NCBI RefSeq assembly: GCF_000378105.1
Contig: NZ_KB899255.1
Span: forward strand, 62,001-126,000
Source: Rubritalea marina DSM 17716
GTDB taxonomy: Bacteria; Verrucomicrobiota; Verrucomicrobiia; Verrucomicrobiales; Akkermansiaceae
Length of the DNA stretch: 64,000 nt
Direction: 5' to 3'
Shown here: piece after piece, positions 1 to 64,000 of the stretch
Layout of the letters: every line of letters begins with the position of its first letter
How positions within the stretch are numbered: the stretch's first letter is position 1
Notes under the pieces: model-generated
The model's database searches: none
What the model was told of the DNA's origin: nothing
The model's input: the letters and a program-made list of their open reading frames with translations, nothing else
Made by a program: the position numbers and the translations under genes

Positions 1-3000
1 CTTGGCATTGGCAAGCTCGAAGGCGTGCGGCAGGGTGCCGCGCATGAGTGAGGATTTACCACAGCCAGAGACACCAGTGATGGTGGTGAAGCGTCCGATC
101 GGGATGCGCACGTCGATGTCCTTGAGGTTGTTGTAGCTACACTTGCTAAGCTTGAGCCAGGCGTCTTTGTCGCCGACCTTTGGTAGAGCACGTCGCTTGC
201 CGCGCAGCGGGTGCTGGAGCGGGCTGGCGATCGCCTCGAGTGTGGGTGACTCTGGGAAGCTATTGGTCGCGCTGGTCTGGGTGCTCTCAGCACCGGGCAG
301 GTTTGCCACGATGGTGCCTCCATTGACGCCGGCGCCGGGGCCGAGGTCGATGAGCTGGTCGGCGCGCTCGATGGTTTCCTCGTCGTGCTCGACGATGAGC
401 AGGGAATTGCCACGTGAGCGCAGGGTCTCGAGGGTGTCGAGCAACTTGACGTTGTCGCGCGGGTGGAGACCGATGGTGGGCTCATCCAGCACGTAGAGCA
501 CGCCGGTGAGGTTCGAGCCAAGCTGGGCGGCGAGGCGGATGCGCTGGGATTCACCACCAGAGAGAGTGTCGGCGGAACGGTCGAGGGAGAGGTAGTTGAG
601 GCCGACTTGTTCGAGGAAGTGCAGGCGCTGCACAATCTCTGGCAGGATGTCGCGGGCGATGATGCCATCGCGGCCTTCAAATTTCCAACCAGAGAGGAGC
701 TCGGCAGCTTCTGTTACTGGGAGTTTGCTGACGTGGGCGATGTTGTGGTCGTGGAGGAAGACGAAGCGAGCATCGCGGTTGATGCGGTCGCCTTGGCAGT
801 CTGGGCAGACTTGCATTTCGCTATCTTCATCATTGGCTGAATGTTGGATTTCCTCGGCAATCTCCGCTTCGGCGGCGGAGTTGAATTCGTTGTCCTTGCC
901 GCGCTTTTTCTTACGTTTCTTCGGCGCGCTGGTGGCAATCATGCCGAAGCCGCGGCAGCTGGGGCACCACCCGCGAGCGGAGTTGAAGGAGAAGTGGTGT
1001 GGATCGAGCTCGGGGAACGAGCGCCCTGTAACGGGTGAAACTCTAGCGGTTGAGTAGGTTTCTAGGGCCCAATCGCCAGCTGCGCCCTCGACTGCTGTGC
1101 CGCACTGGCCTTTGCCCAAGCGCAGGGCTTGGTCGAGCTGCTCGTCGTCCGGCAACACCCCATCGCTGATGACGGCAAAAATATCGTGTTCTTTGTAGCG
1201 TGCGAGCGCCTGGAAGTCGGCGGTGGCGGTGAGTGTGCCATCGACTAATAATTGTTCGATGCCCTTGCGACCGGCGGCCTCGGCGACGTCGGTGTGGAAG
1301 CCTTTGCGGCCGCGAATCAATGGGGCGAGTAGGAGCCTGCGTTGCTTCGGCTTATGGCTTTCCTTGAGTTGCTCAAGAATGGCGTCGGAGGTCTGTGAGA
1401 CCACGGGCTCGCCGGAGTCTGGGCAGTATTGGGTGCCAAGCTTGGCGTAGAGTAGGCGGAGGAAGTGGAAGATCTCGGTGACGGTGCCGACGGTGGATTT
1501 GCCGCCGCCGCGCGAGACCCGTTGCTCGATTGCCACTGTCGGTGGGAGGCCCTCGATCTTGTCGATCTCCGGTTTTTCGAGTTGTCCAGCGAACTGGCGA
1601 GCGTAGGGGGACATCGAGTCGAGGAAGCGACGCTGTCCTTCGGCAAAGATGATGTCGAAGGCTAGAGTGGATTTTCCTGAGCCTGAGAGGCCGGTTAGGA
1701 CGACCATGGAATCGCGAGGGATGGAGAGGTCGATGTCCTTCAGGTTGTGCTCGCGTGCTCCACTAATGACGATGTTGTTAGAATGTGTTGGAGCCACTTT
1801 ATAGCTTTCTTCGTCCTCTGCGACTTTGAGCGAAGTTTGGTTCAATCCGATGGCGTCCTCTTCTGCGAGTAGAGCCTTGGCAGTCTCGGTGTCGGATTTA
1901 AGGATTTGCTCAGGGGTGCCAGCGAAGGTGACTTGGCCGCCCTCTGAGCCCGCCTGTGGGCCCATTTCGATGAGGTGGTCGGCGTTGCGAATGACGTCGA
2001 GGTTGTGCTCGATCACCAAGAGAGAGTGGCCGGCATTGACGAGTGACTGGAACACGCCGAGAAGGCGTTCGATGTCGCGGAAGTGGAGTCCAGTGGTAGG
2101 TTCATCGAGGATGAGAAGCTTGCCCTGCGCTTCGACTTTACCGGTTTTGCTGAGCAGGCTGCAGAGTTTGATGCGCTGGGACTCACCACCTGATAGAGTA
2201 TTGAGTGGCTGGCCGAGTCTGAGGTAGCCAAGGCCCACGTGGACCAGTGGTTGGAGTGTGGTGAGGACCTTGTTACAGAGGTTTTTTTCCTTACCTTTCG
2301 GTGCGTCATCGGCGGGTTTGAAGAAGGCGATCGCCTCGTTGATGGTGAAGTTGAGCACATCGGCGATCGATTTACCGCGCAGCTTGTAGTTGAGAGCGGC
2401 GTTGTGGTAGCGCTTGCCATCGCATTCTGGACAGGTGATGAAGAGGTCGCTCAGGAATTGCATCTCGACTTTTTCAAAGCCATTACCCCAGCAGCGGTTA
2501 CAGCGTCCCTCGCCGGAGTTGAAGGAAAAGTATCCGGCTTTCTTGCCTGCGGCGTAGGCGTCCTCGCTGAGGGCGAAGAGCTCACGAATGGCATCGAAGG
2601 CGCCGGCGTAGACTGCCGGTGTGGAGCGCGGGGTCTTGGCTAGTGGGGATTGGTCGACGCGCTCGACACCGCTGATGTAGTCGGCGCCGGTGATTGATTT
2701 GATGAAGGCGGGGTCTTCGTCCTGCGGAATGAGGAAGGTTTTGAGTAAATTGCGGTAGATGACCTCATTGGCCATGGTGGATTTCCCTGAGCCTGAGACG
2801 CCGGTGAGGCAGGTGAAGCTGCCGATCGGGATCTTGATGTCTTGGTTAGAAATGTTGTGTTGGTGGGCACCTTTGATGATGAGGTGGCGCTTGGCCTTGC
2901 GGCGCTTCTTCGGCTGTTGGATTTTGCTAGAACCTGTGAGGTAGGGAAGGGTGCAGGACTCTGGGTTCTGTTTGAGGGTTTCCTCCGCTGCGGTTTGGGT

Positions 3001-4734
3001 CGCCGGGATCGGCCCTTGGTAGGAGATATTGCCACCGTGTTCGCCGGCTTCTGGCCCCATGTCGATGAGGTGGTCGGCGTGTTTCATGACTGCTTCTTCG
3101 TGCTCGACGACGACGACGGTGTTTCCTTTGTCGCGCAGCTGGTGCATGATTTTGACGAGGCGATGGATGTCGCGTGCGTGGAGGCCTACGGTGGGTTCAT
3201 CTAGGACGAAGAGCGTGTTGGTGAGAGCAGCGCCTAGGCAGGTGGTGAGGTTGACACGCTCGATTTCGCCGCCAGAGAGGGTGCGTGCTGGGCGGTCGAG
3301 CGTGAGGTAGGAAAGTCCTACGTCGCAGAGATAGCCGAGGCGGCTGGTGATCTCGCTCAGGGCGTGTTTGAGGGAGTTTGACTGCTCCAATAAGTGTGAA
3401 GTGTGGAGTGAGGAGTGCGAAGTTTTGAGCTCGTCGAACCATTCTTTTAGCTCGCCTAGGGTGAGTTGCCAGAGATCGGGGAGCGATTTGTCATTGATTT
3501 TGAAGCAAGATGCCTCGGGCTTGAGGCGGGTGCCATTGCAGCTCTGGCAAGTGGTGTAGGCGCGGTAGCGCGAGAGGAAGACACGCACGTGCATTTTGTA
3601 TGCCTTGCTTTCCATCCAGTCGAAGAAGCCTCGGACGCCGTACCATTTCCCTTGTTTCCAGAGCTTGTCGGCATTGCCTTTTTCGCCCTGCAGTACCCAG
3701 TCGCGGTCTTTTTGTGGCATGAGGTGCCAGGGTGTGTCGAGCGAGACGCTGCGCTCGTGCGCGGCGGTGATGAGGTCGCTTTTGCACTCGGCACCGCGCT
3801 CGCTTTCGAATGGTTTGATCACGCCTTCACGGATGGTGAGAGTCGGGTCTTGGATTGCCTTGTGCAGGTCGATGCCGATGACGCGACCAAAGCCACGGCA
3901 TTCCGGGCAGGCACCGAGTGGGGAATTGAATGAGAACAGCGAGCTGCTAGGAGCGGGAAGTGAGAACCCGGTCTCTGGATTGTCCCACTTGTTGGAAAAT
4001 TCTTTGATCTGCCCCTGATGGTGCTGCACCGAGCAATGGCCTTTGCCGAGGTGGAGCGCGGCCTCTAAGGCCTCGCTGAGGCGCTTTTGGTTGGAGGCGG
4101 TGACTTTGATGCGATCCTGGATAATGGTTGCTGAGGTGGCCCCCCAAGCACCGTCATCGGGGGCGTCGTCGGTTCGCATCACGGCTCCGTCGCGCAGGAG
4201 GCGGAGGTAGCCTTGTTGGTTGAGAAAGCTGGTGACCTCGGCGCTGGTTGCTTGTTCAGAGATCTGGATTGGGAAGAGAACGAGGATGTTTTCTCCTTCG
4301 CAATGCTCGAGCACCCAGCGGCTGATGGATTCTACGGTGTCGGGCTGGATTTGCTCGCCTGTCTCTGGGTCATAGGCGCTGGCGAGGAGTGGGTAGAGTG
4401 TCTTGAGAAAGTCGTTGAGCTCGGTCAGCGAGCCCACGGTCGAGCGCGTGGTGCGGATGCTATTCTTTTGCTCGATGGCGATTGCCGGCGGGATGTTGTC
4501 GATGTGGTCGACCACCGGCTTGTCCATGCGGTCGAGGAATTGGCGCACGTAGGGTGAGAAGGTCTCGACATAGCGGCGCTGCCCTTCGGCGTAGAGGGTG
4601 TGGAAGGCGAGGGAGGATTTGCCGGACCCTGAGGGGCCAGTGATCACGGTGAGCTGGTTGCTCGGGATTTTAAGGTCTAGGTTCTTGAGGTTGTGTTGCC
4701 GGGCCCCCTGGATGTTGATCGACGTTTTTTCCAC
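1..4734 (-). CDS. uvrA: Double-length excinuclease ABC subunit A (UvrA), C-terminus off window
   Basis: UvrA is the damage-recognition ATPase of nucleotide excision repair. One open frame of 1578 codons starts at GTG 4734 (VEKTSINIQGARQHNLKNL) and leaves the window still open; a standard UvrA has about 950 residues. Four Walker A motifs are visible, near residues 32 (GPSGSGKSS), 645 (GVSGSGKST), 1018 (GLSGSGKST) and 1553 (GVSGCGKSS). Three LSGGE signatures lie near 487, 848 and 1390; the fourth should be beyond the edge. Cys-pair (CPxC) zinc-finger elements occur in both halves. The second half restarts with VISGAREHNLKDIDLSIP, so this is a tandem fusion of two UvrA copies, an arrangement known from Chlamydia, where UvrA has about 1786 residues. 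An odd Ser/His-rich stretch sits at residues 438-450. Identity is certain; whether all four ATP sites work is unknown. Confidence 0.96.
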   Translation of the reverse strand, partial: MEKTSINIQGARQHNLKNLDLKIPSNQLTVITGPSGSGKSSLAFHTLYAEGQRRYVETFSPYVRQFLDRMDKPVVDHIDNIPPAIAIEQKNSIRTTRSTVGSLTELNDFLKTLYPLLASAYDPETGEQIQPDTVESISRWVLEHCEGENILVLFPIQISEQATSAEVTSFLNQQGYLRLLRDGAVMRTDDAPDDGAWGATSATIIQDRIKVTASNQKRLSEALEAALHLGKGHCSVQHHQGQIKEFSNKWDNPETGFSLPAPSSSLFSFNSPLGACPECRGFGRVIGIDLHKAIQDPTLTIREGVIKPFESERGAECKSDLITAAHERSVSLDTPWHLMPQKDRDWVLQGEKGNADKLWKQGKWYGVRGFFDWMESKAYKMHVRVFLSRYRAYTTCQSCNGTRLKPEASCFKINDKSLPDLWQLTLGELKEWFDELKTSHSSLHTSHLLEQSNSLKHALSEITSRLGYLCDVGLSYLTLDRPARTLSGGEIERVNLTTCLGAALTNTLFVLDEPTVGLHARDIHRLVKIMHQLRDKGNTVVVVEHEEAVMKHADHLIDMGPEAGEHGGNISYQGPIPATQTAAEETLKQNPESCTLPYLTGSSKIQQPKKRRKAKRHLIIKGAHQHNISNQDIKIPIGSFTCLTGVSGSGKSTMANEVIYRNLLKTFLIPQDEDPAFIKSITGADYISGVERVDQSPLAKTPRSTPAVYAGAFDAIRELFALSEDAYAAGKKAGYFSFNSGEGRCNRCWGNGFEKVEMQFLSDLFITCPECDGKRYHNAALNYKLRGKSIADVLNFTINEAIAFFKPADDAPKGKEKNLCNKVLTTLQPLVHVGLGYLRLGQPLNTLSGGESQRIKLCSLLSKTGKVEAQGKLLILDEPTTGLHFRDIERLLGVFQSLVNAGHSLLVIEHNLDVIRNADHLIEMGPQAGSEGGQVTFAGTPEQILKSDTETAKALLAEEDAIGLNQTSLKVAEDEESYKVAPTHSNNIVISGAREHNLKDIDLSIPRDSMVVLTGLSGSGKSTLAFDIIFAEGQRRFLDSMSPYARQFAGQLEKPEIDKIEGLPPTVAIEQRVSRGGGKSTVGTVTEIFHFLRLLYAKLGTQYCPDSGEPVVSQTSDAILEQLKESHKPKQRRLLLAPLIRGRKGFHTDVAEAAGRKGIEQLLVDGTLTATADFQALARYKEHDIFAVISDGVLPDDEQLDQALRLGKGQCGTAVEGAAGDWALETYSTARVSPVTGRSFPELDPHHFSFNSARGWCPSCRGFGMIATSAPKKRKKKRGKDNEFNSAAEAEIAEEIQHSANDEDSEMQVCPDCQGDRINRDARFVFLHDHNIAHVSKLPVTEAAELLSGWKFEGRDGIIARDILPEIVQRLHFLEQVGLNYLSLDRSADTLSGGESQRIRLAAQLGSNLTGVLYVLDEPTIGLHPRDNVKLLDTLETLRSRGNSLLIVEHDEETIERADQLIDLGPGAGVNGGTIVANLPGAESTQTSATNSFPESPTLEAIASPLQHPLRGKRRALPKVGDKDAWLKLSKCSYNNLKDIDVRIPIGRFTTITGVSGCGKSSLMRGTLPHAFELANAK

Positions 4735-5312
4735 GACGGAAGCTTAAGCGGGTATCATCTCAGTGTTAAGTTTTATGTGCGATGATTTTAAGGATATTCC
4801 TGAGAAGGTTTTCTTAAATGGGGAAGAGGCGCAAGACTGCTATATGGAATATCAAATCTAAAATTAAAAATACGTGCTGAGTTTTTGTTAGTGGAATTTT
4901 TTTTATCCCCAATTGAAGGTGTGAAGCAAAGTTGATCTTTAATGTTCAAATGACTATGTAATCCTAACACTGATAGGCATTGCAGCTTGCTTCATACTAA
5001 ATATTAAACCAATCATATTGCACGCGAAGCACAACATGTGGTATTGTGAATAATTTGTTTATGCTATATGGGCAAAACTACGTTGACCAATTCTACTGCT
5101 AATCATAGTATGGTGATGTCCCGAGGGGAATAAACGAAAACCGCCTGACGTTGCAGCGTCAGGCGGTTTTAAAACATGTTTGTTATCTTCTTGAGGACAT
5201 ATAGTCCCGTACTAGGAAGAAGTATAAATACTGTAAACAAGCATACTGTGTATATGTATGAATACAGTGGGCTTCATCCCGGGTCAATTAAATTAAACCT
5301 GAGAACATCTAC
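4735..5312. other. AT-rich intergenic region upstream of uvrA
   Basis: This stretch separates uvrA from a small gene at 5313. It is visibly richer in A+T than its surroundings, mainly from 4840 to 5130. It should hold the uvrA promoter on the minus strand, but no convincing -35/-10 pair stands out. One strong hairpin (5137-5170) is listed separately. Short frames exist on both strands, but none has convincing coding character. Confidence 0.5.
5137..5170. terminator. Strong bidirectional-looking intrinsic terminator
   Basis: A perfect 14-bp stem, aaaaccgcctgacg/cgtcaggcggtttt, closes a six-base loop. Both strands show four or more Ts after the stem, and the minus strand has the better T-rich tail (TTTTCGTTTATT). 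On the minus strand it could end read-through from the cls operon. No plus-strand gene clearly ends here. Confidence 0.7.
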
Positions 5313-5468
5313 ATGACAATTCAAGGAGATGGATACCCAGAAAATAGACCAGGATATAGGAAGGTATTCCGTAGATGGATTACCTGCCCTAAGACAGGTC
5401 GACGCATTTATCCTAAAGGTAAATGCTTTGTGTTTTGGGTTCCTGTAGAAGAAGATCCAAGATCGTAA
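5313..5468 (+). CDS. Small basic hypothetical protein (51 aa)
   Basis: The frame from ATG 5313 to TAA 5466-5468 encodes 51 residues beginning MTIQGDGYPENRPGYRKVF. It is rich in Arg, Lys and aromatic residues, has two cysteines, and contains RRWITCPKTGRRIYPKGK. The overall pattern (basic, FRxWI, then GRRIY) loosely recalls short uncharacterised proteins found in many bacteria; this is an impression, not a match. A U-tailed hairpin follows 30 bases after the stop, giving a compact single-gene unit. No Shine-Dalgarno is obvious. A 39-codon frame from ATG 5329, with AAGGAG close upstream, and a 68-codon antisense frame compete with it. The chosen frame has the most protein-like composition. Confidence 0.5.
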   Translation: MTIQGDGYPENRPGYRKVFRRWITCPKTGRRIYPKGKCFVFWVPVEEDPRS

Positions 5469-5497
5469 ACTAAGAGACATACTTCTTAATCACTCAA

Positions 5498-5528
5498 GTC
5501 ACTCGTGTACACAGCGAGTGGCTTTTTT
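5498..5528 (+). terminator. Intrinsic terminator of the 51-aa gene
   Basis: The stem gtcactcg/cgagtggc has one G-U pair and is followed directly by six Ts on the plus strand, 30 bases after the stop of the 51-codon gene. There is no T tract in the minus direction, so it serves the small plus-strand gene rather than cls. Confidence 0.75.
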
Positions 5529-5551
5529 ACTATCTACTCAGCCGCAGGTGG

Positions 5552-7021
5552 CTACAAATACGGAGAGAGGAGGCGAGCGGCGCCGTCGCGGAGCTTGACG
5601 AGGAGGGGGCGCTGGTAGAGCTGTTGGAGGGAGACCTCTTTGGAGCGCTCTAGCTTGGCCTCGGCAATCTTGAGGAGTTGGGTGGCGAGGGTGACGTCGT
5701 AGCATTCGAGGTTGTACTCGAAGTTGAGGCGCATGCTTCGGGCGTCCCAGTTGGTGGAGCCGATGAGTGACCAGATGCCATCGACGATCATGAGTTTGGT
5801 ATGGTCGAAGGGGGCGGGGCTGACGCGGATGTTGCAGCCTTTTTTGATGAGGTGGCTGAGCTGCGGGGTGGCTGCCCAGTCCATGATACGGATGTTATTT
5901 TCCTCTGGTAGGAGGATGTCGACTTGGACGCCGCGCATGGCGCAGACGGCGAGTGCATCGAGGATGGAGTCGGAGGGGAGGAAGTAGGGGGTGATGATGG
6001 TGACGCGCTTTTGGGCGACGGCGAGTGCGCCGAGGATGATTTCGACGATTTTATCGAGGTCTTCATCGGGGCCATCGGGGACTCCCCGGCTGAAGACGGA
6101 GCCTTTGCGTTCGAGTTTGGGGAACCAATCTTTGCCCTTGAGTGCTTCGTCGGTGGTGAAGCCCCAGTCGATGGCGAAGGCTTCTTGGAGCTCGGCGACG
6201 ACGGGGCCTTCTATTTTGAAGTGGAGGCAGGCTACCGGGAAGTCTGGATCGAGCTTGAGGCAATGGCCTTCGCGGATGTTGGTGCCTCCGGTGAAGCCGG
6301 TTGTGCCATCGACGACGAGGATTTTGCGGTGGTTTCGCAGGTTGGCAAAGACCATGGCAGCGGGATTGCGCGAGGGTAGGAATTCTGCGACGGTGACGCC
6401 AGCGGCGCGGAGGCGACTGACCATGCTGGGCTTGGAGTATCGCGCACCTACGCCGTCGATGAGGACGCGAACGATGATGCCGCGATCGTGGGCCTTTTTG
6501 AGGGCGGTGAGGAATTGTTCACCTGCGCGGTCACTGTCGAAGATGTAGCTATTGAGAGCCACGCTGACATTGGCCTCATCGATGGCGCGGATCATTTCGG
6601 GGTATGCTTCGTCGCCATTGATGAGGGGGGTGACTGCATTGCCAATGAAGAGAGATTTGCCCGTGAGCTTGGTGCCGAGCGAGACTAGGCCGGTGAAGTT
6701 TGCGTGATCGACTTGCGCTTGGTGGATGCGTTGGTGGTCTTGTGCATTGGGTTGGAGTTCACTATCGTGGTGCCAGCTGGTGGAGAGCCCGAGTGAGACC
6801 CCTTTGCGTTGGATGCGGTTGATCCCAAACATGAGGTAGGCGGCGGAGCCTAGGAAGGGGGAGAGCCAGGCGATGCCGATCCATGAGATGGAGGAAAGTG
6901 TCTCTTTTTTGCGCAAGAGCACGTGCACAGTGACCGCGCTAGCTCCTAGCACATGGATGCATGTGGCGAGGAATGGCCAGAGCGCTGCGAGTAATTGTTG
7001 GGCCTGGGTAACAATTTCCAA
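5552..7021 (-). CDS. cls: Cardiolipin synthase, phospholipase D superfamily
   Basis: This 489-residue protein condenses two phosphatidylglycerols, or closely related substrates, into cardiolipin at the inner membrane. Two hydrophobic segments near residues 10-65 form the PLD-N membrane anchor. Two HKD-type motifs follow: HRKILVVDG with a downstream GGTN, and HTKLMIVDG with GSTNWDARS. The order (two membrane helices, two PLD domains) and length match ClsA-type enzymes. It lies 66 bases downstream of the membrane hydrolase gene at 7088-8188 on the same strand, so the two may be cotranscribed. Confidence 0.93.
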   Translation of the reverse strand: MEIVTQAQQLLAALWPFLATCIHVLGASAVTVHVLLRKKETLSSISWIGIAWLSPFLGSAAYLMFGINRIQRKGVSLGLSTSWHHDSELQPNAQDHQRIHQAQVDHANFTGLVSLGTKLTGKSLFIGNAVTPLINGDEAYPEMIRAIDEANVSVALNSYIFDSDRAGEQFLTALKKAHDRGIIVRVLIDGVGARYSKPSMVSRLRAAGVTVAEFLPSRNPAAMVFANLRNHRKILVVDGTTGFTGGTNIREGHCLKLDPDFPVACLHFKIEGPVVAELQEAFAIDWGFTTDEALKGKDWFPKLERKGSVFSRGVPDGPDEDLDKIVEIILGALAVAQKRVTIITPYFLPSDSILDALAVCAMRGVQVDILLPEENNIRIMDWAATPQLSHLIKKGCNIRVSPAPFDHTKLMIVDGIWSLIGSTNWDARSMRLNFEYNLECYDVTLATQLLKIAEAKLERSKEVSLQQLYQRPLLVKLRDGAARLLSPYL

Positions 7022-7087
7022 AACTAAGTTCTAACATACACCTGAGACTTGTTGTTTGGCAAGGTGATACGCGCATTGACTCTGGGC

Positions 7088-8188
7088 TTATTGCTGGGTG
7101 TTGGGTGGTGGTAGTAATTCACTGGGACCCCAGGGCCACTGACCGCGCCGCCATAGGAGTTTATCGCCCATGATGCGGCGTTGGAGGCGGCCTACGGCGC
7201 GCTTGGGGTCGACACCGGAGCGTAGGTTGGCGCGTTGGCTGGTGATCTTCCCTTGATCGTCGAGGTTGAGTTTCCAGATGAAGGGGGGGAGTTTGACGGT
7301 GCCTTCGTCGTTGAGAATGCCTTCGAAGCGCATGTCGACGAAGTAGATGCTTTCGCTGTCGTTCTGGTCTTGGAACACACGCCAATAGCCTTTGCTGAAC
7401 CAGTCGAGGGTTTGGAAGCTTTTGTTTTCTAGGAACGGTTCGGCGAGCTTGTGTGGATTGCTGACGATTTCGACCTGGATCGGCTGGGTGTCGAAGTGGG
7501 ACCAATAGGCGATGGCGTAGGCGTCTTTTCCTTGGTACTCGACCTTGGCGAGCATGCGCCAGAGGATGATGTTGGTGAGAGTCGGGGAAACTTCTAACTT
7601 ATCAGCTTCGACCCCCTGAGCTTGGAGTGCCTCACGGAAGTGATGCTTTGCCATCGCCTGGCTGATAAAGCTGAGGGTGCTGTAGAAGCAAATCCAGATG
7701 GTGCTGGCCCAAACGATGCGGCTGCGCGCTAGGCTCTCACGTTTGAAGAAGAGGCAGAGGAGGCAACCTAGCAACATTGGGATGGTGAAAAAGAAGTCGA
7801 TGATCGACATGTTGCTGAAGGCGAAGCGATTGTCCGAAAAGGGCTCGAAGATCTGGGTGCCGTAGCTGGTGAAGCAATCGATGAGGACGTGGGTAAACCA
7901 TGCTAGCAATACGAATCCGGTAGTGCGTTTGAAGCTTACGCTTTTGTGGAGCTTGGCTAACAAGAGCCCAAAGAGCGGGCTCATGGTGAGCATGAGGAAG
8001 AGCGAGTGGGAGAGTCCGCGGTGGTTGCGCAGGCCCTCGATCGGGTCAAGCCACGGTGACATCAAGACGTCTAGGTCTGGCAGGGTGCCAAAGAAGAAGC
8101 CCCAGGCCATGCCTTTCCAGCCGATTTGGCGGCGCAGCACGAGCTCGCCACAGAGTGCACCTAGGGTCGCTTGAGTGATAGAATCCAC
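7088..8188 (-). CDS. Membrane-bound metal-dependent hydrolase, YdjM/DUF457 family
   Basis: The 366-residue protein starts MDSITQATLGALCGELVL and contains GTLPDLDVL and NHRGLSHS early on, the His/Asp pattern of the DUF457 (COG1988) family. About four or five hydrophobic segments lie in the first 180 residues. The C-terminal half is soluble and holds a long beta-rich region. The family is annotated as membrane-bound metal-dependent hydrolases, but its substrate is not established. It is immediately upstream of cls. Family assignment is firm; enzymatic role is not. Confidence 0.85.
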   Translation of the reverse strand: MDSITQATLGALCGELVLRRQIGWKGMAWGFFFGTLPDLDVLMSPWLDPIEGLRNHRGLSHSLFLMLTMSPLFGLLLAKLHKSVSFKRTTGFVLLAWFTHVLIDCFTSYGTQIFEPFSDNRFAFSNMSIIDFFFTIPMLLGCLLCLFFKRESLARSRIVWASTIWICFYSTLSFISQAMAKHHFREALQAQGVEADKLEVSPTLTNIILWRMLAKVEYQGKDAYAIAYWSHFDTQPIQVEIVSNPHKLAEPFLENKSFQTLDWFSKGYWRVFQDQNDSESIYFVDMRFEGILNDEGTVKLPPFIWKLNLDDQGKITSQRANLRSGVDPKRAVGRLQRRIMGDKLLWRRGQWPWGPSELLPPPNTQQ

Positions 8189-8322
8189 AGGTTCAGACTA
8201 TGCTTAGTATTTGGTGTTGTGGAAGAGGAAAATGCTATGGTGGATGGGCTGCGTTAGTTTTTGCGCGGGGATGCGTGGTGAATTGTGCTGACATCTTGGC
8301 GTGGATCTGAAAGCCTACAGGC

Positions 8323-8553
8323 ATGCCAGATGCTCAACCACAATCGAACGATCCCTTGCACGGGGTGACCTTGGAAATGATGCTCAATGAGCTGGTGGAT
8401 GCCTATGGCTGGGATGATATGGCGGCACGCATTCGCATCAATTGCTTTGCGAATGATCCGAGCGTGAAATCGAGCTTAAAGTTCTTGCGCAAGACGCCAT
8501 GGGCGCGTGCGAAGGTGGAGGCGCTATACCGCCACTACCGATCAATTTCCTGA
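8323..8553 (+). CDS. VF530 family small protein (DUF2132)
   Basis: This 76-residue protein contains [32 protein letters not shown] and [19 protein letters not shown]. These are the diagnostic conserved blocks of the VF530/DUF2132 family, named for a Vibrio fischeri structure with a DNA-binding-like fold. Cellular function is unknown. Its 3' end overlaps the 3' end of the convergent kinase-like gene by 12 bases. Confidence 0.92.
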
Positions 8554-10575
8554 TCCAGTGAGTTGGTCTTGTGAGACTTCTGCTAGTTCGGTAGCTGAGG
8601 TGCTTTCTTCGGAGTCTTCTTCGAGTGCTTCTGTTTCCTTTTCTTGAGCGAGCTCCGTAGGTTCTGGAGTTTCTTCTAGTGGGTCGACTTCATCCGCAGG
8701 GGTGCTTGGTTCGGCAGGTTGTATGGGGGCAACTGGCTCGGGCTTGTTCAGCGATTCGACAACGATGGCATTGAGCGAGAGGGCGTGCCATTTTTGCTGT
8801 GATTTGTTGCTGCTCTTGATGTGTACAATCAGCTCTTCTGGTTGCCCCGGTGAATGGCTTTTGAGGTCGACGCTGAGGCCGTAGGATTGAGTCGTGGCGG
8901 CGGCGTTGAAGCTTTTTTCAAAGAGTGGTTTTTGCTGGTGTGCTGAGAGGACCTGCAACGTGGTGTCACAGTGCCAGCTGGTGTAGTGGACGGTGAGTTT
9001 GACCTCATTATTCGGTGGGTGGATCGTGACTGGGATTGTCCATGCTAGGCTTGAGTTTTCGCCATGGATGCGTTGCTTTGGCTGGATTTGCCTGCGGGTC
9101 ATGGTGTCGAAGAAGTTGAGATTCCCAGGCGGGTAGTGATCGACGTTGTGGTCGCCTTGGGTCGTGTAGCTGCCGATCCATGGTTGGCCGAGTGATGCGC
9201 TACTGGCGGTGATGCGAGGGGCGCTGTAGACTCGCCAATCGAGGTAATCCGCAGATTCGAGTCTGGTGAAGTCTTGTGGGTGGCCGTTGGAGGTGGCGAC
9301 ATTGTAGTGCACTTCGCTGTTGCTGATGCTAGGTGGGGGGCTGTCGGTTTTGTTGAGTGTTTTGGCGATGCTTGCTGGGGCTGTTTTGCCGAATAGTTCA
9401 GGCTTCTGGGAGTAGAGCAAGTAGGCGCCGCCGGCGAGTAGGCAGAGGATGATGAAGAGCGGGAGCTTCGCTCCGCTGCCTGCGTAGCTTGGTTTTGGGG
9501 TGCTGATGCCGTATTTGTTGAAGGCGCTCAGTGAAGCTTGTTTTTGAAGTTTGTAGGACTTCAGTGAGGCGTTGGGTTTGAGGCCAAGTTTGCTGGACGC
9601 TGAGTTTGATTGATTGAGGCTGAAGCGTTTGCCGAATGTGCCACCACCCGCTTTGAGAGTGACTTGGGCGCTGGGACTTTTGGCTGTTTTGCTTTTGGCT
9701 TGTTTTAGCGAGGGTGCTTCCTCTGCAATCTCATTTGTTATGGCTGAGCCACTGAGGAGTTCGGTGAGTGCTAGTGTGGCCTGCTGGATGCTGCTGGGGC
9801 GTTGCTCTGGAGCGGTGGATGTCATCATGCGCAACCATTCCACTAGGGCTGGATTGAGCTCAGGGCGGTAGTTGCTGATGGCAGGTAGTGCGCCATTGCT
9901 GTGGAGTTGGGTCGAGACCTCAACGCCGTGGAATGGGGACTCGACGCCATAGAGTAAGGAGGCGTATACGAGATGACCAATGCCGTAGCAATCGGTGCGT
10001 GTGTCGATCTTTTGGCCGAGGAAGTGCTCAGGGGCTAGGCTCTGGTAGTCGTAGATCTTGGTTGTGTCGAGTTGGTCTTTGAACAGGAATTTGGCAATCT
10101 TGGTGATGCCGAGGTCTCGAACGATAAAGTGCGGCCCTTCTGGTTTGTCGATGACCCAGACGGAATCGATACTGATCGATCCATGGACCATGCCTGCTTT
10201 GTGTGCTTCGCCGATGCCTCGGAGCACTTGTTGGATCATGACAAAGGCGTCGGACTCGCTGAGTTCTTTTTTATCGAGCCAGTCTGAGAGCTTTTGTGAG
10301 TGGAGAGTCTTTGGGGTGCGGGTGACGAGATACGGGCCCTCTTCATCGACGCCTGCATCGAGAAGGCGAAGTAGGTAAGGATTCTGAATTTTGAGCAGAA
10401 TCTTGCATGTGCTGAGAAATTCGGGCTGCCACTGCGTTTCGAGAAGGTCGCAGTTATCCTGGTAAAATCTACGGATGGCGACCACGCGATCGGTGTCGGT
10501 ATCAATAGCATTGTAGATGCCGCCAGTGGCGCCTTTCGCGATGAGCGACTTTATCTTGTACTTTGGGGGTGTCAT
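8542..10575 (-). CDS. Membrane-anchored kinase-like protein, probable pseudokinase
   Basis: The 677-residue protein has an N-terminal Ser/Thr kinase fold (about residues 5-275), a low-complexity linker, one membrane helix near 372-388, a beta-rich extracytoplasmic domain and a Glu-rich tail. The glycine loop (GATGGIY), LAPEH and DxxTDCYG elements are kept. Catalytic positions are not: the VAIK lysine is Arg (VAIRRF), the HRDLKxxN loop reads HGSISIDS and so lacks the catalytic Asp and Asn, and DFG reads DLG. It is therefore probably a pseudokinase that binds or signals rather than phosphorylates. It is followed, after a 117-base upstream gap, by trpS on the same strand, without an obvious functional link. 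Confidence 0.82.
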
Positions 10576-10692
10576 TGATCAAGGGGGTGGGGTTCAATGT
10601 TGGGTGTCCCGTACCATCGCTGGTAAAGGAATGAGGTGATTTGAAGATGCTAACATGGAGTGGGGGAGAATCCAATGAGTTTCCTCAATAGA

Positions 10693-11658
10693 TTAGCGCA
10701 AGCCTACCGCGTGTCTCACGCGATCGAGTACTTTTGCTGATTCTTCCCGAGCACGATCTGCGCCATGTTTGATGACTTCTTGAATATAATCGAGATTATT
10801 CTCAAGTTCTTCACGCTTAGCGCGTACGGATTCAAATTTATCCCAGTAGGCATCGAAGAGGGTTTGCTTGAAATGACCGTAGCCGAAGCCGCCAGCTTCG
10901 TGTTCTGCGATCATTTGGTTGACGGCTGTTTCATCGGCGAAGAGCTTGTAGAGTGCGATGACATTGGAGCCGTCCGTGGGCTTGGGGTCTTCGACTGGGG
11001 TGGAGTCGGTGACGATGCGCATGATGTTCTTGCGGATCGCTTTTTTGCCGCCGGTGAGTGGGATGGTGTTTTCGTAGCTTTTGCTCATTTTCTGTCCATC
11101 GATGCCAGGCACGACGGCGGTGTCCTCGCGGATCTGAGCGTCGGGGATGACGAGGGTGCCTTCGCCGAACTTGTCGTTGATTTTTTGAGCGAGGTCGCGA
11201 GTGACTTCGAGGTGTTGCTTTTGGTCTTTGCCCACGGGGACGAGATTGGCGTCGTAGAGCAAGATGTCTGCGGCCATGAGTGCCGGATAGGCGAAGAGTG
11301 CGTGGTTGGCAGAGAGGCCTCTCGCTACTTTGTCTTTGTAGGAATGACAGCGCTCGAGCAAGCCCATCGGGCAGACGGTGGAGAGAATCCAAGCGAGTTC
11401 GTTCACTTCAGGGATGTCGCTCTGGCGGAAGATTGTAGCCTTTTCGGGGTCGAGTCCGCAGGCGAGGAAGTCGATGGCGAGGTCCTGGACGTTGCTGCGC
11501 AGGGTGGCGGCATCGCTCATGGAGGTCATGGCGTGGTAGTCGGCAATGAAGTAGAAGGCGTCGCCTTGATCCTGGAGTTGGATTGCTGGCTGCATGGCGC
11601 CGAAGTAGTTGCCAATATGGAGTTTGCCGCTGGGCTGGAGGCCGGTGAGGATGCGCAT
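10693..11658 (-). CDS. trpS: Tryptophanyl-tRNA synthetase
   Basis: TrpS charges tRNA-Trp with tryptophan in the cytoplasm. The 321-residue length is typical of bacterial class Ic TrpS. The first ATP-binding signature appears as LHIGNYFG close to the N-terminus (MRILTGLQPSGK), and the second as GQKMSKSYENT near residue 190. Start at ATG 11658. The entericidin-like gene lies 67 bases upstream on the same strand. Confidence 0.97.
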   Translation of the reverse strand: MRILTGLQPSGKLHIGNYFGAMQPAIQLQDQGDAFYFIADYHAMTSMSDAATLRSNVQDLAIDFLACGLDPEKATIFRQSDIPEVNELAWILSTVCPMGLLERCHSYKDKVARGLSANHALFAYPALMAADILLYDANLVPVGKDQKQHLEVTRDLAQKINDKFGEGTLVIPDAQIREDTAVVPGIDGQKMSKSYENTIPLTGGKKAIRKNIMRIVTDSTPVEDPKPTDGSNVIALYKLFADETAVNQMIAEHEAGGFGYGHFKQTLFDAYWDKFESVRAKREELENNLDYIQEVIKHGADRAREESAKVLDRVRHAVGLR

Positions 11659-11725
11659 GGTCGTAGGGATGTCTCGTTTGGTGGGTGCTGTCGTGTAGCG
11701 ATACTCAGGAATTGCTCAAGAACAA

Positions 11726-11953
11726 TTATTGTTGAGGGATCTGAGTTTGTGGCACTTGGGTGGGAGCCATTTGATTGTTGGCTGGTGCTGGGTTCGGTGT
11801 GGGAGCGTGGTCTTCACCGTACCATGGCTTGCCCTGGGCGCTATTGGCGACCCCGCTACCAAATGTTTTGATGTCGTTGCCCATACCATTGAAGGTGTTG
11901 CAAGAGGCTAGGCTTGCAGAGAGTGCAGTAAGGATGAGAAGTCGCATGTTCAT
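11726..11953 (-). CDS. Small entericidin-like lipoprotein
   Basis: The 75-residue product begins MNMRLLILTALSASLASC, a short lipoprotein signal with lipobox LASC. Mature sequence starts CNTFNGMGNDIKTFG, which resembles the entericidin EcnA/EcnB motif (C-N-T-x-x-G-x-G-x-D-I). Unlike entericidins, which stop soon after, it continues into a Pro/Gln/Asn-rich tail. Entericidins are small cell-envelope lipoproteins with proposed toxin/antidote roles in enterobacteria; a role here cannot be inferred from sequence alone. Confidence 0.75.
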   Translation of the reverse strand: MNMRLLILTALSASLASCNTFNGMGNDIKTFGSGVANSAQGKPWYGEDHAPTPNPAPANNQMAPTQVPQTQIPQQ

Positions 11954-12116
11954 GGGCGGGATGATGAGGCCGATTACCTATAGAATCAAGGATTTCTAGA
12001 AGCGTTGACGCATGAGAGAGTGGCGTTGCGCGCACGCAAATTCATCCGTGATTGGCATTTTATTGTTCTGGGTGGTTGTGCCGCGCGGTGATTCTCGTTA
12101 GTAGGTAGGATAGTTT

Positions 12117-12752
12117 ATGGATGGACCGATCGAGCAAGCAAAAGCACAGTCAGGGATAGCCGGCGTGAGTCGGTATTCTGGCGGTAGCGATTTGGAGAAG
12201 CTCGGTGAGGAGGATCGCGTGCGCCGCTATACCGAGTACTACCTTGAGACTCGGCCAGCCTTGAAAGCTTATTTGCACGCGTATTTGGGGGCAAATGATG
12301 CGGCCATCGAAGATTGTATTCAAGAGACGGGTATTGTGGTCTGGAACAAGTGGGACGAAGCTTGGGATCTCGATGGCTTTCAAAAGTTTTCTTATGTGAC
12401 GGCGCGCTTCAAGGCGTTGAGTTGGTTGAAAAAGCATAAGCCGGCGAAGCACATGACCTTGTCGCCCAGCGTGATGGATGGGCTGGCGGAGCGCTCCTCC
12501 GAGATGGGGAGAGATGATCGATTGGAGAGTTTGAAGTATTGCATGGAGAATTTGAGCCCGGAACACCGTCAGGTGCTCGAGGCGCGCTATGAAAAGGAGA
12601 GCAGCAAGGCGCTAAGCCAGCTAGCGGCGAAGATGGGGCGTTCGGTGGATGCCGTGTACAAGCAACTCGAACGCCTGCGCACGATCCTCAAAGATTGTGT
12701 GGACAAGCGCTCGCGTGAGCAGCAGAACTTGGAAGGAGGAGTGCATGAGTGA
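12117..12752 (+). CDS. ECF-type RNA polymerase sigma factor
   Basis: The 211-residue protein has region 2 (about 40-110: YYLETRPALKAYLHAYLG, then IQETGIVVWNKW and FSYVTARFKALSWLKKHK) and region 4 (about 140-200: LSPEHRQVLEARYE, then AAKMGRSVDAVYKQLERLR as helix-turn-helix). It fits the sigma-70 family common in Planctomycetes and Verrucomicrobia. AGGTAGGAT lies upstream of ATG 12117. The downstream gene overlaps its stop by 8 bases, the usual coupling of sigma and regulator. Confidence 0.92.
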   Translation: MDGPIEQAKAQSGIAGVSRYSGGSDLEKLGEEDRVRRYTEYYLETRPALKAYLHAYLGANDAAIEDCIQETGIVVWNKWDEAWDLDGFQKFSYVTARFKALSWLKKHKPAKHMTLSPSVMDGLAERSSEMGRDDRLESLKYCMENLSPEHRQVLEARYEKESSKALSQLAAKMGRSVDAVYKQLERLRTILKDCVDKRSREQQNLEGGVHE

Positions 12753-13812
12753 TGATTTAGAAATCCAAGGGCCGGATGAGTCGCAGGTGACTGTGGAGTT
12801 GCGCGAGCTGGTTGATAAGTTTATCGACGGCCGCCTGAGCGAGCAGGAAAACCAATGCCTAGAGAAGCTTTTAGCGGAGGATGATGCGGCTATGGATTAC
12901 TGCGCGCAGCGGATGCGCTTCCACGCCGAGATGGAGGAATGGATGTCGCCGGTGCGGGTCGAACTCACGCAGAAGCGCCACCTTGTGGTGGAGACCAAGA
13001 AGGGCTTGGCCACCGTATCCAAGGCGGTGAGTAATGTGGTGAAGGTGGAGAATACCAAGCACGGTAAAAGCATGGAGTTGCCACCGGGCTTGAAGTCGCC
13101 ACAGCAGGTCATGCTCTATGCTCTTGGGCTCGGTGGTTTGGTCTTGGGGCTTGTGCTGGCGGCGATCTTTTTGCCAGGGGCCGGAGGCTCTGAAGAACCG
13201 CCGCGTTTGGCGTTCCGCAATGCTTCTTTCGAGGAGCTTAAGATCAAGGAAAATAGCCCTCCATTTATCTACACGATTCTCGATTGGCAGGATTACTTTC
13301 AATCAAGCGAGGTGCGAGTTTGCGATGTGAAGCGGGCCAGTGAAGGAGCTAAGCAAGCGCGCCACGGTGAATACGCGGCGCTGATGGCGGGAGGCTTCTT
13401 GACCCAACGCTTAGCTTATACTGATGGTTCCCCCTTCATGGCGCGTCCGGGGTTACGCCTCAACGTGTCTGGCTGGGCGATGCTGGAGTCTGCTGGGGAA
13501 AGCACAGAGTTTTCTGTAGCTTCACGCGTGGTGGTCAGTGCCTATCCGTCGATGGTCCAGGTCCAGCCAGACGTGAAGCGAGTGCGAGTGACCGATGCCA
13601 CATGGCAGCCATTTGAGGTAGTGCTCACGTTGCCGAAAGAGCACTTGATGATGGCGCCCACGATTTTCCAGGCATCAGCAGCCGAAAAGCAACCATCGAT
13701 TGTCGATGAAGTAGATATCACTGGCCTTCAACTAGCGATCTCGATCGACAACAAATCTATGGTGCCCCTGTTCCTCGATGATTTGAAAATCGAGGTTTTA
13801 ACCGACGAGTGA
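12745..13812 (+). CDS. Probable membrane-bound anti-sigma factor (FecR-like position)
   Basis: The chosen start ATG 12745 follows GGAAGGAGGA at ideal spacing and overlaps the sigma gene stop. This gives 355 residues. A short helical N-terminal region (VELRELVDKFIDGRLSEQE, typical of the zinc-less anti-sigma N-terminal domain in this phylum) is followed by one membrane helix near residues 130-150. A beta-rich extracytoplasmic domain with carbohydrate-binding-like character completes it. Inference: it holds the adjacent ECF sigma factor at the membrane. The next gene, a giant secreted protein, is a likely regulatory target. Confidence 0.75.
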   Translation: MSDDLEIQGPDESQVTVELRELVDKFIDGRLSEQENQCLEKLLAEDDAAMDYCAQRMRFHAEMEEWMSPVRVELTQKRHLVVETKKGLATVSKAVSNVVKVENTKHGKSMELPPGLKSPQQVMLYALGLGGLVLGLVLAAIFLPGAGGSEEPPRLAFRNASFEELKIKENSPPFIYTILDWQDYFQSSEVRVCDVKRASEGAKQARHGEYAALMAGGFLTQRLAYTDGSPFMARPGLRLNVSGWAMLESAGESTEFSVASRVVVSAYPSMVQVQPDVKRVRVTDATWQPFEVVLTLPKEHLMMAPTIFQASAAEKQPSIVDEVDITGLQLAISIDNKSMVPLFLDDLKIEVLTDE

Positions 13813-13918
13813 TTGTTGCCATTGACTAAAAATAATCATTTTGTGTCAGCAATCTGCGACTGTGGAAATAACTTAGTGAACAACGAAATGGTGGGGCATG
13901 GTCTCGCCGCTGGACACT

Positions 13919-16900
13919 ATGAAGAAAAACCTTATTCAACAATGGATGCAACGCTCTGGCGTGGCACTGGCTGTGGCCATAGCCGTTTGCACGAGCACGG
14001 CTCAGGCGGAGACCAAGAAGATTTTGTTCCTAGCGGGCAAAAAGAGCCACGCCAATGGTGAGCACGAATTTGAGGCTGGATGTAAGATTCTTGCGAATGC
14101 CTTAAACGAAAGCGGGCTGGATGTGGAGGCCAAGGTTTTCCACCCAGGGTTCCCGAAGGATGAGTCGATTTTTGAGGGCGTGGATGCGTGCATCGTCTAT
14201 GCCGATAAGGCTGGCCGCTTTGATGACGGCTACGCGGTGCTGGATAAGTACGTGAAGGGTGGGATGGGCATCATGTTCATGCACTATGGGGTGCACCCAA
14301 AGAAGGATGTGGGGGAGAAATACTTTTTACCGTGGATCGGTGGTTACATGGATGATGAAGAATCCGTGAATCCGAAATGGATTGCCGACCTCACACCCAA
14401 CAAGAAGCATCCGGTCTCGAATGGACTGCCAGCAACATTCACAGTCTACGACGAATTTTACTACAACATGATCTTTGCGGATGGCAAACATGGTGATTGC
14501 TGTGGGGCTGCTGTGACCGGCATCCCAGAGCCAAAGCGCATGATTCGCTACATCAACATGTGGAATGAAAATGGTGAAAAGGGCTTTGGTAAACCACAGA
14601 AATTGATGTGGTACAAAGACACGCCGCTCGCTGACGGTGGGCGTGGGATCGGTTTTGTAGGTGGCCACTACCACCGCAACTGGGCAATCGATGAGTTCCG
14701 TAAAATGGTGTTGAACGCGATTCTGTGGACCGCGCGTGGCGAAGTGCCACGTGCTGGCGTGCCATCGAAGCCTGTGACATTGGCGCAGCTGAACGAAGGC
14801 TTGAAGTCTCCGATCGAGCTGCCCAGTGCGGCGCTCCTCCAGCAAAAGCCAATGGCCCTCCCAGACCTGAAGGAACGTGCCCGCCAAAAAGCGAAAAAAG
14901 ACGCTGAGCGAGCAGCAACACACAAGGGGAGCCAGAAGAAGAGCGCGACAGCCGGCAAGGTTCTAGCGAAGTCTGGGGTGGTGAAGGGCACCGATAAAGT
15001 GCGCCACGTGGAAGTCTCTGCGGAGGTGAAGGGTAAGAAAAGCATCACACTCACCGCGGATAGCGTTGATCGTAACGCGTATGACTGGGTGAGCTGGGTG
15101 GCGATGAAGTTTGTGGCTGCTGACGGCAAGGCGATTGAAGTCAGTAAGAAAGATGTTTTAAGCTCAAAGGTCGGCTGGGGAACCCTAGGTTTTGATAAAA
15201 ATGTGGGCGGTAAGCCCATCTCGCTCAGCGGGAAGAAGTTTGAGAAGGGATTCGGCGCGCATGCTGATGCCTCGATCGAGCTCAAGGTACCAGCCAACGC
15301 GGTGAAATTCATTGCCATCGCAGGTCTTGATGACGGTGGGGCGATTCGTGGCGGGAAGCCCACCCCAGCTTCGGCGCAGTTCTATATCTACGATGGTGCA
15401 CCGAAGATGGTGGCTAAAAAGCCAGCTCAGAAGAAGCAAGGAGGGAAGGCGATTGTGGATCAGCCCGACCTCGTGCCAACTGAGTCATTTGCGACTCCTG
15501 AAGATGATAAGCTAGAAGTGACCGTGTGGGCGACCACCCCGCAGCTCTACAACCCGACGAACATGGATGTTGACCACAAAGGCCGCATCTGGGTGACCGA
15601 GGGAGTGAATTACCGCCGCGAAGGTGGTCGCCGCCCTGAAGGTGATCGGATTGTCGTCCTAGAAGATACCACTGGTGACGGAAAAGCGGATAAGTCGCAC
15701 ACCTTCCTACAAGATCCAGACCTAGCATGCCCGCTTGGGATTGCCGTATTTGATAACAAGGTGGTGGTGTCGCAGCCGCCGAACTTGTTGGTCTTCACTG
15801 ATGTGAACCGAGATCTCAAGTTTGACCCAGCAGTGGATAAGCGCGAGGTGCTTTTGACTGGCTTCAATGCGCGCCAGCACGACCATTCATTACACTCCTT
15901 GACCGCGGGGCCAGACGGCAAATGGTACTTCAATAATGGCAACTGCGGAGCGGTATTCAAAGACAAGTCTGGCAAGGAATTCACACTCAATGGTTCCTAC
16001 AAAGGAGGTGGCGGCGAATGGTATGTCGACAACAACCAAAAGGGCAAAGTATCTGATGATGGCTATGTCTGGACCGCAGGTGCTACGATTCGTATGAATC
16101 CAGATGGTAGTCATGCTGAGATTGTTGGGCACGGTTACCGCAATTCCTATGAACAGTCTGTGAACTCGCTCGGCGAGATATTCCAGAATGACAACGACGA
16201 TTACGGTAGTTGTCGCAACTCCTATGTCCTCGAGTATGGCAGTGCTGGGTTTTTCACCCGTGACGGCAGTCTCAGCTGGCGTGCGGTTCAACGTCCAGGT
16301 CAAGACACGGGTCAGGCACACTGGCGTCAGGCAGACCCTGGCACCTTTGAGGCTGGTGATATCTATGGTCTGGGTTCACCTACGGGCAACGTGTTCTACG
16401 AAAATGGAGCTCTTGGCGCGCATTGGGTAGGCGCCTACTTTACAAGCGAAGCTGCGCGCAATACCATCTTTGGCTACAAGCCTAAGGTGCTGGGTGCGAC
16501 TTACGAAATGAAGCGCTTCGATTTCCTCACCACCAACCTTAAGAAAGAATTTATTGGTGGTGATTCCATGAAGAAAATCAAGCGCCAGAGCGAAGCCAAT
16601 GATAAGGGAATCCTGTTCCGTCCCTCTGATGTGGCTGTGGGTACCGATGGTGCGGTCTATGTGGCCGATTGGTTTGACGGTCGTGTGGGTGGTCATGCTA
16701 CCATTGATGACACCTGTTCTGGTACGATTTACCGTATTGCGCCCAAGGGATTCAAGGCTGGGGCCCCAGCGCTAGATCTCGAGACGGTGTCCGGCCAGAT
16801 TGCGGCACTCAAGTCCCCGGCGGTGAATGTTCGCCACCTTGGTTTTACCGGCCTCAAGGCTGCTGGCGCGGCGTCGCTCAAGCCAGTGCTGGAAGTCCTC

Positions 16901-18070
16901 AAGGACTCGAACGAGTTTGTCGCCGCACGTGCTATTTGGTTGCTTCCTTATCTAGGTGAAGAAGGCGTGCAGGCTTGTGAGGCTCTGTTGAAAGATGAGA
17001 ACCCTAATTTCAGGATGGTGGCTTACCGTGCGCTTCGTCGCTCCGGGGCGGACATGGTTACCTTGGCTAAAGAACTGGCGAAGGATCCCAGCGCTGCAGT
17101 GCGCCGCGATGTGGCACTCTCGCTTCGCCATCTCGATGCTGAACAGGCATTGCCTGTCGTGGTCCAGCTCGTGCACGGCTATGACGCTAAGGATAAAAAT
17201 TACCTCGAGGCGATTGGCTTAGGAGCTGCGAATAAAGAAAATGCTATTTGGCTAGGATTGAAGAAGTCGCTGGGGATGGATGATCCTCTCCAGTGGTCTG
17301 AGTCCTTTGTGAAAGTGACCTGGAGGTTGTGGCCGAGTGCTGCGGTCAAGGACTTGAAGGCGCGTGCAATGCATCAAGGATTGAGCCAGGAGGAGCGTGA
17401 GTTTGCCGTCGAGTCATTGGCATTCATCAACGATCAATCCGCAGCTGATGCTTTGTTGGCCGTCGCCCAGCAGTCGCAAGCGTTGAAGAAATCCAGCGTC
17501 TACTGGTTGCGCAAGAATGGGGCTGGAGCCTGGGCAAAGTTCGACGTCATGGGGATGCTTCGGGAAAGTGGCGTCTATGATCCATCGAAATTTGTGGTGA
17601 ACTCGATCACTGTCCCAGAGCCGCCAAAGGAACCTAAGTTTCCAAGTGTGGCTGAAGTGATGAAGCTGGAGGGTGATGCCAAGCGTGGGGCTGTAGCGAT
17701 CCAGCGATGTGTCATGTGTCATCAGGTCAATGGTGCTGGCCCCAATTACGGGCCTCAGCTGAAAGCGTGGGGGAGCACCCAGTCGCGCGAAGCGATCGTT
17801 AAAAGTATCGTGGAGCCATCCGCAGACATTGCACATGGCTTCAAAGGCAAAGAAATTATTCTGAAGGATAGCAAAGTGGTGCACGGGCTCGTCACCGCGG
17901 GAGATCCTATCTCGGTGATGTCGACTGGCGGTGTGAAGCAGGAGGTTCCGAAAGAACGTATCAAGTCAGAGAGGTGGATGAATCGCTCGCTCATGCTCTC
18001 CGCTGAGCAGCTCGGACTCAGCCCACAGGATGTTGCAGACATTGCGAGCTTCATGCAGCAATGGAAGTAG
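13919..18070 (+). CDS. Giant secreted ThuA-NPCBM-dehydrogenase-HEAT-cytochrome fusion
   Basis: ATG 13919 gives 1383 residues with a clean signal peptide (MKKNLIQQWMQRSGVALAVA, cleavage after AQA); an in-frame ATG at 13898 would add seven residues. Domain order: ThuA-like glutamine-amidotransferase fold (about 30-280); a Lys/Ala-rich linker; NPCBM-type carbohydrate-binding module (about 360-495, ending EKGFGAHADASIELKVPA); PVC-type membrane-bound dehydrogenase beta-propeller (about 520-950); HEAT-like repeats (about 965-1230); and a C-terminal haem domain with CVMCH. Such proteins are typical of Planctomycetes and Verrucomicrobia and are thought to oxidise sugars in the periplasm. Placement 106 bases after the anti-sigma gene suggests control by that sigma system. 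Substrate unknown. Confidence 0.9.
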   Translation: MKKNLIQQWMQRSGVALAVAIAVCTSTAQAETKKILFLAGKKSHANGEHEFEAGCKILANALNESGLDVEAKVFHPGFPKDESIFEGVDACIVYADKAGRFDDGYAVLDKYVKGGMGIMFMHYGVHPKKDVGEKYFLPWIGGYMDDEESVNPKWIADLTPNKKHPVSNGLPATFTVYDEFYYNMIFADGKHGDCCGAAVTGIPEPKRMIRYINMWNENGEKGFGKPQKLMWYKDTPLADGGRGIGFVGGHYHRNWAIDEFRKMVLNAILWTARGEVPRAGVPSKPVTLAQLNEGLKSPIELPSAALLQQKPMALPDLKERARQKAKKDAERAATHKGSQKKSATAGKVLAKSGVVKGTDKVRHVEVSAEVKGKKSITLTADSVDRNAYDWVSWVAMKFVAADGKAIEVSKKDVLSSKVGWGTLGFDKNVGGKPISLSGKKFEKGFGAHADASIELKVPANAVKFIAIAGLDDGGAIRGGKPTPASAQFYIYDGAPKMVAKKPAQKKQGGKAIVDQPDLVPTESFATPEDDKLEVTVWATTPQLYNPTNMDVDHKGRIWVTEGVNYRREGGRRPEGDRIVVLEDTTGDGKADKSHTFLQDPDLACPLGIAVFDNKVVVSQPPNLLVFTDVNRDLKFDPAVDKREVLLTGFNARQHDHSLHSLTAGPDGKWYFNNGNCGAVFKDKSGKEFTLNGSYKGGGGEWYVDNNQKGKVSDDGYVWTAGATIRMNPDGSHAEIVGHGYRNSYEQSVNSLGEIFQNDNDDYGSCRNSYVLEYGSAGFFTRDGSLSWRAVQRPGQDTGQAHWRQADPGTFEAGDIYGLGSPTGNVFYENGALGAHWVGAYFTSEAARNTIFGYKPKVLGATYEMKRFDFLTTNLKKEFIGGDSMKKIKRQSEANDKGILFRPSDVAVGTDGAVYVADWFDGRVGGHATIDDTCSGTIYRIAPKGFKAGAPALDLETVSGQIAALKSPAVNVRHLGFTGLKAAGAASLKPVLEVLKDSNEFVAARAIWLLPYLGEEGVQACEALLKDENPNFRMVAYRALRRSGADMVTLAKELAKDPSAAVRRDVALSLRHLDAEQALPVVVQLVHGYDAKDKNYLEAIGLGAANKENAIWLGLKKSLGMDDPLQWSESFVKVTWRLWPSAAVKDLKARAMHQGLSQEEREFAVESLAFINDQSAADALLAVAQQSQALKKSSVYWLRKNGAGAWAKFDVMGMLRESGVYDPSKFVVNSITVPEPPKEPKFPSVAEVMKLEGDAKRGAVAIQRCVMCHQVNGAGPNYGPQLKAWGSTQSREAIVKSIVEPSADIAHGFKGKEIILKDSKVVHGLVTAGDPISVMSTGGVKQEVPKERIKSERWMNRSLMLSAEQLGLSPQDVADIASFMQQWK

Positions 18071-18158
18071 GCTTTGCATTCTCTTGAGTGCCGAGAGTGA
18101 TTGTTTCGAATACCTTGTAGATATGCGATGCGCCTCTGGGGACGCGTTTTGGCCAACA

Positions 18159-18193
18159 AAAAAGCGAGCACCTGATAAGATGCTCGCTTTGAT
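18159..18193 (-). terminator. Intrinsic terminator of accBC
   Basis: A perfect 10-bp stem (aaagcgagca/tgctcgcttt) with a ten-base loop lies between the convergent giant fusion gene and accC. The minus strand reads TGCTCGC followed by six Ts, so it ends accBC; the plus side has a shorter T run and may also be served. Confidence 0.8.
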
Positions 18194-18224
18194 TTAGATT
18201 GGTGAGGAAGCTAGGTTGTTACGC

Positions 18225-19580
18225 CTAGGCTAGCTTTTCTTCTAGGAATCGGCCGACCCAGGCGATGTCGTACTTGCCTGACTTGAAGTCTGGGTGGTTG
18301 ATGATTTCCAGCTGGAATGGGATCGTGGTTTTGATGCCGCGGATCATGAATTCCTGCAGCGCGCGGTTCATGCGTGCGATGGCGATTTCACGAGTCGAGC
18401 CAGTGCAGATGAGCTTGGCAATCATGGAATCGTAGTATGGTGGCACGGTGTAACCTGAGTAAACGTGGGTGTCTACGCGGACTCCTTTGCCACCTGGTGC
18501 GTACCAGAGGTCGATGGTGCCTGGGCTTGGTGCAAAATTGTTGTATGGGTCCTCAGCATTGATACGGCACTCGATAGACCAACCGCGAGGGGTGGCTTCG
18601 AGGACGTGATGAGAGAGCTCCATGCCAGCAGCCACACGGATTTGTTCCTTGATGAGCTCGCAGCCCATGACTTCTTCGGTCACTGGGTGCTCCACCTGGA
18701 TTCGTGTGTTCATTTCCATGAAGTAGAAGTTCTCGCCGGAGGAATCGACGAGGTACTCGATCGTGCCAGCATTGAGGTAGCCGATGTTTTTGACGAGTGA
18801 TACGGATGCTTCTGCCATGCGCTGACGGAGCTCTGGGCTCACGAGCGGCGATGGACATTCTTCGATGATTTTCTGGTTGCGGCGCTGCATCGAGCAATCG
18901 CGCTCGCCAAGCTGGATGGCATTGCCATGGGTGTCTCCGAAGACCTGGAACTCCACGTGGTGTGGGTTGAGGACCAACTTTTCAAGGTAACAATCGCCAT
19001 TGCCGAAACAGGCGATCGCTTCTTGGGATGCTTGGTTGTAGAGGTCGACAAAGTCGTCTTCGCTGAAGGATGGGCGCATGCCGCGACCACCACCACCTGC
19101 TGTGGCTTTGATCATGACTGGGAAGCCGATCTCTTTGGCGAGTTGGAGGCCGTGGTTGGCATTTTCGAGAATGCCGTCGGAACCTGGGGTGACGGGGACA
19201 CCGTTTTCGAGTGCCGTGGCACGCGCGGTATTCTTATCTCCCATGCGGCGGATGGTTTCCGCCTTTGGGCCGATGAAGGTGACGTCGCAGCTTTCGCAGA
19301 TTTCTACGAAGCGAGCATTTTCAGAAAGGAACCCGTAACCTGGGTGGATGGCGTCTGCTTCAGTGATCTCAGCTGCCGCCATGATGCGGTCTGGCATGAG
19401 GTAGGAATCTTTGGATGGACCAGAGCCGATACAGACGGCTTCGTCTGCTAGTTGCACGTGCATGGAGTCGACGTCTGCCTCGGAGTAAACAGCCACAGAT
19501 GTGACGCCTAGCTCGCGACATGCGCGGATGATTCGCAGGGCGATTTCGCCTCGGTTCGCTACAAGAACTTTCTTGAACAT
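18225..19580 (-). CDS. accC: Acetyl-CoA carboxylase, biotin carboxylase subunit
   Basis: AccC carboxylates biotin on BCCP with ATP and bicarbonate, the first half reaction of fatty acid synthesis. The 451-residue length is standard. The sequence shows the N-terminal MFKKVLVANRGEIALRI block, HPGYGFLSEN, the glycine-rich ATP-grasp loop KATAGGGGRGMR near residue 160, and EMNTRIQVEHPVTE. It lies 85 bases downstream of accB on the same strand. Confidence 0.98.
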   Translation of the reverse strand: MFKKVLVANRGEIALRIIRACRELGVTSVAVYSEADVDSMHVQLADEAVCIGSGPSKDSYLMPDRIMAAAEITEADAIHPGYGFLSENARFVEICESCDVTFIGPKAETIRRMGDKNTARATALENGVPVTPGSDGILENANHGLQLAKEIGFPVMIKATAGGGGRGMRPSFSEDDFVDLYNQASQEAIACFGNGDCYLEKLVLNPHHVEFQVFGDTHGNAIQLGERDCSMQRRNQKIIEECPSPLVSPELRQRMAEASVSLVKNIGYLNAGTIEYLVDSSGENFYFMEMNTRIQVEHPVTEEVMGCELIKEQIRVAAGMELSHHVLEATPRGWSIECRINAEDPYNNFAPSPGTIDLWYAPGGKGVRVDTHVYSGYTVPPYYDSMIAKLICTGSTREIAIARMNRALQEFMIRGIKTTIPFQLEIINHPDFKSGKYDIAWVGRFLEEKLA

Positions 19581-19665
19581 AGTGGTGGGTAGCTAAAGGG
19601 ATTCAGCTAGATGAAAATGCTGGTTGGGAAGTGAGAAGCTAGGGGGTGGGGGCCCTAGCTTAGCG

Positions 19666-20142
19666 TTACTTGATGGTGAAGAGTGTGTCGCCAAACTGAA
19701 CTGGTGTGGAGTCGTCCACGTGAATCGCGGAGATAGTACCAGATGTTTCAGCCTTGATTTCGTTCATGACCTTCATTGCCTCGATGATGCAGATGGTCTG
19801 GCCTTCGCTCACGGTGTCACCGACTTCGCAGAAGTTTGGTTCTTCAGGTGCTGGCTTGCGGTAAAAAGTACCGACCATCGGAGAGTTGAATGGCTCACCA
19901 TCGGCTGCGGCAGGCGCTGCTTCAGCTGCGGGCGCTGCTGCGGCAGGTGCTGCTGGAACAGGAGCAGCGGCTACTGGGGCAGCAGCTACAGGAGCTGGCA
20001 TCGCGGCGAATGCTGCTTGGATAGCGTCGGAGTCGAGGCCTTTTTTGAGCTTGAGGTTGAAGTCATCTTTTTCCAAGTGGAAGTAAGAGAGGTCGTGCTC
20101 GTCCATGAGCTCTACGATTTTGCGGATGTCGTTGTGGTCCAC
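19666..20142 (-). CDS. accB: Biotin carboxyl carrier protein of acetyl-CoA carboxylase
   Basis: The 158-residue protein has a conserved N-terminal helix region (GTG start, DHNDIRKIVELMDEHDL), an Ala/Pro-rich linker of about 45 residues, and a C-terminal biotinyl domain with the EAMKVMNEI motif whose lysine receives biotin. It precedes accC, the usual accBC order. A plausible sigma-70 promoter is listed at 20210-20239. Confidence 0.97.
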   Translation of the reverse strand: MDHNDIRKIVELMDEHDLSYFHLEKDDFNLKLKKGLDSDAIQAAFAAMPAPVAAAPVAAAPVPAAPAAAAPAAEAAPAAADGEPFNSPMVGTFYRKPAPEEPNFCEVGDTVSEGQTICIIEAMKVMNEIKAETSGTISAIHVDDSTPVQFGDTLFTIK

Positions 20143-20209
20143 GATAGTTAGTTTGCTAGTTAGGTGAGATGCTGGCTCTCCATAGTTGTAGAGCAGCGTT
20201 GTTCGGGGC

Positions 20210-20239
20210 AGTGTACGTGTGTATGCTGGATAGCGTCAA
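20210..20239 (-). promoter_or_regulatory. Candidate sigma-70 promoter of accBC
   Basis: Reading the minus strand, TTGACG (20239-20234), an 18-base spacer and TACACT (20215-20210) stand about 70 bases upstream of the accB start. Both boxes are close to consensus. This is a pattern call only. Confidence 0.4.
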
Positions 20240-20291
20240 GTACCGATGATAGATGGGGATGGTGCTTTCTGCTAGGAGGGTGGATTGGCCG

Positions 20292-20699
20292 TTACTCCAT
20301 GAGGAAGAGCATCTCCATGGGGCTCCAGTTTTCGCCATCTTTAGCATCGGGTAAGCGGATTTGGCATGGGTCAGTTTCTTTCCACCAGCGTTGGGTTTCG
20401 GGATCGGCGGCAATGGCTTGCATGTCGCCCTCGAGGTCTTCTCCGTGGTGTTCGAAATAGTTGAAGAGGTAGGTCTTACCCTCGAGCTGGTGGCGGAAGA
20501 TGATGAAGTTGTGAATGTTGGATGCTTGGAGGCGTGCGAGCACGCTGGGCCAGGCATGGGCATGCAGTTTGCGGTAGTAGGCTTCTTTCTCAGGGTGGAG
20601 CTGGATCACAGCTCCGAAGCGCTGAGTCGGCATGGCGGCGTGCTCGGCTGGGCTTGGGTTGCTCGGTCCATACTGTGGGCTGCTTGTCGGCTGGCTCAT
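20292..20699 (-). CDS. rhaM: L-rhamnose mutarotase family protein
   Basis: RhaM interconverts alpha and beta anomers of L-rhamnose. The conserved core starts near residue 24 (QRFGAVIQLHPEKEAYYRKLH) and includes the His after the Arg-Lys-Leu, an INxF/Y-type strand (IHNFIIFRH) and QRWWKETDPCQ, the Trp-rich active-site block. A Pro/Ser-rich extension of about 20 residues precedes the core. It begins only 5 bases after the stop of the zinc peptidase gene upstream, so the two are probably cotranscribed, an unusual pairing. No rhamnose isomerase or kinase is adjacent. Confidence 0.85.
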   Translation of the reverse strand: MSQPTSSPQYGPSNPSPAEHAAMPTQRFGAVIQLHPEKEAYYRKLHAHAWPSVLARLQASNIHNFIIFRHQLEGKTYLFNYFEHHGEDLEGDMQAIAADPETQRWWKETDPCQIRLPDAKDGENWSPMEMLFLME

Positions 20700-20704
20700 G
20701 GCTA

Positions 20705-21973
20705 CTAGAATGGGAAGTTACTAGACTTCGAAGATGTTCTGCTTTCGTTCGGCCTGCGTAGTCCCAAGAGGTGTTCAGGTGATTGACGAGAGGAAGAATA
20801 CCCGATCTTTGAGCCTTTTTTCATCATCGCTGCCGAGATTTCTTTACCTAGTTCATCGATGCTTCTACCTCGCAATAAATGTTCTTCCAACAGGTCAGCG
20901 TATTCATCATTACGTTTGGCAAGGAATGCAGATCGCCAGGCGTGCATCCATTGGATGAAGTGCTCTCCATTACCACTGCCATCAACGTGCATGAAATAAT
21001 ACACCAGAAGCATAGAAGAAGCATAATGGTGATATCTTAATGAGCGATTCCACTCAGGGTAGGAGAGATTAAGTACGTAGTTAGGTGGGCGGAAGTTGGC
21101 TTTTTTAACCTTATTTGCCACAGCTCTACCAGGATTGGTGAAGAGAAAGGTTCCCGAGCGGTAGGGCATCTGTGACATATATTCAGCAAAACCTTCATGG
21201 AACCAAGGAGGCATGCCAATCCAGTGGCTGGTAGCGTGGTGGGTGAGTTCGTGGATAAGAACACTGAAATCACGATTCTTGCCATCAAATACCCAATTGT
21301 TGTTTTTCTTAACAATTCCAAGTGAGCGAAAGGGGATGACGGTGAGGTTTCGGCGAGGAGAGAAGAAGCCTGCACTATTAGGCTGTCCACCCATATCTTT
21401 GTACTTTTTATGGGTGCTCACAAGAATCGCCTCGAAGCGAGGTTTATCTCCATGGGGGATGGTATCCATGGCTAAGGGGAGAGAGTTGATCGCCTCGACG
21501 ATGGAGTCGAAAACGGCGACGCATTTCGAGACTGTGGCGTCGCTGATTTTTGCGTCGACAAAGAAGTCGAAGTGTTTGGTGCGGTAGAGGTGCGCCTTGT
21601 AGTTATCGTCGTATTTGATGTACTCAGCCTTTGGGGTGTTTTTGCCACGATATTGCGAAGGCCAAGAATAAGGAGGGGTGGGAGGTGCTGTGCCATGTGG
21701 ATTGTTATCTAGCCACTCAGCTAGCTCTAATTGGTGCTCATCAGAGAGAAGTTTTGCCTCAAAGGTGACTTCCCTACCTCGTGCCTTTTTGAAGGTCACC
21801 ATGGCGGTGTTCTTACCGTCTTTTTGTTCAGTTCGGATTTTTACGAAGCTTGCTTGGAGGCTTTGACCTTTTTGGTTGGTCCAGGCTCTGAGGCCGAGCA
21901 CTTCATCGGCGGAGGCGGCGCACAAGCTCAGAGAGATCACGGATAGAAGGAGGAGTAGGCGTGAACGTTGCAT
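20705..21973 (-). CDS. Secreted gluzincin metallopeptidase with SHD1-like N-terminal domain
   Basis: The 422-residue protein has a signal peptide (MQRSRLLLLLSVISLSLCAA, cleavage near ASA-DE). An SLA1-homology-like (SHD1) beta domain follows at about 25-90 (LRAWTNQKGQSLQASFVKI, ending LLSDEHQLELAEWL), common in secreted PVC proteins. The catalytic region has HELTH near residue 240 and a downstream WFHEGFAEY glutamate ligand, the peptidase MA/DUF1570-type arrangement. It probably cleaves proteins in the periplasm or outside the cell. The Lys/Ser-rich C-terminus is not informative. Confidence 0.82.
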   Translation of the reverse strand: MQRSRLLLLLSVISLSLCAASADEVLGLRAWTNQKGQSLQASFVKIRTEQKDGKNTAMVTFKKARGREVTFEAKLLSDEHQLELAEWLDNNPHGTAPPTPPYSWPSQYRGKNTPKAEYIKYDDNYKAHLYRTKHFDFFVDAKISDATVSKCVAVFDSIVEAINSLPLAMDTIPHGDKPRFEAILVSTHKKYKDMGGQPNSAGFFSPRRNLTVIPFRSLGIVKKNNNWVFDGKNRDFSVLIHELTHHATSHWIGMPPWFHEGFAEYMSQMPYRSGTFLFTNPGRAVANKVKKANFRPPNYVLNLSYPEWNRSLRYHHYASSMLLVYYFMHVDGSGNGEHFIQWMHAWRSAFLAKRNDEYADLLEEHLLRGRSIDELGKEISAAMMKKGSKIGYSSSRQSPEHLLGLRRPNESRTSSKSSNFPF

Positions 21974-22018
21974 CCCCTGGACTATGCCTGACTAACAGAT
22001 AGTCTTGCAATCTTCAAA

Positions 22019-22114
22019 TCAGAAGGTGTCGATGAGCGACTGGCTTAGCTTCATTGCAAGGAGTCCCAATGCCGTCAGGATCATGAGATTGCGGATGCGC
22101 ATGCGGAGGGTCAT
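22019..22114 (-). CDS. Possible very small membrane peptide (31 aa)
   Basis: ATG 22114 opens a 31-codon frame, MTLRMRIRNLMILTALGLLA onward, that would form one membrane helix with a basic N-terminus. It starts just after the terminator of the deoC operon and has no visible ribosome-binding site. It may be chance. It is listed only because the positive-inside single-helix pattern is typical of real small membrane proteins. Confidence 0.2.
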   Translation of the reverse strand: MTLRMRIRNLMILTALGLLAMKLSQSLIDTF

Positions 22115-22122
22115 GGGCGAAG

Positions 22123-22170
22123 CAAAACAGCCACACTCGAGAGTGATAAGGAGTTTTCGAGAGCGGCTGT
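22123..22170 (-). terminator. Intrinsic terminator of the deoC operon
   Basis: On the minus strand acagccgctctcg pairs with cgagtgtggctgt (12 of 13 pairs, including one G-U) and is followed by TTTT. It lies about 24 bases after the deoC stop. Confidence 0.7.
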
Positions 22171-22193
22171 AGAATGATTTTGAAGCGATCGTG

Positions 22194-22928
22194 TTAGTAG
22201 CTCGACTGAGCCATGGCATCGGGGTCGAAAGCGACACCCTTTTGGCGAGCAATCAGTTCTTCCACAATACGCACACCACTTGAGGTGCCAATGCGGGTGG
22301 CTCCAGCTTCGATCATGGCGATCGCTTCATCGAGGGTGCGCACGCCGCCGGAGGCTTTGACGCCCATCTCGGGTCCCACGGTCTTGCGCATGAGGGCAAT
22401 GTGTTCGACGCTTGCGCCAGCGGTGCCAAAGCCAGTGGATGTCTTGACGAAGTCGGCGCCTTCTTCCTTGGCGATGTTGCAGACAGTGATGATGTCTGCC
22501 TCGTCGAGATAACATGTTTCAAAGATCACCTTGCTGATGACGCCAGAAGGCTTGCAGTGTTTGACCATGTTGCGGATTTCTTGTCGGATGATGTCAGTTT
22601 GGCCTGCTTTGAGGGCACGCACGTTGATCATAATGTCGATCTCTGTCGCACCTTTATCGATGGCGTCTTTGGTTTCAAAGTCTTTGACCGCAACGGTGTT
22701 TTGGCCGAGGGGGAAGCCGATGGCAGCGCCTACGCGGACTGGGCTGTCGCTGAGGAGTTCGGCGCAGCGTTCGACCTCAGCAGGGTTGATGGCGACCATG
22801 GCGAATTGGTACTTTTTCGCCTCGGCACAGAGTGTGTTGATCGGTTCGGGGCTACCGAATGGTTTGAGGTAGGTGTGGTCGATGATGGAGGCGACGGCCT
22901 CGGGGGTGAGTTCTGATGGATTTAGCAT
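22194..22928 (-). CDS. deoC: Deoxyribose-phosphate aldolase (DeoC family)
   Basis: DeoC splits 2-deoxyribose 5-phosphate into glyceraldehyde 3-phosphate and acetaldehyde by a Schiff-base mechanism. The 244-residue TIM barrel shows IDHTYLKPFG at the N-terminus, the catalytic-lysine motif DFVKTSTGF near residue 165, and VKASGGVRTLDEA near 192. It is last in a four-gene operon with an FGGY kinase (29-base gap), so the true substrate could be a phosphorylated deoxysugar or polyol product rather than a nucleoside breakdown product. Confidence 0.92.
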   Translation of the reverse strand: MLNPSELTPEAVASIIDHTYLKPFGSPEPINTLCAEAKKYQFAMVAINPAEVERCAELLSDSPVRVGAAIGFPLGQNTVAVKDFETKDAIDKGATEIDIMINVRALKAGQTDIIRQEIRNMVKHCKPSGVISKVIFETCYLDEADIITVCNIAKEEGADFVKTSTGFGTAGASVEHIALMRKTVGPEMGVKASGGVRTLDEAIAMIEAGATRIGTSSGVRIVEELIARQKGVAFDPDAMAQSSY

Positions 22929-22957
22929 GGTCTTGGTGTGTTTAGATTGTGTGAAAG

Positions 22958-24439
22958 TTAGCTCCAGAAGCCGAGCATGTGGTCGTAGATTCGGTTGTAT
23001 TCTTTTTGGCCCTTAGCATAGGTTTCGACCCATTCTGGATCTGGGGTGACGGTGTTTGAGGCTTGGCGGCGAGCGATCGCCTCGGCTCCGACATCGTCGA
23101 TGAAGCCGGCCGCTTTTTCCCCGAGGAGGGCACATCCTTTGATGCCGGCCTCGGGTTCGGGTGAGATTTGCATGGGGAGATTGAGGACTGCAGCTTTAAT
23201 GTTGTTCCAGAGTTGGTTGCGGGTGCCGCCCCCGACGCTCATGATGGTGGTGAGTTCGAGCCCACAGCTGCGGAAGATGCCTGCATCCTTGCCCATGGCG
23301 AAGGCGACTCCCTCCATCACTGAGCGGGTGAAATGGGCGGCGTTGTGTTCGGTGCTGATGCCGAAGTACCCACCTTTGGAATTGACGTTTTCGCTGCGGC
23401 GTTCACCGCGCATGTAGGGGAAAAAGAAGAGCCCGTCGCTTGCTGCTTCAACATCCTCGGCAGCTGCGATGAGTTGCTCGTAGGAGCATTCGCCATTCAC
23501 AGAGCTCATCAGCTCCTTGCACCACTTCATGCTCATTCCACCGCAGTCTAGGATGGTGAAGGGTACCCAGCCGTCGACGATGTGGCGCATGTTTTGAATG
23601 GCTGGATCGATCACCGGTTCCGGGCTGTGACCAGCGAGCAGCGAGCTCGTGCCAGTGACGTCAGCCACCACGTCTTCGCCAATAATGCCGAAGCCTAGCA
23701 TCGAGGCCGGGAAGTCACCTGCGCCGGCAACTACAGGGGTGCCCGTGGGGATGCCAGTGAGTTTCTGAGCTTCTGCTGTGACTGAACCGATCACATCGTA
23801 GGCATTGTGGAGTGGGGCGAACTTGGCGAGGTCGACACCGACTGCATCTGCTAATGGTTGGCTATAGTCCTGTGTGTTTGCGTCGTAGAGAAAGGAAAGT
23901 GAGGCCTCGGTGTGGTCGGCTGCCGCTACGCCGGTGAGCTTGAAGTTGATGTAGTCTTTGGGGACGAGGTACCAACGGGTGCGTTCGTAGGATTCAGGTC
24001 GGTGGTCTTTCTCCCAGCGCACCTTGAGTCCGGTCCAGGCCGGGTTTGCGGTGTTGGCTGCGAGCTGCATGAGTGCCTTTTCGTCATGTGCTGCGTGGAG
24101 GGCCTCAACTTGCTCGGCGCAGCGTTTGTCGCACCAGAGCTGAGCCCAGGGGGTGGTGAGTTCGCCTTCCGTGTCGATGCCTACTGGGCCGGCCATCTGG
24201 CCGCAGCACGAGACGGCTGCAAGTTGCTCAGGTAGCACGCCGGTGTCGCGCATCACTTGTTGGATGCATTGGCAGATTTCATCCCACCATTGATCGGGGC
24301 GTTGTTGCGCCCAGCCTTCATGTGGGGCCTCAAGTTCGTGAAGGGTCTGTGAGATGCCGAGGATTTCACCACCCTGACGCACGACTGCTGCACGCGAGCT
24401 TTGGGTGCCGAGGTCGATGGCTACAATGATGTTTTTCAT
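22958..24439 (-). CDS. FGGY-family carbohydrate kinase, xylulokinase-like
   Basis: The 493-residue protein begins MKNIIVAIDLGTQSSRAAVV (phosphate 1 loop of the actin-like fold) and contains SCCGQMAGPVGID, the catalytic region AGAGDFPASMLGFG near residue 245, and the C-terminal SVGGGTRNQLWNNIKAAVL. Overall it is closest in feel to XylB. FGGY specificities cannot be read from these motifs, so xylulose, ribulose or a deoxyketose are all possible. It sits between a zinc dehydrogenase and DeoC, implying a polyol or sugar to ketose to ketose-phosphate to aldol-cleavage route. Confidence 0.88.
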   Translation of the reverse strand: MKNIIVAIDLGTQSSRAAVVRQGGEILGISQTLHELEAPHEGWAQQRPDQWWDEICQCIQQVMRDTGVLPEQLAAVSCCGQMAGPVGIDTEGELTTPWAQLWCDKRCAEQVEALHAAHDEKALMQLAANTANPAWTGLKVRWEKDHRPESYERTRWYLVPKDYINFKLTGVAAADHTEASLSFLYDANTQDYSQPLADAVGVDLAKFAPLHNAYDVIGSVTAEAQKLTGIPTGTPVVAGAGDFPASMLGFGIIGEDVVADVTGTSSLLAGHSPEPVIDPAIQNMRHIVDGWVPFTILDCGGMSMKWCKELMSSVNGECSYEQLIAAAEDVEAASDGLFFFPYMRGERRSENVNSKGGYFGISTEHNAAHFTRSVMEGVAFAMGKDAGIFRSCGLELTTIMSVGGGTRNQLWNNIKAAVLNLPMQISPEPEAGIKGCALLGEKAAGFIDDVGAEAIARRQASNTVTPDPEWVETYAKGQKEYNRIYDHMLGFWS

Positions 24440-24466
24440 GAATTGGGTGGGAGTGCTTTGGGGGGC

Positions 24467-25513
24467 TTAGTAATGAATCAGTGCTTTGATGACCTTACGA
24501 TCAGCTACGGCTTGGTAGGCATCCATGATGTTTTCAAACGCAAATTCGTGGCTGATGAATTCATCGGCGTTGAGTTTGCCCTCGCGCACCCACTGGCAAA
24601 GTGGTTGTTGTGCGGTGCGTTCGCGGTGACGCGTTGGCCATTGGTGGATGAGGAGGTTGAAGTTGTATGGAGCCTTGTTTTTTTCCAGTGTGAGTTTTTC
24701 TGCTGCGATGACCCCGTATACTCCGATGGTGCCGCCCATCTTGATGAGTGGGAGTGCGCTGTTGATGATGTTCTCGTGGCCGACGGCATCGAGAACGACA
24801 TCGAGTGGCTTGCCACGCAGTGCCGTGAGGTTTTTGAGGTCCTCTGAATCTGGGGTGAAGGTGGCGTCTGCGCCCATGGATTTGGCGAGTGCGTGTTTGG
24901 GTGGATTGGGATCGACCAAAGCCACGTAGGGCAGGCCCATGAGTTTGAGGAACTTGACGAAGGATAGCCCGACGGGGCCGCCACCAAAGATGAGCACGCT
25001 GTCTTCGGGGGTGATGTGGAAATCGCCAATGCCACCGTATACTTCACGCCAGGTGCAGAGCAGCGCCGCTTCTTTGGCTGAGATGTCGTCGTCCACGACA
25101 TTTTGGATTTCATAGCATTCGTACCAACCATGGTCTTCGTCAGCCACGCCATCGGCAAGCATCGCCTCGTGGTCATTCACGAGGGTGAACTCGCTGAAGC
25201 CACCCCAACCGGAATGTAACTCGGGGTCCTGGAAGTCAAAGACTAAGCCACTGATAGCTCTTTGTCCGATGTGGAAGTTTTTCACCTTGTCGCCTACGGC
25301 TTCGATCAGTCCGGTACTCTCGTGGCCGAGTGCCAGTGGGTAGGTGTCGACTCCAGGGAAGCTGCCATGGACCAACTTGCTGTCTGTCATGTTGCAGAAA
25401 TAGGCGGCATCAGTTCGCACTAATGCTTGGTAGGGGCCTGGGCTAGGTTTGTTGGTGGTGATGATTTCCACCTTGCCGGGCTCTTGCACCACGACTGCGC
25501 GCATTGTTTCCAT
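24467..25513 (-). CDS. Zinc-dependent medium-chain alcohol/polyol dehydrogenase
   Basis: The 348-residue MDR protein has an N-terminal GroES-like fold with the catalytic zinc region (AYFCNMTDSK, then LALGHESTGLIEAVGD) and a Rossmann domain (LIFGGGPVGLSFVKFLKLMG, followed by VDPNPPKHALAKSMGA). The four-cysteine structural zinc lobe of many MDR enzymes is absent. It likely oxidises a secondary alcohol or polyol with NAD(P)+. It lies 27 bases upstream of the FGGY kinase and 18 bases downstream of the propeller lipoprotein gene. Confidence 0.88.
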   Translation of the reverse strand: METMRAVVVQEPGKVEIITTNKPSPGPYQALVRTDAAYFCNMTDSKLVHGSFPGVDTYPLALGHESTGLIEAVGDKVKNFHIGQRAISGLVFDFQDPELHSGWGGFSEFTLVNDHEAMLADGVADEDHGWYECYEIQNVVDDDISAKEAALLCTWREVYGGIGDFHITPEDSVLIFGGGPVGLSFVKFLKLMGLPYVALVDPNPPKHALAKSMGADATFTPDSEDLKNLTALRGKPLDVVLDAVGHENIINSALPLIKMGGTIGVYGVIAAEKLTLEKNKAPYNFNLLIHQWPTRHRERTAQQPLCQWVREGKLNADEFISHEFAFENIMDAYQAVADRKVIKALIHY

Positions 25514-25531
25514 TGCTTGAATGTGTCAGGT

Positions 25532-26638
25532 TTACTTAATCGACTCCATCGGGATCGAAGCGAGGGTGTGAGGCTTGTCGTGCTGGGTGTTGACTTTGTC
25601 TGGTCCTGTCACCATGTCGAAACAAGAAACGACAAGCTGGTCGCCAAAGACGATGGGTTCGCCAGGTTGGTCGAGTCCGCCTTGTGCGCCGTCACAGTCG
25701 TCATGTTCTGCGACGATTGAGAGGGATCCATCAGGGCGTACTTTGGTGACTCGGTTTGCTGAGAAGTCGGCCACGTAGATGTTGCTATTTGCGTCGATGC
25801 AGATGCCATCGATGGTGCGCATTTCGGGGCCCTTGGCAAAGAGACTGACTTGGTCGACCGAGTCGTCTTCTTTGAAGGTGATTTTGTGTAGGGTGCCGTC
25901 GCCAAAATTGCCAACATAGAGGTGGCCTTGTTTGTCAAAGACCAAGCCATCCAGTCCGTATTGGCAGTCGAGGTTGTGGGTCAGGAAGGATTGCAGCAGA
26001 CTGGGGTCGCTGAGGTCGTTGTTCACCTTGATGTTGCGATCGGTTGCCTTAAAGCGATAGACTGCACTGGTGAGTTTGTCTCCTCCGACTTTGGGCAGTA
26101 AGCTCTGAGTCACGTAGAGGTGGCCCTTGTGGTACTTGATGCCATTGGGGTGGCTCATGCCGTGGGCGATGACTTCGTGGTTGATGAGTTTCCCGTCGCT
26201 GAACTTGAGTTTGAGGATGCGGCCTTCATTCTTGCCTTCTGGTGTGCCTAGCCAGCCTTGGTTGTCGGCCACGTAGAGAGAACCATCAGGGCCGGCATCA
26301 ATACCCATCGGGGCAGCGCGGCCGGTCTTTTCTAGAATCGGGCATTCGGCAAGGACGCTGAGCTTGCGTTCTTGGTCGATCTTCACGATCAATGCTGGCT
26401 TGCTCGTGTCCGCGTAGTTCGGGCAGGTGAGGATCAAGTTGCCTGCGGCATCGAGGGTCATGCCATCGGGCGTGGGGCAGCTGCTTGGGAGCTCTAGAAA
26501 GAGCTGGGATTGTAGCGCTGCAGAAGATTCCTCGGGTTCGTTGGTGTCTGGGGTGGTTTGATCACAACTACTGAGGGTGATGCTGAGTGTGGCGAGTGGC
26601 AAGGTGAGCCAGTGTCTCCATCGATTTGACTGTTTCAT
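25532..26638 (-). CDS. SMP-30/gluconolactonase-like beta-propeller lipoprotein
   Basis: The 368-residue protein has a lipoprotein signal with the lipobox LSSC near residue 25, then repeated propeller blades (DGMTLDAAGNLILTCPNY, MGIDAGPDGSLYVADNQ, DGLVFDKQGHLYVGNFGDG, DGICIDANSNIYVADF). These are the SMP-30/NHL style of blade. Its leading position in the operon suggests a lactonase or sugar-binding role outside the cytoplasm. No substrate can be assigned. No clear Shine-Dalgarno precedes ATG 26638. Confidence 0.8.
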   Translation of the reverse strand: MKQSNRWRHWLTLPLATLSITLSSCDQTTPDTNEPEESSAALQSQLFLELPSSCPTPDGMTLDAAGNLILTCPNYADTSKPALIVKIDQERKLSVLAECPILEKTGRAAPMGIDAGPDGSLYVADNQGWLGTPEGKNEGRILKLKFSDGKLINHEVIAHGMSHPNGIKYHKGHLYVTQSLLPKVGGDKLTSAVYRFKATDRNIKVNNDLSDPSLLQSFLTHNLDCQYGLDGLVFDKQGHLYVGNFGDGTLHKITFKEDDSVDQVSLFAKGPEMRTIDGICIDANSNIYVADFSANRVTKVRPDGSLSIVAEHDDCDGAQGGLDQPGEPIVFGDQLVVSCFDMVTGPDKVNTQHDKPHTLASIPMESIK

Positions 26639-26723
26639 AGGCAGGTTACGTGTTGTTTCTGCTAGAGCTTTCGGCAGCGTATTCGGTATTTTTGAGGGGG
26701 TGGGGTCGCCCGTGGGTATGTGG

Positions 26724-27536
26724 TTAAATACCTGATGGGCTGATGCGGTCGAGCTGAGGGATCGCTGCGAGCAGTGTCTTGGTGTAGTCTTGCTGCGGGT
26801 CCTTGAAGATCTCTTCTGCCGGGCCGTATTCGACGATTCGTCCCTTGTGCATCACTGCGATGTTGTCGGCCAAGTAGCGTACCACGCCTAGATCGTGAGT
26901 GATGAAAATCATGGTGAGGTTGAGATCGCGACGGAGGTCGAGCATGAGATTCAGGATCTGTGATTGGATCGAGACATCGAGTGCTGATACCGGCTCGTCG
27001 GCAATGATCAATTTTGGTTCGGGGGCGAGCGCGCGGGCAATGGCGATGCGCTGGCGCTGGCCGCCAGAGAATTCATGCGGATACTTGTGGGTGAACGCGG
27101 GGTCGAGGCCGCAGCGTTGCATGAGTGCGTCGACCTTTTGGTTGAGGGTCGCTTTGTCCTGCTTAAGTTTTGGGTGTCGCTGGGTGATTGCCTCGGCCAG
27201 TGTGGTGAAGACGGTCATGCGCGGGTTGAGTGATGCGTATGGGTCTTGGAAGATCATTTGGAAGTCCAGGCGATGCGCGCGCACTTCTTTTTTGTTCAAG
27301 TCCGTGAGCTCCAAACCTTCTAGGCTGATGCTGCCGCTGGTGGCGGGAATCAGCTGCATGATCGTGCGCGATAAGGTGGACTTGCCACAGCCTGACTCGC
27401 CAACCAATCCGAGGATTTCGCCTTGTTGGATACTCAGAGACACATCGCTGACCGCCTTGATCGAGTCGACCTGACGCTGAAAGAGTAGTCCCTTTCTGAC
27501 TGGGAAGTGGGTGGTGACTTCGCGAAGTTCTAACAT
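26724..27536 (-). CDS. Oligopeptide-type ABC transporter ATP-binding protein (OppF-like)
   Basis: The 270-residue ATPase shows Walker A GESGCGKST, the signature FSGGQRQRIAIARAL, Walker B LIIADEPVSALD and the switch HDLGVVRYLAD. The N-terminal HFPVRKGLLFQRQVDSIKAV is the OppF/DppF pattern. No OppD, permease or binding protein is adjacent: glgA lies upstream and the sugar operon downstream, so it is an orphan here. It may serve transport components encoded elsewhere. Confidence 0.9.
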   Translation of the reverse strand: MLELREVTTHFPVRKGLLFQRQVDSIKAVSDVSLSIQQGEILGLVGESGCGKSTLSRTIMQLIPATSGSISLEGLELTDLNKKEVRAHRLDFQMIFQDPYASLNPRMTVFTTLAEAITQRHPKLKQDKATLNQKVDALMQRCGLDPAFTHKYPHEFSGGQRQRIAIARALAPEPKLIIADEPVSALDVSIQSQILNLMLDLRRDLNLTMIFITHDLGVVRYLADNIAVMHKGRIVEYGPAEEIFKDPQQDYTKTLLAAIPQLDRISPSGI

Positions 27537-27718
27537 GGTGCTGTGTCTGCGGCGTGATTGCTTCGCCCAGCATTAATAGAAAAGCCGAAGGCTGGAAAGG
27601 ATGATTGAAGGTAAATACGCCTGAGTGCTGGTCTTGGCGAATGCCCAGTTGTTGCTGTGTTGGCTGGGAAGGTCGGTGATGTTTTGCCAGAGAGACCGAT
27701 GTTGCTGGCGGGATCGCA

Positions 27719-29254
27719 TTAGATTTTGATCAACCGCTTGCCTGCGACGACCTGGCGGCCGAGCATGTTTTCGTATCGTGCGATGTATTCTGCGGCGGTG
27801 TTGTGATGGTTGAAGAACTCATCGCTTTCGCGCATGATGCGGCGGATGGCGGTGTTCTTTTGTTCATCATCCCACTTGTAGAACTTGATGGCTTCATCGA
27901 TTGCCCAGCGCAGGCCGTCTGGGTTGTAGTGTTCGAAGCGGAAGCCATTGCCTAGCTTGCCATCGTAGTGCATGTGATGCACGGTGTCGTGGATGCCGCC
28001 TGTGTCGTGTACGACCGGGATGCAACCGTATTTAGGAGCCACCATTTGCGGCAGTCCGCAAGGCTCGAAGCGCGATGGCATGAGCATGAAGTCGGAGCCG
28101 GCGTAACCGAGGCGTGATAGGGATTCATCGAAGTCGGAGACAGCGACTTTTCCTTGGAGGCCGTGTTGGTTGGAAATGTCTTTGAAGTGCTGGGAGAAGG
28201 CGCCACTGGCAATGATCGCGATTTGAAGACCTTCCTGATGGTAGTCTGCCACGGTCTGGTACATGATGTCTGCAAGCAACTGGCAGCCTTTTTGCATAGG
28301 GTCAAGGCGTGATGGCCAGAACAGAATGGGGGCATCGGGGTCAATGTTTAGACCAAGTGCTGCTTGGAGTTTGGCTTTGTTGAGGGCTTTTCCTTCGACG
28401 AATGAATCGGCGTCAAAGTGGTGTTCGATGTGCGGGTCTGCGTATGGCTTGAGCGATTCATCTGGTGCGTTGAGGATCCCACTTGCGCAGCCAGCGTAGA
28501 GTTTGTTTGCAAGTTCGTTACGGATCGAGTCGGGCACGAAATCATGCCTTCCCTCGACGACTTCGTAGAGGAAGGTCGTGCTTACTGAATTGACGTGGTC
28601 GGATGCAAAGATGCCAGTGGCTAAGAGATCGACGTGGTTGTCGTAGCGTGCGTGTTCAAAATTGTCTGGTCGGTTTGCAAAGTAGAGATGGCTCCAGAAG
28701 TCTTCGACATCGATTCCTTTGTTTTCGATGTGATCCATGGTCAAACGCTCGGAGTGGATGTTGTGGCAGGTGAAGAGTGATTTGATGCCAAGTCGTTTGG
28801 CTGCTGCTGGGATTAACCCGGTCATCCAGTCATTGCAGTGGATGAGATCTGGCTGAACTCTAGGGATGATGTTGTTGATGACTTCCCGCTGGAACGCTAA
28901 GGCGGTGTCGTGATTTTGCGCTGAATCGTAGACTCTGCTGCGGTGATAGAAAATGCGGTCCTGAGCCAAGTGAATGCGGTTCTCAGGAAGTGCTTGGCTG
29001 ACGCGATCAAGCTGCCGATCGAAGAGCTCCTTCATGTCGGTGTGGAACATCTTGCGGTAGTTTGGAATCGCCACATGCACGTCAGCTCCTTGTTCGTATA
29101 GCGCCTTGACTAGAGAAGCTGAGACGTCTGCCATGCCACCTGCTTTAGCACTCATCCGTTGGGCCAAGTTGCCCATCCCCTCTGGCAGGTAAGTGATCTC
29201 TGGTGTGACGATTAAGATGCGTGGGGTTTGAACGGATGAGGGTGGTACAGTCAT
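27719..29254 (-). CDS. glgA: Glycogen/starch synthase, GT5 family
   Basis: The enzyme extends alpha-1,4-glucan from ADP- or UDP-glucose. The 511-residue GT-B protein has the N-terminal donor motif as KAGGMADVSASLVKAL, which is KTGGLADV in most GlgA. HCNDWMTGLIPAAAKRL lies near residue 140, and the C-terminal MPSRFEPCGLPQMVAPKYG near residue 405 carries the GT5 catalytic glutamate. Start ATG 29254. Confidence 0.93.
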   Translation of the reverse strand: MTVPPSSVQTPRILIVTPEITYLPEGMGNLAQRMSAKAGGMADVSASLVKALYEQGADVHVAIPNYRKMFHTDMKELFDRQLDRVSQALPENRIHLAQDRIFYHRSRVYDSAQNHDTALAFQREVINNIIPRVQPDLIHCNDWMTGLIPAAAKRLGIKSLFTCHNIHSERLTMDHIENKGIDVEDFWSHLYFANRPDNFEHARYDNHVDLLATGIFASDHVNSVSTTFLYEVVEGRHDFVPDSIRNELANKLYAGCASGILNAPDESLKPYADPHIEHHFDADSFVEGKALNKAKLQAALGLNIDPDAPILFWPSRLDPMQKGCQLLADIMYQTVADYHQEGLQIAIIASGAFSQHFKDISNQHGLQGKVAVSDFDESLSRLGYAGSDFMLMPSRFEPCGLPQMVAPKYGCIPVVHDTGGIHDTVHHMHYDGKLGNGFRFEHYNPDGLRWAIDEAIKFYKWDDEQKNTAIRRIMRESDEFFNHHNTAAEYIARYENMLGRQVVAGKRLIKI

Positions 29255-29587
29255 ATCGAATATAGGCTATTTATCAGATTTATTGGAGGACTACAAATAG
29301 AGAAATGACACGATTGCTTTTGAATTTTCGGCATTTTGGAGCGTTTGAGTCATAACAAATATGGTGTTAGCCTGTTAGGTTGCTTGTGTGTGGTGGGAGG
29401 ATGAGGTGGGGAATTGATAGATCATGAGCACAAGACATGCCATGGTGCTTCACTGGTTGCTCTGAGATGGTGTCATGTTTGATCGTAGGGGCAATGCTGG
29501 CAATGTTACAAAAGGATAATATTTCGACGGGATTTTAGGGTGACAAAGGGTGCGAGATGTTCAGTATGGCGGTGCACATCATCCATT
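29255..29587. other. Divergent intergenic region between glgA and the oligopeptidase gene
   Basis: About 330 bases lie between divergent starts, so both promoters should be here. TATATT-like and TAATAT-like boxes occur near the glgA and oligopeptidase sides respectively, but neither has a good -35 partner. No terminator, long palindrome or convincing small gene was seen. Confidence 0.4.
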
Positions 29588-31681
29588 ATGCAGACACATC
29601 CATTTATCTCAGAAACGTTTCACATTCCATGGTCGCAACTCAGCCCTGAGCATGTGGAAGCGGATATCAAGCGGGCATTGGCCGTGGCCGAGGAGCGGCT
29701 GGAGGCGATTCGCCAGCAAGACCTTGGGGCATTGACCTACGAAAATAGCTTTGGGGCACTAGAGCTGGCGGCTGAGGAATTGGAGCGTGGCTGGGGGCGT
29801 CTGAGTCATCTGGATTCGGTGGATGATAATCCGGCGCAGCGCGAGGCGATGAACAAGATGCTACCGGAGGTGACAGCATTTTCCTCTAAAATTCCATTAG
29901 ATTCTGCGATTTGGAAGGTGCTCAAGGCCTATGCTGAGTCTGGGGCTGTGTCGGAGCAATCCGAGGTGCGTCAGCGCTTCATTGAAGAAACTTGTGCGGA
30001 CTTCCGTCTCTCTGGTGCGGACTTGGCGGATGACACCAAGGCGGCGATCGCCGAGATCGATGCGGCATTGTCGCAGAAGACTAAAAAATTTTCAGAGAAC
30101 GTGTTGGACTCCACCAATGCTTGGGACCTCGTGATTCACGAGGAAGAGCGCTTGGCGGGCTTGCCGGAAATGGTGAAAGAAGCGGCGCGGGTGGATGCGC
30201 TGGCACAAGGCCACGGCTCAGAAGACGAGCCGAAGTGGCGCTTCAGCCTACAGCATCCATCGATGGCACCGGTGCTTCAGTATGCGGAAGATGATGCGCT
30301 GCGCCGCGAGGTGTGGCTTGCGAGTGGCGGCGTGGGCCGCGATGGGGGCTACGACAACTCAGAGCTGATTTGGGAGATTCTCGAGCTGCGCCAGAAGAAG
30401 GCCGAGCTGCTCGGATTCGATTCTTTCTGTGACCTGATTTTGCAACGTCGCATGGCGAAGCGTGGGGCGGCTGCGCTGCATTTTGTGGAAGACTTGCACG
30501 ATCGCATTGAAGATCAGTTCCAGCAGGAATGCGCCACCTTACAAAGCTACAAGGCGCAGAAGACAGGCGCTGCAGACGAGCCGCTTTCACCGTGGGAGGT
30601 GAGCTTCTGGGCTGAGAAACAACGTAAGGAACTCTATGATTTTGACGATGAATTGCTGCGCCCCTACTTCCCGGTAGACAAGGTGATGGCTGGCATGTTC
30701 GACATCGTGACCACGCTCTTCGGTGTGCGTATCGAGGAAGTGCCGACCTGCTTTGGCCAGGCCGAAGAGGGTAAGGTAGAAGTCTGGGCAGAGGACTGCC
30801 AGTTCTACGATGTGCTCGATGCCAGCAATGGCGAGAAACTCGGTTCCTTCTACGCGGATTGGCACCCACGCCCGACCAAGCGCGGCGGTGCCTGGATGAA
30901 TTCGCTAGAGACTGGCGACCGCGAAGTCGGTGGCTCACGCAGCCCGCACCTCGGCCTGATGGTGGGCAACATGACCAAGCCACTGAATGGTAAGCAAGCC
31001 TTGCTAGACCACCGCGAGGTGGAGACGATCTTTCACGAATTTGGCCACCTGCTGCACCATCTCCTCAGCGAGGTGGAGGTGAAATCACTGGCTGGAACTA
31101 ACGTGCCATGGGACTTCGTGGAGCTGCCATCGCAGATCATGGAGAACTTCTGCTGGGACCGCGAGTCGCTCAACCAATTTGCGCGCCACCACGAGACCGA
31201 TGCGGTGATCCCAGACGAGCTCTTCGACAAGATGGTGGCGGCGAAGAACTACATGAGTGCCACCGCCTGCATGCGCCAGCTGTCCTTTGGGAAGCTCGAC
31301 CTCGAGCTACACCTCAAGGGAGCTGAGTACAAGAGCCTGGGCCTCGACGGAGCGGACAAGGCGATCCTGCAAGGGTATAAGATTCCGACAAGCGAGTCGG
31401 CGCCTACGATTGCGCGTCGCTTCTCGCACCTCTTCTCCAGCCCAGTTGCCTATGCCTCTGGCTACTATTCATACAAATGGGCCGAGGTGCTCGATGCCGA
31501 TGCCTTCACCAAGTTCAAGGAGGCTGGCGTGCTCGACCCTGCGACCGGCCGTGCCTTCCGCGATGAAGTCCTTGCGCGCGGTAATTCGCGCCCGGTGGAT
31601 GAATCATTCCGCGCCTTCATGGGCCGCGACCCAGACCTCCAGGCACTCCTTGTGAGATCGGGATTGGTAATGAGGAGTTAG
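29588..31681 (+). CDS. prlC: M3 family oligopeptidase (oligopeptidase A/PrlC-like)
   Basis: The enzyme degrades short peptides, including cleaved signal peptides, in the cytoplasm. The zinc site is HEFGHLLHHLLSEVEVKSLA near residue 480, with the third ligand in FVELPSQIMENF. Length from ATG 29588 is 697 residues, right for PrlC; a GTG at 29540 would add 16 residues (MTKGARCSVWRCTSSI) that do not fit the family. The downstream GYYSYKWAEVLDADAF block is also typical. Confidence 0.93.
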   Translation: MQTHPFISETFHIPWSQLSPEHVEADIKRALAVAEERLEAIRQQDLGALTYENSFGALELAAEELERGWGRLSHLDSVDDNPAQREAMNKMLPEVTAFSSKIPLDSAIWKVLKAYAESGAVSEQSEVRQRFIEETCADFRLSGADLADDTKAAIAEIDAALSQKTKKFSENVLDSTNAWDLVIHEEERLAGLPEMVKEAARVDALAQGHGSEDEPKWRFSLQHPSMAPVLQYAEDDALRREVWLASGGVGRDGGYDNSELIWEILELRQKKAELLGFDSFCDLILQRRMAKRGAAALHFVEDLHDRIEDQFQQECATLQSYKAQKTGAADEPLSPWEVSFWAEKQRKELYDFDDELLRPYFPVDKVMAGMFDIVTTLFGVRIEEVPTCFGQAEEGKVEVWAEDCQFYDVLDASNGEKLGSFYADWHPRPTKRGGAWMNSLETGDREVGGSRSPHLGLMVGNMTKPLNGKQALLDHREVETIFHEFGHLLHHLLSEVEVKSLAGTNVPWDFVELPSQIMENFCWDRESLNQFARHHETDAVIPDELFDKMVAAKNYMSATACMRQLSFGKLDLELHLKGAEYKSLGLDGADKAILQGYKIPTSESAPTIARRFSHLFSSPVAYASGYYSYKWAEVLDADAFTKFKEAGVLDPATGRAFRDEVLARGNSRPVDESFRAFMGRDPDLQALLVRSGLVMRS

Positions 31682-31707
31682 AAATTAGAAATTAGGAGTG
31701 AGTGCTG

Positions 31708-31807
31708 GAGCCGACCGAGTTTGGCGGCTCCTCACTTTCCGGGTGGCTCGAGCTCAACCCAGCCGGATGCGTCGGAGACACATCCCTGCCAGCTTCGCGT
31801 GAGGCGG
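31708..31807. repeat. 100-bp structured direct repeat, copy 1
   Basis: This segment matches 32217-32316. The last 85 bases differ at one position. In the first 15 bases the stem sequence gagccg, which pairs with cggctc, is kept while the loop between them differs. A second small hairpin (ggatg...catcc with gtc/gac) lies inside. It ends 5 bases before the stop of the small membrane gene. Confidence 0.9.
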
Positions 31808-31812
31808 TGTTC

Positions 31813-32073
31813 TCAATGATTCGCTTGATGTGTAGCTTTGGCTCTGTCTCGCATGAGAGTGCCTTTGAAGAGTAGCCAAATGCCAGCTGGAATGCACACG
31901 ACTAGCGAACTGGTGAAAGTGACACCCCACCAAACCATGGCTCCTTGTGGAACTAGGTCATTAGGTGTTGCCCATAAACCGATCAATGCATCCGAGAAGA
32001 TGAATAGTATGATCGGAGTAGTAAGGAGCAGAATTCCAATTGAAAGCAAAAGGTTGATGGTGAATTTTTGCAT
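31813..32073 (-). CDS. Small two-helix membrane protein
   Basis: From ATG 32073 (MQKFTINLLLSIGILLLTTP) the product has 86 residues with two membrane helices and a basic C-terminus (LFKGTLMRDRAKATHQ). An in-frame ATG at 32124 would add 17 polar residues; no ribosome-binding site decides between them. It has no recognised family. It is framed by two copies of a 100-bp repeat. Confidence 0.6.
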   Translation of the reverse strand: MQKFTINLLLSIGILLLTTPIILFIFSDALIGLWATPNDLVPQGAMVWWGVTFTSSLVVCIPAGIWLLFKGTLMRDRAKATHQANH

Positions 32074-32216
32074 CTTATTGGAGATTGGTGGAAGGTGATT
32101 CACTTGGTGTGATCTGTTAATCATAACAGTTAAATTTTGATCCTCAATGCCAAGGTTTGGTGTGTCTATGGCAGGGTCGGATCTCCCCCGACTTGTCGGG
32201 GTGAATGGTCATTCAC

Positions 32217-32316
32217 GAGCCGATCGGTGGAGGCGGCTCCTCACTTTCTGGGTGGCTCGAGCTCAACCCAGCCGGATGCGTCGGAGACACATCCCTGCCA
32301 GCTTCGCGTGAGGCGG
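32217..32316. repeat. 100-bp structured direct repeat, copy 2
   Basis: Second copy of the repeat at 31708-31807, same orientation, 409 bases away. It is preceded by further hairpin-forming sequence (cccgac/gtcggg and gaatg/cattc at 32187-32214), which copy 1 lacks. It lies between the small membrane gene and the anchored helical protein gene. Confidence 0.9.
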
Positions 32317-32341
32317 AGCAGGAGAGGGAGCTCTCAGCTGT

Positions 32342-32692
32342 TCATTTGATCTGTTGGTAGAGTGCGTCAGCGATCTTTTGGTGATCGCCTAATTGTAGGC
32401 CTTCTTCGTAGCGATTTTTGAACTCTTTGAGATCACTTTCAGCCTTTTCCAAGGCTTTCTCAGGGCCATACTCTTGGATCATGGATTGGTAGCTGAGAGC
32501 ATTGATACCAGTCCATAATGCTTGGTGGTCTGATTCACTCACAGCCTGAGAGGCAAGGGTATGGATTTCATCCATGAGGTCGCTTAGTTCTTCCTCAGAG
32601 AGATCCACAGAGTTTGTTGGCTGGCTCTCTGCGAGGTGCCAACCAGCCGCGAGCCCTAGCAGAAGTGTGATGACGGGGATGATGAATTTCAT
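32342..32692 (-). CDS. Membrane-anchored helical hypothetical protein
   Basis: The 116-residue protein starts MKFIIPVITLLLGLAAGWHL, an N-terminal helix that acts as signal anchor. It continues into a charged, Glu/Gln-rich, probably all-helical domain (LSEEELSDLMDEIHTLASQA and similar). No family was recognised. Composition and clean start support it as a real gene. Confidence 0.65.
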   Translation of the reverse strand: MKFIIPVITLLLGLAAGWHLAESQPTNSVDLSEEELSDLMDEIHTLASQAVSESDHQALWTGINALSYQSMIQEYGPEKALEKAESDLKEFKNRYEEGLQLGDHQKIADALYQQIK

Positions 32693-32752
32693 TGATTTGG
32701 GAGTTTTTTGCCGAGCTAACTAGTAGCCTTTCTACTGGCTACTAACTACTTT

Positions 32753-33310
32753 CTACTCAGAATCCTCCAGCCTCAACAGCACTCGGTGTTCCTTGAGGGA
32801 ATCGAGGTGTTGCTCTGGGTCGAAGGTGGCGGCGTCGAATTCTCTGACGCGAGCGCGCGTGTTTTCGAGTTTGCTCTTGGCGCGTACGAAGCGGCGGACG
32901 TCTTCGTTCGAGCTGAGCTTTAGCTCAGGCACCATGGCGTTGTTGCCGTCTTCGTCTTTGGCGACCATGACGAAGTAGGAAGAATTGCAGTGCTTGATTT
33001 CGCCGGTCTGGATGTTCTCTGAGGTGACGCGGATGCCGACGGTCATGGAGGTGCGGCCGACGTAGTTGACGCGAGCTTTGAGGGTGAGAAGTTCGCCGAC
33101 GCTCACTGGGTTTTTGAAGTCTACCTTGTTGATCGAGGCGGTGACACAATACTTCCCGGAGAATTTTGAGGCTGCTGCAAAAGCGATTTGGTCCATCAGG
33201 TTGAGGATGTAGCCGCCGTGGATTTTGCCACTAAAGTTGGAGTGTGAGGGCAACATCAATTCGGTGAGTGTGACGCTGGATTCTTCGGGATCTTTGACCA
33301 TATTTAGCAT
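32753..33310 (-). CDS. Acyl-CoA thioesterase, hotdog fold (YciA/BFIT type)
   Basis: The protein hydrolyses acyl-CoA thioesters. From ATG 33310 it has 185 residues: MLNMVKDPEESSVTLTELML, then the hotdog core with NFSGKIHGGYILNLMDQIA (active-site Asp region), NKVDFKNPVSVGELLTLKA and GRTSMTVGIRVTSEN. A longer frame to 33364 adds a Ser-rich extension not expected in the family. Substrate chain length cannot be read from sequence. Confidence 0.88.
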   Translation of the reverse strand: MLNMVKDPEESSVTLTELMLPSHSNFSGKIHGGYILNLMDQIAFAAASKFSGKYCVTASINKVDFKNPVSVGELLTLKARVNYVGRTSMTVGIRVTSENIQTGEIKHCNSSYFVMVAKDEDGNNAMVPELKLSSNEDVRRFVRAKSKLENTRARVREFDAATFDPEQHLDSLKEHRVLLRLEDSE

Positions 33311-33445
33311 ACTAGGTGAGTGTTTTGAGTGGGAAGATCTTAAGGGAGTAGAAGGTGAAAGCAAGGTGATTGTGTGCTGGGTGCTTTGGTGGCCGTTTTG
33401 ACTTGGAACTTGTGCTAGAAGTGCCTGTTAGCTAGCTTGTTTGGC

Positions 33446-34774
33446 ATGAAGAAATTAGCTGCGCATTGGCAGATTATCATTGCATTGGGTTTGGCTGTGT
33501 CGCTGGGAGTGATCTTTCGTAATTTCACGCTGCAGAATGGGGTGGAGTCGTCCGTGGGGGCATTTGCAAGTCGCGCCGCCAACGTGAGCACCTTCATCGG
33601 CCAGATGTTCATGAATGCGCTGAAGATGATCATTGTGCCTTTGATCGTGAGTTCGATCATCTCTGGGATCGCTTCGATGGGTGGGGTGAAAGGCTTTGGG
33701 CGCTTGGGCGCGAAGACCGTGGGCGTCTATATGCTGACTTCCTTGTTCGCGATCTTGGTGGGGCTGATGGTGGTGAACTTGATCCAGCCAGGCTTGGTAG
33801 ATGGCCAGCCAAACCAAGAGATTAAGGCGGCCTTTGATCGCTCGGCCGAGGAGGCGAGTGCGAGCTCGTTGGAGAAGGTGGAGACGGCCGGGACGCGCAA
33901 GGCCACCGATTATTTTGATTTTTTCAAAAAGCTATTCCCTCCAAACATTTTTGCAGCGGCATCGGACAATGGACAGATGTTGGGAGTGATTGTGTTTAGT
34001 ATTCTTTTTGGGGTGGCGATGACGCGCCTTGCTGAGAAGCAAGTGAGTACGCTGCGCGAGATGATTCAGGGCTTGAATGATGTGATGATATTGATCACAG
34101 AGTGGATCATGAAGATGGCGCCAGTGGGTGTGTTTGCCTTGATGTTTCCGGTGGTGATGAAATCTGGAGCTCAGATTTTTATCGAGTTAGGGAGCTACTT
34201 TGCGACGGTGCTCAGTGCGCTGGCGATCCACTTTTTCGTAAGTTTGCCGTTGTTGTTGTATTTTGTAGGCAGAGTGAACCCTTTGGCACATTTCAAGGCG
34301 ATGCGCACCGCTGTGCTCACGGCTTTTTCGACAGCGAGTTCTTCGGCGACCTTGCCGGTGACGATGCGCTGTGTGCAGGAAAATGCGGGGGTGAGTAAGC
34401 GCACCTCGAGCTTCACCCTGCCGCTAGGGGCTACGGTAAATATGGATGGTACTGCCTTGTATGAATGTGTGGCTGTGATTTTTGTGGCTCAGGTGATGGG
34501 GGTTGAGATGCCGATCACTGCGCAGTTTGTGGTTGTGGTGGCGGCCTTGCTGACCAGCATTGGGGTGGCTGGAGTGCCATCTGCGAGCTTGGTAGCGATC
34601 TTACTCATTCTCAAGAATTCGAACATCGATGGTGCGGAGACTGCGGTGGTGGCCTTGCTCAGTGTTGACCGTTTGCTGGACATGTCGCGTACGGCGGTGA
34701 ATGTCTTTGGTGATAGTTGTGCGGCGGTGATTGTGGCTTCTAGCGAAGGCGAGCGGGTGTTGGAGAAAAGTTAG
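33446..34774 (+). CDS. Dicarboxylate/amino acid:cation symporter (DAACS family)
   Basis: This 442-residue inner-membrane carrier imports glutamate, aspartate or C4-dicarboxylates with Na+ or H+. It has multiple hydrophobic helices, the Ser-rich re-entrant loop TAFSTASSSATLPVTMRC near residue 295, and FTLPLGATVNMDGTALYE near residue 325, both diagnostic of GltP/DctA/SdcS proteins. ATG 33446 is preferred over a TTG nine bases upstream. The TauE permease gene follows after 38 bases. Confidence 0.93.
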   Translation: MKKLAAHWQIIIALGLAVSLGVIFRNFTLQNGVESSVGAFASRAANVSTFIGQMFMNALKMIIVPLIVSSIISGIASMGGVKGFGRLGAKTVGVYMLTSLFAILVGLMVVNLIQPGLVDGQPNQEIKAAFDRSAEEASASSLEKVETAGTRKATDYFDFFKKLFPPNIFAAASDNGQMLGVIVFSILFGVAMTRLAEKQVSTLREMIQGLNDVMILITEWIMKMAPVGVFALMFPVVMKSGAQIFIELGSYFATVLSALAIHFFVSLPLLLYFVGRVNPLAHFKAMRTAVLTAFSTASSSATLPVTMRCVQENAGVSKRTSSFTLPLGATVNMDGTALYECVAVIFVAQVMGVEMPITAQFVVVVAALLTSIGVAGVPSASLVAILLILKNSNIDGAETAVVALLSVDRLLDMSRTAVNVFGDSCAAVIVASSEGERVLEKS

Positions 34775-34812
34775 CAATTGGGCACGCGCCGTGCTGAAGT
34801 GCGCGTGATCCT

Positions 34813-35616
34813 ATGCGAGTACCACCTGAGCTTTTGATTGCTTTGAATCAGCTGAATGTTGCGGCGTTTGAACCGAGTGTGATGGGGATGCCCTTGCTCT
34901 GGGTTTTGGTGCTTTCTGCTTTTTTTATTGGGGTGGCGAAGGCGGGGTTTTCTGGGGTGTCCTACATCTCGGTGTTCTTGCTTGCGGAGGCGTTTGGGGC
35001 GAAAGAATCGATCGGGGTGGCACTGCCAATGTTGATCACCGGGGATCTCATTGTGTACCCGGCCTATCGTAAGTATGGGGATTGGCGTAGCGTGTGGCAG
35101 TTCATGTGGCCCGCCTTGATTGGGCTTGCCGTTGCGGTGTATTTGCTGACGGTGTTCTCGAATGAGTCGATGCGTGTGGCGATCGGTCTGGTGATTGTCA
35201 GCATGGTGCTGATGCAGCTCATGAAGAAGTTCTTTCCTGAGAATTTCGACAGGCTAGCGCACTCGAAAGCCTTTGGCATCTCGGCGGGAGTGAGTGGGGG
35301 CTTGGCTACGATGCTGGCGAATGCCGCGGGGCCGATCATGCAATTGTTCTTACTCTCTCGAAATGTGTCGAAGCTCGACATTATTGGCGTGGGGGCTCGC
35401 TTCTTTTTGATCATTAATTTGATCAAGCTTCCTTTGAATGCGGGTTTGGACTTGATGACCTGGGAGACCTTGCGGTGGAATCTTTACATGATTCCGGTGG
35501 TGGCGCTGGGGGTCTGGCTTGGCAAGAAGGTGCTTCGCAAGGTGCCACAAAAGGCCTTTGAGGTGTTGGTGGTGACTTTCGCACTGATCGCCGGGGTGAA
35601 GCTACTCGTTGCCTGA
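34813..35616 (+). CDS. TauE/SafE family permease
   Basis: The 267-residue protein has about eight membrane helices arranged as two related halves. The first shows FFIGVAKAGFSGVSYISVF and the second GISAGVSGGLATMLANAAGP, the repeated glycine-rich motifs of the TauE/SafE (DUF81) family. Members export sulfite or sulfonates or carry other anions; the substrate here is unknown. Its 3' end overlaps the 3' end of pabB by 15 bases. Confidence 0.9.
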   Translation: MRVPPELLIALNQLNVAAFEPSVMGMPLLWVLVLSAFFIGVAKAGFSGVSYISVFLLAEAFGAKESIGVALPMLITGDLIVYPAYRKYGDWRSVWQFMWPALIGLAVAVYLLTVFSNESMRVAIGLVIVSMVLMQLMKKFFPENFDRLAHSKAFGISAGVSGGLATMLANAAGPIMQLFLLSRNVSKLDIIGVGARFFLIINLIKLPLNAGLDLMTWETLRWNLYMIPVVALGVWLGKKVLRKVPQKAFEVLVVTFALIAGVKLLVA

Positions 35617-36858
35617 ACCTGCTTGGTAGGCGTCGAGTGCAAGCTGAATACCCTTTGCCTTGTGCAGCGTTTCTTGGAATTCGGCTGCTGGCTCTGAGTC
35701 CGCTACGATGCCAGCGCCTACGTGGTAGTGGATTTTATCGTGGTCGCGTACGATGGTGCGGATTGCGATGTTGAACTGGCTGGAGCCATTAAAGCCAAGG
35801 TAGCCGATGGCGCCGGTGTAGACTCCGCGAGTGACGGGCTCGAGTTCTTCGATGATTTCCATGGCGCGCTTTTTAGGTGCGCCAGTGATCGAGCCGCCCG
35901 GGTAGCAGGACTGCAGCGCCTGCAGGTGGCTTGTGCCCTCGCGCAGTGTGCCGCTGACGGTGGAAACGAGGTGGTGGACTTGCTGGTAGGGTTCGAGCTT
36001 GAGGATCTCGTCGACCTTGACCGAGCCGAACTCGCAGACGGTGCCGAGGTCATTGCGCAGCAGGTCGGTGATCATGATGAGTTCCGAGATTTCTTTTTCA
36101 GAATGCTGAAGCTCGTGGGCGCTGGCGGCGTCTTGCTTGGGGTCTTGGAAGCGTGGTCGTGTTCCTTTGATCGGGCGGGTTTCGATCGATTGATTGTGGA
36201 GTTTGAGAAAGGTCTCTGGAGAGGAAGAAAGGATCTCGTGGTTGTCGAGATTGAGGTAGGCCGCGTGGGGGGCGGGTGAGAGTTCGCGCAGTTGTTGGTA
36301 GAGGGTGAAAAGCTTGCTATTGTTTGAGGGCATAGTCTGTGCAGAGAACTTTTGTGAGAGGTTCACCTGATAGATGTCGCCAGCGGCTATGTAGTCGGCA
36401 ATGCGCCCCACCTTGGCCATGTACTCAGTCTTGCTAATGGAGGGGGTGAAGGGACCAAAGCCCAGTGCGCTGGGGGATGAGTGTTCGGTTTCTAGCTGTG
36501 TGGATAGGGCGCCAGATTCAAACCATTGTTGGTCGCTGTGGCGGTAGACGAGCATCTCGTGGTAGGCGCCAAAGCAATAGTTGCCCTCGTACTCGACCCA
36601 ACCGCAGAGCCCTCCGTGGGGGAGAGGGTGGTCGCTTTGTGCGTGCTCTTGGAGGTGGCTTTCTAGCTCGGAGGTGTCGCTGATGTGACCTCGAAAAACC
36701 TTGCGAGGGCGGGCTGTGATGATGCTTAGTGCTCCACCTCGATCCGATTGGATGTTTCCGGCGCTATCGAAGAAGACGAGCCCATCTAGGTGCTGTAAGG
36801 CGTGGGCCACAGCGATGGGTGAGTGCTTCAGTGAGATGGCTTGGAGGCGGCTAGGCAT
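35602..36858 (-). CDS. pabB: Aminodeoxychorismate synthase component I
   Basis: PabB aminates chorismate to 4-amino-4-deoxychorismate for folate synthesis, using ammonia from PabA. The 418-residue chorismate-binding enzyme has ETFLKLHNQSIETRPIKGTR near residue 215, ELIMITDLLRNDLG, and the C-terminal PGGSITGAPKKRAMEIIEEL followed by RGVYTGAIGYLG. The alternative, anthranilate synthase TrpE, is less likely given the length and these motifs. No pabA or pabC is adjacent. Confidence 0.88.
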   Translation of the reverse strand: MPSRLQAISLKHSPIAVAHALQHLDGLVFFDSAGNIQSDRGGALSIITARPRKVFRGHISDTSELESHLQEHAQSDHPLPHGGLCGWVEYEGNYCFGAYHEMLVYRHSDQQWFESGALSTQLETEHSSPSALGFGPFTPSISKTEYMAKVGRIADYIAAGDIYQVNLSQKFSAQTMPSNNSKLFTLYQQLRELSPAPHAAYLNLDNHEILSSSPETFLKLHNQSIETRPIKGTRPRFQDPKQDAASAHELQHSEKEISELIMITDLLRNDLGTVCEFGSVKVDEILKLEPYQQVHHLVSTVSGTLREGTSHLQALQSCYPGGSITGAPKKRAMEIIEELEPVTRGVYTGAIGYLGFNGSSQFNIAIRTIVRDHDKIHYHVGAGIVADSEPAAEFQETLHKAKGIQLALDAYQAGSGNE

Positions 36859-37000
36859 AGTCGGGCGATGGCAATATCTGTAGGTGGTTCTGTGTCCTTC
36901 TCAAGCGAATTGTGCGTTGCGCAGGCGTGTCATGTTTTTCTTTGGAATTGAAAATCGGTTCTTTTCATCGGTGGGAGGACTTCGCACATTAGTGCCGTTC

Positions 37001-38158
37001 ATGGCACACTCGAGCAGTAGAATTCGCAGTAAGAGACCCAGCGCGTATCAGGTGGCTTGGGGGCTATTTGCGTGTCTCGCGGTGAGCCAGTTGATTGCGA
37101 TTGGCTCTGCAATTGCGGTGCGCAGCGGGGAGGTGCGCGAGGTCGTGCGCTACGTGCGCGAGGATCCAATCGTGATTTCTGTGCCGGCGGCTCCAGAGGC
37201 GCGTGCGCCCCGTGAGGGCGAGGCGATTGCACCTCGTAGTCTTGAGCAATTGATGCTGGCATACGGAGAGGACGCGTCTGTCACTATGGAGCTGGGCCAG
37301 GCGCCGCAAGTGAGTTTGCCAGAGCAGAATGTCAAGGGTTTGAGCCAAGCAAGGCCAGCCAACGAAGAGGCCGCCATTGCACGTTCTGATGTGCGCAAGC
37401 TTGTCGAGGAGGCGGAGGCGGCGCGCAAGCGTGGCGATGCGATTCAGGCCTTGATCTTGCTTGATGACGCAGCGGCGCTCAGTGAAGAGGAACCGTTGGT
37501 GTGGTGGCGGAAAGCGGAGGTTTTTGAAGTGATGGGGCAATGGGAACGCGCGGCAGATTGCTACGAGCGCCTGTTCATTCAGGGGCCAGACATCGGGATA
37601 TACTATCACAATGCGGCTTACAAGTTATCCAATGGTATCGAGCCGGAGTCTTCTAAGAATGACCAATTTGCCCTTGGGCATATTATGAAGCGCCTGAGTC
37701 ATGATGGCATGCAGGTGCAGCTGCGCGTGCCCGTGAAGTTGTTGAACCAGGAGCGATTTGATCCCGAAGACATCCACTTGATTGTCCACCACTATGATTT
37801 GGTGGATAAGCATCGCGTCGAGCCGGTACCTGAGTCACGGGCTGATCAGATGAATGAGCGTTGGGTCTACGCTCCGGTGGATTGGAGTTCGGGTGAAGAG
37901 ATTGCGGAAGCGAATTATACGGTGGCTGAGATGAGTGCTTCGGAGTCCCATTTGTTTGGACAACGGAGTTATTTTGGCTACGTGGTCGAGCTCTATTATC
38001 AAAATGAATTGGTAGATCAGCAGGCAAACCCACGTAAGCTTCATTCAATACACGCAAAGCAACAAGTAACTCCTAGTTATGGCTTGCCATTTGACGGGGA
38101 GCTGCCACCAATGAACGAAGGCAACCCCCTACTACCTAACTTGCCTAGTGAGTATTGA
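37001..38158 (+). CDS. TPR-containing membrane-anchored protein
   Basis: From ATG 37001 (MAHSSSRIRSKRPSAYQVAW) the protein has 385 residues; GTG 36992 is an alternative. One helix near residues 17-38 anchors it, with a basic N-terminus inside. After a charged linker, about residues 130-195 form TPR-like helices (EAARKRGDAIQALILLDDAA, then WRKAEVFEVMGQWERAADCY). The C-terminal 180 residues are beta-rich and unrecognised. Its stop overlaps the start region of the following pseudokinase-FGE gene (TATTGATAG), suggesting translational coupling and a shared role. Confidence 0.72.
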   Translation: MAHSSSRIRSKRPSAYQVAWGLFACLAVSQLIAIGSAIAVRSGEVREVVRYVREDPIVISVPAAPEARAPREGEAIAPRSLEQLMLAYGEDASVTMELGQAPQVSLPEQNVKGLSQARPANEEAAIARSDVRKLVEEAEAARKRGDAIQALILLDDAAALSEEEPLVWWRKAEVFEVMGQWERAADCYERLFIQGPDIGIYYHNAAYKLSNGIEPESSKNDQFALGHIMKRLSHDGMQVQLRVPVKLLNQERFDPEDIHLIVHHYDLVDKHRVEPVPESRADQMNERWVYAPVDWSSGEEIAEANYTVAEMSASESHLFGQRSYFGYVVELYYQNELVDQQANPRKLHSIHAKQQVTPSYGLPFDGELPPMNEGNPLLPNLPSEY

Positions 38159-38166
38159 TAGACGAG

Positions 38167-39717
38167 ATGGAGACTACGTTTCAGAGAGTGCTTAAAGTCG
38201 GCGATCAGGTAGGTGATTATCTATTTGAAGGCCTACTGATAGACGGCGAAGACATGAACACCTGGAAGGCTAAGCAGATTTCTGTGAGCCGCGGAGTGAT
38301 CATCGATAGTCTGAACCTCCCTGGAGCCACGGATCAAGATGTCATCAATACCTTCCTCGATGATGTGCGCGCTAAGGCAAAAGTCGACCACCCATTGATT
38401 GGTTCGGTATTTGAAGCATTCCATGAGTCGCCGCATTGTTTCTACGCTCGAGAGCGCCTGCAGGGCACCAATCTTCAGGTTTCGATGGATACGAAGAAGC
38501 AATGGCTGCCGAAGCAAATGATTCGCATCATTGCTCAGTTGGCTGAGGCGAATTACTTTTTTGAGCGCCGCCAGGTGGCGACTCTTCCCATCCTACCGGA
38601 GCATATTTTCATTGGAGACGACTTGCTGACCCGCGTGATTAACATGGCGGTGGGAGGTGAGTACAGTGCCGAGGTGGGGCTCGAAGACCGCATTAGCATC
38701 GCTACTGCATTGAAACCGATGCTGAAGACAGGTGAACAGGGGGCGACTCGTGTGCGTTCCTTGCTCGACCACATGTGTGATCTTGAGCGCGAGGTGCCAG
38801 TGACTTGGAGGCAGGTGCTGGAGCTTTCGCGTCAGGTGGAGGCGGACCTTTCATATGCGAGTACCGAGCAGGTGCCGCAGTCCGATACGGTGAAGCTGGA
38901 GCGCCGCCGGAAGCAACAAGAGGTCATTGCGATGATTTCTGTGGTGTTCATCGTGTTTTGCGTTTTGGTAGGTTTGAGCCAGATGATTGAACCAGAAAAG
39001 CGCAGTGTCGCACGTGATTTAAGCCAGATGCTGCAAATCGATGCTGGCGAGGTTGAGGGGCTCGATGGTGATACCGTGGATGTGGAGACTTTCTGGATCG
39101 ATTCGCACGAAGTCACGATTGCCGAGTACGCCAAGTTTCTGGAAGTGATGGAGATGTTTGATGAGCGTCAGCGTTCTGTCTACCAGCACGAGAACCAGCC
39201 AAGCTCGAAGGTCAGCCACATTCCTGATGACTGGGAAGCGATGCACTCGGCAGCCAAGCTCAATGGTGAGTGGAATGGTCTGGTGATGGATTTGAATTGT
39301 CCGGTGGTGGGTATCGATTGGTGGGACGCGTACGCCTACTGTAATCATATTCGCAAGCGACTCCCTAGTGTTGATGAATGGCGCTTGATCGTGGGGGTGA
39401 AGAAGGAGGGTGAAACCATGCAGAAAGCGTCACCGTGGGGGCAGGTGGATGCGAGTCAAGTTGATGTCACGCCACCTGGGCTGCATGGAATGGCTGGCAA
39501 TGTTTCGGAGTGGGCGGCAGCACCTGCAAAAGATCCAGCAAGCCCAGTAAAGCCTGAGATGTGGATGCTTCTCGGTGGTGCTTACGATAAAGTGGCCAGT
39601 GATGCTTCGACTATCGAGTGGATTGATCTCTCGGGGACTGAGCTTGAAGATGGCCGCAACTTACGCCGTAGCAACGTGGGCTTCCGTGCGGTGAGCGATC
39701 GTGCACCACGACTGTAG
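38167..39717 (+). CDS. Kinase-like/FGE-sulfatase domain membrane protein
   Basis: ATG 38167 gives 516 residues; TTG 38155, overlapping the upstream stop, would add four. Residues 10-240 are a very degenerate kinase-like fold: no glycine loop, no VAIK lysine, no HRD or DFG. A membrane helix lies near 258-276. The outer part is a formylglycine-generating-enzyme (SUMF1-type) domain: DSHEVTIAEYAKFLEVM, VGIDWWDAYAYCNHIRKRLP, HGMAGNVSEWA and RSNVGFRAVSD. The paired cysteines needed for sulfatase activation are not seen, so this is probably a non-catalytic binding domain. Fusions of kinase and FGE-like domains are common in PVC bacteria. Confidence 0.82.
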   Translation: METTFQRVLKVGDQVGDYLFEGLLIDGEDMNTWKAKQISVSRGVIIDSLNLPGATDQDVINTFLDDVRAKAKVDHPLIGSVFEAFHESPHCFYARERLQGTNLQVSMDTKKQWLPKQMIRIIAQLAEANYFFERRQVATLPILPEHIFIGDDLLTRVINMAVGGEYSAEVGLEDRISIATALKPMLKTGEQGATRVRSLLDHMCDLEREVPVTWRQVLELSRQVEADLSYASTEQVPQSDTVKLERRRKQQEVIAMISVVFIVFCVLVGLSQMIEPEKRSVARDLSQMLQIDAGEVEGLDGDTVDVETFWIDSHEVTIAEYAKFLEVMEMFDERQRSVYQHENQPSSKVSHIPDDWEAMHSAAKLNGEWNGLVMDLNCPVVGIDWWDAYAYCNHIRKRLPSVDEWRLIVGVKKEGETMQKASPWGQVDASQVDVTPPGLHGMAGNVSEWAAAPAKDPASPVKPEMWMLLGGAYDKVASDASTIEWIDLSGTELEDGRNLRRSNVGFRAVSDRAPRL

Positions 39718-39774
39718 AATCTCGGCTCGGAGTTTGACATTGGGGGCAAATTATCAGAATGATACCCAAGCATC

Positions 39775-40650
39775 ATGACTCGTATACTCTTTCTTATCAG
39801 TATTGTCCTTGTCAGCGTCTCTAGCTGTCTGGAAGCCCAAATCAGTCTGGGCGTGAAGACCAACCGTCGACAATACATCAGCTACGAGCCGATTCAGGTG
39901 ACCGTTTCGATAGCGAACCAGTCTGGCGGGCCGATGGTGTTGAAAAACAGCCGAGGGGCTCCTTGGGTAGAGTTTGTGGTGCGCAACCAGAGTGGTAAGG
40001 CCATCAGTAAACTACGTGAAGCAAACTACAGTGGTACCACGATTCCCACGGCAGAGCGCGTGAAATCATCCTTCACTCTCAACAATACCTTCGACCTTTC
40101 AGAGCCTGGTAATTATTCAGTCCATGCGATTGTTCGCACCCCCAATCAGGGTCCTGGCGAGGGCTCGCGTTCGCAGTCCGTGTTCTTCACGGTGAATCGC
40201 GGCGTGGTCAATTGGAGCACCAAGGTAGGCGTGCCGGGAGTGGCTGGCGATCAGCGTGAGTACAAGCTTCTGAAGAGTTCGGGCGATGGCCCGCCGAAGC
40301 TCTATGTGCAGGTGGAAGACGTGCGCAGAGGGCATATGCTGGCCTGTTATTCATTGGGTTCTGTTTTATCATTCCGCGAGGCGAACAAAGCGGTTGATCG
40401 TCAGAACAATCTGCACGTGCTCTTCATGGCTTCCCCAGAGCTCTACTGTCACACGGTGGTGAATACCTCGGGGAAGACCACCCAGCGTCGCTACCATAAG
40501 AGTGTGGGGACCACGAATCCTTTTCTTTATACTGGCAACGGCGGTCAAGTAGTAGTAGCCAATTCCCAGCCGTATGATCCTACGAAGGAAGCTGAGGAAC
40601 GCAGTAAGTTCCACAAGCTGTCCGAGGTGCCTAATGGCTTTTCCCAGTAA
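39775..40650 (+). CDS. Secreted Ig-like domain protein, function unknown
   Basis: The 291-residue protein has a signal sequence (MTRILFLISIVLVSVSSCLE) with a possible lipobox at VSSC. Residues 25-145 form an Ig-like beta domain of the kind found before envelope or protease-inhibitor modules (TNRRQYISYEPIQVTVSIAN). The rest is unrecognised. It follows the pseudokinase-FGE gene by 57 bases and precedes the NdpA gene by 25, so it belongs to the same plus-strand run. Confidence 0.7.
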   Translation: MTRILFLISIVLVSVSSCLEAQISLGVKTNRRQYISYEPIQVTVSIANQSGGPMVLKNSRGAPWVEFVVRNQSGKAISKLREANYSGTTIPTAERVKSSFTLNNTFDLSEPGNYSVHAIVRTPNQGPGEGSRSQSVFFTVNRGVVNWSTKVGVPGVAGDQREYKLLKSSGDGPPKLYVQVEDVRRGHMLACYSLGSVLSFREANKAVDRQNNLHVLFMASPELYCHTVVNTSGKTTQRRYHKSVGTTNPFLYTGNGGQVVVANSQPYDPTKEAEERSKFHKLSEVPNGFSQ

Positions 40651-40675
40651 TGGATTGAGTACTTCTATCATCGAC

Positions 40676-41731
40676 ATGACCATCACAACGAACTTCAACA
40701 AAGCAACGCTGGAGACTGTCTCTCTGGCGAAAATTGGCAACCCGCTGCGAGGCGAGTCTCTCAAGACTTCTAAGGACCTTTGCCAATTTGGTGAAGAGGA
40801 TAAAGAGATTCTGACTTTGGCTTTCTTGAAGCCATTCAAGAATCTTGAGCGTTATCACTTTCATCACACATCAGACCTTAGCCTGCACGAGATGCACTGC
40901 TATGCGAATACGATCTTTGATCAAGACGAACGCTTCCTCACGTATTCTAGAAAAATTGCGAGACACTTATACGATAAGACCAAGCACCCGAATATCAAGT
41001 CAGGCGACCTTTGTATCGCGCTGATCCGTGGGGTGCAAATCAATGGTGAGATCTGTGATGCCATCAGCGTGGTCAAGTCGGAGAGCCTCACCCCATTTCT
41101 TGAGATTTCAGACCAGGATGGGGACCTGCAGCTCACGACACACAATGGGATTTACCCAGATAAGATCGACAAAGGTTGCTTGATCGTGGACTACGATAAA
41201 GATGGTGGCTACCTAGTTTACACTTTTGACAAAGGTGGTTCAGAAACCAACTTTTGGGTGCGTGATTTCCTTGGTGCGCGGGCGCGCAAGGACGACGAAT
41301 ACCGCACCAAGCAATATGCTTCCATGTGCACCTCATTCGCTGATGAAGGCCTGCCCGAGGAAATGCCTCTCGAGCAAAAGTATCGCGTCGCAAATGACGC
41401 CATTCAGTACATGAGTGAGGCTGAGACCTTTGATGAAAAGCACTTCCACGATGAGGTGTTGCGCGAGCCTGAGATCATCGAACAATTCACTCAATACAAG
41501 GACAACTACAAAGACGAAGATGGTGAGCCAATCGCCACCGAGTTTGCTATCGATAAGGTGGCTGCCAAGAAGGCTGGCTCCAAGATCAAAGGCAACCTCA
41601 AGCTCGATACTGGTGTGGTGATGAAATTCACTCCAGACTTCGCAGAGCGCGAGAGCGATATCCTTGAGCGGGGTTACGACGAGAAGATGGAAATGAAGTA
41701 CATCAAAGTCTTCTACCACGAAGAATTGTGA
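40676..41731 (+). CDS. 37-kDa nucleoid-associated protein (NdpA/YejK family)
   Basis: The frame from ATG 40676 gives 351 residues. An upstream in-frame start at 40574 would overlap the preceding gene and is rejected. NdpA-type features include LCIALIRGVQINGEICDAIS, the acidic strand SDQDGDLQLTTHNGIYPDKIDKG and the central FWVRDFLGARARKDDEYRT. E. coli YejK binds the nucleoid; in other bacteria relatives occur near mobile elements or defence genes. Here it ends a run of envelope genes, with no clear link. Confidence 0.85.
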   Translation: MTITTNFNKATLETVSLAKIGNPLRGESLKTSKDLCQFGEEDKEILTLAFLKPFKNLERYHFHHTSDLSLHEMHCYANTIFDQDERFLTYSRKIARHLYDKTKHPNIKSGDLCIALIRGVQINGEICDAISVVKSESLTPFLEISDQDGDLQLTTHNGIYPDKIDKGCLIVDYDKDGGYLVYTFDKGGSETNFWVRDFLGARARKDDEYRTKQYASMCTSFADEGLPEEMPLEQKYRVANDAIQYMSEAETFDEKHFHDEVLREPEIIEQFTQYKDNYKDEDGEPIATEFAIDKVAAKKAGSKIKGNLKLDTGVVMKFTPDFAERESDILERGYDEKMEMKYIKVFYHEEL

Positions 41732-41752
41732 TCAGGCCTTGAGCCATGCTCA

Positions 41753-41791
41753 TAAAAAAGCTCTGCGGTGAATCACCGTAGAGCTTTTTGT
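41753..41791. terminator. Bidirectional intrinsic terminator
   Basis: A stem of about 15 bp (aaaaagctctgcggtg/caccgtagagcttttt, one mismatch) with a short loop lies between the convergent ndpA-type and ndh genes. T runs follow on both strands. Confidence 0.85.
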
Positions 41792-41828
41792 TTCTCAGAG
41801 AGAGTAGCCGGGGGGCTGTGAGTGTGTG

Positions 41829-43118
41829 CTATTTCTTGCTGATGTCGTCTTCGGGCTTGTACTCAAAGACGCGCACGCCAGGTGCGTCGGTCACGTAGTT
41901 CCAGAGCCAGTGGATAAACACGCTGAGCTTGGAGCGGAAGTCTACAAGGAAGAGGATGTGAATGAATAGCCAAGCAAACCAAGCGATGATGCCTTTGAGT
42001 TGGATCTTGCCGAACTCGACCACTGCATGTGAGCGACCGACAATCGCCATGGCGCCCTTATCCCAGTATACGAAACCGGGGCGCTCAGCGTTTTCTTGGC
42101 CAGGAACCGCTTCCTTAACCAGGAGCTTACCAATGAAGCGACCCATTTGTGAGGCTGCCGGAGCAACACCCGGGACGGGTACGCCATTGGCATCTTTCAT
42201 GAATGTCACGTCGCCAGCTACAAAGATGTCACGGTGACCAGGGAGGCTGAGGCATGCATCCGGTGTTACTTTGCCCGCGCGGTTGGTCTCGACGGGGAGT
42301 TTGCTGACGATGCTTTCGGCTTCGACGCCGGCTGCCCAGAGGATGGAGCCAGCTTCGATCACGGTGTCTTTGGTGATGACTTTGCCTGCTTCGATGTCAG
42401 TTACCATCGTGCTCGTACGTACTTCCACGCCGAGCTTCTCAAGGCGCTTCTGTGTGTAGGCTGAGCTTTCTTCTTCATAAGGGGGAAGAAGGCGTGGGCC
42501 GGCTTCGATCAGAATAACCTTAAGTTGTGAGGTGTCGATGCGGCGGAAGTTGCGCTTCATGGAGCGCTGGATGAGCTCGACGAATGCACCTGAGAGTTCT
42601 ACCCCAGTTGGGCCACCACCTACGATAGCGATGGTCATGAGGCGGCGGCGTTCCTCTGGGTCGTTACTGATTTCAGCTGTCTCGAGATTCTTGAGGACGC
42701 GCTCACGGATTTCGTGTGCTTCGGCGAGTGTCTTCATGCCGATGGTGTGCTCAGCCCAGTGGTCGTTACCAAAGTAGCCAGTCTTGGCTCCTGCTGCTAC
42801 TACGAGGGTGTCGAAGTCGTATGTGTTGCCAGAGCGGCCGGTGAGAGATTTGGCTTCGGAGTCAACGTTGAGAACTTCATCCATGAGAACCGTGACGTTG
42901 TCGGCTTCGTCTAGAATGCTACGAAGGGAGCGTGCGATATCGTGAGATGGAAGGGTAGCGGTAGCTACTTGATATAGCAGCGGCTGGAACAAGTGGTGGT
43001 TTGTTCGATCAATCAGGGTAACTTCAAAGGTCGGCTTGTTTGCGAGTTGCTTCGCGCACTCCAAGCCGGCGAAACCTCCACCGATGATGACTACTTTTTT
43101 GACTGCAATGTCTGCCAT
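41829..43118 (-). CDS. ndh: Type II NADH dehydrogenase
   Basis: NDH-2 passes electrons from NADH to quinone without pumping protons. The 429-residue flavoprotein has an N-terminal FAD dinucleotide fold (KVVIIGGGFAGLECAKQL), a second NADH fold (IAIVGGGPTGVELSGAF near residue 165), the FAD-binding IFVAGDVTFM near 300 and a C-terminal hydrophobic helix pair (WFAWLFIHILFLVDFRSKL) for membrane attachment. A perfect Rex-type operator lies 44-61 bases upstream of the start, which fits the known Rex control of ndh in other bacteria. Confidence 0.95.
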   Translation of the reverse strand: MADIAVKKVVIIGGGFAGLECAKQLANKPTFEVTLIDRTNHHLFQPLLYQVATATLPSHDIARSLRSILDEADNVTVLMDEVLNVDSEAKSLTGRSGNTYDFDTLVVAAGAKTGYFGNDHWAEHTIGMKTLAEAHEIRERVLKNLETAEISNDPEERRRLMTIAIVGGGPTGVELSGAFVELIQRSMKRNFRRIDTSQLKVILIEAGPRLLPPYEEESSAYTQKRLEKLGVEVRTSTMVTDIEAGKVITKDTVIEAGSILWAAGVEAESIVSKLPVETNRAGKVTPDACLSLPGHRDIFVAGDVTFMKDANGVPVPGVAPAASQMGRFIGKLLVKEAVPGQENAERPGFVYWDKGAMAIVGRSHAVVEFGKIQLKGIIAWFAWLFIHILFLVDFRSKLSVFIHWLWNYVTDAPGVRVFEYKPEDDISKK

Positions 43119-43156
43119 GCGCTGGGCTTAGTCTGATTCGACGAAGGACACAAGTA

Positions 43157-43184
43157 AGACTTTGTGAAAAATTTCACAAAGTCT
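43157..43184. promoter_or_regulatory. Rex-type operator (perfect 28-bp palindrome)
   Basis: The sequence is a perfect inverted repeat of 13-base arms around AA. Its core at 43162-43179 is TTGTGAA-AAAT-TTCACAA, which matches the published Rex consensus TTGTGAAnnnnTTCACAA exactly. Rex senses the NADH/NAD+ ratio and represses genes such as ndh. The same core also fits the CRP half-site pattern TGTGA-N6-TCACA, but the longer match and the adjacent NADH dehydrogenase favour Rex. Confidence 0.75.
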
Positions 43185-43382
43185 ATTTTACTGGCTTCAT
43201 TAGCCCTGATTTTCATGGGTTTCACGCTGAGATTATTTTGGACAAGACCCATGGATTCCCTTAGTTTCATGGGATTGAAGCACGGTGATTGTTGCTCAAA
43301 GCAAGAAAATTGTGAAAAAAGCAAGATCATTCAATACAGATTAATCACAATCCGATATGTTAAAGCTGTCTTGATGGAATAG
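43164..43382 (+). CDS. Possible small membrane protein with Cys-rich tail
   Basis: A 72-codon frame starts at a GTG inside the palindromic operator (KNFTKSILLASLALIFMGFT). It encodes a basic N-terminus, one membrane helix and a tail with GDCCSKQENCEK. The composition looks like a real anchored small protein, but a start codon inside an operator is awkward and no ribosome-binding site is seen. An internal ATG at 43215 would remove most of the helix. It could instead be the untranslated upstream part of the RNA that ends at 43617. Confidence 0.3.
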   Translation: MKNFTKSILLASLALIFMGFTLRLFWTRPMDSLSFMGLKHGDCCSKQENCEKSKIIQYRLITIRYVKAVLME

Positions 43383-43450
43383 GCATCACTCAATAAAGCA
43401 CTCCCCCCGTGATTTAGACAGAGTGAGCTCATCAAAGACTTAGGCACAAC

Positions 43451-43618
43451 ATAAGGCGGTGATGATCCCCCACAATGCTTCGGCATTGCCATTGGTCATC
43501 CCCCTGCAGCACAAAATCCCCGATACGCCGTTTGGTGGACTGGTTTTCTCCCCAGTTCGTCCACCAAGCGGCGCTCCCTTTCCCGCGGACGCCACGATTG
43601 ATGGCGTCATTTTTTTTG
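43451..43618 (+). ncRNA. Candidate structured C-rich small RNA or long 3' UTR
   Basis: Three hairpins follow one another and end in a U tract. Hairpin A (43461-43500) has a lower stem gatgatc/ggtcatc and an apical caatgc-TTCG-gcattg, a stable UUCG tetraloop. Hairpin B (43526-43573) has 15-bp arms, cgccgtttggtggac with gtccaccaagcggcg, one G-U. Hairpin C is the terminator. Unpaired or loop segments carry UCCCC at 43466, 43499, 43517 and 43549 plus UCCC twice after hairpin B; another run lies at 43402. The overlapping frames on both strands have poor protein character. The 5' end is unknown. Promoter and expression are not visible from sequence, so this is a structural prediction. Confidence 0.5.
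43588..43617 (+). terminator. Strong intrinsic terminator of the candidate RNA
   Basis: The stem gacgcca/tggcgtc with a seven-base loop is followed, after one A, by eight consecutive Ts on the plus strand. The minus strand has no T tract. No protein gene ends directly before it except the doubtful frame ending at 43382. Confidence 0.85.
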
Positions 43619-43834
43619 TTCAATGGTGAAGGCTCCAGGGGTGGGCGAGTGCTGCGATTATCGTTGACATCGAGTGAGTCAGGTATTAACACCGCGATCC
43701 ACCTCTGCCGCTGGTGTTTGATCTCACAATCTACCGGCCAATGGATATTGGTACATCAAGGGCAGGGAGTATCTAATTAGAAACGTCTGATAAAGCATCT
43801 TTGGGCGAGGTCTAACTTCCAAACAAACAACAAC
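43619..43834 (+). promoter_or_regulatory. Promoter and structured leader of rplY
   Basis: TTGACA at 43664-43669 is a perfect -35 box; TAACAC (43687-43692) at 17 bases is a weak -10. Downstream, aacaccgcg/cgctggtgtt and ccaat/attgg can form hairpins, giving a leader of about 140 bases. The start of rplY is preceded by an A/C-rich run (aacaaacaacaac) without a Shine-Dalgarno. Autoregulatory control of the ribosomal protein gene is possible but unproven. Confidence 0.4.
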
Positions 43835-44422
43835 ATGGCTATTAATACAGTAAAAGCTACTGAGCGTGCACGCACTGGCTCAGGAGCATTGAATGCAATG
43901 CGTCGTGAAGGTTTCGTTCCAGCCGTAGTATACGGTGCTAGCGAAAACCAGAACGTGAAAGTAAACGCGAAAGAATTCCGCGACATGCTCAACGCATCCC
44001 CATCTTCACAGATTCTTTTGAACCTCGAAGTTGAAGGCGGTAAAACACAACGTGTGTTCATCCAGGACCTTCAGTTCGACGCAATCACAGGTGCGATTCT
44101 TCATGCCGATTTCCTTGCGGTGACTGACAATACAGTTCTTACAGCGAAGCTTCCTGTAGTACTTCAGGGCGAGCCTGCGGGCATCAAGCTCGGTGGTGCT
44201 CTTGAGCAGTTGGTACACTCTACCAAGGTGAAGGCGCTTCCGAATGATCTTCCAGAAACAATCGAAGCTGACGTTACAGGGCTCGGTCTTGCAGAGTCTC
44301 TCACCATTGGTGATATCGACTTCCCTGCAGGTGTGACCCCGACACTCGATGGCAGAGTTCTTGTTGCACTCGTAGCAATGACACGTGCAGCTAAGTCCGC
44401 AGGCGCAGGTACTGCTGAGTAA
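43835..44422 (+). CDS. rplY: 50S ribosomal protein L25, CTC type
   Basis: L25 binds 5S rRNA. The 195-residue length marks the two-domain CTC form rather than the short E. coli form. The N-terminal RNA-binding domain shows LNAMRREGFVPAVVYGAS and the second domain has IKLGGALEQLVHSTKVKALP and IEADVTGLGLAESLTIGDI. It heads a run with pth, rpsF and ssb, the usual rplY-pth neighbourhood. Confidence 0.96.
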   Translation: MAINTVKATERARTGSGALNAMRREGFVPAVVYGASENQNVKVNAKEFRDMLNASPSSQILLNLEVEGGKTQRVFIQDLQFDAITGAILHADFLAVTDNTVLTAKLPVVLQGEPAGIKLGGALEQLVHSTKVKALPNDLPETIEADVTGLGLAESLTIGDIDFPAGVTPTLDGRVLVALVAMTRAAKSAGAGTAE

Positions 44423-44472
44423 TCCCATTTCTTGACGTTTCAATCGCATTGCAATTTTAACTATCCATTGCA

Positions 44473-45039
44473 TTGGCAATCAAATTAGTCATTGGCCTCG
44501 GTAACCCCGGTAGAAAGTATGAAGGCACCCGCCATAACGTGGGTTTCGATGTGCTGGACCATCTGGCAGACCGAGCTGGGGCTGAGTTTGTGAACCATCT
44601 GAAATGGAAAGCGCACATTGCGAAGCACCCACAAGCCATGCTGATGAAGCCGCAGACGTTCATGAACGAAAGTGGTCGTGCAGCTGGAGCCGCGATGCGG
44701 TTCTACAAGTGGCAGCCGGAGGAAGTCCTCGTTGTTTATGACGACGTGGCCATCCCGGCAGGTGATCTTCGCTTTCGCATGAGTGGATCAGCGGCTGGCC
44801 ACAATGGCCTCAAGTCATTGATCTCTCATCTGGGGAGCGACAAGTTCCCGCGCTTGAAGGTAGGAATTGGCGGAGCCAAACCTGGCGAAATGGTTGGACA
44901 CGTTCTCGGGAAGTTCTCTCCTGACGAGCAGCCGATCATCGAAAACGCACTTGCAAGAGCAGCTGATGCTGTGCAGCTTGCGTTAGTCAATGGAGTGGAA
45001 GCCGCAGCCAATGTGCACAACGTCAAAAACAACATTTAA
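44473..45039 (+). CDS. pth: Peptidyl-tRNA hydrolase
   Basis: Pth frees tRNA from prematurely dropped peptidyl-tRNA. The 188-residue protein has GLGNPGRKYEGTRHNVGFDV with the catalytic His, MKPQTFMNESG and GSAAGHNGLKSL. The start is TTG 44473; no ATG or GTG fits the family N-terminus, and no strong ribosome-binding site is present. It lies 50 bases after rplY and 11 bases before rpsF. Confidence 0.96.
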   Translation: MAIKLVIGLGNPGRKYEGTRHNVGFDVLDHLADRAGAEFVNHLKWKAHIAKHPQAMLMKPQTFMNESGRAAGAAMRFYKWQPEEVLVVYDDVAIPAGDLRFRMSGSAAGHNGLKSLISHLGSDKFPRLKVGIGGAKPGEMVGHVLGKFSPDEQPIIENALARAADAVQLALVNGVEAAANVHNVKNNI

Positions 45040-45050
45040 CAATTAAAATT

Positions 45051-45338
45051 ATGAGCAGAAAATACGAAGGTCTCGTCGTTCTCGACACCAAAGGTAAAGA
45101 AGGTTCCGTTGACGAGTTCGTTAGCGAAGTAGGTAAAGTCATCGAAGCAAACGGCGCAACACTCGACGAAGTGAAGCAGCTTGGTCGTAAGACATTTGCA
45201 TACAACGCACGCCAGATCGAAGGCGGCGTATACGTAAACTACTTCTTCAATGCTGGTCCAGAAGCGATCGAAGACATCAAAGAGGCACTTGACCTCGTAG
45301 AAGGTATCTACCTTCAACAATACCGTCGTCTCGGCTAA
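45051..45338 (+). CDS. rpsF: 30S ribosomal protein S6
   Basis: S6 binds 16S rRNA together with S18. The 95-residue product has MSRKYEGLVVLDTKGKEGSV and the conserved LGRKTFAYNARQIEGGVYV. A terminator lies between it and ssb. The usual neighbours rpsR and rplI are not in this stretch. Confidence 0.95.
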   Translation: MSRKYEGLVVLDTKGKEGSVDEFVSEVGKVIEANGATLDEVKQLGRKTFAYNARQIEGGVYVNYFFNAGPEAIEDIKEALDLVEGIYLQQYRRLG

Positions 45339-45387
45339 TTCGGTTAGGCAGCACGCCTAATAGAATTCGCTTAGCACGAATGATTTC

Positions 45388-45431
45388 ATCACCACTCGGC
45401 TTTTCTATTGTCGAGTGGTGATTTTCTTTTT
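45388..45431 (+). terminator. Intrinsic terminator between rpsF and ssb
   Basis: A perfect 11-bp stem (atcaccactcg/cgagtggtgat) with a 13-base loop is followed by TTTCTTTTT. It sits 50 bases after rpsF and 15 bases before the ssb start, so ssb needs its own promoter or read-through. Confidence 0.8.
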
Positions 45432-45446
45432 AGAGTGCGCCTCAAG

Positions 45447-45941
45447 ATGTCTAGTTTAAATAAAGTAATGCTCATGGGCAATGTGACCCGTGATATCGAG
45501 GTTCGCTACACTCCTAAGGGCACAGCTGTGGCCGACGTAGGCCTCGCTTGTAATCGCCGCGTCAAGCAAGGCGAGGAATGGGTGGACGAAACCACCTTTG
45601 TGGATGTCACCGTGTGGGGTCGCACAGCGGAGCTCGCAGGACAGTACCTTGCCAAGGGCCGTCCAGTGTTCTTTGAAGGACGTCTTCAGCTAGACACCTG
45701 GCAGGACCAGCAAAGCGGCCAAAAGCGCAGCCGTCTCAAAGTCGTGGCTGACAACATGCAATTCATCGGTGGTGGCCAAGGTGGTGGTGGTCAGCAAGGT
45801 GGCGGTCAGCAATACCAGCAGCAGGCACCGCAGCAGCAAGCACCGCAGCAGCAAGCAGCTCCGCCACAGCAGGCTCCTAGTGGAGGCTCACCAGCGAGTG
45901 GCTTCGACAACATGGACGATGACGATGACATTCCATTTTAA
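45447..45941 (+). CDS. ssb: Single-stranded DNA-binding protein
   Basis: SSB coats single-stranded DNA in replication and repair. From ATG 45447 (MSSLNKVMLMGNVTRDIEVR) it has 164 residues; an earlier in-frame start at 45408 would place 13 extra residues inside the terminator. The OB fold occupies about residues 1-110, followed by a Gly/Gln/Pro-rich linker and the acidic tip DDDDDIPF, which recruits partner proteins. Confidence 0.96.
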   Translation: MSSLNKVMLMGNVTRDIEVRYTPKGTAVADVGLACNRRVKQGEEWVDETTFVDVTVWGRTAELAGQYLAKGRPVFFEGRLQLDTWQDQQSGQKRSRLKVVADNMQFIGGGQGGGGQQGGGQQYQQQAPQQQAPQQQAAPPQQAPSGGSPASGFDNMDDDDDIPF

Positions 45942-45973
45942 GCAAGCAGAGCACAGGCTCTGATTGAATCACG

Positions 45974-46013
45974 ACCTCAGTACCGCATTGCGTGGTTGCT
46001 GGGGTTCTTTTTT
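45974..46013 (+). terminator. Intrinsic terminator after ssb
   Basis: acctcag pairs with ctggggt, with an inner ccgc/gtgg stem including G-U pairs, and is followed by TTCTTTTTT. It lies 33 bases after the ssb stop and isolates it from gltX. Confidence 0.65.
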
Positions 46014-46132
46014 GTAGGTGCTGCGCTGCGGAGTTTGTCTGACATGAAGCGAGGGTCGATTTCGCCAGTTCATCCTGATGCCATCCCACTTTCCCCTTGT
46101 CAGTGGGGGGGGACTCATCCACAACTCTGGGC

Positions 46133-47446
46133 ATGAACAAACCAGTCCGCACTCGCTTTGCACCGTCGCCTACGGGCTACCTTCACGTTGGTGGTGCTCG
46201 TACCGCTCTCTTCAATTACCTTTTCGCGCGCAAGCACGGCGGTAGCTTCATCCTCCGGGTGGAAGATACCGATAAAGAGCGCAATACGGATGAAGCGCGT
46301 GAGGCCATTTTCCAAGGACTTAGTTGGCTGGGAATGGACTGGGACGAGGGTCCCGGCAAAGGCGGTGATTGTGGTCCGTACAACCAATCTGAGCGTCAGG
46401 AGATCTACGACAGCTACTTTGAGAAGTTGGTGGCAGCGAATCGCGTGTACGCAGATGATGGCGCCTATCGTTTTCGCTTTGAACGCAAGCCGATCACCAT
46501 GCACGACCTAGTCTGTGGTGAAGTCACAGTCGATTACACTGATGAATCGATCAATCCGGACATGGTGGTGAAGCGTTCTGATGGGACTTTCACCTTTCAC
46601 TTTGTCAATGTGGTGGATGACATCGAGATGGGCATGACGCATGTGTTGCGTGGTGAAGATCATCTGATGAACACGCCAAAGCACCTGCAGCTTTTTGAGG
46701 CATTTGGTGTCGAAGCGCCAGCGTACGCGCACATCCCACTCATCCTTAACATGGACGGCTCTAAGATGTCCAAGCGGGATCAAGGAGCAGCCATCGCTGA
46801 GTATGCAACGCAAGGCTACAGCTCTGAGGCGGTGTTTAACTTTCTCGCCTTACTCGGTTGGTCGCCGAAGGATGAAAGCGAGATCTTCAGCCCTGATGAG
46901 TTGATCGAGAAGTTTACGATTGAGTCGATTAACCGCGCCCCAGGGAAATTTGATATCGAGAAGTGTGGCTGGGTGAATCAACAGCACTTGGCCAAACTTA
47001 GTGCAGAAGAATTCGCCGCTGCCGCCGCGCCGTATGTGGCTGAAGCTGGTATCGAAGTGGATGATAAGTACATTGCGATTGCTGGCTCTATTCAAGAAAA
47101 GGTGCGCCTCCTCACCGAGGTTCCTGAGATGATTGGCTTTTTCTACAACGCGGATTATCCCTTCTCTGATGATGCGCTTGCCAAGGTTCAGAAGAATGAG
47201 GCAGCTGCAGAGCTTTTGAATCAGCTGGCTGAAGCGCTAGAAGGTCTCGGCGATTGGGCAGAAGCAAAAGCTAGCATTGGTGCCACCGCCAAGGCGAATG
47301 GTGCGAAACCAGGACAACTCATGTTTCCGACTCGGGTGGCTCTCACTGGGGCTGCAGGAGGGCCTGACCTCGGAGCAATTCTAGAGATTCTCGGCCAAAA
47401 CGAATCAGTGCGCCGGATTCGCCGTGCAGTCGCAGCACTGCGTTGA
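46133..47446 (+). CDS. gltX: Glutamyl-tRNA synthetase
   Basis: GltX charges tRNA-Glu. From ATG 46133 (MNKPVRTRFAPSPTGYLHVG) it has 437 residues, shorter than the usual 470-500. The catalytic domain is complete, with the HIGH-type motif LHVGGARTALFNYLF and the KMSKR motif GSKMSKRDQGAAIAEY near residue 205. The C-terminal anticodon-binding region is compact, which accounts for the length. An upstream in-frame GTG at 46097 adds twelve residues and is not favoured. Confidence 0.95.
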   Translation: MNKPVRTRFAPSPTGYLHVGGARTALFNYLFARKHGGSFILRVEDTDKERNTDEAREAIFQGLSWLGMDWDEGPGKGGDCGPYNQSERQEIYDSYFEKLVAANRVYADDGAYRFRFERKPITMHDLVCGEVTVDYTDESINPDMVVKRSDGTFTFHFVNVVDDIEMGMTHVLRGEDHLMNTPKHLQLFEAFGVEAPAYAHIPLILNMDGSKMSKRDQGAAIAEYATQGYSSEAVFNFLALLGWSPKDESEIFSPDELIEKFTIESINRAPGKFDIEKCGWVNQQHLAKLSAEEFAAAAAPYVAEAGIEVDDKYIAIAGSIQEKVRLLTEVPEMIGFFYNADYPFSDDALAKVQKNEAAAELLNQLAEALEGLGDWAEAKASIGATAKANGAKPGQLMFPTRVALTGAAGGPDLGAILEILGQNESVRRIRRAVAALR

Positions 47447-47458
47447 TCCTAGCTGAGG

Positions 47459-48649
47459 ATGGATTTCGGGATGGATAAAATTCCAATTGTTGCTCTGTGT
47501 GGATTTCTAGGGTCGGGTAAGACGACTCTATTGAGGAACTGGCGTGATGATATGCAGCTGGCTGACGCCGCTTGGGTCGTGCATGATTTGAGTGAGTCAG
47601 GTGTGGATGCGCGGCTGCTTTCTGATGAAGAACGTCATCTTGATCCGGGTAGCTTGACTGGCCGTGTGGCGGCGTTGCACGGGAGCCATGCTGGTGAGAG
47701 TTTGCACCGCTCGCTCGGGGTGGCTTTGGGGGAAATAGCAGAGCTCGAACCGAAGCCGAGCTACCTGATGTGCGAAAGCACTGGGGCGGCCCGCCCGTGG
47801 CCATTGATTAAGGCACTGACGCAAGACAGTCGTTATGTCTTACGCCATTTTATCGTAACCGTAGATGCGCTGAACTTGCATCGTGATTTTGCCAATGGAG
47901 ATGTGTTGCTTGGTGGTGGTGATCCGTTGAAGGATCTTTCGCTGCAGCGTGCAGCAGCAGTGCTAGCAGAGCAGGTGGCGATGGCCTCGGTGTTGGTGTT
48001 GACGAAGGTGGATACGATCCCGAAAGAAGTACTGGATCGGCAGGTACGCAACTTACAGCAGATGCAACCCTACGCAACGGTAGCGCTTTCGGCTCAGGCT
48101 GGTTTAAGCTTGAGCCATCTCGAACAGGTGCCTGCTCCTAGTTTGTTGGCATTGTCTGAGCGAGCCAAGCAACTGGGCTTGGACCATGCTGAGGAAGCGA
48201 TAGCGAGTGATCTAGAAGCCGTGGTCCTGAGTGGGCGTCGCCCGTTCCACCCCGAGAGGTTGCATAGCGTCTGTCAGAATCAACTGGGTACAGGATTGTA
48301 TCGAACGAAAGGGTTGATTTGGTTGGTGTCACGGCCAGGGCACGCCTTGCTGTGGCAACAGGCGGGTAGCCAAATCTCGCTTGAGCTGTCGGGCTTGTGG
48401 CGTGCAGAGATCGCCAGCAGCGACGAGAAGCTCCTCCCAGAGGAGCGAGAGCACTTAGAGGCTCTTTTAGAGAGTGAAGACCCAGTGTTTGGTGATCGCC
48501 GCTATGAGCTAACGGTGATAGGATCCGAGCCCGATCGGTCGGCATTTCTGGAAGCTCTCGAATGGGCATTGTGCAGCGATGAGGAAGTCACTGCTTGGAA
48601 AGCAGGCGAAAGCTTCGCCGACCCATGGCCCACAATCAAAGAAGCGTAG
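47459..48649 (+). CDS. CobW/COG0523-family GTPase lacking the CxCC motif
   Basis: COG0523 proteins are GTPases, several of which deliver zinc or cobalt. The 396-residue protein has Walker A GFLGSGKTTLL, a Walker B-like LMCESTGAARPWPLI, the base-recognition VLTKVDTI near residue 182 and a C-terminal CobW-C-like region (LSGRRPFHPERLH). The family's metal-binding GCxCC motif, expected between Walker A and B, is missing; that place reads RVAALHGSHAGESLHRSL, rich in His. The second ATG at 47471 is an equally good start. It begins 12 bases after gltX. Metal-carrier function is therefore uncertain. Confidence 0.85.
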   Translation: MDFGMDKIPIVALCGFLGSGKTTLLRNWRDDMQLADAAWVVHDLSESGVDARLLSDEERHLDPGSLTGRVAALHGSHAGESLHRSLGVALGEIAELEPKPSYLMCESTGAARPWPLIKALTQDSRYVLRHFIVTVDALNLHRDFANGDVLLGGGDPLKDLSLQRAAAVLAEQVAMASVLVLTKVDTIPKEVLDRQVRNLQQMQPYATVALSAQAGLSLSHLEQVPAPSLLALSERAKQLGLDHAEEAIASDLEAVVLSGRRPFHPERLHSVCQNQLGTGLYRTKGLIWLVSRPGHALLWQQAGSQISLELSGLWRAEIASSDEKLLPEEREHLEALLESEDPVFGDRRYELTVIGSEPDRSAFLEALEWALCSDEEVTAWKAGESFADPWPTIKEA

Positions 48650-48654
48650 TCGAC

Positions 48655-49593
48655 TTAAATAAGGGGTAAAGTCGTTTGTAGGTAGAGGCAATTGCCGACA
48701 GCTTTGAGGCCTTCATCCCCCGCGCTAAGGAGGAGGAAGCGACCTGTGTCATAGCGTGTGCCGTCGGTGCCGCTGAGTTCTCCTTCGACGATGGTTACCA
48801 GCGAAAACTTGCTAGGATCAGGGTTCTTTACCACGTCCCCAATACCAATCCGGTGGCGTTCGACTCGGTAATATGGGCAATCTACCAGCAACGAACCCTG
48901 AGCTTCAGTCATGCTCGGCTCCACATCATCGAAGTCGATACAACGCATCGATTCTTCAACGTGGAGGTCACGAGGTTTGCCATCAAGGCCAACGCGACCC
49001 CAATCGTAGACGCGGTACGTGGTGTCAGAATTTTGTTGGATTTCGTAGATGAGGATGCCGGCGCCAATGGCATGCAATCGGCCTGAGGGGATCTGGATGA
49101 AGTCGCCAGTTTTTGGCGTGATGCGGTGCACCATATCCTCTGAGCTACCATCTCTGATTGCTTGTTCGAAGGATTCTGCGGTGGTTCCTTTGCGAACCCC
49201 CACGTAGATGGAGGCGTCTGGGTCAGCGTGGGCAATGTACCACATTTCGGTTTTGGGCTCACCACCCATCTCCGCTGCGATCTCTTCTGGCGGGTGCACC
49301 TGGATTGAAAGGTCGTCTTGAGCATCCAAGATCTTCAAGAGAAGAGGAAAGCGCTCCATGGTGTAACCAGACCCAAAGATTTCCTCGCGGTGATCGTGCC
49401 ATAGCTCGTTTAAGCTCATGCCCTCGTGTGGGCCGCTACGCACTAAAGAAGGCGCCTCTTCACGTGCTGAAATTTCCCAAGATTCGCCATAAGGTTTCCC
49501 ATTGTTAGGAAGGCGGCGACCATATTTGGTTTCCAGCTGCCTTCCTCCCCATACGCGTTCTTGATAGACGGGATTGAATGTGATGACTGCCAT
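48655..49593 (-). CDS. manA: Mannose-6-phosphate isomerase, class I
   Basis: The enzyme interconverts mannose 6-phosphate and fructose 6-phosphate. The 312-residue cupin matches the short Bacillus-type ManA. Zinc ligands are visible in SIQVHPPEEIAAEM (near residue 95) and KTEMWYI, and in the later GRLHAIGAG. The N-terminus FNPVYQERVWGGRQLETKYG is typical. It converges on the COG0523 gene with a five-base gap. Confidence 0.95.
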   Translation of the reverse strand: MAVITFNPVYQERVWGGRQLETKYGRRLPNNGKPYGESWEISAREEAPSLVRSGPHEGMSLNELWHDHREEIFGSGYTMERFPLLLKILDAQDDLSIQVHPPEEIAAEMGGEPKTEMWYIAHADPDASIYVGVRKGTTAESFEQAIRDGSSEDMVHRITPKTGDFIQIPSGRLHAIGAGILIYEIQQNSDTTYRVYDWGRVGLDGKPRDLHVEESMRCIDFDDVEPSMTEAQGSLLVDCPYYRVERHRIGIGDVVKNPDPSKFSLVTIVEGELSGTDGTRYDTGRFLLLSAGDEGLKAVGNCLYLQTTLPLI

Positions 49594-49768
49594 GGCTTGA
49601 TTGGTAGTGGTGGTGTTTCGGGGAGCTTAAAAAAGCGAGTACCTAGAAGTAGCATCGATGTGCCTTGTTGGAAACGTAAATCTAGCTGCTAGGTTAAATA
49701 ATTAGATAGGAAACCTTAATGGTTGAGAGCACGGAGAAGTTGATAAATGTTAGGCTGCTCAACACTAC

Positions 49769-49786
49769 TTCTAGCAGCTGCTAGAA
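49769..49786. promoter_or_regulatory. Perfect 18-bp palindrome, candidate operator
   Basis: ttctagcag/ctgctagaa is a perfect palindrome 65 bases upstream of the hypothetical gene at 49851. A related sequence, tctagctgctagg, lies at 49681-49693 between the same genes. The repeated CTAGC-GCTAG pattern suggests a dimeric regulator site, but none can be named. Confidence 0.4.
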
Positions 49787-49850
49787 TGTATTTGTAGAAT
49801 CTCTACTTCCCAATCGACGAGGATAGGTTAGTTTGATCCCCATCAGAGCT

Positions 49851-50282
49851 ATGGATGCATCACAATTGACAGATTCAGAGAAAGAGCAGTTGGCAGCATG
49901 GGCTGCCGCTGGGGACCAACTTCAGGAATTGCAGCAGAAGATCCAGTCGGAGCTGGGTCACAACATCACCTACTTGGACACGCGTTTTTTGGTGCTCGAC
50001 TTGGGCATTGAATTATTGACTGAAGCGCAGCCGGAGGAGCAAGCACAAGAGGATTCAGCACCAGTGCGTGTGCCCACGGGCTTTGTCGATGCTAGCGTCG
50101 ACACGGTGGAGCGCCCAGGAGCGTTGAAGAGTGGCTCGGTGACCTTTAGTGATGGTGAGCCGGCCGTATGGATTATCGATCAATCTGGGCGCCTGTCCCT
50201 AGACCCTGAGACTCCTGGTTATCAGCCGAACGAGGAAGATATGATTAAGTTTCAGGAAAAGCTTCGCGATCTTCTTACATAG
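49851..50282 (+). CDS. Conserved hypothetical protein
   Basis: From ATG 49851 (MDASQLTDSEKEQLAAWAAA) it has 143 residues; a TTG at 49833, ten bases after a GAGG box, would add six and is possible. The N-terminal 60 residues look like a helical coiled segment (QLQELQQKIQSELGHNITYL), followed by an acidic stretch and a C-terminal beta/helix part ending FQEKLRDLLT. It has no membrane helix, signal or recognised family. Probably cytoplasmic. Confidence 0.65.
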   Translation: MDASQLTDSEKEQLAAWAAAGDQLQELQQKIQSELGHNITYLDTRFLVLDLGIELLTEAQPEEQAQEDSAPVRVPTGFVDASVDTVERPGALKSGSVTFSDGEPAVWIIDQSGRLSLDPETPGYQPNEEDMIKFQEKLRDLLT

Positions 50283-50318
50283 AAAGAATACGGTATTCTA
50301 ATTGGTCGTTAGAGTTTG

Positions 50319-52340
50319 CTAGGATCTCAGGGATTCTTGAGCTTGGAGGTTTAGCTTGAGCCTGGGGAATTGGCTCAGATTGGGGTCTTTACGCAATGTG
50401 ATTTTAGCAAGTTCTCCAGCTTGTTGGATCAAGGCGAGGTCGCTCAGGAATTCTGGGAATTGAAGGTTCGAGAGGCCACTTTGTTGGGTGCTGAGTACAT
50501 TGCCGGGGCCACGCAGGCGGAGGTCTTCTTCGGCGATGTGGAATCCGTCGTCACTGTCGGCAAGGATTTGCAATTTTTCGAGCCCATCTGGGCTTTTGCC
50601 GTCGCTGTGGAGGATGCAGTAGGACTTGTGCTCACCGCGGCCGACTCGTCCTCGTAGTTGGTGAAGTTGCGAGAGACCAAAGCGATCAGCGTAGTAGATG
50701 ACCATGATATTGGCATTGGGTACGTCGATGCCGACCTCGATGACGGTGGTGGCGACGAGCACATCGATGTCGTGCTTGGAGAAGCGCTCCATGACGGCGT
50801 CTTTATCTTCGCCACTGAGCTTGCCGTGGAGGAGCCCTACTTCATGTTTTTTGAAGCGTTTTTGCCATTTTTCGAAGGCGCTGCTTGCGGATTCGATCTT
50901 CGTTGTTTCTGAGTCTTCCACGAGTGGGTAGACGATGTAGGCTTGGCGTCCTTGCTGGAGGTTTTGCTGGATGAATTTGGTGATGTCGGAGACTTTTGCT
51001 TTTGGGCGTAGACCGGTAACGATTTTGCCGCGATTGGCTGGGCGCTCAGTGAGCACGGAGACGTCGAGGTCGCCGTAGAGTGTCATGGTGAGGGTGCGTG
51101 GGATGGGGGTGGCGGTCATGACCAAGACATCGGGAGCATTGCCTGCGTTGATGAGTTTGCTGCGTTGCTCCACACCAAACTTGTGTTGTTCGTCGATGAT
51201 GACGAGCCCCAAGTTTTGCAGATGGTCCTCGGCGAAGAGAAGGGCGTGGGTGCCGATGAGCAGGCTGCTTTTCGCGTCGTGGTGGTTTGATTTGCGCTGG
51301 GATCCCGTGAGGAGTTCGATGTGGATGTCGAGACCATCGAGCCACTTGTTGAAAGAGTGATAATGTTGCTCGGCAAGGATCTGAGTAGGCGCCATGAGGG
51401 CGACTTGGACACCGCTCTCGATGGCCAAGAGGGCGGCACACATGGCGACAAAGGTTTTGCCGGCGCCGACATCACCTTGCAGAAGCCGGTGCATCGGGCG
51501 TGGACTGCGCATGTCGTGGATGATCTCTTTGACGCATTGTTTTTGTGAGTTGGTGAGATCGAAAGGCAGCTGGTGGTAGAACTGGGTGAGTAGTTGGGTT
51601 TTCTTGCCGAGTGAGTGTCCGGCTTGTTGGGCATAGTTCTCCTTGCGCCATTGGACTTGTAGCTGGATCTTAAAGAACTCATCGAGAGCGAAGTGGCGGC
51701 GCGCAGTTTTACTGGCAGTCAGGGCCCTGGGGCAATGGATGTCTTTGAGTGCTTGGTGGTGGCTGTAGTCTGGGTCGAGGTGATCGAGGCTTGTGAGGCC
51801 CGAGGGGTCAATCTGTTCTAGCAGCTGGTAGATGTGCTCCCGCAGTTTCTTCTGGTGGATGCCGGCAATGTTACGATAGACTGGCACGATGCGGTCGACG
51901 TGGATGTGGTTTTGATCGCCTTCTTCGATGATTTCGAACTCTGGATGATCAATGACGAGACGCCCAGCGTGTTCTTTTACCTTACCGAAGAAGACAATTT
52001 CGTGGCCAACCGCGAGCATCTTAGTGATGTAGGGCATGTTGAACCAACGGAGGGTGATCGAGCCGCCATCGATGCTATTGCTGATGGCTACCTTGACTTC
52101 CTGTGGGGCTCGGCGACCATGGAAGCTAGGGTTCTTGGAGTCGATGACGGTGCCTTGTAGGCAGATTTGGCTTCCGGCGGAATCAATGTTTAGGCCGCCG
52201 AATTGGCGTCGGTCTTCGTAGCGCTTGGGGAAGTGGTGGAGCAATTGATCGACGCTGTGGATTTGCGCGGTGTCGAGCGCGATCAATTCCTTGCTGAGGA
52301 ACTGGCCGAGGCTTTCGAGGTTCGCACTGACATCGATCAT
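50319..52340 (-). CDS. recG: ATP-dependent DNA helicase RecG
   Basis: RecG remodels stalled forks and branched DNA. The 673-residue protein has an N-terminal wedge/OB domain (QICLQGTVIDSKNPSFHGRR and KEHAGRLVIDHPEFEI), Walker A LLQGDVGAGKTFVAMC near residue 290, the DEQH box VIIDEQHKFGVEQRSKL, motif III TATPIPRTLTMT and motif VI QLRGRVGRGEHKSYC. It lies 14 bases downstream of recJ, forming a repair pair. Confidence 0.97.
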   Translation of the reverse strand: MIDVSANLESLGQFLSKELIALDTAQIHSVDQLLHHFPKRYEDRRQFGGLNIDSAGSQICLQGTVIDSKNPSFHGRRAPQEVKVAISNSIDGGSITLRWFNMPYITKMLAVGHEIVFFGKVKEHAGRLVIDHPEFEIIEEGDQNHIHVDRIVPVYRNIAGIHQKKLREHIYQLLEQIDPSGLTSLDHLDPDYSHHQALKDIHCPRALTASKTARRHFALDEFFKIQLQVQWRKENYAQQAGHSLGKKTQLLTQFYHQLPFDLTNSQKQCVKEIIHDMRSPRPMHRLLQGDVGAGKTFVAMCAALLAIESGVQVALMAPTQILAEQHYHSFNKWLDGLDIHIELLTGSQRKSNHHDAKSSLLIGTHALLFAEDHLQNLGLVIIDEQHKFGVEQRSKLINAGNAPDVLVMTATPIPRTLTMTLYGDLDVSVLTERPANRGKIVTGLRPKAKVSDITKFIQQNLQQGRQAYIVYPLVEDSETTKIESASSAFEKWQKRFKKHEVGLLHGKLSGEDKDAVMERFSKHDIDVLVATTVIEVGIDVPNANIMVIYYADRFGLSQLHQLRGRVGRGEHKSYCILHSDGKSPDGLEKLQILADSDDGFHIAEEDLRLRGPGNVLSTQQSGLSNLQFPEFLSDLALIQQAGELAKITLRKDPNLSQFPRLKLNLQAQESLRS

Positions 52341-52354
52341 GGGAAGTGGTGGAA

Positions 52355-54052
52355 TTAGTCAGTGCGGTGGGCGCGCACATCTTGGATAACGATCTGTAGG
52401 GTCGTTCTGCCGCGGAAGGTATTGCGGTCGATGGTGTAGGCGATGTCCCAAGGTGGGTCTGGGAGGTCGCGCTCGCCACCACTGAAGAAGATGGCATCGC
52501 GCTCGCTGATGCCTTGGCGGAGGTAGAATTTGAGGTGATTGTTTTTGAGAACCCGCGGGGCTTCAGTGAGCCAGATGTTGCGGCTCATGAAGACGGGCTG
52601 GGGGTTTTGACTGCCGAAGGGTTGGAGTAGGTCGTAGCTGTCCATGAACTCGAGGGAGAGTTCGTCAAAATTGATTTCACAGTCGACGTGGAGGCGTGGA
52701 ACACGTTGCTCAGGTTCGCTAGATTTGAGAACGTAATTGGTGAATTCTTTGCGGAACGCGTCGAGCTGGTTTTCATGGATGCTGAGGCCAGCGGCCATGT
52801 CGTGGCCGCCGCCTGCTATCAATTGCTCGGTGCAGTTCTGGATCGCACCGACGAGCGAGATGCCTTCCACGCTGCGCCCGCTGCCTTTGCCTATGCCTTC
52901 TTGGTCTACTGAGATGATGAAGGTTGGCTTGTAAAACTGGCGCATCAGGCGTGAGGCCACGATGCCTACGACTCCGGGGTGCCAATCGCGTGAGCCAAGT
53001 ACGATGACTGGGTCATTGGAGGGATCGTGATTGCGCTCGAGCATTAGCAGTGCTTGGTCACGGATCTGACGCTCGTAGCTCTGGCGTTGGCGGTTGTATT
53101 CGTCCAGCTGGTTGGCGATCTCGTGGGCGCTTGAGAGGTCGCGAGAAAGTAGGAGCGAGAGGGCGTCCTCGGGTTTGTCCATGCGCCCTGCGGCGTTGAT
53201 GCGTGGGCCGATGCGGAATCCCACATCCATACTGCTGACGTTGTTGCTAAGGTCTGCTACTTGTTGTAGTGCCTTGAGACCTGGGTGTTGGGTGTTAGGC
53301 AGGCGCAGGAGACCATGTCGAACGAGTAGGCGGTTTTCTTCTACCAAGGGGACAATGTCGGCGATGGTGGCAACGGCTACCATGTCGATGTAGTTTTTGA
53401 GGTCGAAGCCTTCCACGCGGCGGCTCTTGAGCATTGCGTGCGCCAGCTTGAAGACGACTCCTGCGGCGCAAAGGTAGTGAAAAGAATCTCCCATCTTTGG
53501 GTTCACCACGGCGATGCAGTCGGGCTTGCCCTGCAAGGAGGGCTCGTGGTGGTCGACGACGATGACATCGATGCCCGCTTGTTTGAGTTGGGTGATTTCC
53601 GCAACGGATGCGGTGCCACAGTCTACGGTGATGATGAGGTCAGGTTTGCGCGGGCCATCGAGTATGGTGGCGATGGCAGCCTCGCTGAGCCCGTAGCCTT
53701 CTTTGCTTCTTCTAGGAATGAAGATGTCAGCATCGATGCCGTAGGCATTGAGGGTTTCACTCATGAGTGCTACCGAGGTCACTCCATCGACGTCGTAGTC
53801 ACCGTAGACGAGCACATTTTGCTTGTGGTCTGCAGCATCGAGGATGCGCTCCACGGCAGCTGCCATATCGGGCAAAAGAAAGGGGTCGCTGAGTTCCTTG
53901 AGCTTTGGCTGGAGAAAGCTCTGGATCGCTTTTTTGCCAACGATGTTGCGCTGGCCGAGCAAGGTGAGGAGGATTTTTGGTAAGCCCGGAACTGACGAGT
54001 CTTGTTCGGGTGGATCTTGCTTGATGATCCAATGTACTTTCTCCTGCCGCAT
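52355..54052 (-). CDS. recJ: Single-stranded-DNA-specific exonuclease RecJ
   Basis: RecJ degrades single-stranded DNA 5' to 3' in recombination and repair. The 565-residue protein has the DHH-family motifs VYGDYDVDGVTSVALM near residue 80, TVDCGTAS and VVDHHEPS, and the DHHA1 block IAGGGHDMAAGLSI near 410. A C-terminal OB-like region follows. recG lies 14 bases downstream. Confidence 0.97.
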   Translation of the reverse strand: MRQEKVHWIIKQDPPEQDSSVPGLPKILLTLLGQRNIVGKKAIQSFLQPKLKELSDPFLLPDMAAAVERILDAADHKQNVLVYGDYDVDGVTSVALMSETLNAYGIDADIFIPRRSKEGYGLSEAAIATILDGPRKPDLIITVDCGTASVAEITQLKQAGIDVIVVDHHEPSLQGKPDCIAVVNPKMGDSFHYLCAAGVVFKLAHAMLKSRRVEGFDLKNYIDMVAVATIADIVPLVEENRLLVRHGLLRLPNTQHPGLKALQQVADLSNNVSSMDVGFRIGPRINAAGRMDKPEDALSLLLSRDLSSAHEIANQLDEYNRQRQSYERQIRDQALLMLERNHDPSNDPVIVLGSRDWHPGVVGIVASRLMRQFYKPTFIISVDQEGIGKGSGRSVEGISLVGAIQNCTEQLIAGGGHDMAAGLSIHENQLDAFRKEFTNYVLKSSEPEQRVPRLHVDCEINFDELSLEFMDSYDLLQPFGSQNPQPVFMSRNIWLTEAPRVLKNNHLKFYLRQGISERDAIFFSGGERDLPDPPWDIAYTIDRNTFRGRTTLQIVIQDVRAHRTD

Positions 54053-54111
54053 CTGTAATGGCTAAGCTACGCAGGCTTGATAGGCATCTCAAGAACTCTT
54101 TATGACAAATA

Positions 54112-54144
54112 AAAAGCCCAAGGCTCTAGGAGCCTTGGGCTTGG
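54112..54144 (-). terminator. Intrinsic terminator of the SGNH-dehydrogenase gene
   Basis: On the minus strand aagcccaaggctc/agccttgggctt form a stem of about 12 bp with a four-base loop, followed by TTTTTATTTG. It lies about 30 bases after the stop of the 1093-residue gene. Confidence 0.85.
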
Positions 54145-54172
54145 TAGAATGCTTGTCCGAGTGTGCTAGAAC

Positions 54173-57100
54173 TTAGTTCTGATGTGGGTGCTTTTTGAGG
54201 AGCTCGGCAGCTTGGTAGAGGCCGATGTGTGCTTTCTCAGCAGCACGCACTGCTTTCACTTGTTCGGCGGTGATCTCTGGAGCGTCGTTGCCAAATGACT
54301 GGCGCACGTAGGTGAGCACAGCGGCGGTTTCTTCGTCGTTGAGCAGGCCTTCAAATGGAGTCATGGCGCCATTGTATGTTTTGCCAGCCACGTCGATTTC
54401 ACCCATCACACCTTTGAGGGTGATTTTGATTAAGCGCTCAGGGTCTTCGAGGACCCACTTGGTGCCAGCGAGCGGTGGGAAGCCACCAGCAGGTAGGCCT
54501 TTGCCGTCTTTTTGGTGACATGTCTCACAGTGAGCCTCGCGGTGATACACCTCGCGGCCTTTTTTGAGGAAGGCGATTTTCTTCTTAGACTTGCCGGCTT
54601 TCTTCCAAGCAATGACTTCTGGGTCGGCAGCTTTTTGGGCTTTCACTCCAGTGAGGTCTTCAAGGGCGGCGTCTGTTGGAGACTTCACCCACTTGGCATA
54701 GTCTGCGGCATCAGAAGCTTCTGATGCTGCTCTCGCAGTTTCGATTGCTTTGAGGCCCTGGCCATCTGGCAGCCAAGATGCTGTGTTGGCAGCTTCGAGG
54801 CGCACACGTGGGTTCTGATCAGCAGCAGCGGCTTCGAGAAGCGCAACCGCATTCGGAACGGCATCGAGGTTGTGGCGGAAGCCTTTGATGGCACCAACAC
54901 GCACGCGTGGTTCCTTGGCCTTGAGGAGTGTCTCGAGGAGTGCGTTGTCGAAACGATCAACACCCCAGAGTACCCAGAAGGCTTCGAGCAAGTAGCGCTC
55001 GTAGTCAGCTTCGCTAGCGTCGAGGCCCTTGATCCACTTTTGAGTGGCACTTGCTACTTCGTCGGCATCACGACCACGAAGCTCGCGGCGTGTGCGGTAG
55101 CGTGTGCGGTACTCGTGAAGCTTGAGGTTCTCGAGGAGCTCATCGATAGAAGCACCGTCCACCTTCGCCGGTGTCACGAGCGGGCGTGACGGGTAGGTGA
55201 TGCGGTAGATTCGGCCGTGAACGTGGTCGCGGTGCGGGTCACGAGCATTGTGCTGCATGTGGCCAATCAGCATGTTGGTCCAGTCGATGAAGTAGAGCGA
55301 GCCATCAGGGGCAAACTCGAGATCCACCGGGCGGAAGTTCTGGATTGATGAGTTCAACAAATCCTGGCGGTACTTGGCGGTGAAGCCAGTGCCATCGTCG
55401 AGCACGTCGTGCTGTTTGATGCCTTTGAAGCCGATGTTGTTGTTAATCAGTATGTCACCCTGCACTTCGTCTGGGAAGTGGGAGCTGGAGACGAACTCAA
55501 GACCGGAGGTTGGGCGCACTTTGTTGTCCTGGATCAAGTCCTGGGTCTTCAAGTTACGGCCGTATTTTGGCTTGATCGCGTTGTGACCCATCCAGATCAG
55601 CTCAGTGCCTGAGGTGTGGAGGAAGAAGTCCTGTCCATAGTCATCAAAGGCGATGCCCCATGGGTTTGGAATGCGCACCTGGCTGGTACGTTCGAGCTTC
55701 TTCTTGTTAATGTCATAGCGGAAGAATCCACCATTCGAACCACGGACGGTACCGTATGCGGTGTCGACATTGGAGTGGAGGAAGATCCCTTCACCCATCA
55801 TGATTGCACCTGAAGGATCAGCGCAGAATGCGGAGATCGCGTGGTGGGTGTCATGGTCATCAAACCCGGAGTAGATGATTTCTTTTTCGTCGTATTGGTC
55901 GTCGCCATCGGTGTCCTTGAGGAGTACGAGGGAGTCTGACTGAGAGACGTAAACGCCTTCAGGTGCAAATTCAAAACCAATTGGGATGTGGAGGTCACCT
56001 GCGAAGATTGTTTCCTTATCCGCTTTGCCGTCGCCATCAGTATCTTCGTAGATGGCGAGGGTGTCGCTTGGCTTAGGGTCACCGACTTTCCAGTGTGGGT
56101 AGGATGGCATGGAAGCGACCCAGAGGCGTCCTTTGTTGTCAAAGGAGATCTGTACTGGGTTTGCAAGGTTCTTGAATTCTTTTTCTGAGGCAAAGAGTTC
56201 GACCTTGTACCCTTCAGGCACATTAAAGCCTTTGATGGCATCTTCACCCGTTTCGTAACCAAAGACACCCGCTTTTTCTTTACCTGGGTGGTAGTTGGTC
56301 GGAACTTCGGGAAGTTGGTGTGTGTTGGCATCAGCTGCAGCAAGGTCGAAGGAGGCTCCCGTGTTGGCAGCCCAGATCGCTTGGTCGCGTACTGCGGTCA
56401 TTTCACCCGCTTTCTTCAATTCATCAGGGTAGTTCTGTGGGCCGTATGGCTTGAAGCGACGACCGTAGACGTGCACGCCATTCGGGATTTTGAAGTAGTT
56501 GTGCCAGAGGTAGTTTTTCTCCTGAACGGCAGCGAGGATGGCATCACGTTTGTCTGCAGCGACCTCATCTGCCTTGCCGAAGATAGCATCAGCGAGGTAG
56601 GGGGCGATGAGTGTTTGGCCCTGAGCATTGAGGAGGGCGCCATCGCGAGTAATCGGTGCTTTTTCGTTGGCGATGAGCTGCTGCGTCAGGTCGAAGAGGT
56701 CGATGAAGAGCACGCCATTGGCGCTGGCTACTTCCTTCATTGCTGCTGTGTAGAGCGCGAAGTTCTCATTTTGCTCTTCACCAGCCGGCGTGCCTTGGGT
56801 GGCTGAGAGATCCTCAAAAGCGGCAGGTCCTACAAGCGCGATCTGCGCTGCAGAGCTGCCATTGTATTGTTGTGCCTGGGTGTGTTTGAGGAAAGCATCA
56901 AGCTCCGCCTTGAAGCCATCGAGGCCGTCTGCTCCGTCAAAGGCGGAAGAGAAGCCGAAGGTGGCGATGACGATGTCAGTCTTGAGCTTGGTGAGCCATT
57001 GGTCAGGAGTCTCAAAGTGTCCTTTCGGGTTGGTGTTTACCTGGAGGTCCTTGCGGGCGAGCTCCTTGGCACCGGGGAAGGCGAATTGATCGGCGTATTC

Positions 57101-57454
57101 ACGGCCCGGGTGTGGGCGGAATGCTGGTGTGTTGCCTTCGTCACCCATGTTGCGGATCACGAGTTTGGCATTTGGGTAGCGAACTTGGAGTTCGGTTTCG
57201 AATGCGCCGAATTTGGCCATCCGTGAAGCGAGGCCGTCACCCATGAGGGTGATGTGCGCGCCGTCAGCGATCTTGAGTGCTGGGGCGTTTGCCTCAGGCA
57301 TGGTGATAGAGTATGCTGGGGAAGCTTGCTCATTCACGTCTGCCTTAGGCTCTGCCGATGCCTGCTCAGATCGGCTACAAGATGTGGTGTACAATGACGC
57401 CACAGCTAGCGCAGCCGCTGAGCTAGTGAGAGAAAATGAAAAGAATTTGTTCAT
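54173..57454 (-). CDS. Secreted SGNH-like/PVC dehydrogenase/HEAT/cytochrome c protein
   Basis: The 1093-residue protein has an N-terminal export signal with a possible lipobox (LYTTSC). Residues 40-300 form an SGNH-hydrolase-like fold, but the nucleophile block reads MGDGLASRM instead of GDS, and the DxxH block reads DGALLNAQG, so Ser and His are both missing. A PVC-type dehydrogenase propeller (about 400-760: ISFDNKGRLWVASMPSYPH, LYFIDWTNMLIGHMQHNARD), HEAT-like repeats (to about 960) and a cytochrome c domain with CETCHQKDGKGLPAGGFPPL near 1015 follow. It probably oxidises a sugar and passes electrons to the haem. It lies 27 bases downstream of the ThuA gene. Confidence 0.88.
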   Translation of the reverse strand: MNKFFSFSLTSSAAALAVASLYTTSCSRSEQASAEPKADVNEQASPAYSITMPEANAPALKIADGAHITLMGDGLASRMAKFGAFETELQVRYPNAKLVIRNMGDEGNTPAFRPHPGREYADQFAFPGAKELARKDLQVNTNPKGHFETPDQWLTKLKTDIVIATFGFSSAFDGADGLDGFKAELDAFLKHTQAQQYNGSSAAQIALVGPAAFEDLSATQGTPAGEEQNENFALYTAAMKEVASANGVLFIDLFDLTQQLIANEKAPITRDGALLNAQGQTLIAPYLADAIFGKADEVAADKRDAILAAVQEKNYLWHNYFKIPNGVHVYGRRFKPYGPQNYPDELKKAGEMTAVRDQAIWAANTGASFDLAAADANTHQLPEVPTNYHPGKEKAGVFGYETGEDAIKGFNVPEGYKVELFASEKEFKNLANPVQISFDNKGRLWVASMPSYPHWKVGDPKPSDTLAIYEDTDGDGKADKETIFAGDLHIPIGFEFAPEGVYVSQSDSLVLLKDTDGDDQYDEKEIIYSGFDDHDTHHAISAFCADPSGAIMMGEGIFLHSNVDTAYGTVRGSNGGFFRYDINKKKLERTSQVRIPNPWGIAFDDYGQDFFLHTSGTELIWMGHNAIKPKYGRNLKTQDLIQDNKVRPTSGLEFVSSSHFPDEVQGDILINNNIGFKGIKQHDVLDDGTGFTAKYRQDLLNSSIQNFRPVDLEFAPDGSLYFIDWTNMLIGHMQHNARDPHRDHVHGRIYRITYPSRPLVTPAKVDGASIDELLENLKLHEYRTRYRTRRELRGRDADEVASATQKWIKGLDASEADYERYLLEAFWVLWGVDRFDNALLETLLKAKEPRVRVGAIKGFRHNLDAVPNAVALLEAAAADQNPRVRLEAANTASWLPDGQGLKAIETARAASEASDAADYAKWVKSPTDAALEDLTGVKAQKAADPEVIAWKKAGKSKKKIAFLKKGREVYHREAHCETCHQKDGKGLPAGGFPPLAGTKWVLEDPERLIKITLKGVMGEIDVAGKTYNGAMTPFEGLLNDEETAAVLTYVRQSFGNDAPEITAEQVKAVRAAEKAHIGLYQAAELLKKHPHQN

Positions 57455-57481
57455 AGGTGCTAGTAGATGATGGTGGCCACA

Positions 57482-58468
57482 TTACTTCACGAGGAAGTCA
57501 GATGGCTTTAGGCCTTCTTTGAAGCCGTTGAATGCGAATTTGGTTGGTTTCCATGATGCTGGGATAGAAACCTCAGCTTTGGCTGGCACAGGAAGCTCGA
57601 GGCCCCAGTAGACGCCATTGATCACAAGACGACGGAGGTCTTCATCGAGAAGGTCGGTAGCTGCGCCCATGGTGGTCGTGAGCACACGGTTAGGCTTATC
57701 GCCTGCGTTCTTGAATTCACGAGTCCAAGCGATTGGCTGCATTGGGTCGTTCTTGGCAGCAACTGGTGCTGAATCAGCTTCGAGAGTTTCGGTGACTTGG
57801 CCACGAAGGAGTACGGTGGATGGCGCGAGTGGAGCTGCTCCGTAGACGTCAGATGTGCCAAAAATCTCACCGACACCATTGAGTACTGGGTGTTCTGCGT
57901 TTGCTTTTTCTACGAGAGAGCGAGTGCCTTCTGTGCCGTGTTTGCCGTGGTGGCTCACCCATGACTCACCGAGGACTTGGCGACCGAAGCCACCTTCCCA
58001 GCCAGTTTCAGGCTTTGCGTTGTAGCTGTACTTTGCCCACTTGGATTCAGGCTTGAAGTTGAATGCGTGGGTGGAGGTGCGGAGTGCTACGAGTGGTGTG
58101 CCGCGGTTGAGAGCAGCTTCGAAGCGTTCCATGGATGCGTCGTCCCAGTGGCGGAAGCGGATGCTCATGACGATGGCGTCAGCTTTGTCGAGGGCTTCGG
58201 AGTTGGTGAGGTTGCCACCTTGCTTTGGCGCTACCTTGCCTTCGTCATCGAGTGAAAAGAGAATGGTGCATTCGAAACCCTGCTTAGCGAGGATGCTGCC
58301 GAGCATTGGCATGGCTTCTTCAGAGCGGTATTCCTCGTCTCCTGAGAGAAGGACAACGTGCTTGCCGTTGGCTTCACCTTGAGCTGGAAGGTGCAGGAAG
58401 GTTTCGGCAGCTTGGGAAAGTGTGGTGGTTGCAATGCTGAGGGCGGCAAGGGTAATCGAATTTTTCAT
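57482..58468 (-). CDS. Secreted ThuA-domain protein
   Basis: From ATG 58468 (MKNSITLAALSIATTTLSQA, cleavage after QAA) it has 328 residues; a start at 58510 would put 14 odd residues before the signal peptide. The body is a ThuA-like glutamine-amidotransferase fold with VVLLSGDEEYRSEEAMPML and VALRTSTHAFNF. ThuA-domain proteins are thought to act in sugar metabolism but have no firmly established reaction. It probably shares a transcript with the dehydrogenase-cytochrome gene downstream. Confidence 0.85.
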   Translation of the reverse strand: MKNSITLAALSIATTTLSQAAETFLHLPAQGEANGKHVVLLSGDEEYRSEEAMPMLGSILAKQGFECTILFSLDDEGKVAPKQGGNLTNSEALDKADAIVMSIRFRHWDDASMERFEAALNRGTPLVALRTSTHAFNFKPESKWAKYSYNAKPETGWEGGFGRQVLGESWVSHHGKHGTEGTRSLVEKANAEHPVLNGVGEIFGTSDVYGAAPLAPSTVLLRGQVTETLEADSAPVAAKNDPMQPIAWTREFKNAGDKPNRVLTTTMGAATDLLDEDLRRLVINGVYWGLELPVPAKAEVSIPASWKPTKFAFNGFKEGLKPSDFLVK

Positions 58469-58504
58469 AATTGTGATAATTGGTGGTGAGTACGGGGTGC
58501 TGAT

Positions 58505-58523
58505 CAGCATTCTTACAATGCTG
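58505..58523. promoter_or_regulatory. Inverted repeat upstream of the ThuA gene
   Basis: cagcatt-cttac-aatgctg has perfect seven-base arms, 37 bases upstream of the ThuA start, and overlaps the palindrome gctgatcagc at 58499-58508. The position suits an operator at the promoter of the ThuA operon. The regulator is unknown. Confidence 0.35.
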
Positions 58524-58722
58524 TGTCATTGGGAGTTTCGCAAGTTCTTCGTTTTGGAGGAGGTTGCTATTGGTAGAAAATCAACGCCCCCTCGCTTGAG
58601 AGCGAATGGATGGTTGATGTGTTGGGCGTATGCTGAACCCAGTTGCTTATCAAAATTCGCCACGGTAGGGATCTCTATGTGGACCGTGGATGAGCGAATT
58701 ATTTTATGATAGATGAACAAAA
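58524..58722. other. Structured intergenic region, no protein gene seen
   Basis: This lies between the ThuA gene start and the terminator of the aldolase operon. Two hairpins stand out: 58580-58618 (atcaac/gttgat enclosing tcgct-TGAG-agcga) and 58655-58699 (attcgc-cacggt pairing with accgtg and gcgaat), the latter followed by TATTTTAT on the plus strand. Overlapping frames have poor protein character. It may hold promoter sequence or a small RNA. Confidence 0.4.
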
Positions 58723-58759
58723 GCGGCCATAGCGTGAACCAAAATTCAGCTATGGCCGC
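58723..58759 (-). terminator. Intrinsic terminator of the aldolase operon
   Basis: A perfect 11-bp stem (gcggccatagc/gctatggccgc) with a 15-base loop is followed on the minus strand by TTTTGTTC. It is about 64 bases after the stop of the class I aldolase gene. Confidence 0.75.
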
Positions 58760-58823
58760 GAGCCAATGAATTGGCTGCATCTACTAGCTCTCGGCAGAGA
58801 GAATGTTCAAATAGATTGTGCGA

Positions 58824-59702
58824 TTAAGCTTCGTTCTTCTTCGTGTTGAAGAGGTCGAGGCCTTCAGCTGGCTTGAGTCCGTCGTGAACCACTCCTGCAA
58901 CTGCTGCCATCATGGCTGCTGGAGCTTCGGATTGGAATACGTTACGGCCCATGTCTACACCTGCTGCACCACACTGGATAGCGTTGTAGCAAAGCTCGAG
59001 AGCTTCGAGTTCAGGAAGCTTCTTACCACCTGCGATAACCACTGGTACTGGAGTACAAGCTACGACTTTTTCGAAGCCTTCTGTGTAGTATGTCTTAACG
59101 ATGGATGCGCCGTTTTCAGCACATACGCGTGAAGCCATTGCGAAGTAGCGTGCGTCACGAGCCATCTTCTTACCAACAGCAGTCACACCCATTACTGGGA
59201 TGCCGTACTTGGAGCCGATGTCTACGAGGCGTGAGAAGTTAGCGATTGTTTTGTGCTCAGTTTCGTCTTCACCGACAGAAAGCATTGCTGCCATAGCAGA
59301 AACGTTCATGCGGATTGCTTCTTCCTCAGCGATTAGAACGTTGTGGTTCATTTCTGTGAGGATAGTGGTACCTGTGTCAGTACGAAGACAGACTGGCTTG
59401 GAGCAATCTGTTGGGATTGAGGAGCGGATCATGCCACGTGTGCCCATGATACAATCGGCGTGCTCTACGATTGGAGCGATGTTGAGGTCAACGCGCTCAA
59501 GACCAGAAGTTGGTCCCATGAGGAAACCGTGGTCGAATGCGAGCATTACGGAATTGCCGGACTTCTTGTTGAAGATGCGAGACATGCGGTTCTTGAGGCC
59601 CCAGTCTGAGTTGTTGATTCCCTTAAGGTAGAAGCCTTCTGTGGAGGCTGGTGTGTCGAGACCGAAGCTTGCGCCTTCTCTGATGTCATCTGTATCTGCC
59701 AT
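58824..59702 (-). CDS. Class I aldolase of the LsrF/FbaB (DhnA) family
   Basis: From ATG 59702 (MADTDDIREGASFGLDTPAS) it has 292 residues; a GTG at 59735 lies inside an intercistronic hairpin and is rejected. The TIM barrel shows NSVMLAFDHGFLMGPTSG, the Schiff-base lysine region ASIVKTYYTEGF near residue 205 and GVDMGRNVFQSEAP. It is nearest in appearance to LsrF (a thiolase acting on an autoinducer-2 breakdown product) and archaeal-type fructose-bisphosphate aldolase. With a DhaKL kinase and a class II aldolase in the same operon, a triose-phosphate aldolase role is more likely than AI-2 degradation. Exact reaction unknown. Confidence 0.82.
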   Translation of the reverse strand: MADTDDIREGASFGLDTPASTEGFYLKGINNSDWGLKNRMSRIFNKKSGNSVMLAFDHGFLMGPTSGLERVDLNIAPIVEHADCIMGTRGMIRSSIPTDCSKPVCLRTDTGTTILTEMNHNVLIAEEEAIRMNVSAMAAMLSVGEDETEHKTIANFSRLVDIGSKYGIPVMGVTAVGKKMARDARYFAMASRVCAENGASIVKTYYTEGFEKVVACTPVPVVIAGGKKLPELEALELCYNAIQCGAAGVDMGRNVFQSEAPAAMMAAVAGVVHDGLKPAEGLDLFNTKKNEA

Positions 59703-59789
59703 TTTCTTGGTATTGGTTGTGTTTGAGGTTGCCACTGGATTTGACCAGTGGCGTGTTATTAGATAGCGGTTCTGAGGAACCGAAATTGT

Positions 59790-61556
59790 TTATGCGTTGA
59801 TGAATTCCTCCATGGTCTTGAGGATGATGGTCACCGAGATCGCGCCAGCATCAGGAAGTCCGAGAGTTTTTTCACCGAGAGTTTTTGCACGACCCATGGT
59901 TGCGATCATGTCTTTGGATGCTTCTTTGCCCGCTTCAGCCGCTTCAGCAACTGCTTTGATGGACTCGGAAAGTGGCTTGTCGATGTTTGCCTTAGCAGCT
60001 TCTGCAGCTGGGTGGAGCGCATCGATCATTGTCTTGTCGCCTGGCTTAGCTCCACCGCGGCTCATCACATCTTTGAGTGCCTGGCTGAGGAGGTGAGAAA
60101 GCTCGTGAGATCCGAAGAACTCCGCACCGTGCATGGTCTTGCCACCAGCGAGGTAGAGTGAACCGAAGACAACACCAGAAGCGCCACCCATGGTGGAGAG
60201 GAGTGCTGTGCCAGCTGTTTGATAGAGCTCACGGAGGTTTTCGAACTGAGTTCCTTCAACCTGCTTGGTGAGTGCTGTGAAGCCACGCTGCATACCGAGG
60301 CCGTGGTCGCCGTCACCGAGGTCACGGTCAGCCTGTGAAAGGATTGGTTCCGCTGCGATGATCTTCGCGGCGACGTTGAGAGCCATTTGCTGAGCTTGCT
60401 CAGTGCTGAGACCTTCAGTGGACTTGGAAAGGTTGAGAGCTTTCTGAGCGATTGCCTTTGCTTTCTTCGCTACGCCAGTGTTGGCATTGCCAGTTTTGGT
60501 CACTGTAGCAGTACCGCCTTTGATTGGGCCTTCCATCTTGGAGTAACAGAAGGATTCACATGGCATGGACCAGAGCTGCTTGAGCTCTTCGTCAACACGA
60601 GTGACGGAGAAGGAAACGCCAGCCATTTCCTGGCAAGTTACGTATGGTCCCATGACAACGTCAAAGATTTCGATGCCTTTTTCTTCGAGGTACTCAGCAG
60701 CTTTGCGCATGCACACGAGACATTCCATCATGGTGGTAGCTCCGAGTGAGTTGATGAAGAGAACGATTTCGTCGCCAGATTTGAGTGCTTCTACGTCTGC
60801 ATCCTTTTCGTAATCTTCGAGGATGAGGTCGAGCATCTGAACGGTGAGTTCGTCAGCGGGTGGAAGTGGGATTTCGCCTACGCCAGCTTCACCGTGGATG
60901 CCCATGCCGAGACCAACCATACCAGGTTCGAGTTCGAATGTTGGCTTGCCTGTTGCAGGGATGGAGCCAGGTGCCATTGCTGCACCGATGGAGCGAGTCT
61001 GGAGGCATGCTTTTTCAGTCACAGCTGCGAGATCTTCGAGAGTCTCCGCAGTCTGTGAGGCTGCGCCTGCAAGCTTTACGATGGGGACGAGACCAGCGAT
61101 GCCGCGGCGGTCTTTCTTGCGCTCAGGAGGAGCGGAAGCGATGTCGTCAGCGATGAGGACGGTTTTGACTTCAGCGCCTTCAGCTTCAGCCATTTCAGCG
61201 CCAACATTGAAGTTCATCACGTCACCGGCGTAGTTGCCGTAGAGGTAGAGAACGCCATTGCCGCGGTCGATTGCGGAAGTAGCTTCTTGGACGATGTTCG
61301 GAGCAGGAGCTGCGAAGATGTCTCCACATGCTGCGCCATCAGCCATGTTGGTGCCTACCATTGCGTGGTAGATTGGCTCGTGGCCAGCGCCACCACCAAC
61401 GAGAAGGGAAACCTTGCCGTCAGGGATGTCGTTTTTAACGATGGAGCGAGTACCTACTTTGTAGCATTGGCCGTTGTAGGCTTCGACGAGACCTTCGAGG
61501 AGCTCGTCGGCTGCCTTGAGTGGGTCGTTTAGAAGTTTTGGTGCGAAGTTTGACAT
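59790..61556 (-). CDS. ATP-dependent dihydroxyacetone kinase, fused DhaK-DhaL
   Basis: The 588-residue protein joins a DAK1 domain (about 1-330) with a DAK2 domain (about 370-588). DAK1 shows LLVGGGAGHEPIYHAMVG, DGAACGDIFAAPAPNI and a GMGIHGEAG block whose histidine would bind the ketone covalently. DAK2 has the nucleotide-binding DRDLGDGDHGLGMQRGF. The single-chain form uses ATP, unlike PTS-linked DhaK/DhaL/DhaM. Substrate may be dihydroxyacetone or a ketotetrose such as erythrulose, which related kinases accept. It lies between the aldolase/SDR fusion and the class I aldolase. Confidence 0.92.
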   Translation of the reverse strand: MSNFAPKLLNDPLKAADELLEGLVEAYNGQCYKVGTRSIVKNDIPDGKVSLLVGGGAGHEPIYHAMVGTNMADGAACGDIFAAPAPNIVQEATSAIDRGNGVLYLYGNYAGDVMNFNVGAEMAEAEGAEVKTVLIADDIASAPPERKKDRRGIAGLVPIVKLAGAASQTAETLEDLAAVTEKACLQTRSIGAAMAPGSIPATGKPTFELEPGMVGLGMGIHGEAGVGEIPLPPADELTVQMLDLILEDYEKDADVEALKSGDEIVLFINSLGATTMMECLVCMRKAAEYLEEKGIEIFDVVMGPYVTCQEMAGVSFSVTRVDEELKQLWSMPCESFCYSKMEGPIKGGTATVTKTGNANTGVAKKAKAIAQKALNLSKSTEGLSTEQAQQMALNVAAKIIAAEPILSQADRDLGDGDHGLGMQRGFTALTKQVEGTQFENLRELYQTAGTALLSTMGGASGVVFGSLYLAGGKTMHGAEFFGSHELSHLLSQALKDVMSRGGAKPGDKTMIDALHPAAEAAKANIDKPLSESIKAVAEAAEAGKEASKDMIATMGRAKTLGEKTLGLPDAGAISVTIILKTMEEFINA

Positions 61557-61641
61557 TCGAGTGGTGATTTGGTGTTTCTTGGTAAGTAAGCCCAGCCATC
61601 TGCGATGAGAAGAGCGGGGCTCACGTATGCCTGTGAATGGG

Positions 61642-63615
61642 TTAGATGATTCGGTCGTTGCCGCCGTCTACAGGGATTTGAGCTCCTGTGGTCTTGCCGA
61701 AGAGTGGTGATGCCATTGCGGATACCATCTGGCCAATGTTAGCGGATTTGATTTCTGTTTTGAGAAGGTTGCGAGTTTTGTACTCTTCCACGGTGAGTCC
61801 GTATCGCTCAGCGGAGCGTTTGAGGTTCTCAGGAGTCCAGAGTTTGGTGTCGAATACGGCGTCTGGGTGGATGATATTACAGCGTACTCCTTCAGGTGCA
61901 AGCTCTAGTGCGGCTACGCGGCAGAGTTGGTTGAGGCCGGCCTTCGCACAGGAGTACGAGGCAGCACCTGCGCCTGGTGCATTCACATTGCGAGAGCCAA
62001 CGAGAACGATTGCGCCGTCGAGGCCAAGCTTGATGAATGGGATGGTCTCACGGAGGAGTTTCTGGTGTGAAGTGAGGTTCACTGCGAATGATTTCTCCCA
62101 GTTGCTTTGCTCGAGGTCTTCGAGGTAGGCTCCTGCAGTGAAGATGCCTGCGTTAGAGACGAGGATGTCGAGGCCGCCGTAGGTGCTTACGATTGTCTCA
62201 ACGAGATCCTTGATTGCCGCGTCGTCAGTGAGGTTCGCTACGATGCCTAGGCCGCCGAAGGATGCCATGGCTTCTATGATCTCTGGGTTGAGGTCGGCAC
62301 CGATGACTGTTGCGCCTTGAAGGGCAAGTTGCTCGGCACATGCAAATCCGATACCGGCTGCAGCGCCAGTGACGAGTGCTACTTTGCCTTGGTGTGGTGG
62401 CGTTGCGGCGTTGCCTTTATTGAGTTTCGCTTGCTCGAGTTCCCAGTATTCGATCTCGAAGAGGTCTTTGGCTGGAAGGGCCTTCCAGGCGCCGAATGCG
62501 TGTTCAGTCTTGAGAATGGTGTCTACGGAATGCTCTGCGATGTCAGCGATGACGTTCGCTTCTTTGAGTGTGGCACCGAAGGAAACCACGCCGTGGTTCT
62601 GCCATGCTGCCCAGCGTGGTGCTGTGTCGAGGATGGTTTCTTTGGTGGCGTGCTTGTCGAAGTAGCTGGTGTAATCCTTGCTGTATTTGGTAGCCGCTTT
62701 CTGCGCATCGCCGCCGTCGGCGAGGTAGAGTGGGAGGCGTTTGGTACGGATGGTGTGGTCCGGAGTGACTGGGCCTTTCTTGCAGATATTTGCTAGTTTG
62801 TCAGCAGCAGCGAATGCTGTGGCAGCTTTGGTTGTTGAAAGCTTGGCGATGCATGCAGTGCCGCGTTCGGTGGATACTGCCTTTCGCAGTGCTGCGAGAC
62901 CGAGGAGGTCTGTGGAGTGCTTCGCTTTTTTGATTGGGTTGTCCTTGAGGTGCTTGGCAATGTATTTTTCAGCTTCTGTCACCTTTTTGATCATGAGATC
63001 GTAGGACTTCTTCGCGTCGTCGTCGAAGGTGAAGATGCCGTGATTCATGAGAATCATGCCGTCGTACTTGGAGAGGTCTTTGCCTGCGATTGCCTTCTGA
63101 ACGGCCTTCGCGAGTACGAAACCAGGCATTACGTATGGCACGACAATCATGGAGTCACCGAAACATTCCTTGATGTGCTTCTTGCCATCTGGATTGTTGG
63201 TGAGTGCTAGGATGGCGTCGGCATGGGTGTGGTCCACATACTTGGATGGAATCACCGCGTGCACGATGGCTTCGATGGATGGGTTTGGCGCTGCTGGGTC
63301 AAGGAGACCGAGGCGCTGCTGCTCCACCATGTCGGCGTCTGAGAGTGTGTCTAGTTCGGCTAACTTGAGGAGTGTTTCCATGCGCACTGCAGGGAAGCCA
63401 GGTTTCTCGATTGTAGCCAAATCCCAACCTGAGCCCTTGACACAGAGGACTTCGACGAAGTTGCCAAAGAAGTCTTTGACGGTGGTTTTGACAGATGTGT
63501 TGCCGCCTCCGTGGAGGACTAGATCGGCTTCTTGGCCAAGCAGGCGCGAAGTGTACACGCGAAGTGCAAGGTCGTCATTTGCTGGTGCTTCAGCCTTGTC
63601 GTATAAATTTTTCAT
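61642..63615 (-). CDS. Bifunctional class II aldolase/short-chain dehydrogenase (RhaEW-like)
   Basis: The 657-residue protein starts with a class II aldolase domain (about 1-400: LVLHGGGNTSVK, zinc ligands in VDHTHADAILALTN, and MNHGIFTFDDDAKKSYDLMI) and ends with a Rossmann SDR domain (about 410-655: VALVTGAAAGIGFACAEQLA, catalytic YSCAK). This is the architecture of RhaEW, which cleaves rhamnulose 1-phosphate to DHAP and L-lactaldehyde and then oxidises the aldehyde. A rhamnose-mutarotase-like gene lies elsewhere in the window, but no rhamnose isomerase or kinase is seen, so the substrate is not settled. Confidence 0.88.
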   Translation of the reverse strand: MKNLYDKAEAPANDDLALRVYTSRLLGQEADLVLHGGGNTSVKTTVKDFFGNFVEVLCVKGSGWDLATIEKPGFPAVRMETLLKLAELDTLSDADMVEQQRLGLLDPAAPNPSIEAIVHAVIPSKYVDHTHADAILALTNNPDGKKHIKECFGDSMIVVPYVMPGFVLAKAVQKAIAGKDLSKYDGMILMNHGIFTFDDDAKKSYDLMIKKVTEAEKYIAKHLKDNPIKKAKHSTDLLGLAALRKAVSTERGTACIAKLSTTKAATAFAAADKLANICKKGPVTPDHTIRTKRLPLYLADGGDAQKAATKYSKDYTSYFDKHATKETILDTAPRWAAWQNHGVVSFGATLKEANVIADIAEHSVDTILKTEHAFGAWKALPAKDLFEIEYWELEQAKLNKGNAATPPHQGKVALVTGAAAGIGFACAEQLALQGATVIGADLNPEIIEAMASFGGLGIVANLTDDAAIKDLVETIVSTYGGLDILVSNAGIFTAGAYLEDLEQSNWEKSFAVNLTSHQKLLRETIPFIKLGLDGAIVLVGSRNVNAPGAGAASYSCAKAGLNQLCRVAALELAPEGVRCNIIHPDAVFDTKLWTPENLKRSAERYGLTVEEYKTRNLLKTEIKSANIGQMVSAMASPLFGKTTGAQIPVDGGNDRII

Positions 63616-63667
63616 CGATTCAGTTGAGATGGTTAAAGATTCAATTATTGGGGGGTGAATAGAGGTT

Positions 63668-63691
63668 GGCGCCCCTCAGGCGAGGGGCGCC
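63668..63691. promoter_or_regulatory. Intercistronic GC-rich hairpin
   Basis: ggcgcccctc/gaggggcgcc is a perfect 10-bp stem with a four-base loop between the isomerase gene and the aldolase/SDR gene. No T tract follows on the minus strand, so it is not a standard terminator; it may stabilise or process the operon mRNA. Confidence 0.5.
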
Positions 63692-63712
63692 GAGTGTGTG
63701 TGGATGGTGTAG

Positions 63713-64000
63713 TTATTCGCCGAGAAGTGGGAGGAGCTGCTCCTTGCACCACTCACCATTTTGGATGGTGACTTCATCTGGGTGCTTGATTGCGTGCTCA
63801 CATTCGTCTTCGCAAACGATCCAACCCTTGTAGTTGCGTTGGAGGAGGAATTCAGTGATCTGGTGGAAGTCGACCTTGCCTGAGCCCATTTGTGCCCATG
63901 GCTCGATGCCGTTACCAGAGAAGTCCTTGTAGTGGATGTGGTTGATGAGGTGCTGCCACTTGGTCATGGTTTGGATCACGTCCATACCGCCGCGGATGAT
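63713..64000 (-). CDS. Sugar phosphate isomerase/epimerase, xylose-isomerase-like TIM barrel (C-terminal part)
   Basis: Only the last 95 residues are in the window; the 5' part lies beyond the right edge. The segment includes LINHIHYKDF, then MGSGKVDFHQITEFLLQRNY and GWIVCEDECEHA, the C-terminal metal-site and strand pattern of the xylose isomerase-like TIM-barrel family (IolE/IolI/epimerase group). It is the first visible gene of the aldolase operon, 97 bases before the aldolase/SDR fusion. Substrate unknown. Confidence 0.85.
   Translation of the reverse strand: MIRGGMDVIQTMTKWQHLINHIHYKDFSGNGIEPWAQMGSGKVDFHQITEFLLQRNYKGWIVCEDECEHAIKHPDEVTIQNGEWCKEQLLPLLGE

Follow-up and report, generated by a model that had tools for sequence, protein, structure and literature searches.

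A probable lineage-restricted, Rex-independent C-rich small RNA gene next to ndh in Rubritalea marina

The locus and its neighbours

In this work, we examine a window of 64,000 nucleotides from the genome of Rubritalea marina DSM 17716 (3.0 Mb, 95.5% complete), and we particularly focus on the 716 bp that separate a divergent ndh-type gene from rplY (Table 1). The closest named relative that we found is Rubritalea profundi SAORIC-165, with protein identities of 81% for ndh and 80% for rplY; the host is placed in the same genus, within the Verrucomicrobiota. Between the two genes lie a perfect Rex operator, a conserved promoter-like block and a C-rich region with three hairpins, the last of which belongs to an intrinsic terminator.

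Two other features of this gap can be mentioned. A 72-aa open reading frame (43164-43382) has a hydrophobic start and a GTG inside the Rex box; considered as a small protein, it was discarded, having neither a Pfam match nor a counterpart in R. profundi. An AT-rich stretch (43303-43345), which precedes the promoter-like block by about 100 bp, can likewise be aligned with R. profundi (AGCAAGA..TTCAATACA) and is possibly a regulator site.

Table 1. Features of the ndh-rplY region and the R. profundi counterpart (window positions, except where a locus is named).
Feature	Position	Strand	Basis or remark
ndh-type NADH dehydrogenase, divergent neighbour	41829-43118	-	Pyr_redox_2 above cut-off; NDH2_C just below cut-off
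Rex operator TTGTGA-AAAATT-TCACAA	43162-43179	.	perfect consensus match
Conserved promoter-like block AAAGACTTAGGCACAACATAA (R. profundi ...AAAATATAAT)	43434-43454	+	core of best-conserved run
Putative small RNA of ~159 nt with three hairpins and C-rich single strands	43459-43617	+	fold z = -5.1
Hairpin 1, loop C(UUCG)G, UUCG at 43479-43482	43461-43500	+	predicted fold
Linker, mostly unpaired, UCCCC at 43499 and 43517	43499-43525	+	motif scan, predicted fold
Hairpin 2, 15-bp arms, UCCCC (43549) in apical loop region	43526-43573	+	predicted fold, R. profundi comparison
Tail, unpaired, UCCC at 43575 and 43581	43574-43587	+	motif scan, predicted fold
Intrinsic terminator, 7-bp scored stem then T8	43588-43617	+	stem 43588-43608, T8 43610-43617
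rplY promoter-like TTGACA-N17-TAACAC	43664-43692	+	downstream of sRNA terminator
rplY	43835-44422	+	other flank of sRNA candidate
R. profundi homologue	L072:3360-3532	-	synteny with ndh; fold z = -3.7

Anatomy of the candidate RNA

A preliminary description of this DNA had proposed a small RNA spanning 43185-43618, made of three hairpins (one capped by UUCG, one with 15-bp arms) and an eight-T terminator, with five UCCCC motifs followed by two UCCC. All of these elements were recovered on the + strand, with TCCCC starting at 43402, 43466, 43499, 43517 and 43549, and TCCC at 43575 and 43581; a further upstream copy of the latter starts at 43257. The five TCCCC of 43400-43617 compare with 0.94 expected, and none of 2000 dinucleotide shuffles reaches five. 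Elsewhere in the window, no 217-nt stretch of either strand contains at least four. The fold of 43459-43617 is also more stable than that of any of its 200 shuffles.

The proposed span holds from about 43459 to the terminator, while the portion 43185-43430 is probably outside the RNA. With a likely start near 43459, the UCCCC at 43402 falls upstream of the gene, so that four UCCCC remain inside and, together with the two further UCCC, provide the set of exposed C-rich motifs that is expected of a RoxS/RsaE-like RNA. Of the UCCCC, which were described as lying mostly in loops or single strands, not all are fully unpaired: the UC of the motif at 43466 is predicted to be paired.

A homologue in Rubritalea profundi

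A DNA search over 195 genomes of the family returned only weak matches, one of which (E = 0.038, 84% over 31 bp) lies in R. profundi, 450 bp upstream of ndh, at the syntenic position and in the same orientation. This is the only clear homologue among the 11 other genomes of the genus (2 of 12 including the host). A covariance model built on two sequences, that of R. profundi included, was then run against the same 195 genomes and scored clearly in R. profundi only; the weak matches in G009, G041, G024 and G006 (E 0.02-0.9) looked, on reading, like unrelated sequence.

In the alignment, the conserved block AAAGACTTAGGCAnAAnATAA is followed by a first hairpin, then by a C-run and by a second hairpin whose loop contains CCCC. 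At the position of hairpin 1, R. profundi has a hairpin with an unrelated loop; the counterparts of the linker and of the tail are UUCCCCCC and ACCCUCAAUUCCC, respectively. Both copies are C-rich (34-36%), and each contains four runs of at least four C and no G4 run. The excess of C-runs is significant in the window and not significant in R. profundi alone (P about 0.08 to 0.14), and the number and spacing of the motifs differ between the two species.

The comparison is most telling for hairpin 2, of which 14 of the 15 pairs are kept in R. profundi, four by double-sided changes and two via G-U, and whose pairing is lost when it is slid by 1-3 columns. Its arms differ by 11 transitions and no transversion, as against 23 and 24 in the rest of the alignment. 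The probability of keeping at least 14 pairs is 0.0014 for an equal number of random substitutions with the transition share found elsewhere, 0.13 if all substitutions are transitions, and 0.02 if the four double changes are also required; the shuffle control built into the tool gave 36 of 500. For two sequences, we consider the covariation support to be good but not overwhelming. Conserved secondary structure, a general mark of sRNAs, is thus found in hairpin 2 across two species, and the earlier proposal of an sRNA gains support from the syntenic homologue, whose main stem shows compensatory changes.

It is also conceivable that the element is never transcribed, being a DNA-level inverted repeat or a decaying remnant beside ndh. 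Its presence in so few genomes of the genus would fit this explanation, as would the intrinsic terminator, which was not found downstream of the R. profundi copy, and the fact that other portions of the ndh upstream region likewise align between the two species. Against it, both copies fold more stably than shuffled sequence (Table 1), the arms have changed by transitions only, with G-U pairs that suit a + strand RNA, and the element is not a repeat: it is single-copy in its own genome, and searches of phages and plasmids gave no match to it. We hold this explanation to be unlikely.

Promoter-like block, strand and transcription unit

The promoter-like block has a local score of 42 against R. 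profundi, for a shuffled maximum of 37. No good -35 box was found at this block. With up to 3 mismatches allowed, it has no second match in its own genome, and the search did not reveal further copies linked to C-rich hairpins. In R. profundi, a TATAAT closes the conserved block, and hairpin 1 starts a few bases later, which is why we place the start near 43459; the block would be the promoter of the sRNA and its 5' end would lie at about this position. As a stand-alone unit, the candidate has a clear terminator, and the conserved block is its putative promoter.

The + strand is favored by the comparison with R. profundi, in which 14 of the 15 pairs of hairpin 2 are kept on this strand and 12 of 15 on the other. 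The T-run and the UUCG loop are meaningful only on the + strand, which the G-U pairs suit as well.

The position of the element between ndh and rplY could also suggest a cis element, either a 5' leader or attenuator of rplY or, on the - strand, a part of the ndh 5' UTR. However, a promoter-like element proper to rplY lies past the terminator, namely a TTGACA-N16/17-TA found at the same position in most of the aligned Rubritalea relatives, so that the sRNA element is most simply a separate gene. In R. profundi, the gene that follows is not rplY but a decayed frame that we take, by eye, to be aminopeptidase-like. An rplY leader should be part of the rplY transcript and stay with this gene; here the terminator and the promoter-like element intervene, and the downstream gene changes, so the element is not such a leader. 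As for the ndh 5' UTR, the - strand lacks a T-run, and pairs are lost on it in R. profundi. A cis element is thus very unlikely.

The rplY gene has a conserved leader of its own at 43690-43830 (...AAAGGCTAN..CTCTCTACCACCAGCCA... then CTAGAAACGTCNNATAAAGYANCTTNNGGCGATGTCTAAC), which is kept across Rubritalea (L033, L034, L036, L037, L040). Its second part is predicted to pair by RNAalifold, and no Rfam family matches it in the window; it is a candidate L25 leader of the Verrucomicrobiota.

The Rex operator and redox control

The preliminary description placed the sRNA under the control of Rex, by analogy with RoxS/RsaE, and proposed that its UCCC motifs block Shine-Dalgarno sequences. The perfect Rex box, the Rex gene that is encoded in the host genome and the several UCCCC motifs all speak for such a redox sRNA. 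Nevertheless, the box is found at about 44 bp from the ndh start codon and about 280 bp upstream of the putative start of the sRNA, and it most likely serves ndh, outside the sRNA gene. Moreover, G007 (L097) and Luteolibacter pohnpeiensis (L073) have a Rex box at ndh without the sRNA, while R. profundi keeps the RNA and has, at the corresponding position, a degenerate operator (TCGTCG...TCATAA). The operator and the RNA are thus uncoupled across species, and control of the latter by Rex is not supported.

The genome contains a second perfect Rex operator (L140:6620-6637, that is, G000:C8:31620-31637), about 70 bp upstream of an apparent F0 subunit a gene, in what we take by eye to be the ATP synthase operon.

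Shine-Dalgarno use, pairing targets and RNA-binding proteins

Use of the Shine-Dalgarno (SD) sequence was assessed on 263 ORFs with a minimum length of 150 aa, in 384 kb of the genome (the 320 kb of stretches L126-L141 plus the window). SD-like tetramers precede 6.5% of the starts, while control positions give 8.4% and 5.7%; applied to E. coli, this crude method finds them before 56% of the starts, with controls at 9%. Since ORFs and starts were called mechanically, single cases are unreliable, and a real signal should nevertheless show as it does in E. coli. The SD signal is absent before the start codons of the host genome. Akkermansia has likewise been listed as SD-scarce (PMC10783764). The pattern used for the 3' end of the 16S rRNA had a sole match, in a sulfatase-like gene (read by eye), and did not reveal the host's own anti-SD.

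With no SD signal, the proposed pairing of UCCCC with SD regions is disfavored and could hardly be a general mode here. Together with the distance and the uncoupling of the Rex box, this makes a Rex-controlled, SD-blocking sRNA of the RoxS/RsaE type most improbable. The start regions of ORFs in the 320 kb of genome stretches were also searched for predicted pairing with the exposed motifs, and no enrichment was found (54, versus 51-72 with shuffled motifs).

This last result would agree with an RNA that titrates a protein, its repeated single-stranded C-rich motifs sequestering an RNA-binding protein in the way that CsrB sequesters CsrA, here with a C-rich motif. A single motif repeated between stable stems would suit this function, and the genome encodes two RRM proteins (L144, L145). 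On the other hand, we know of no protein in this genome that prefers C-rich RNA, and the number and spacing of the motifs are unlike in the two species. Titration seems quite unlikely.

No Hfq match was found in the genome (95.5% complete), and the combination of two RRM proteins with no Hfq match resembles the Bacteroidota set-up for RNA regulation. In Bacteroides, the RNA-binding protein RbpB binds sRNAs (PMC11697453).

Interpretation

We favor, tentatively and with a probability of about 0.42, a stand-alone regulatory RNA gene whose product pairs in trans with G-rich mRNAs, independently of Rex and of SD sequences. Its direct basis consists of the sequence features, the homologue, the compensated hairpin, the + strand preference and the absent SD signal. 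From these, we infer an RNA of about 160 nt on the + strand, with a start right behind the conserved block and an end at the T8 terminator, in which stable hairpins would hold several exposed UCCCC-type motifs apart. In trans, these motifs would most likely base-pair with G-rich segments of mRNAs, possibly with one of the RRM proteins as a helper, and the pairing would alter the translation or the stability of the targets, with neither control by Rex nor covering of SD sequences. The locus is probably a lineage-restricted sRNA gene that is independent of Rex: the preliminary description recognized a real element and misassigned its controller and, probably, its mode of action.

That the candidate represents an undescribed family of C-rich regulatory RNAs in the Verrucomicrobiota, working with neither SD nor Hfq and relying on RRM proteins or on G-rich targets other than ribosome binding sites, is a more doubtful proposition. 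A limited literature search found no characterized sRNA from this phylum, so that a candidate backed by comparative data offers a useful way in. Should it be real, it would illustrate the action of C-rich sRNAs in bacteria that dispense with SD sequences.

Comparison with known systems

The window contains no match above the gathering score of any Rfam family, and relaxed thresholds gave nothing credible, so that the candidate matches none of these families; in 43119-43834, the RsaE model is absent even from the matches with E values of up to 10. The LhrC family consists of multicopy Listeria sRNAs with UCCC-type C-rich motifs. Such motifs are common to LhrC and to our candidate, whereas the latter is single-copy, has no Rfam match and resides in an unrelated host with no SD signal.

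RoxS/RsaE of Bacillus and Staphylococcus are similar in being intergenic, in carrying several UCCC-type C-rich motifs and in sharing their genome with Rex. In contrast to them, the candidate has a long 15-bp central hairpin and no Rfam match, and its host lacks an SD signal. The Rex operator of RoxS is immediately downstream of the start (PMC5419742), whereas the Rex site here is neither at the promoter nor conserved with the RNA. The case is a warning against transferring the RoxS model to such genomes on the grounds of a nearby Rex box and UCCC motifs.

The RbpB-bound sRNAs FopS and GibS of Bacteroides are close in terms of setting, as the host has no Hfq match, has RRM proteins and makes little use of SD sequences. 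FopS is composed of a single-stranded 5' seed and one terminator hairpin (PMC11697453), whereas the candidate, which has no Rfam match, is predicted to consist of three hairpins with C-rich linkers.
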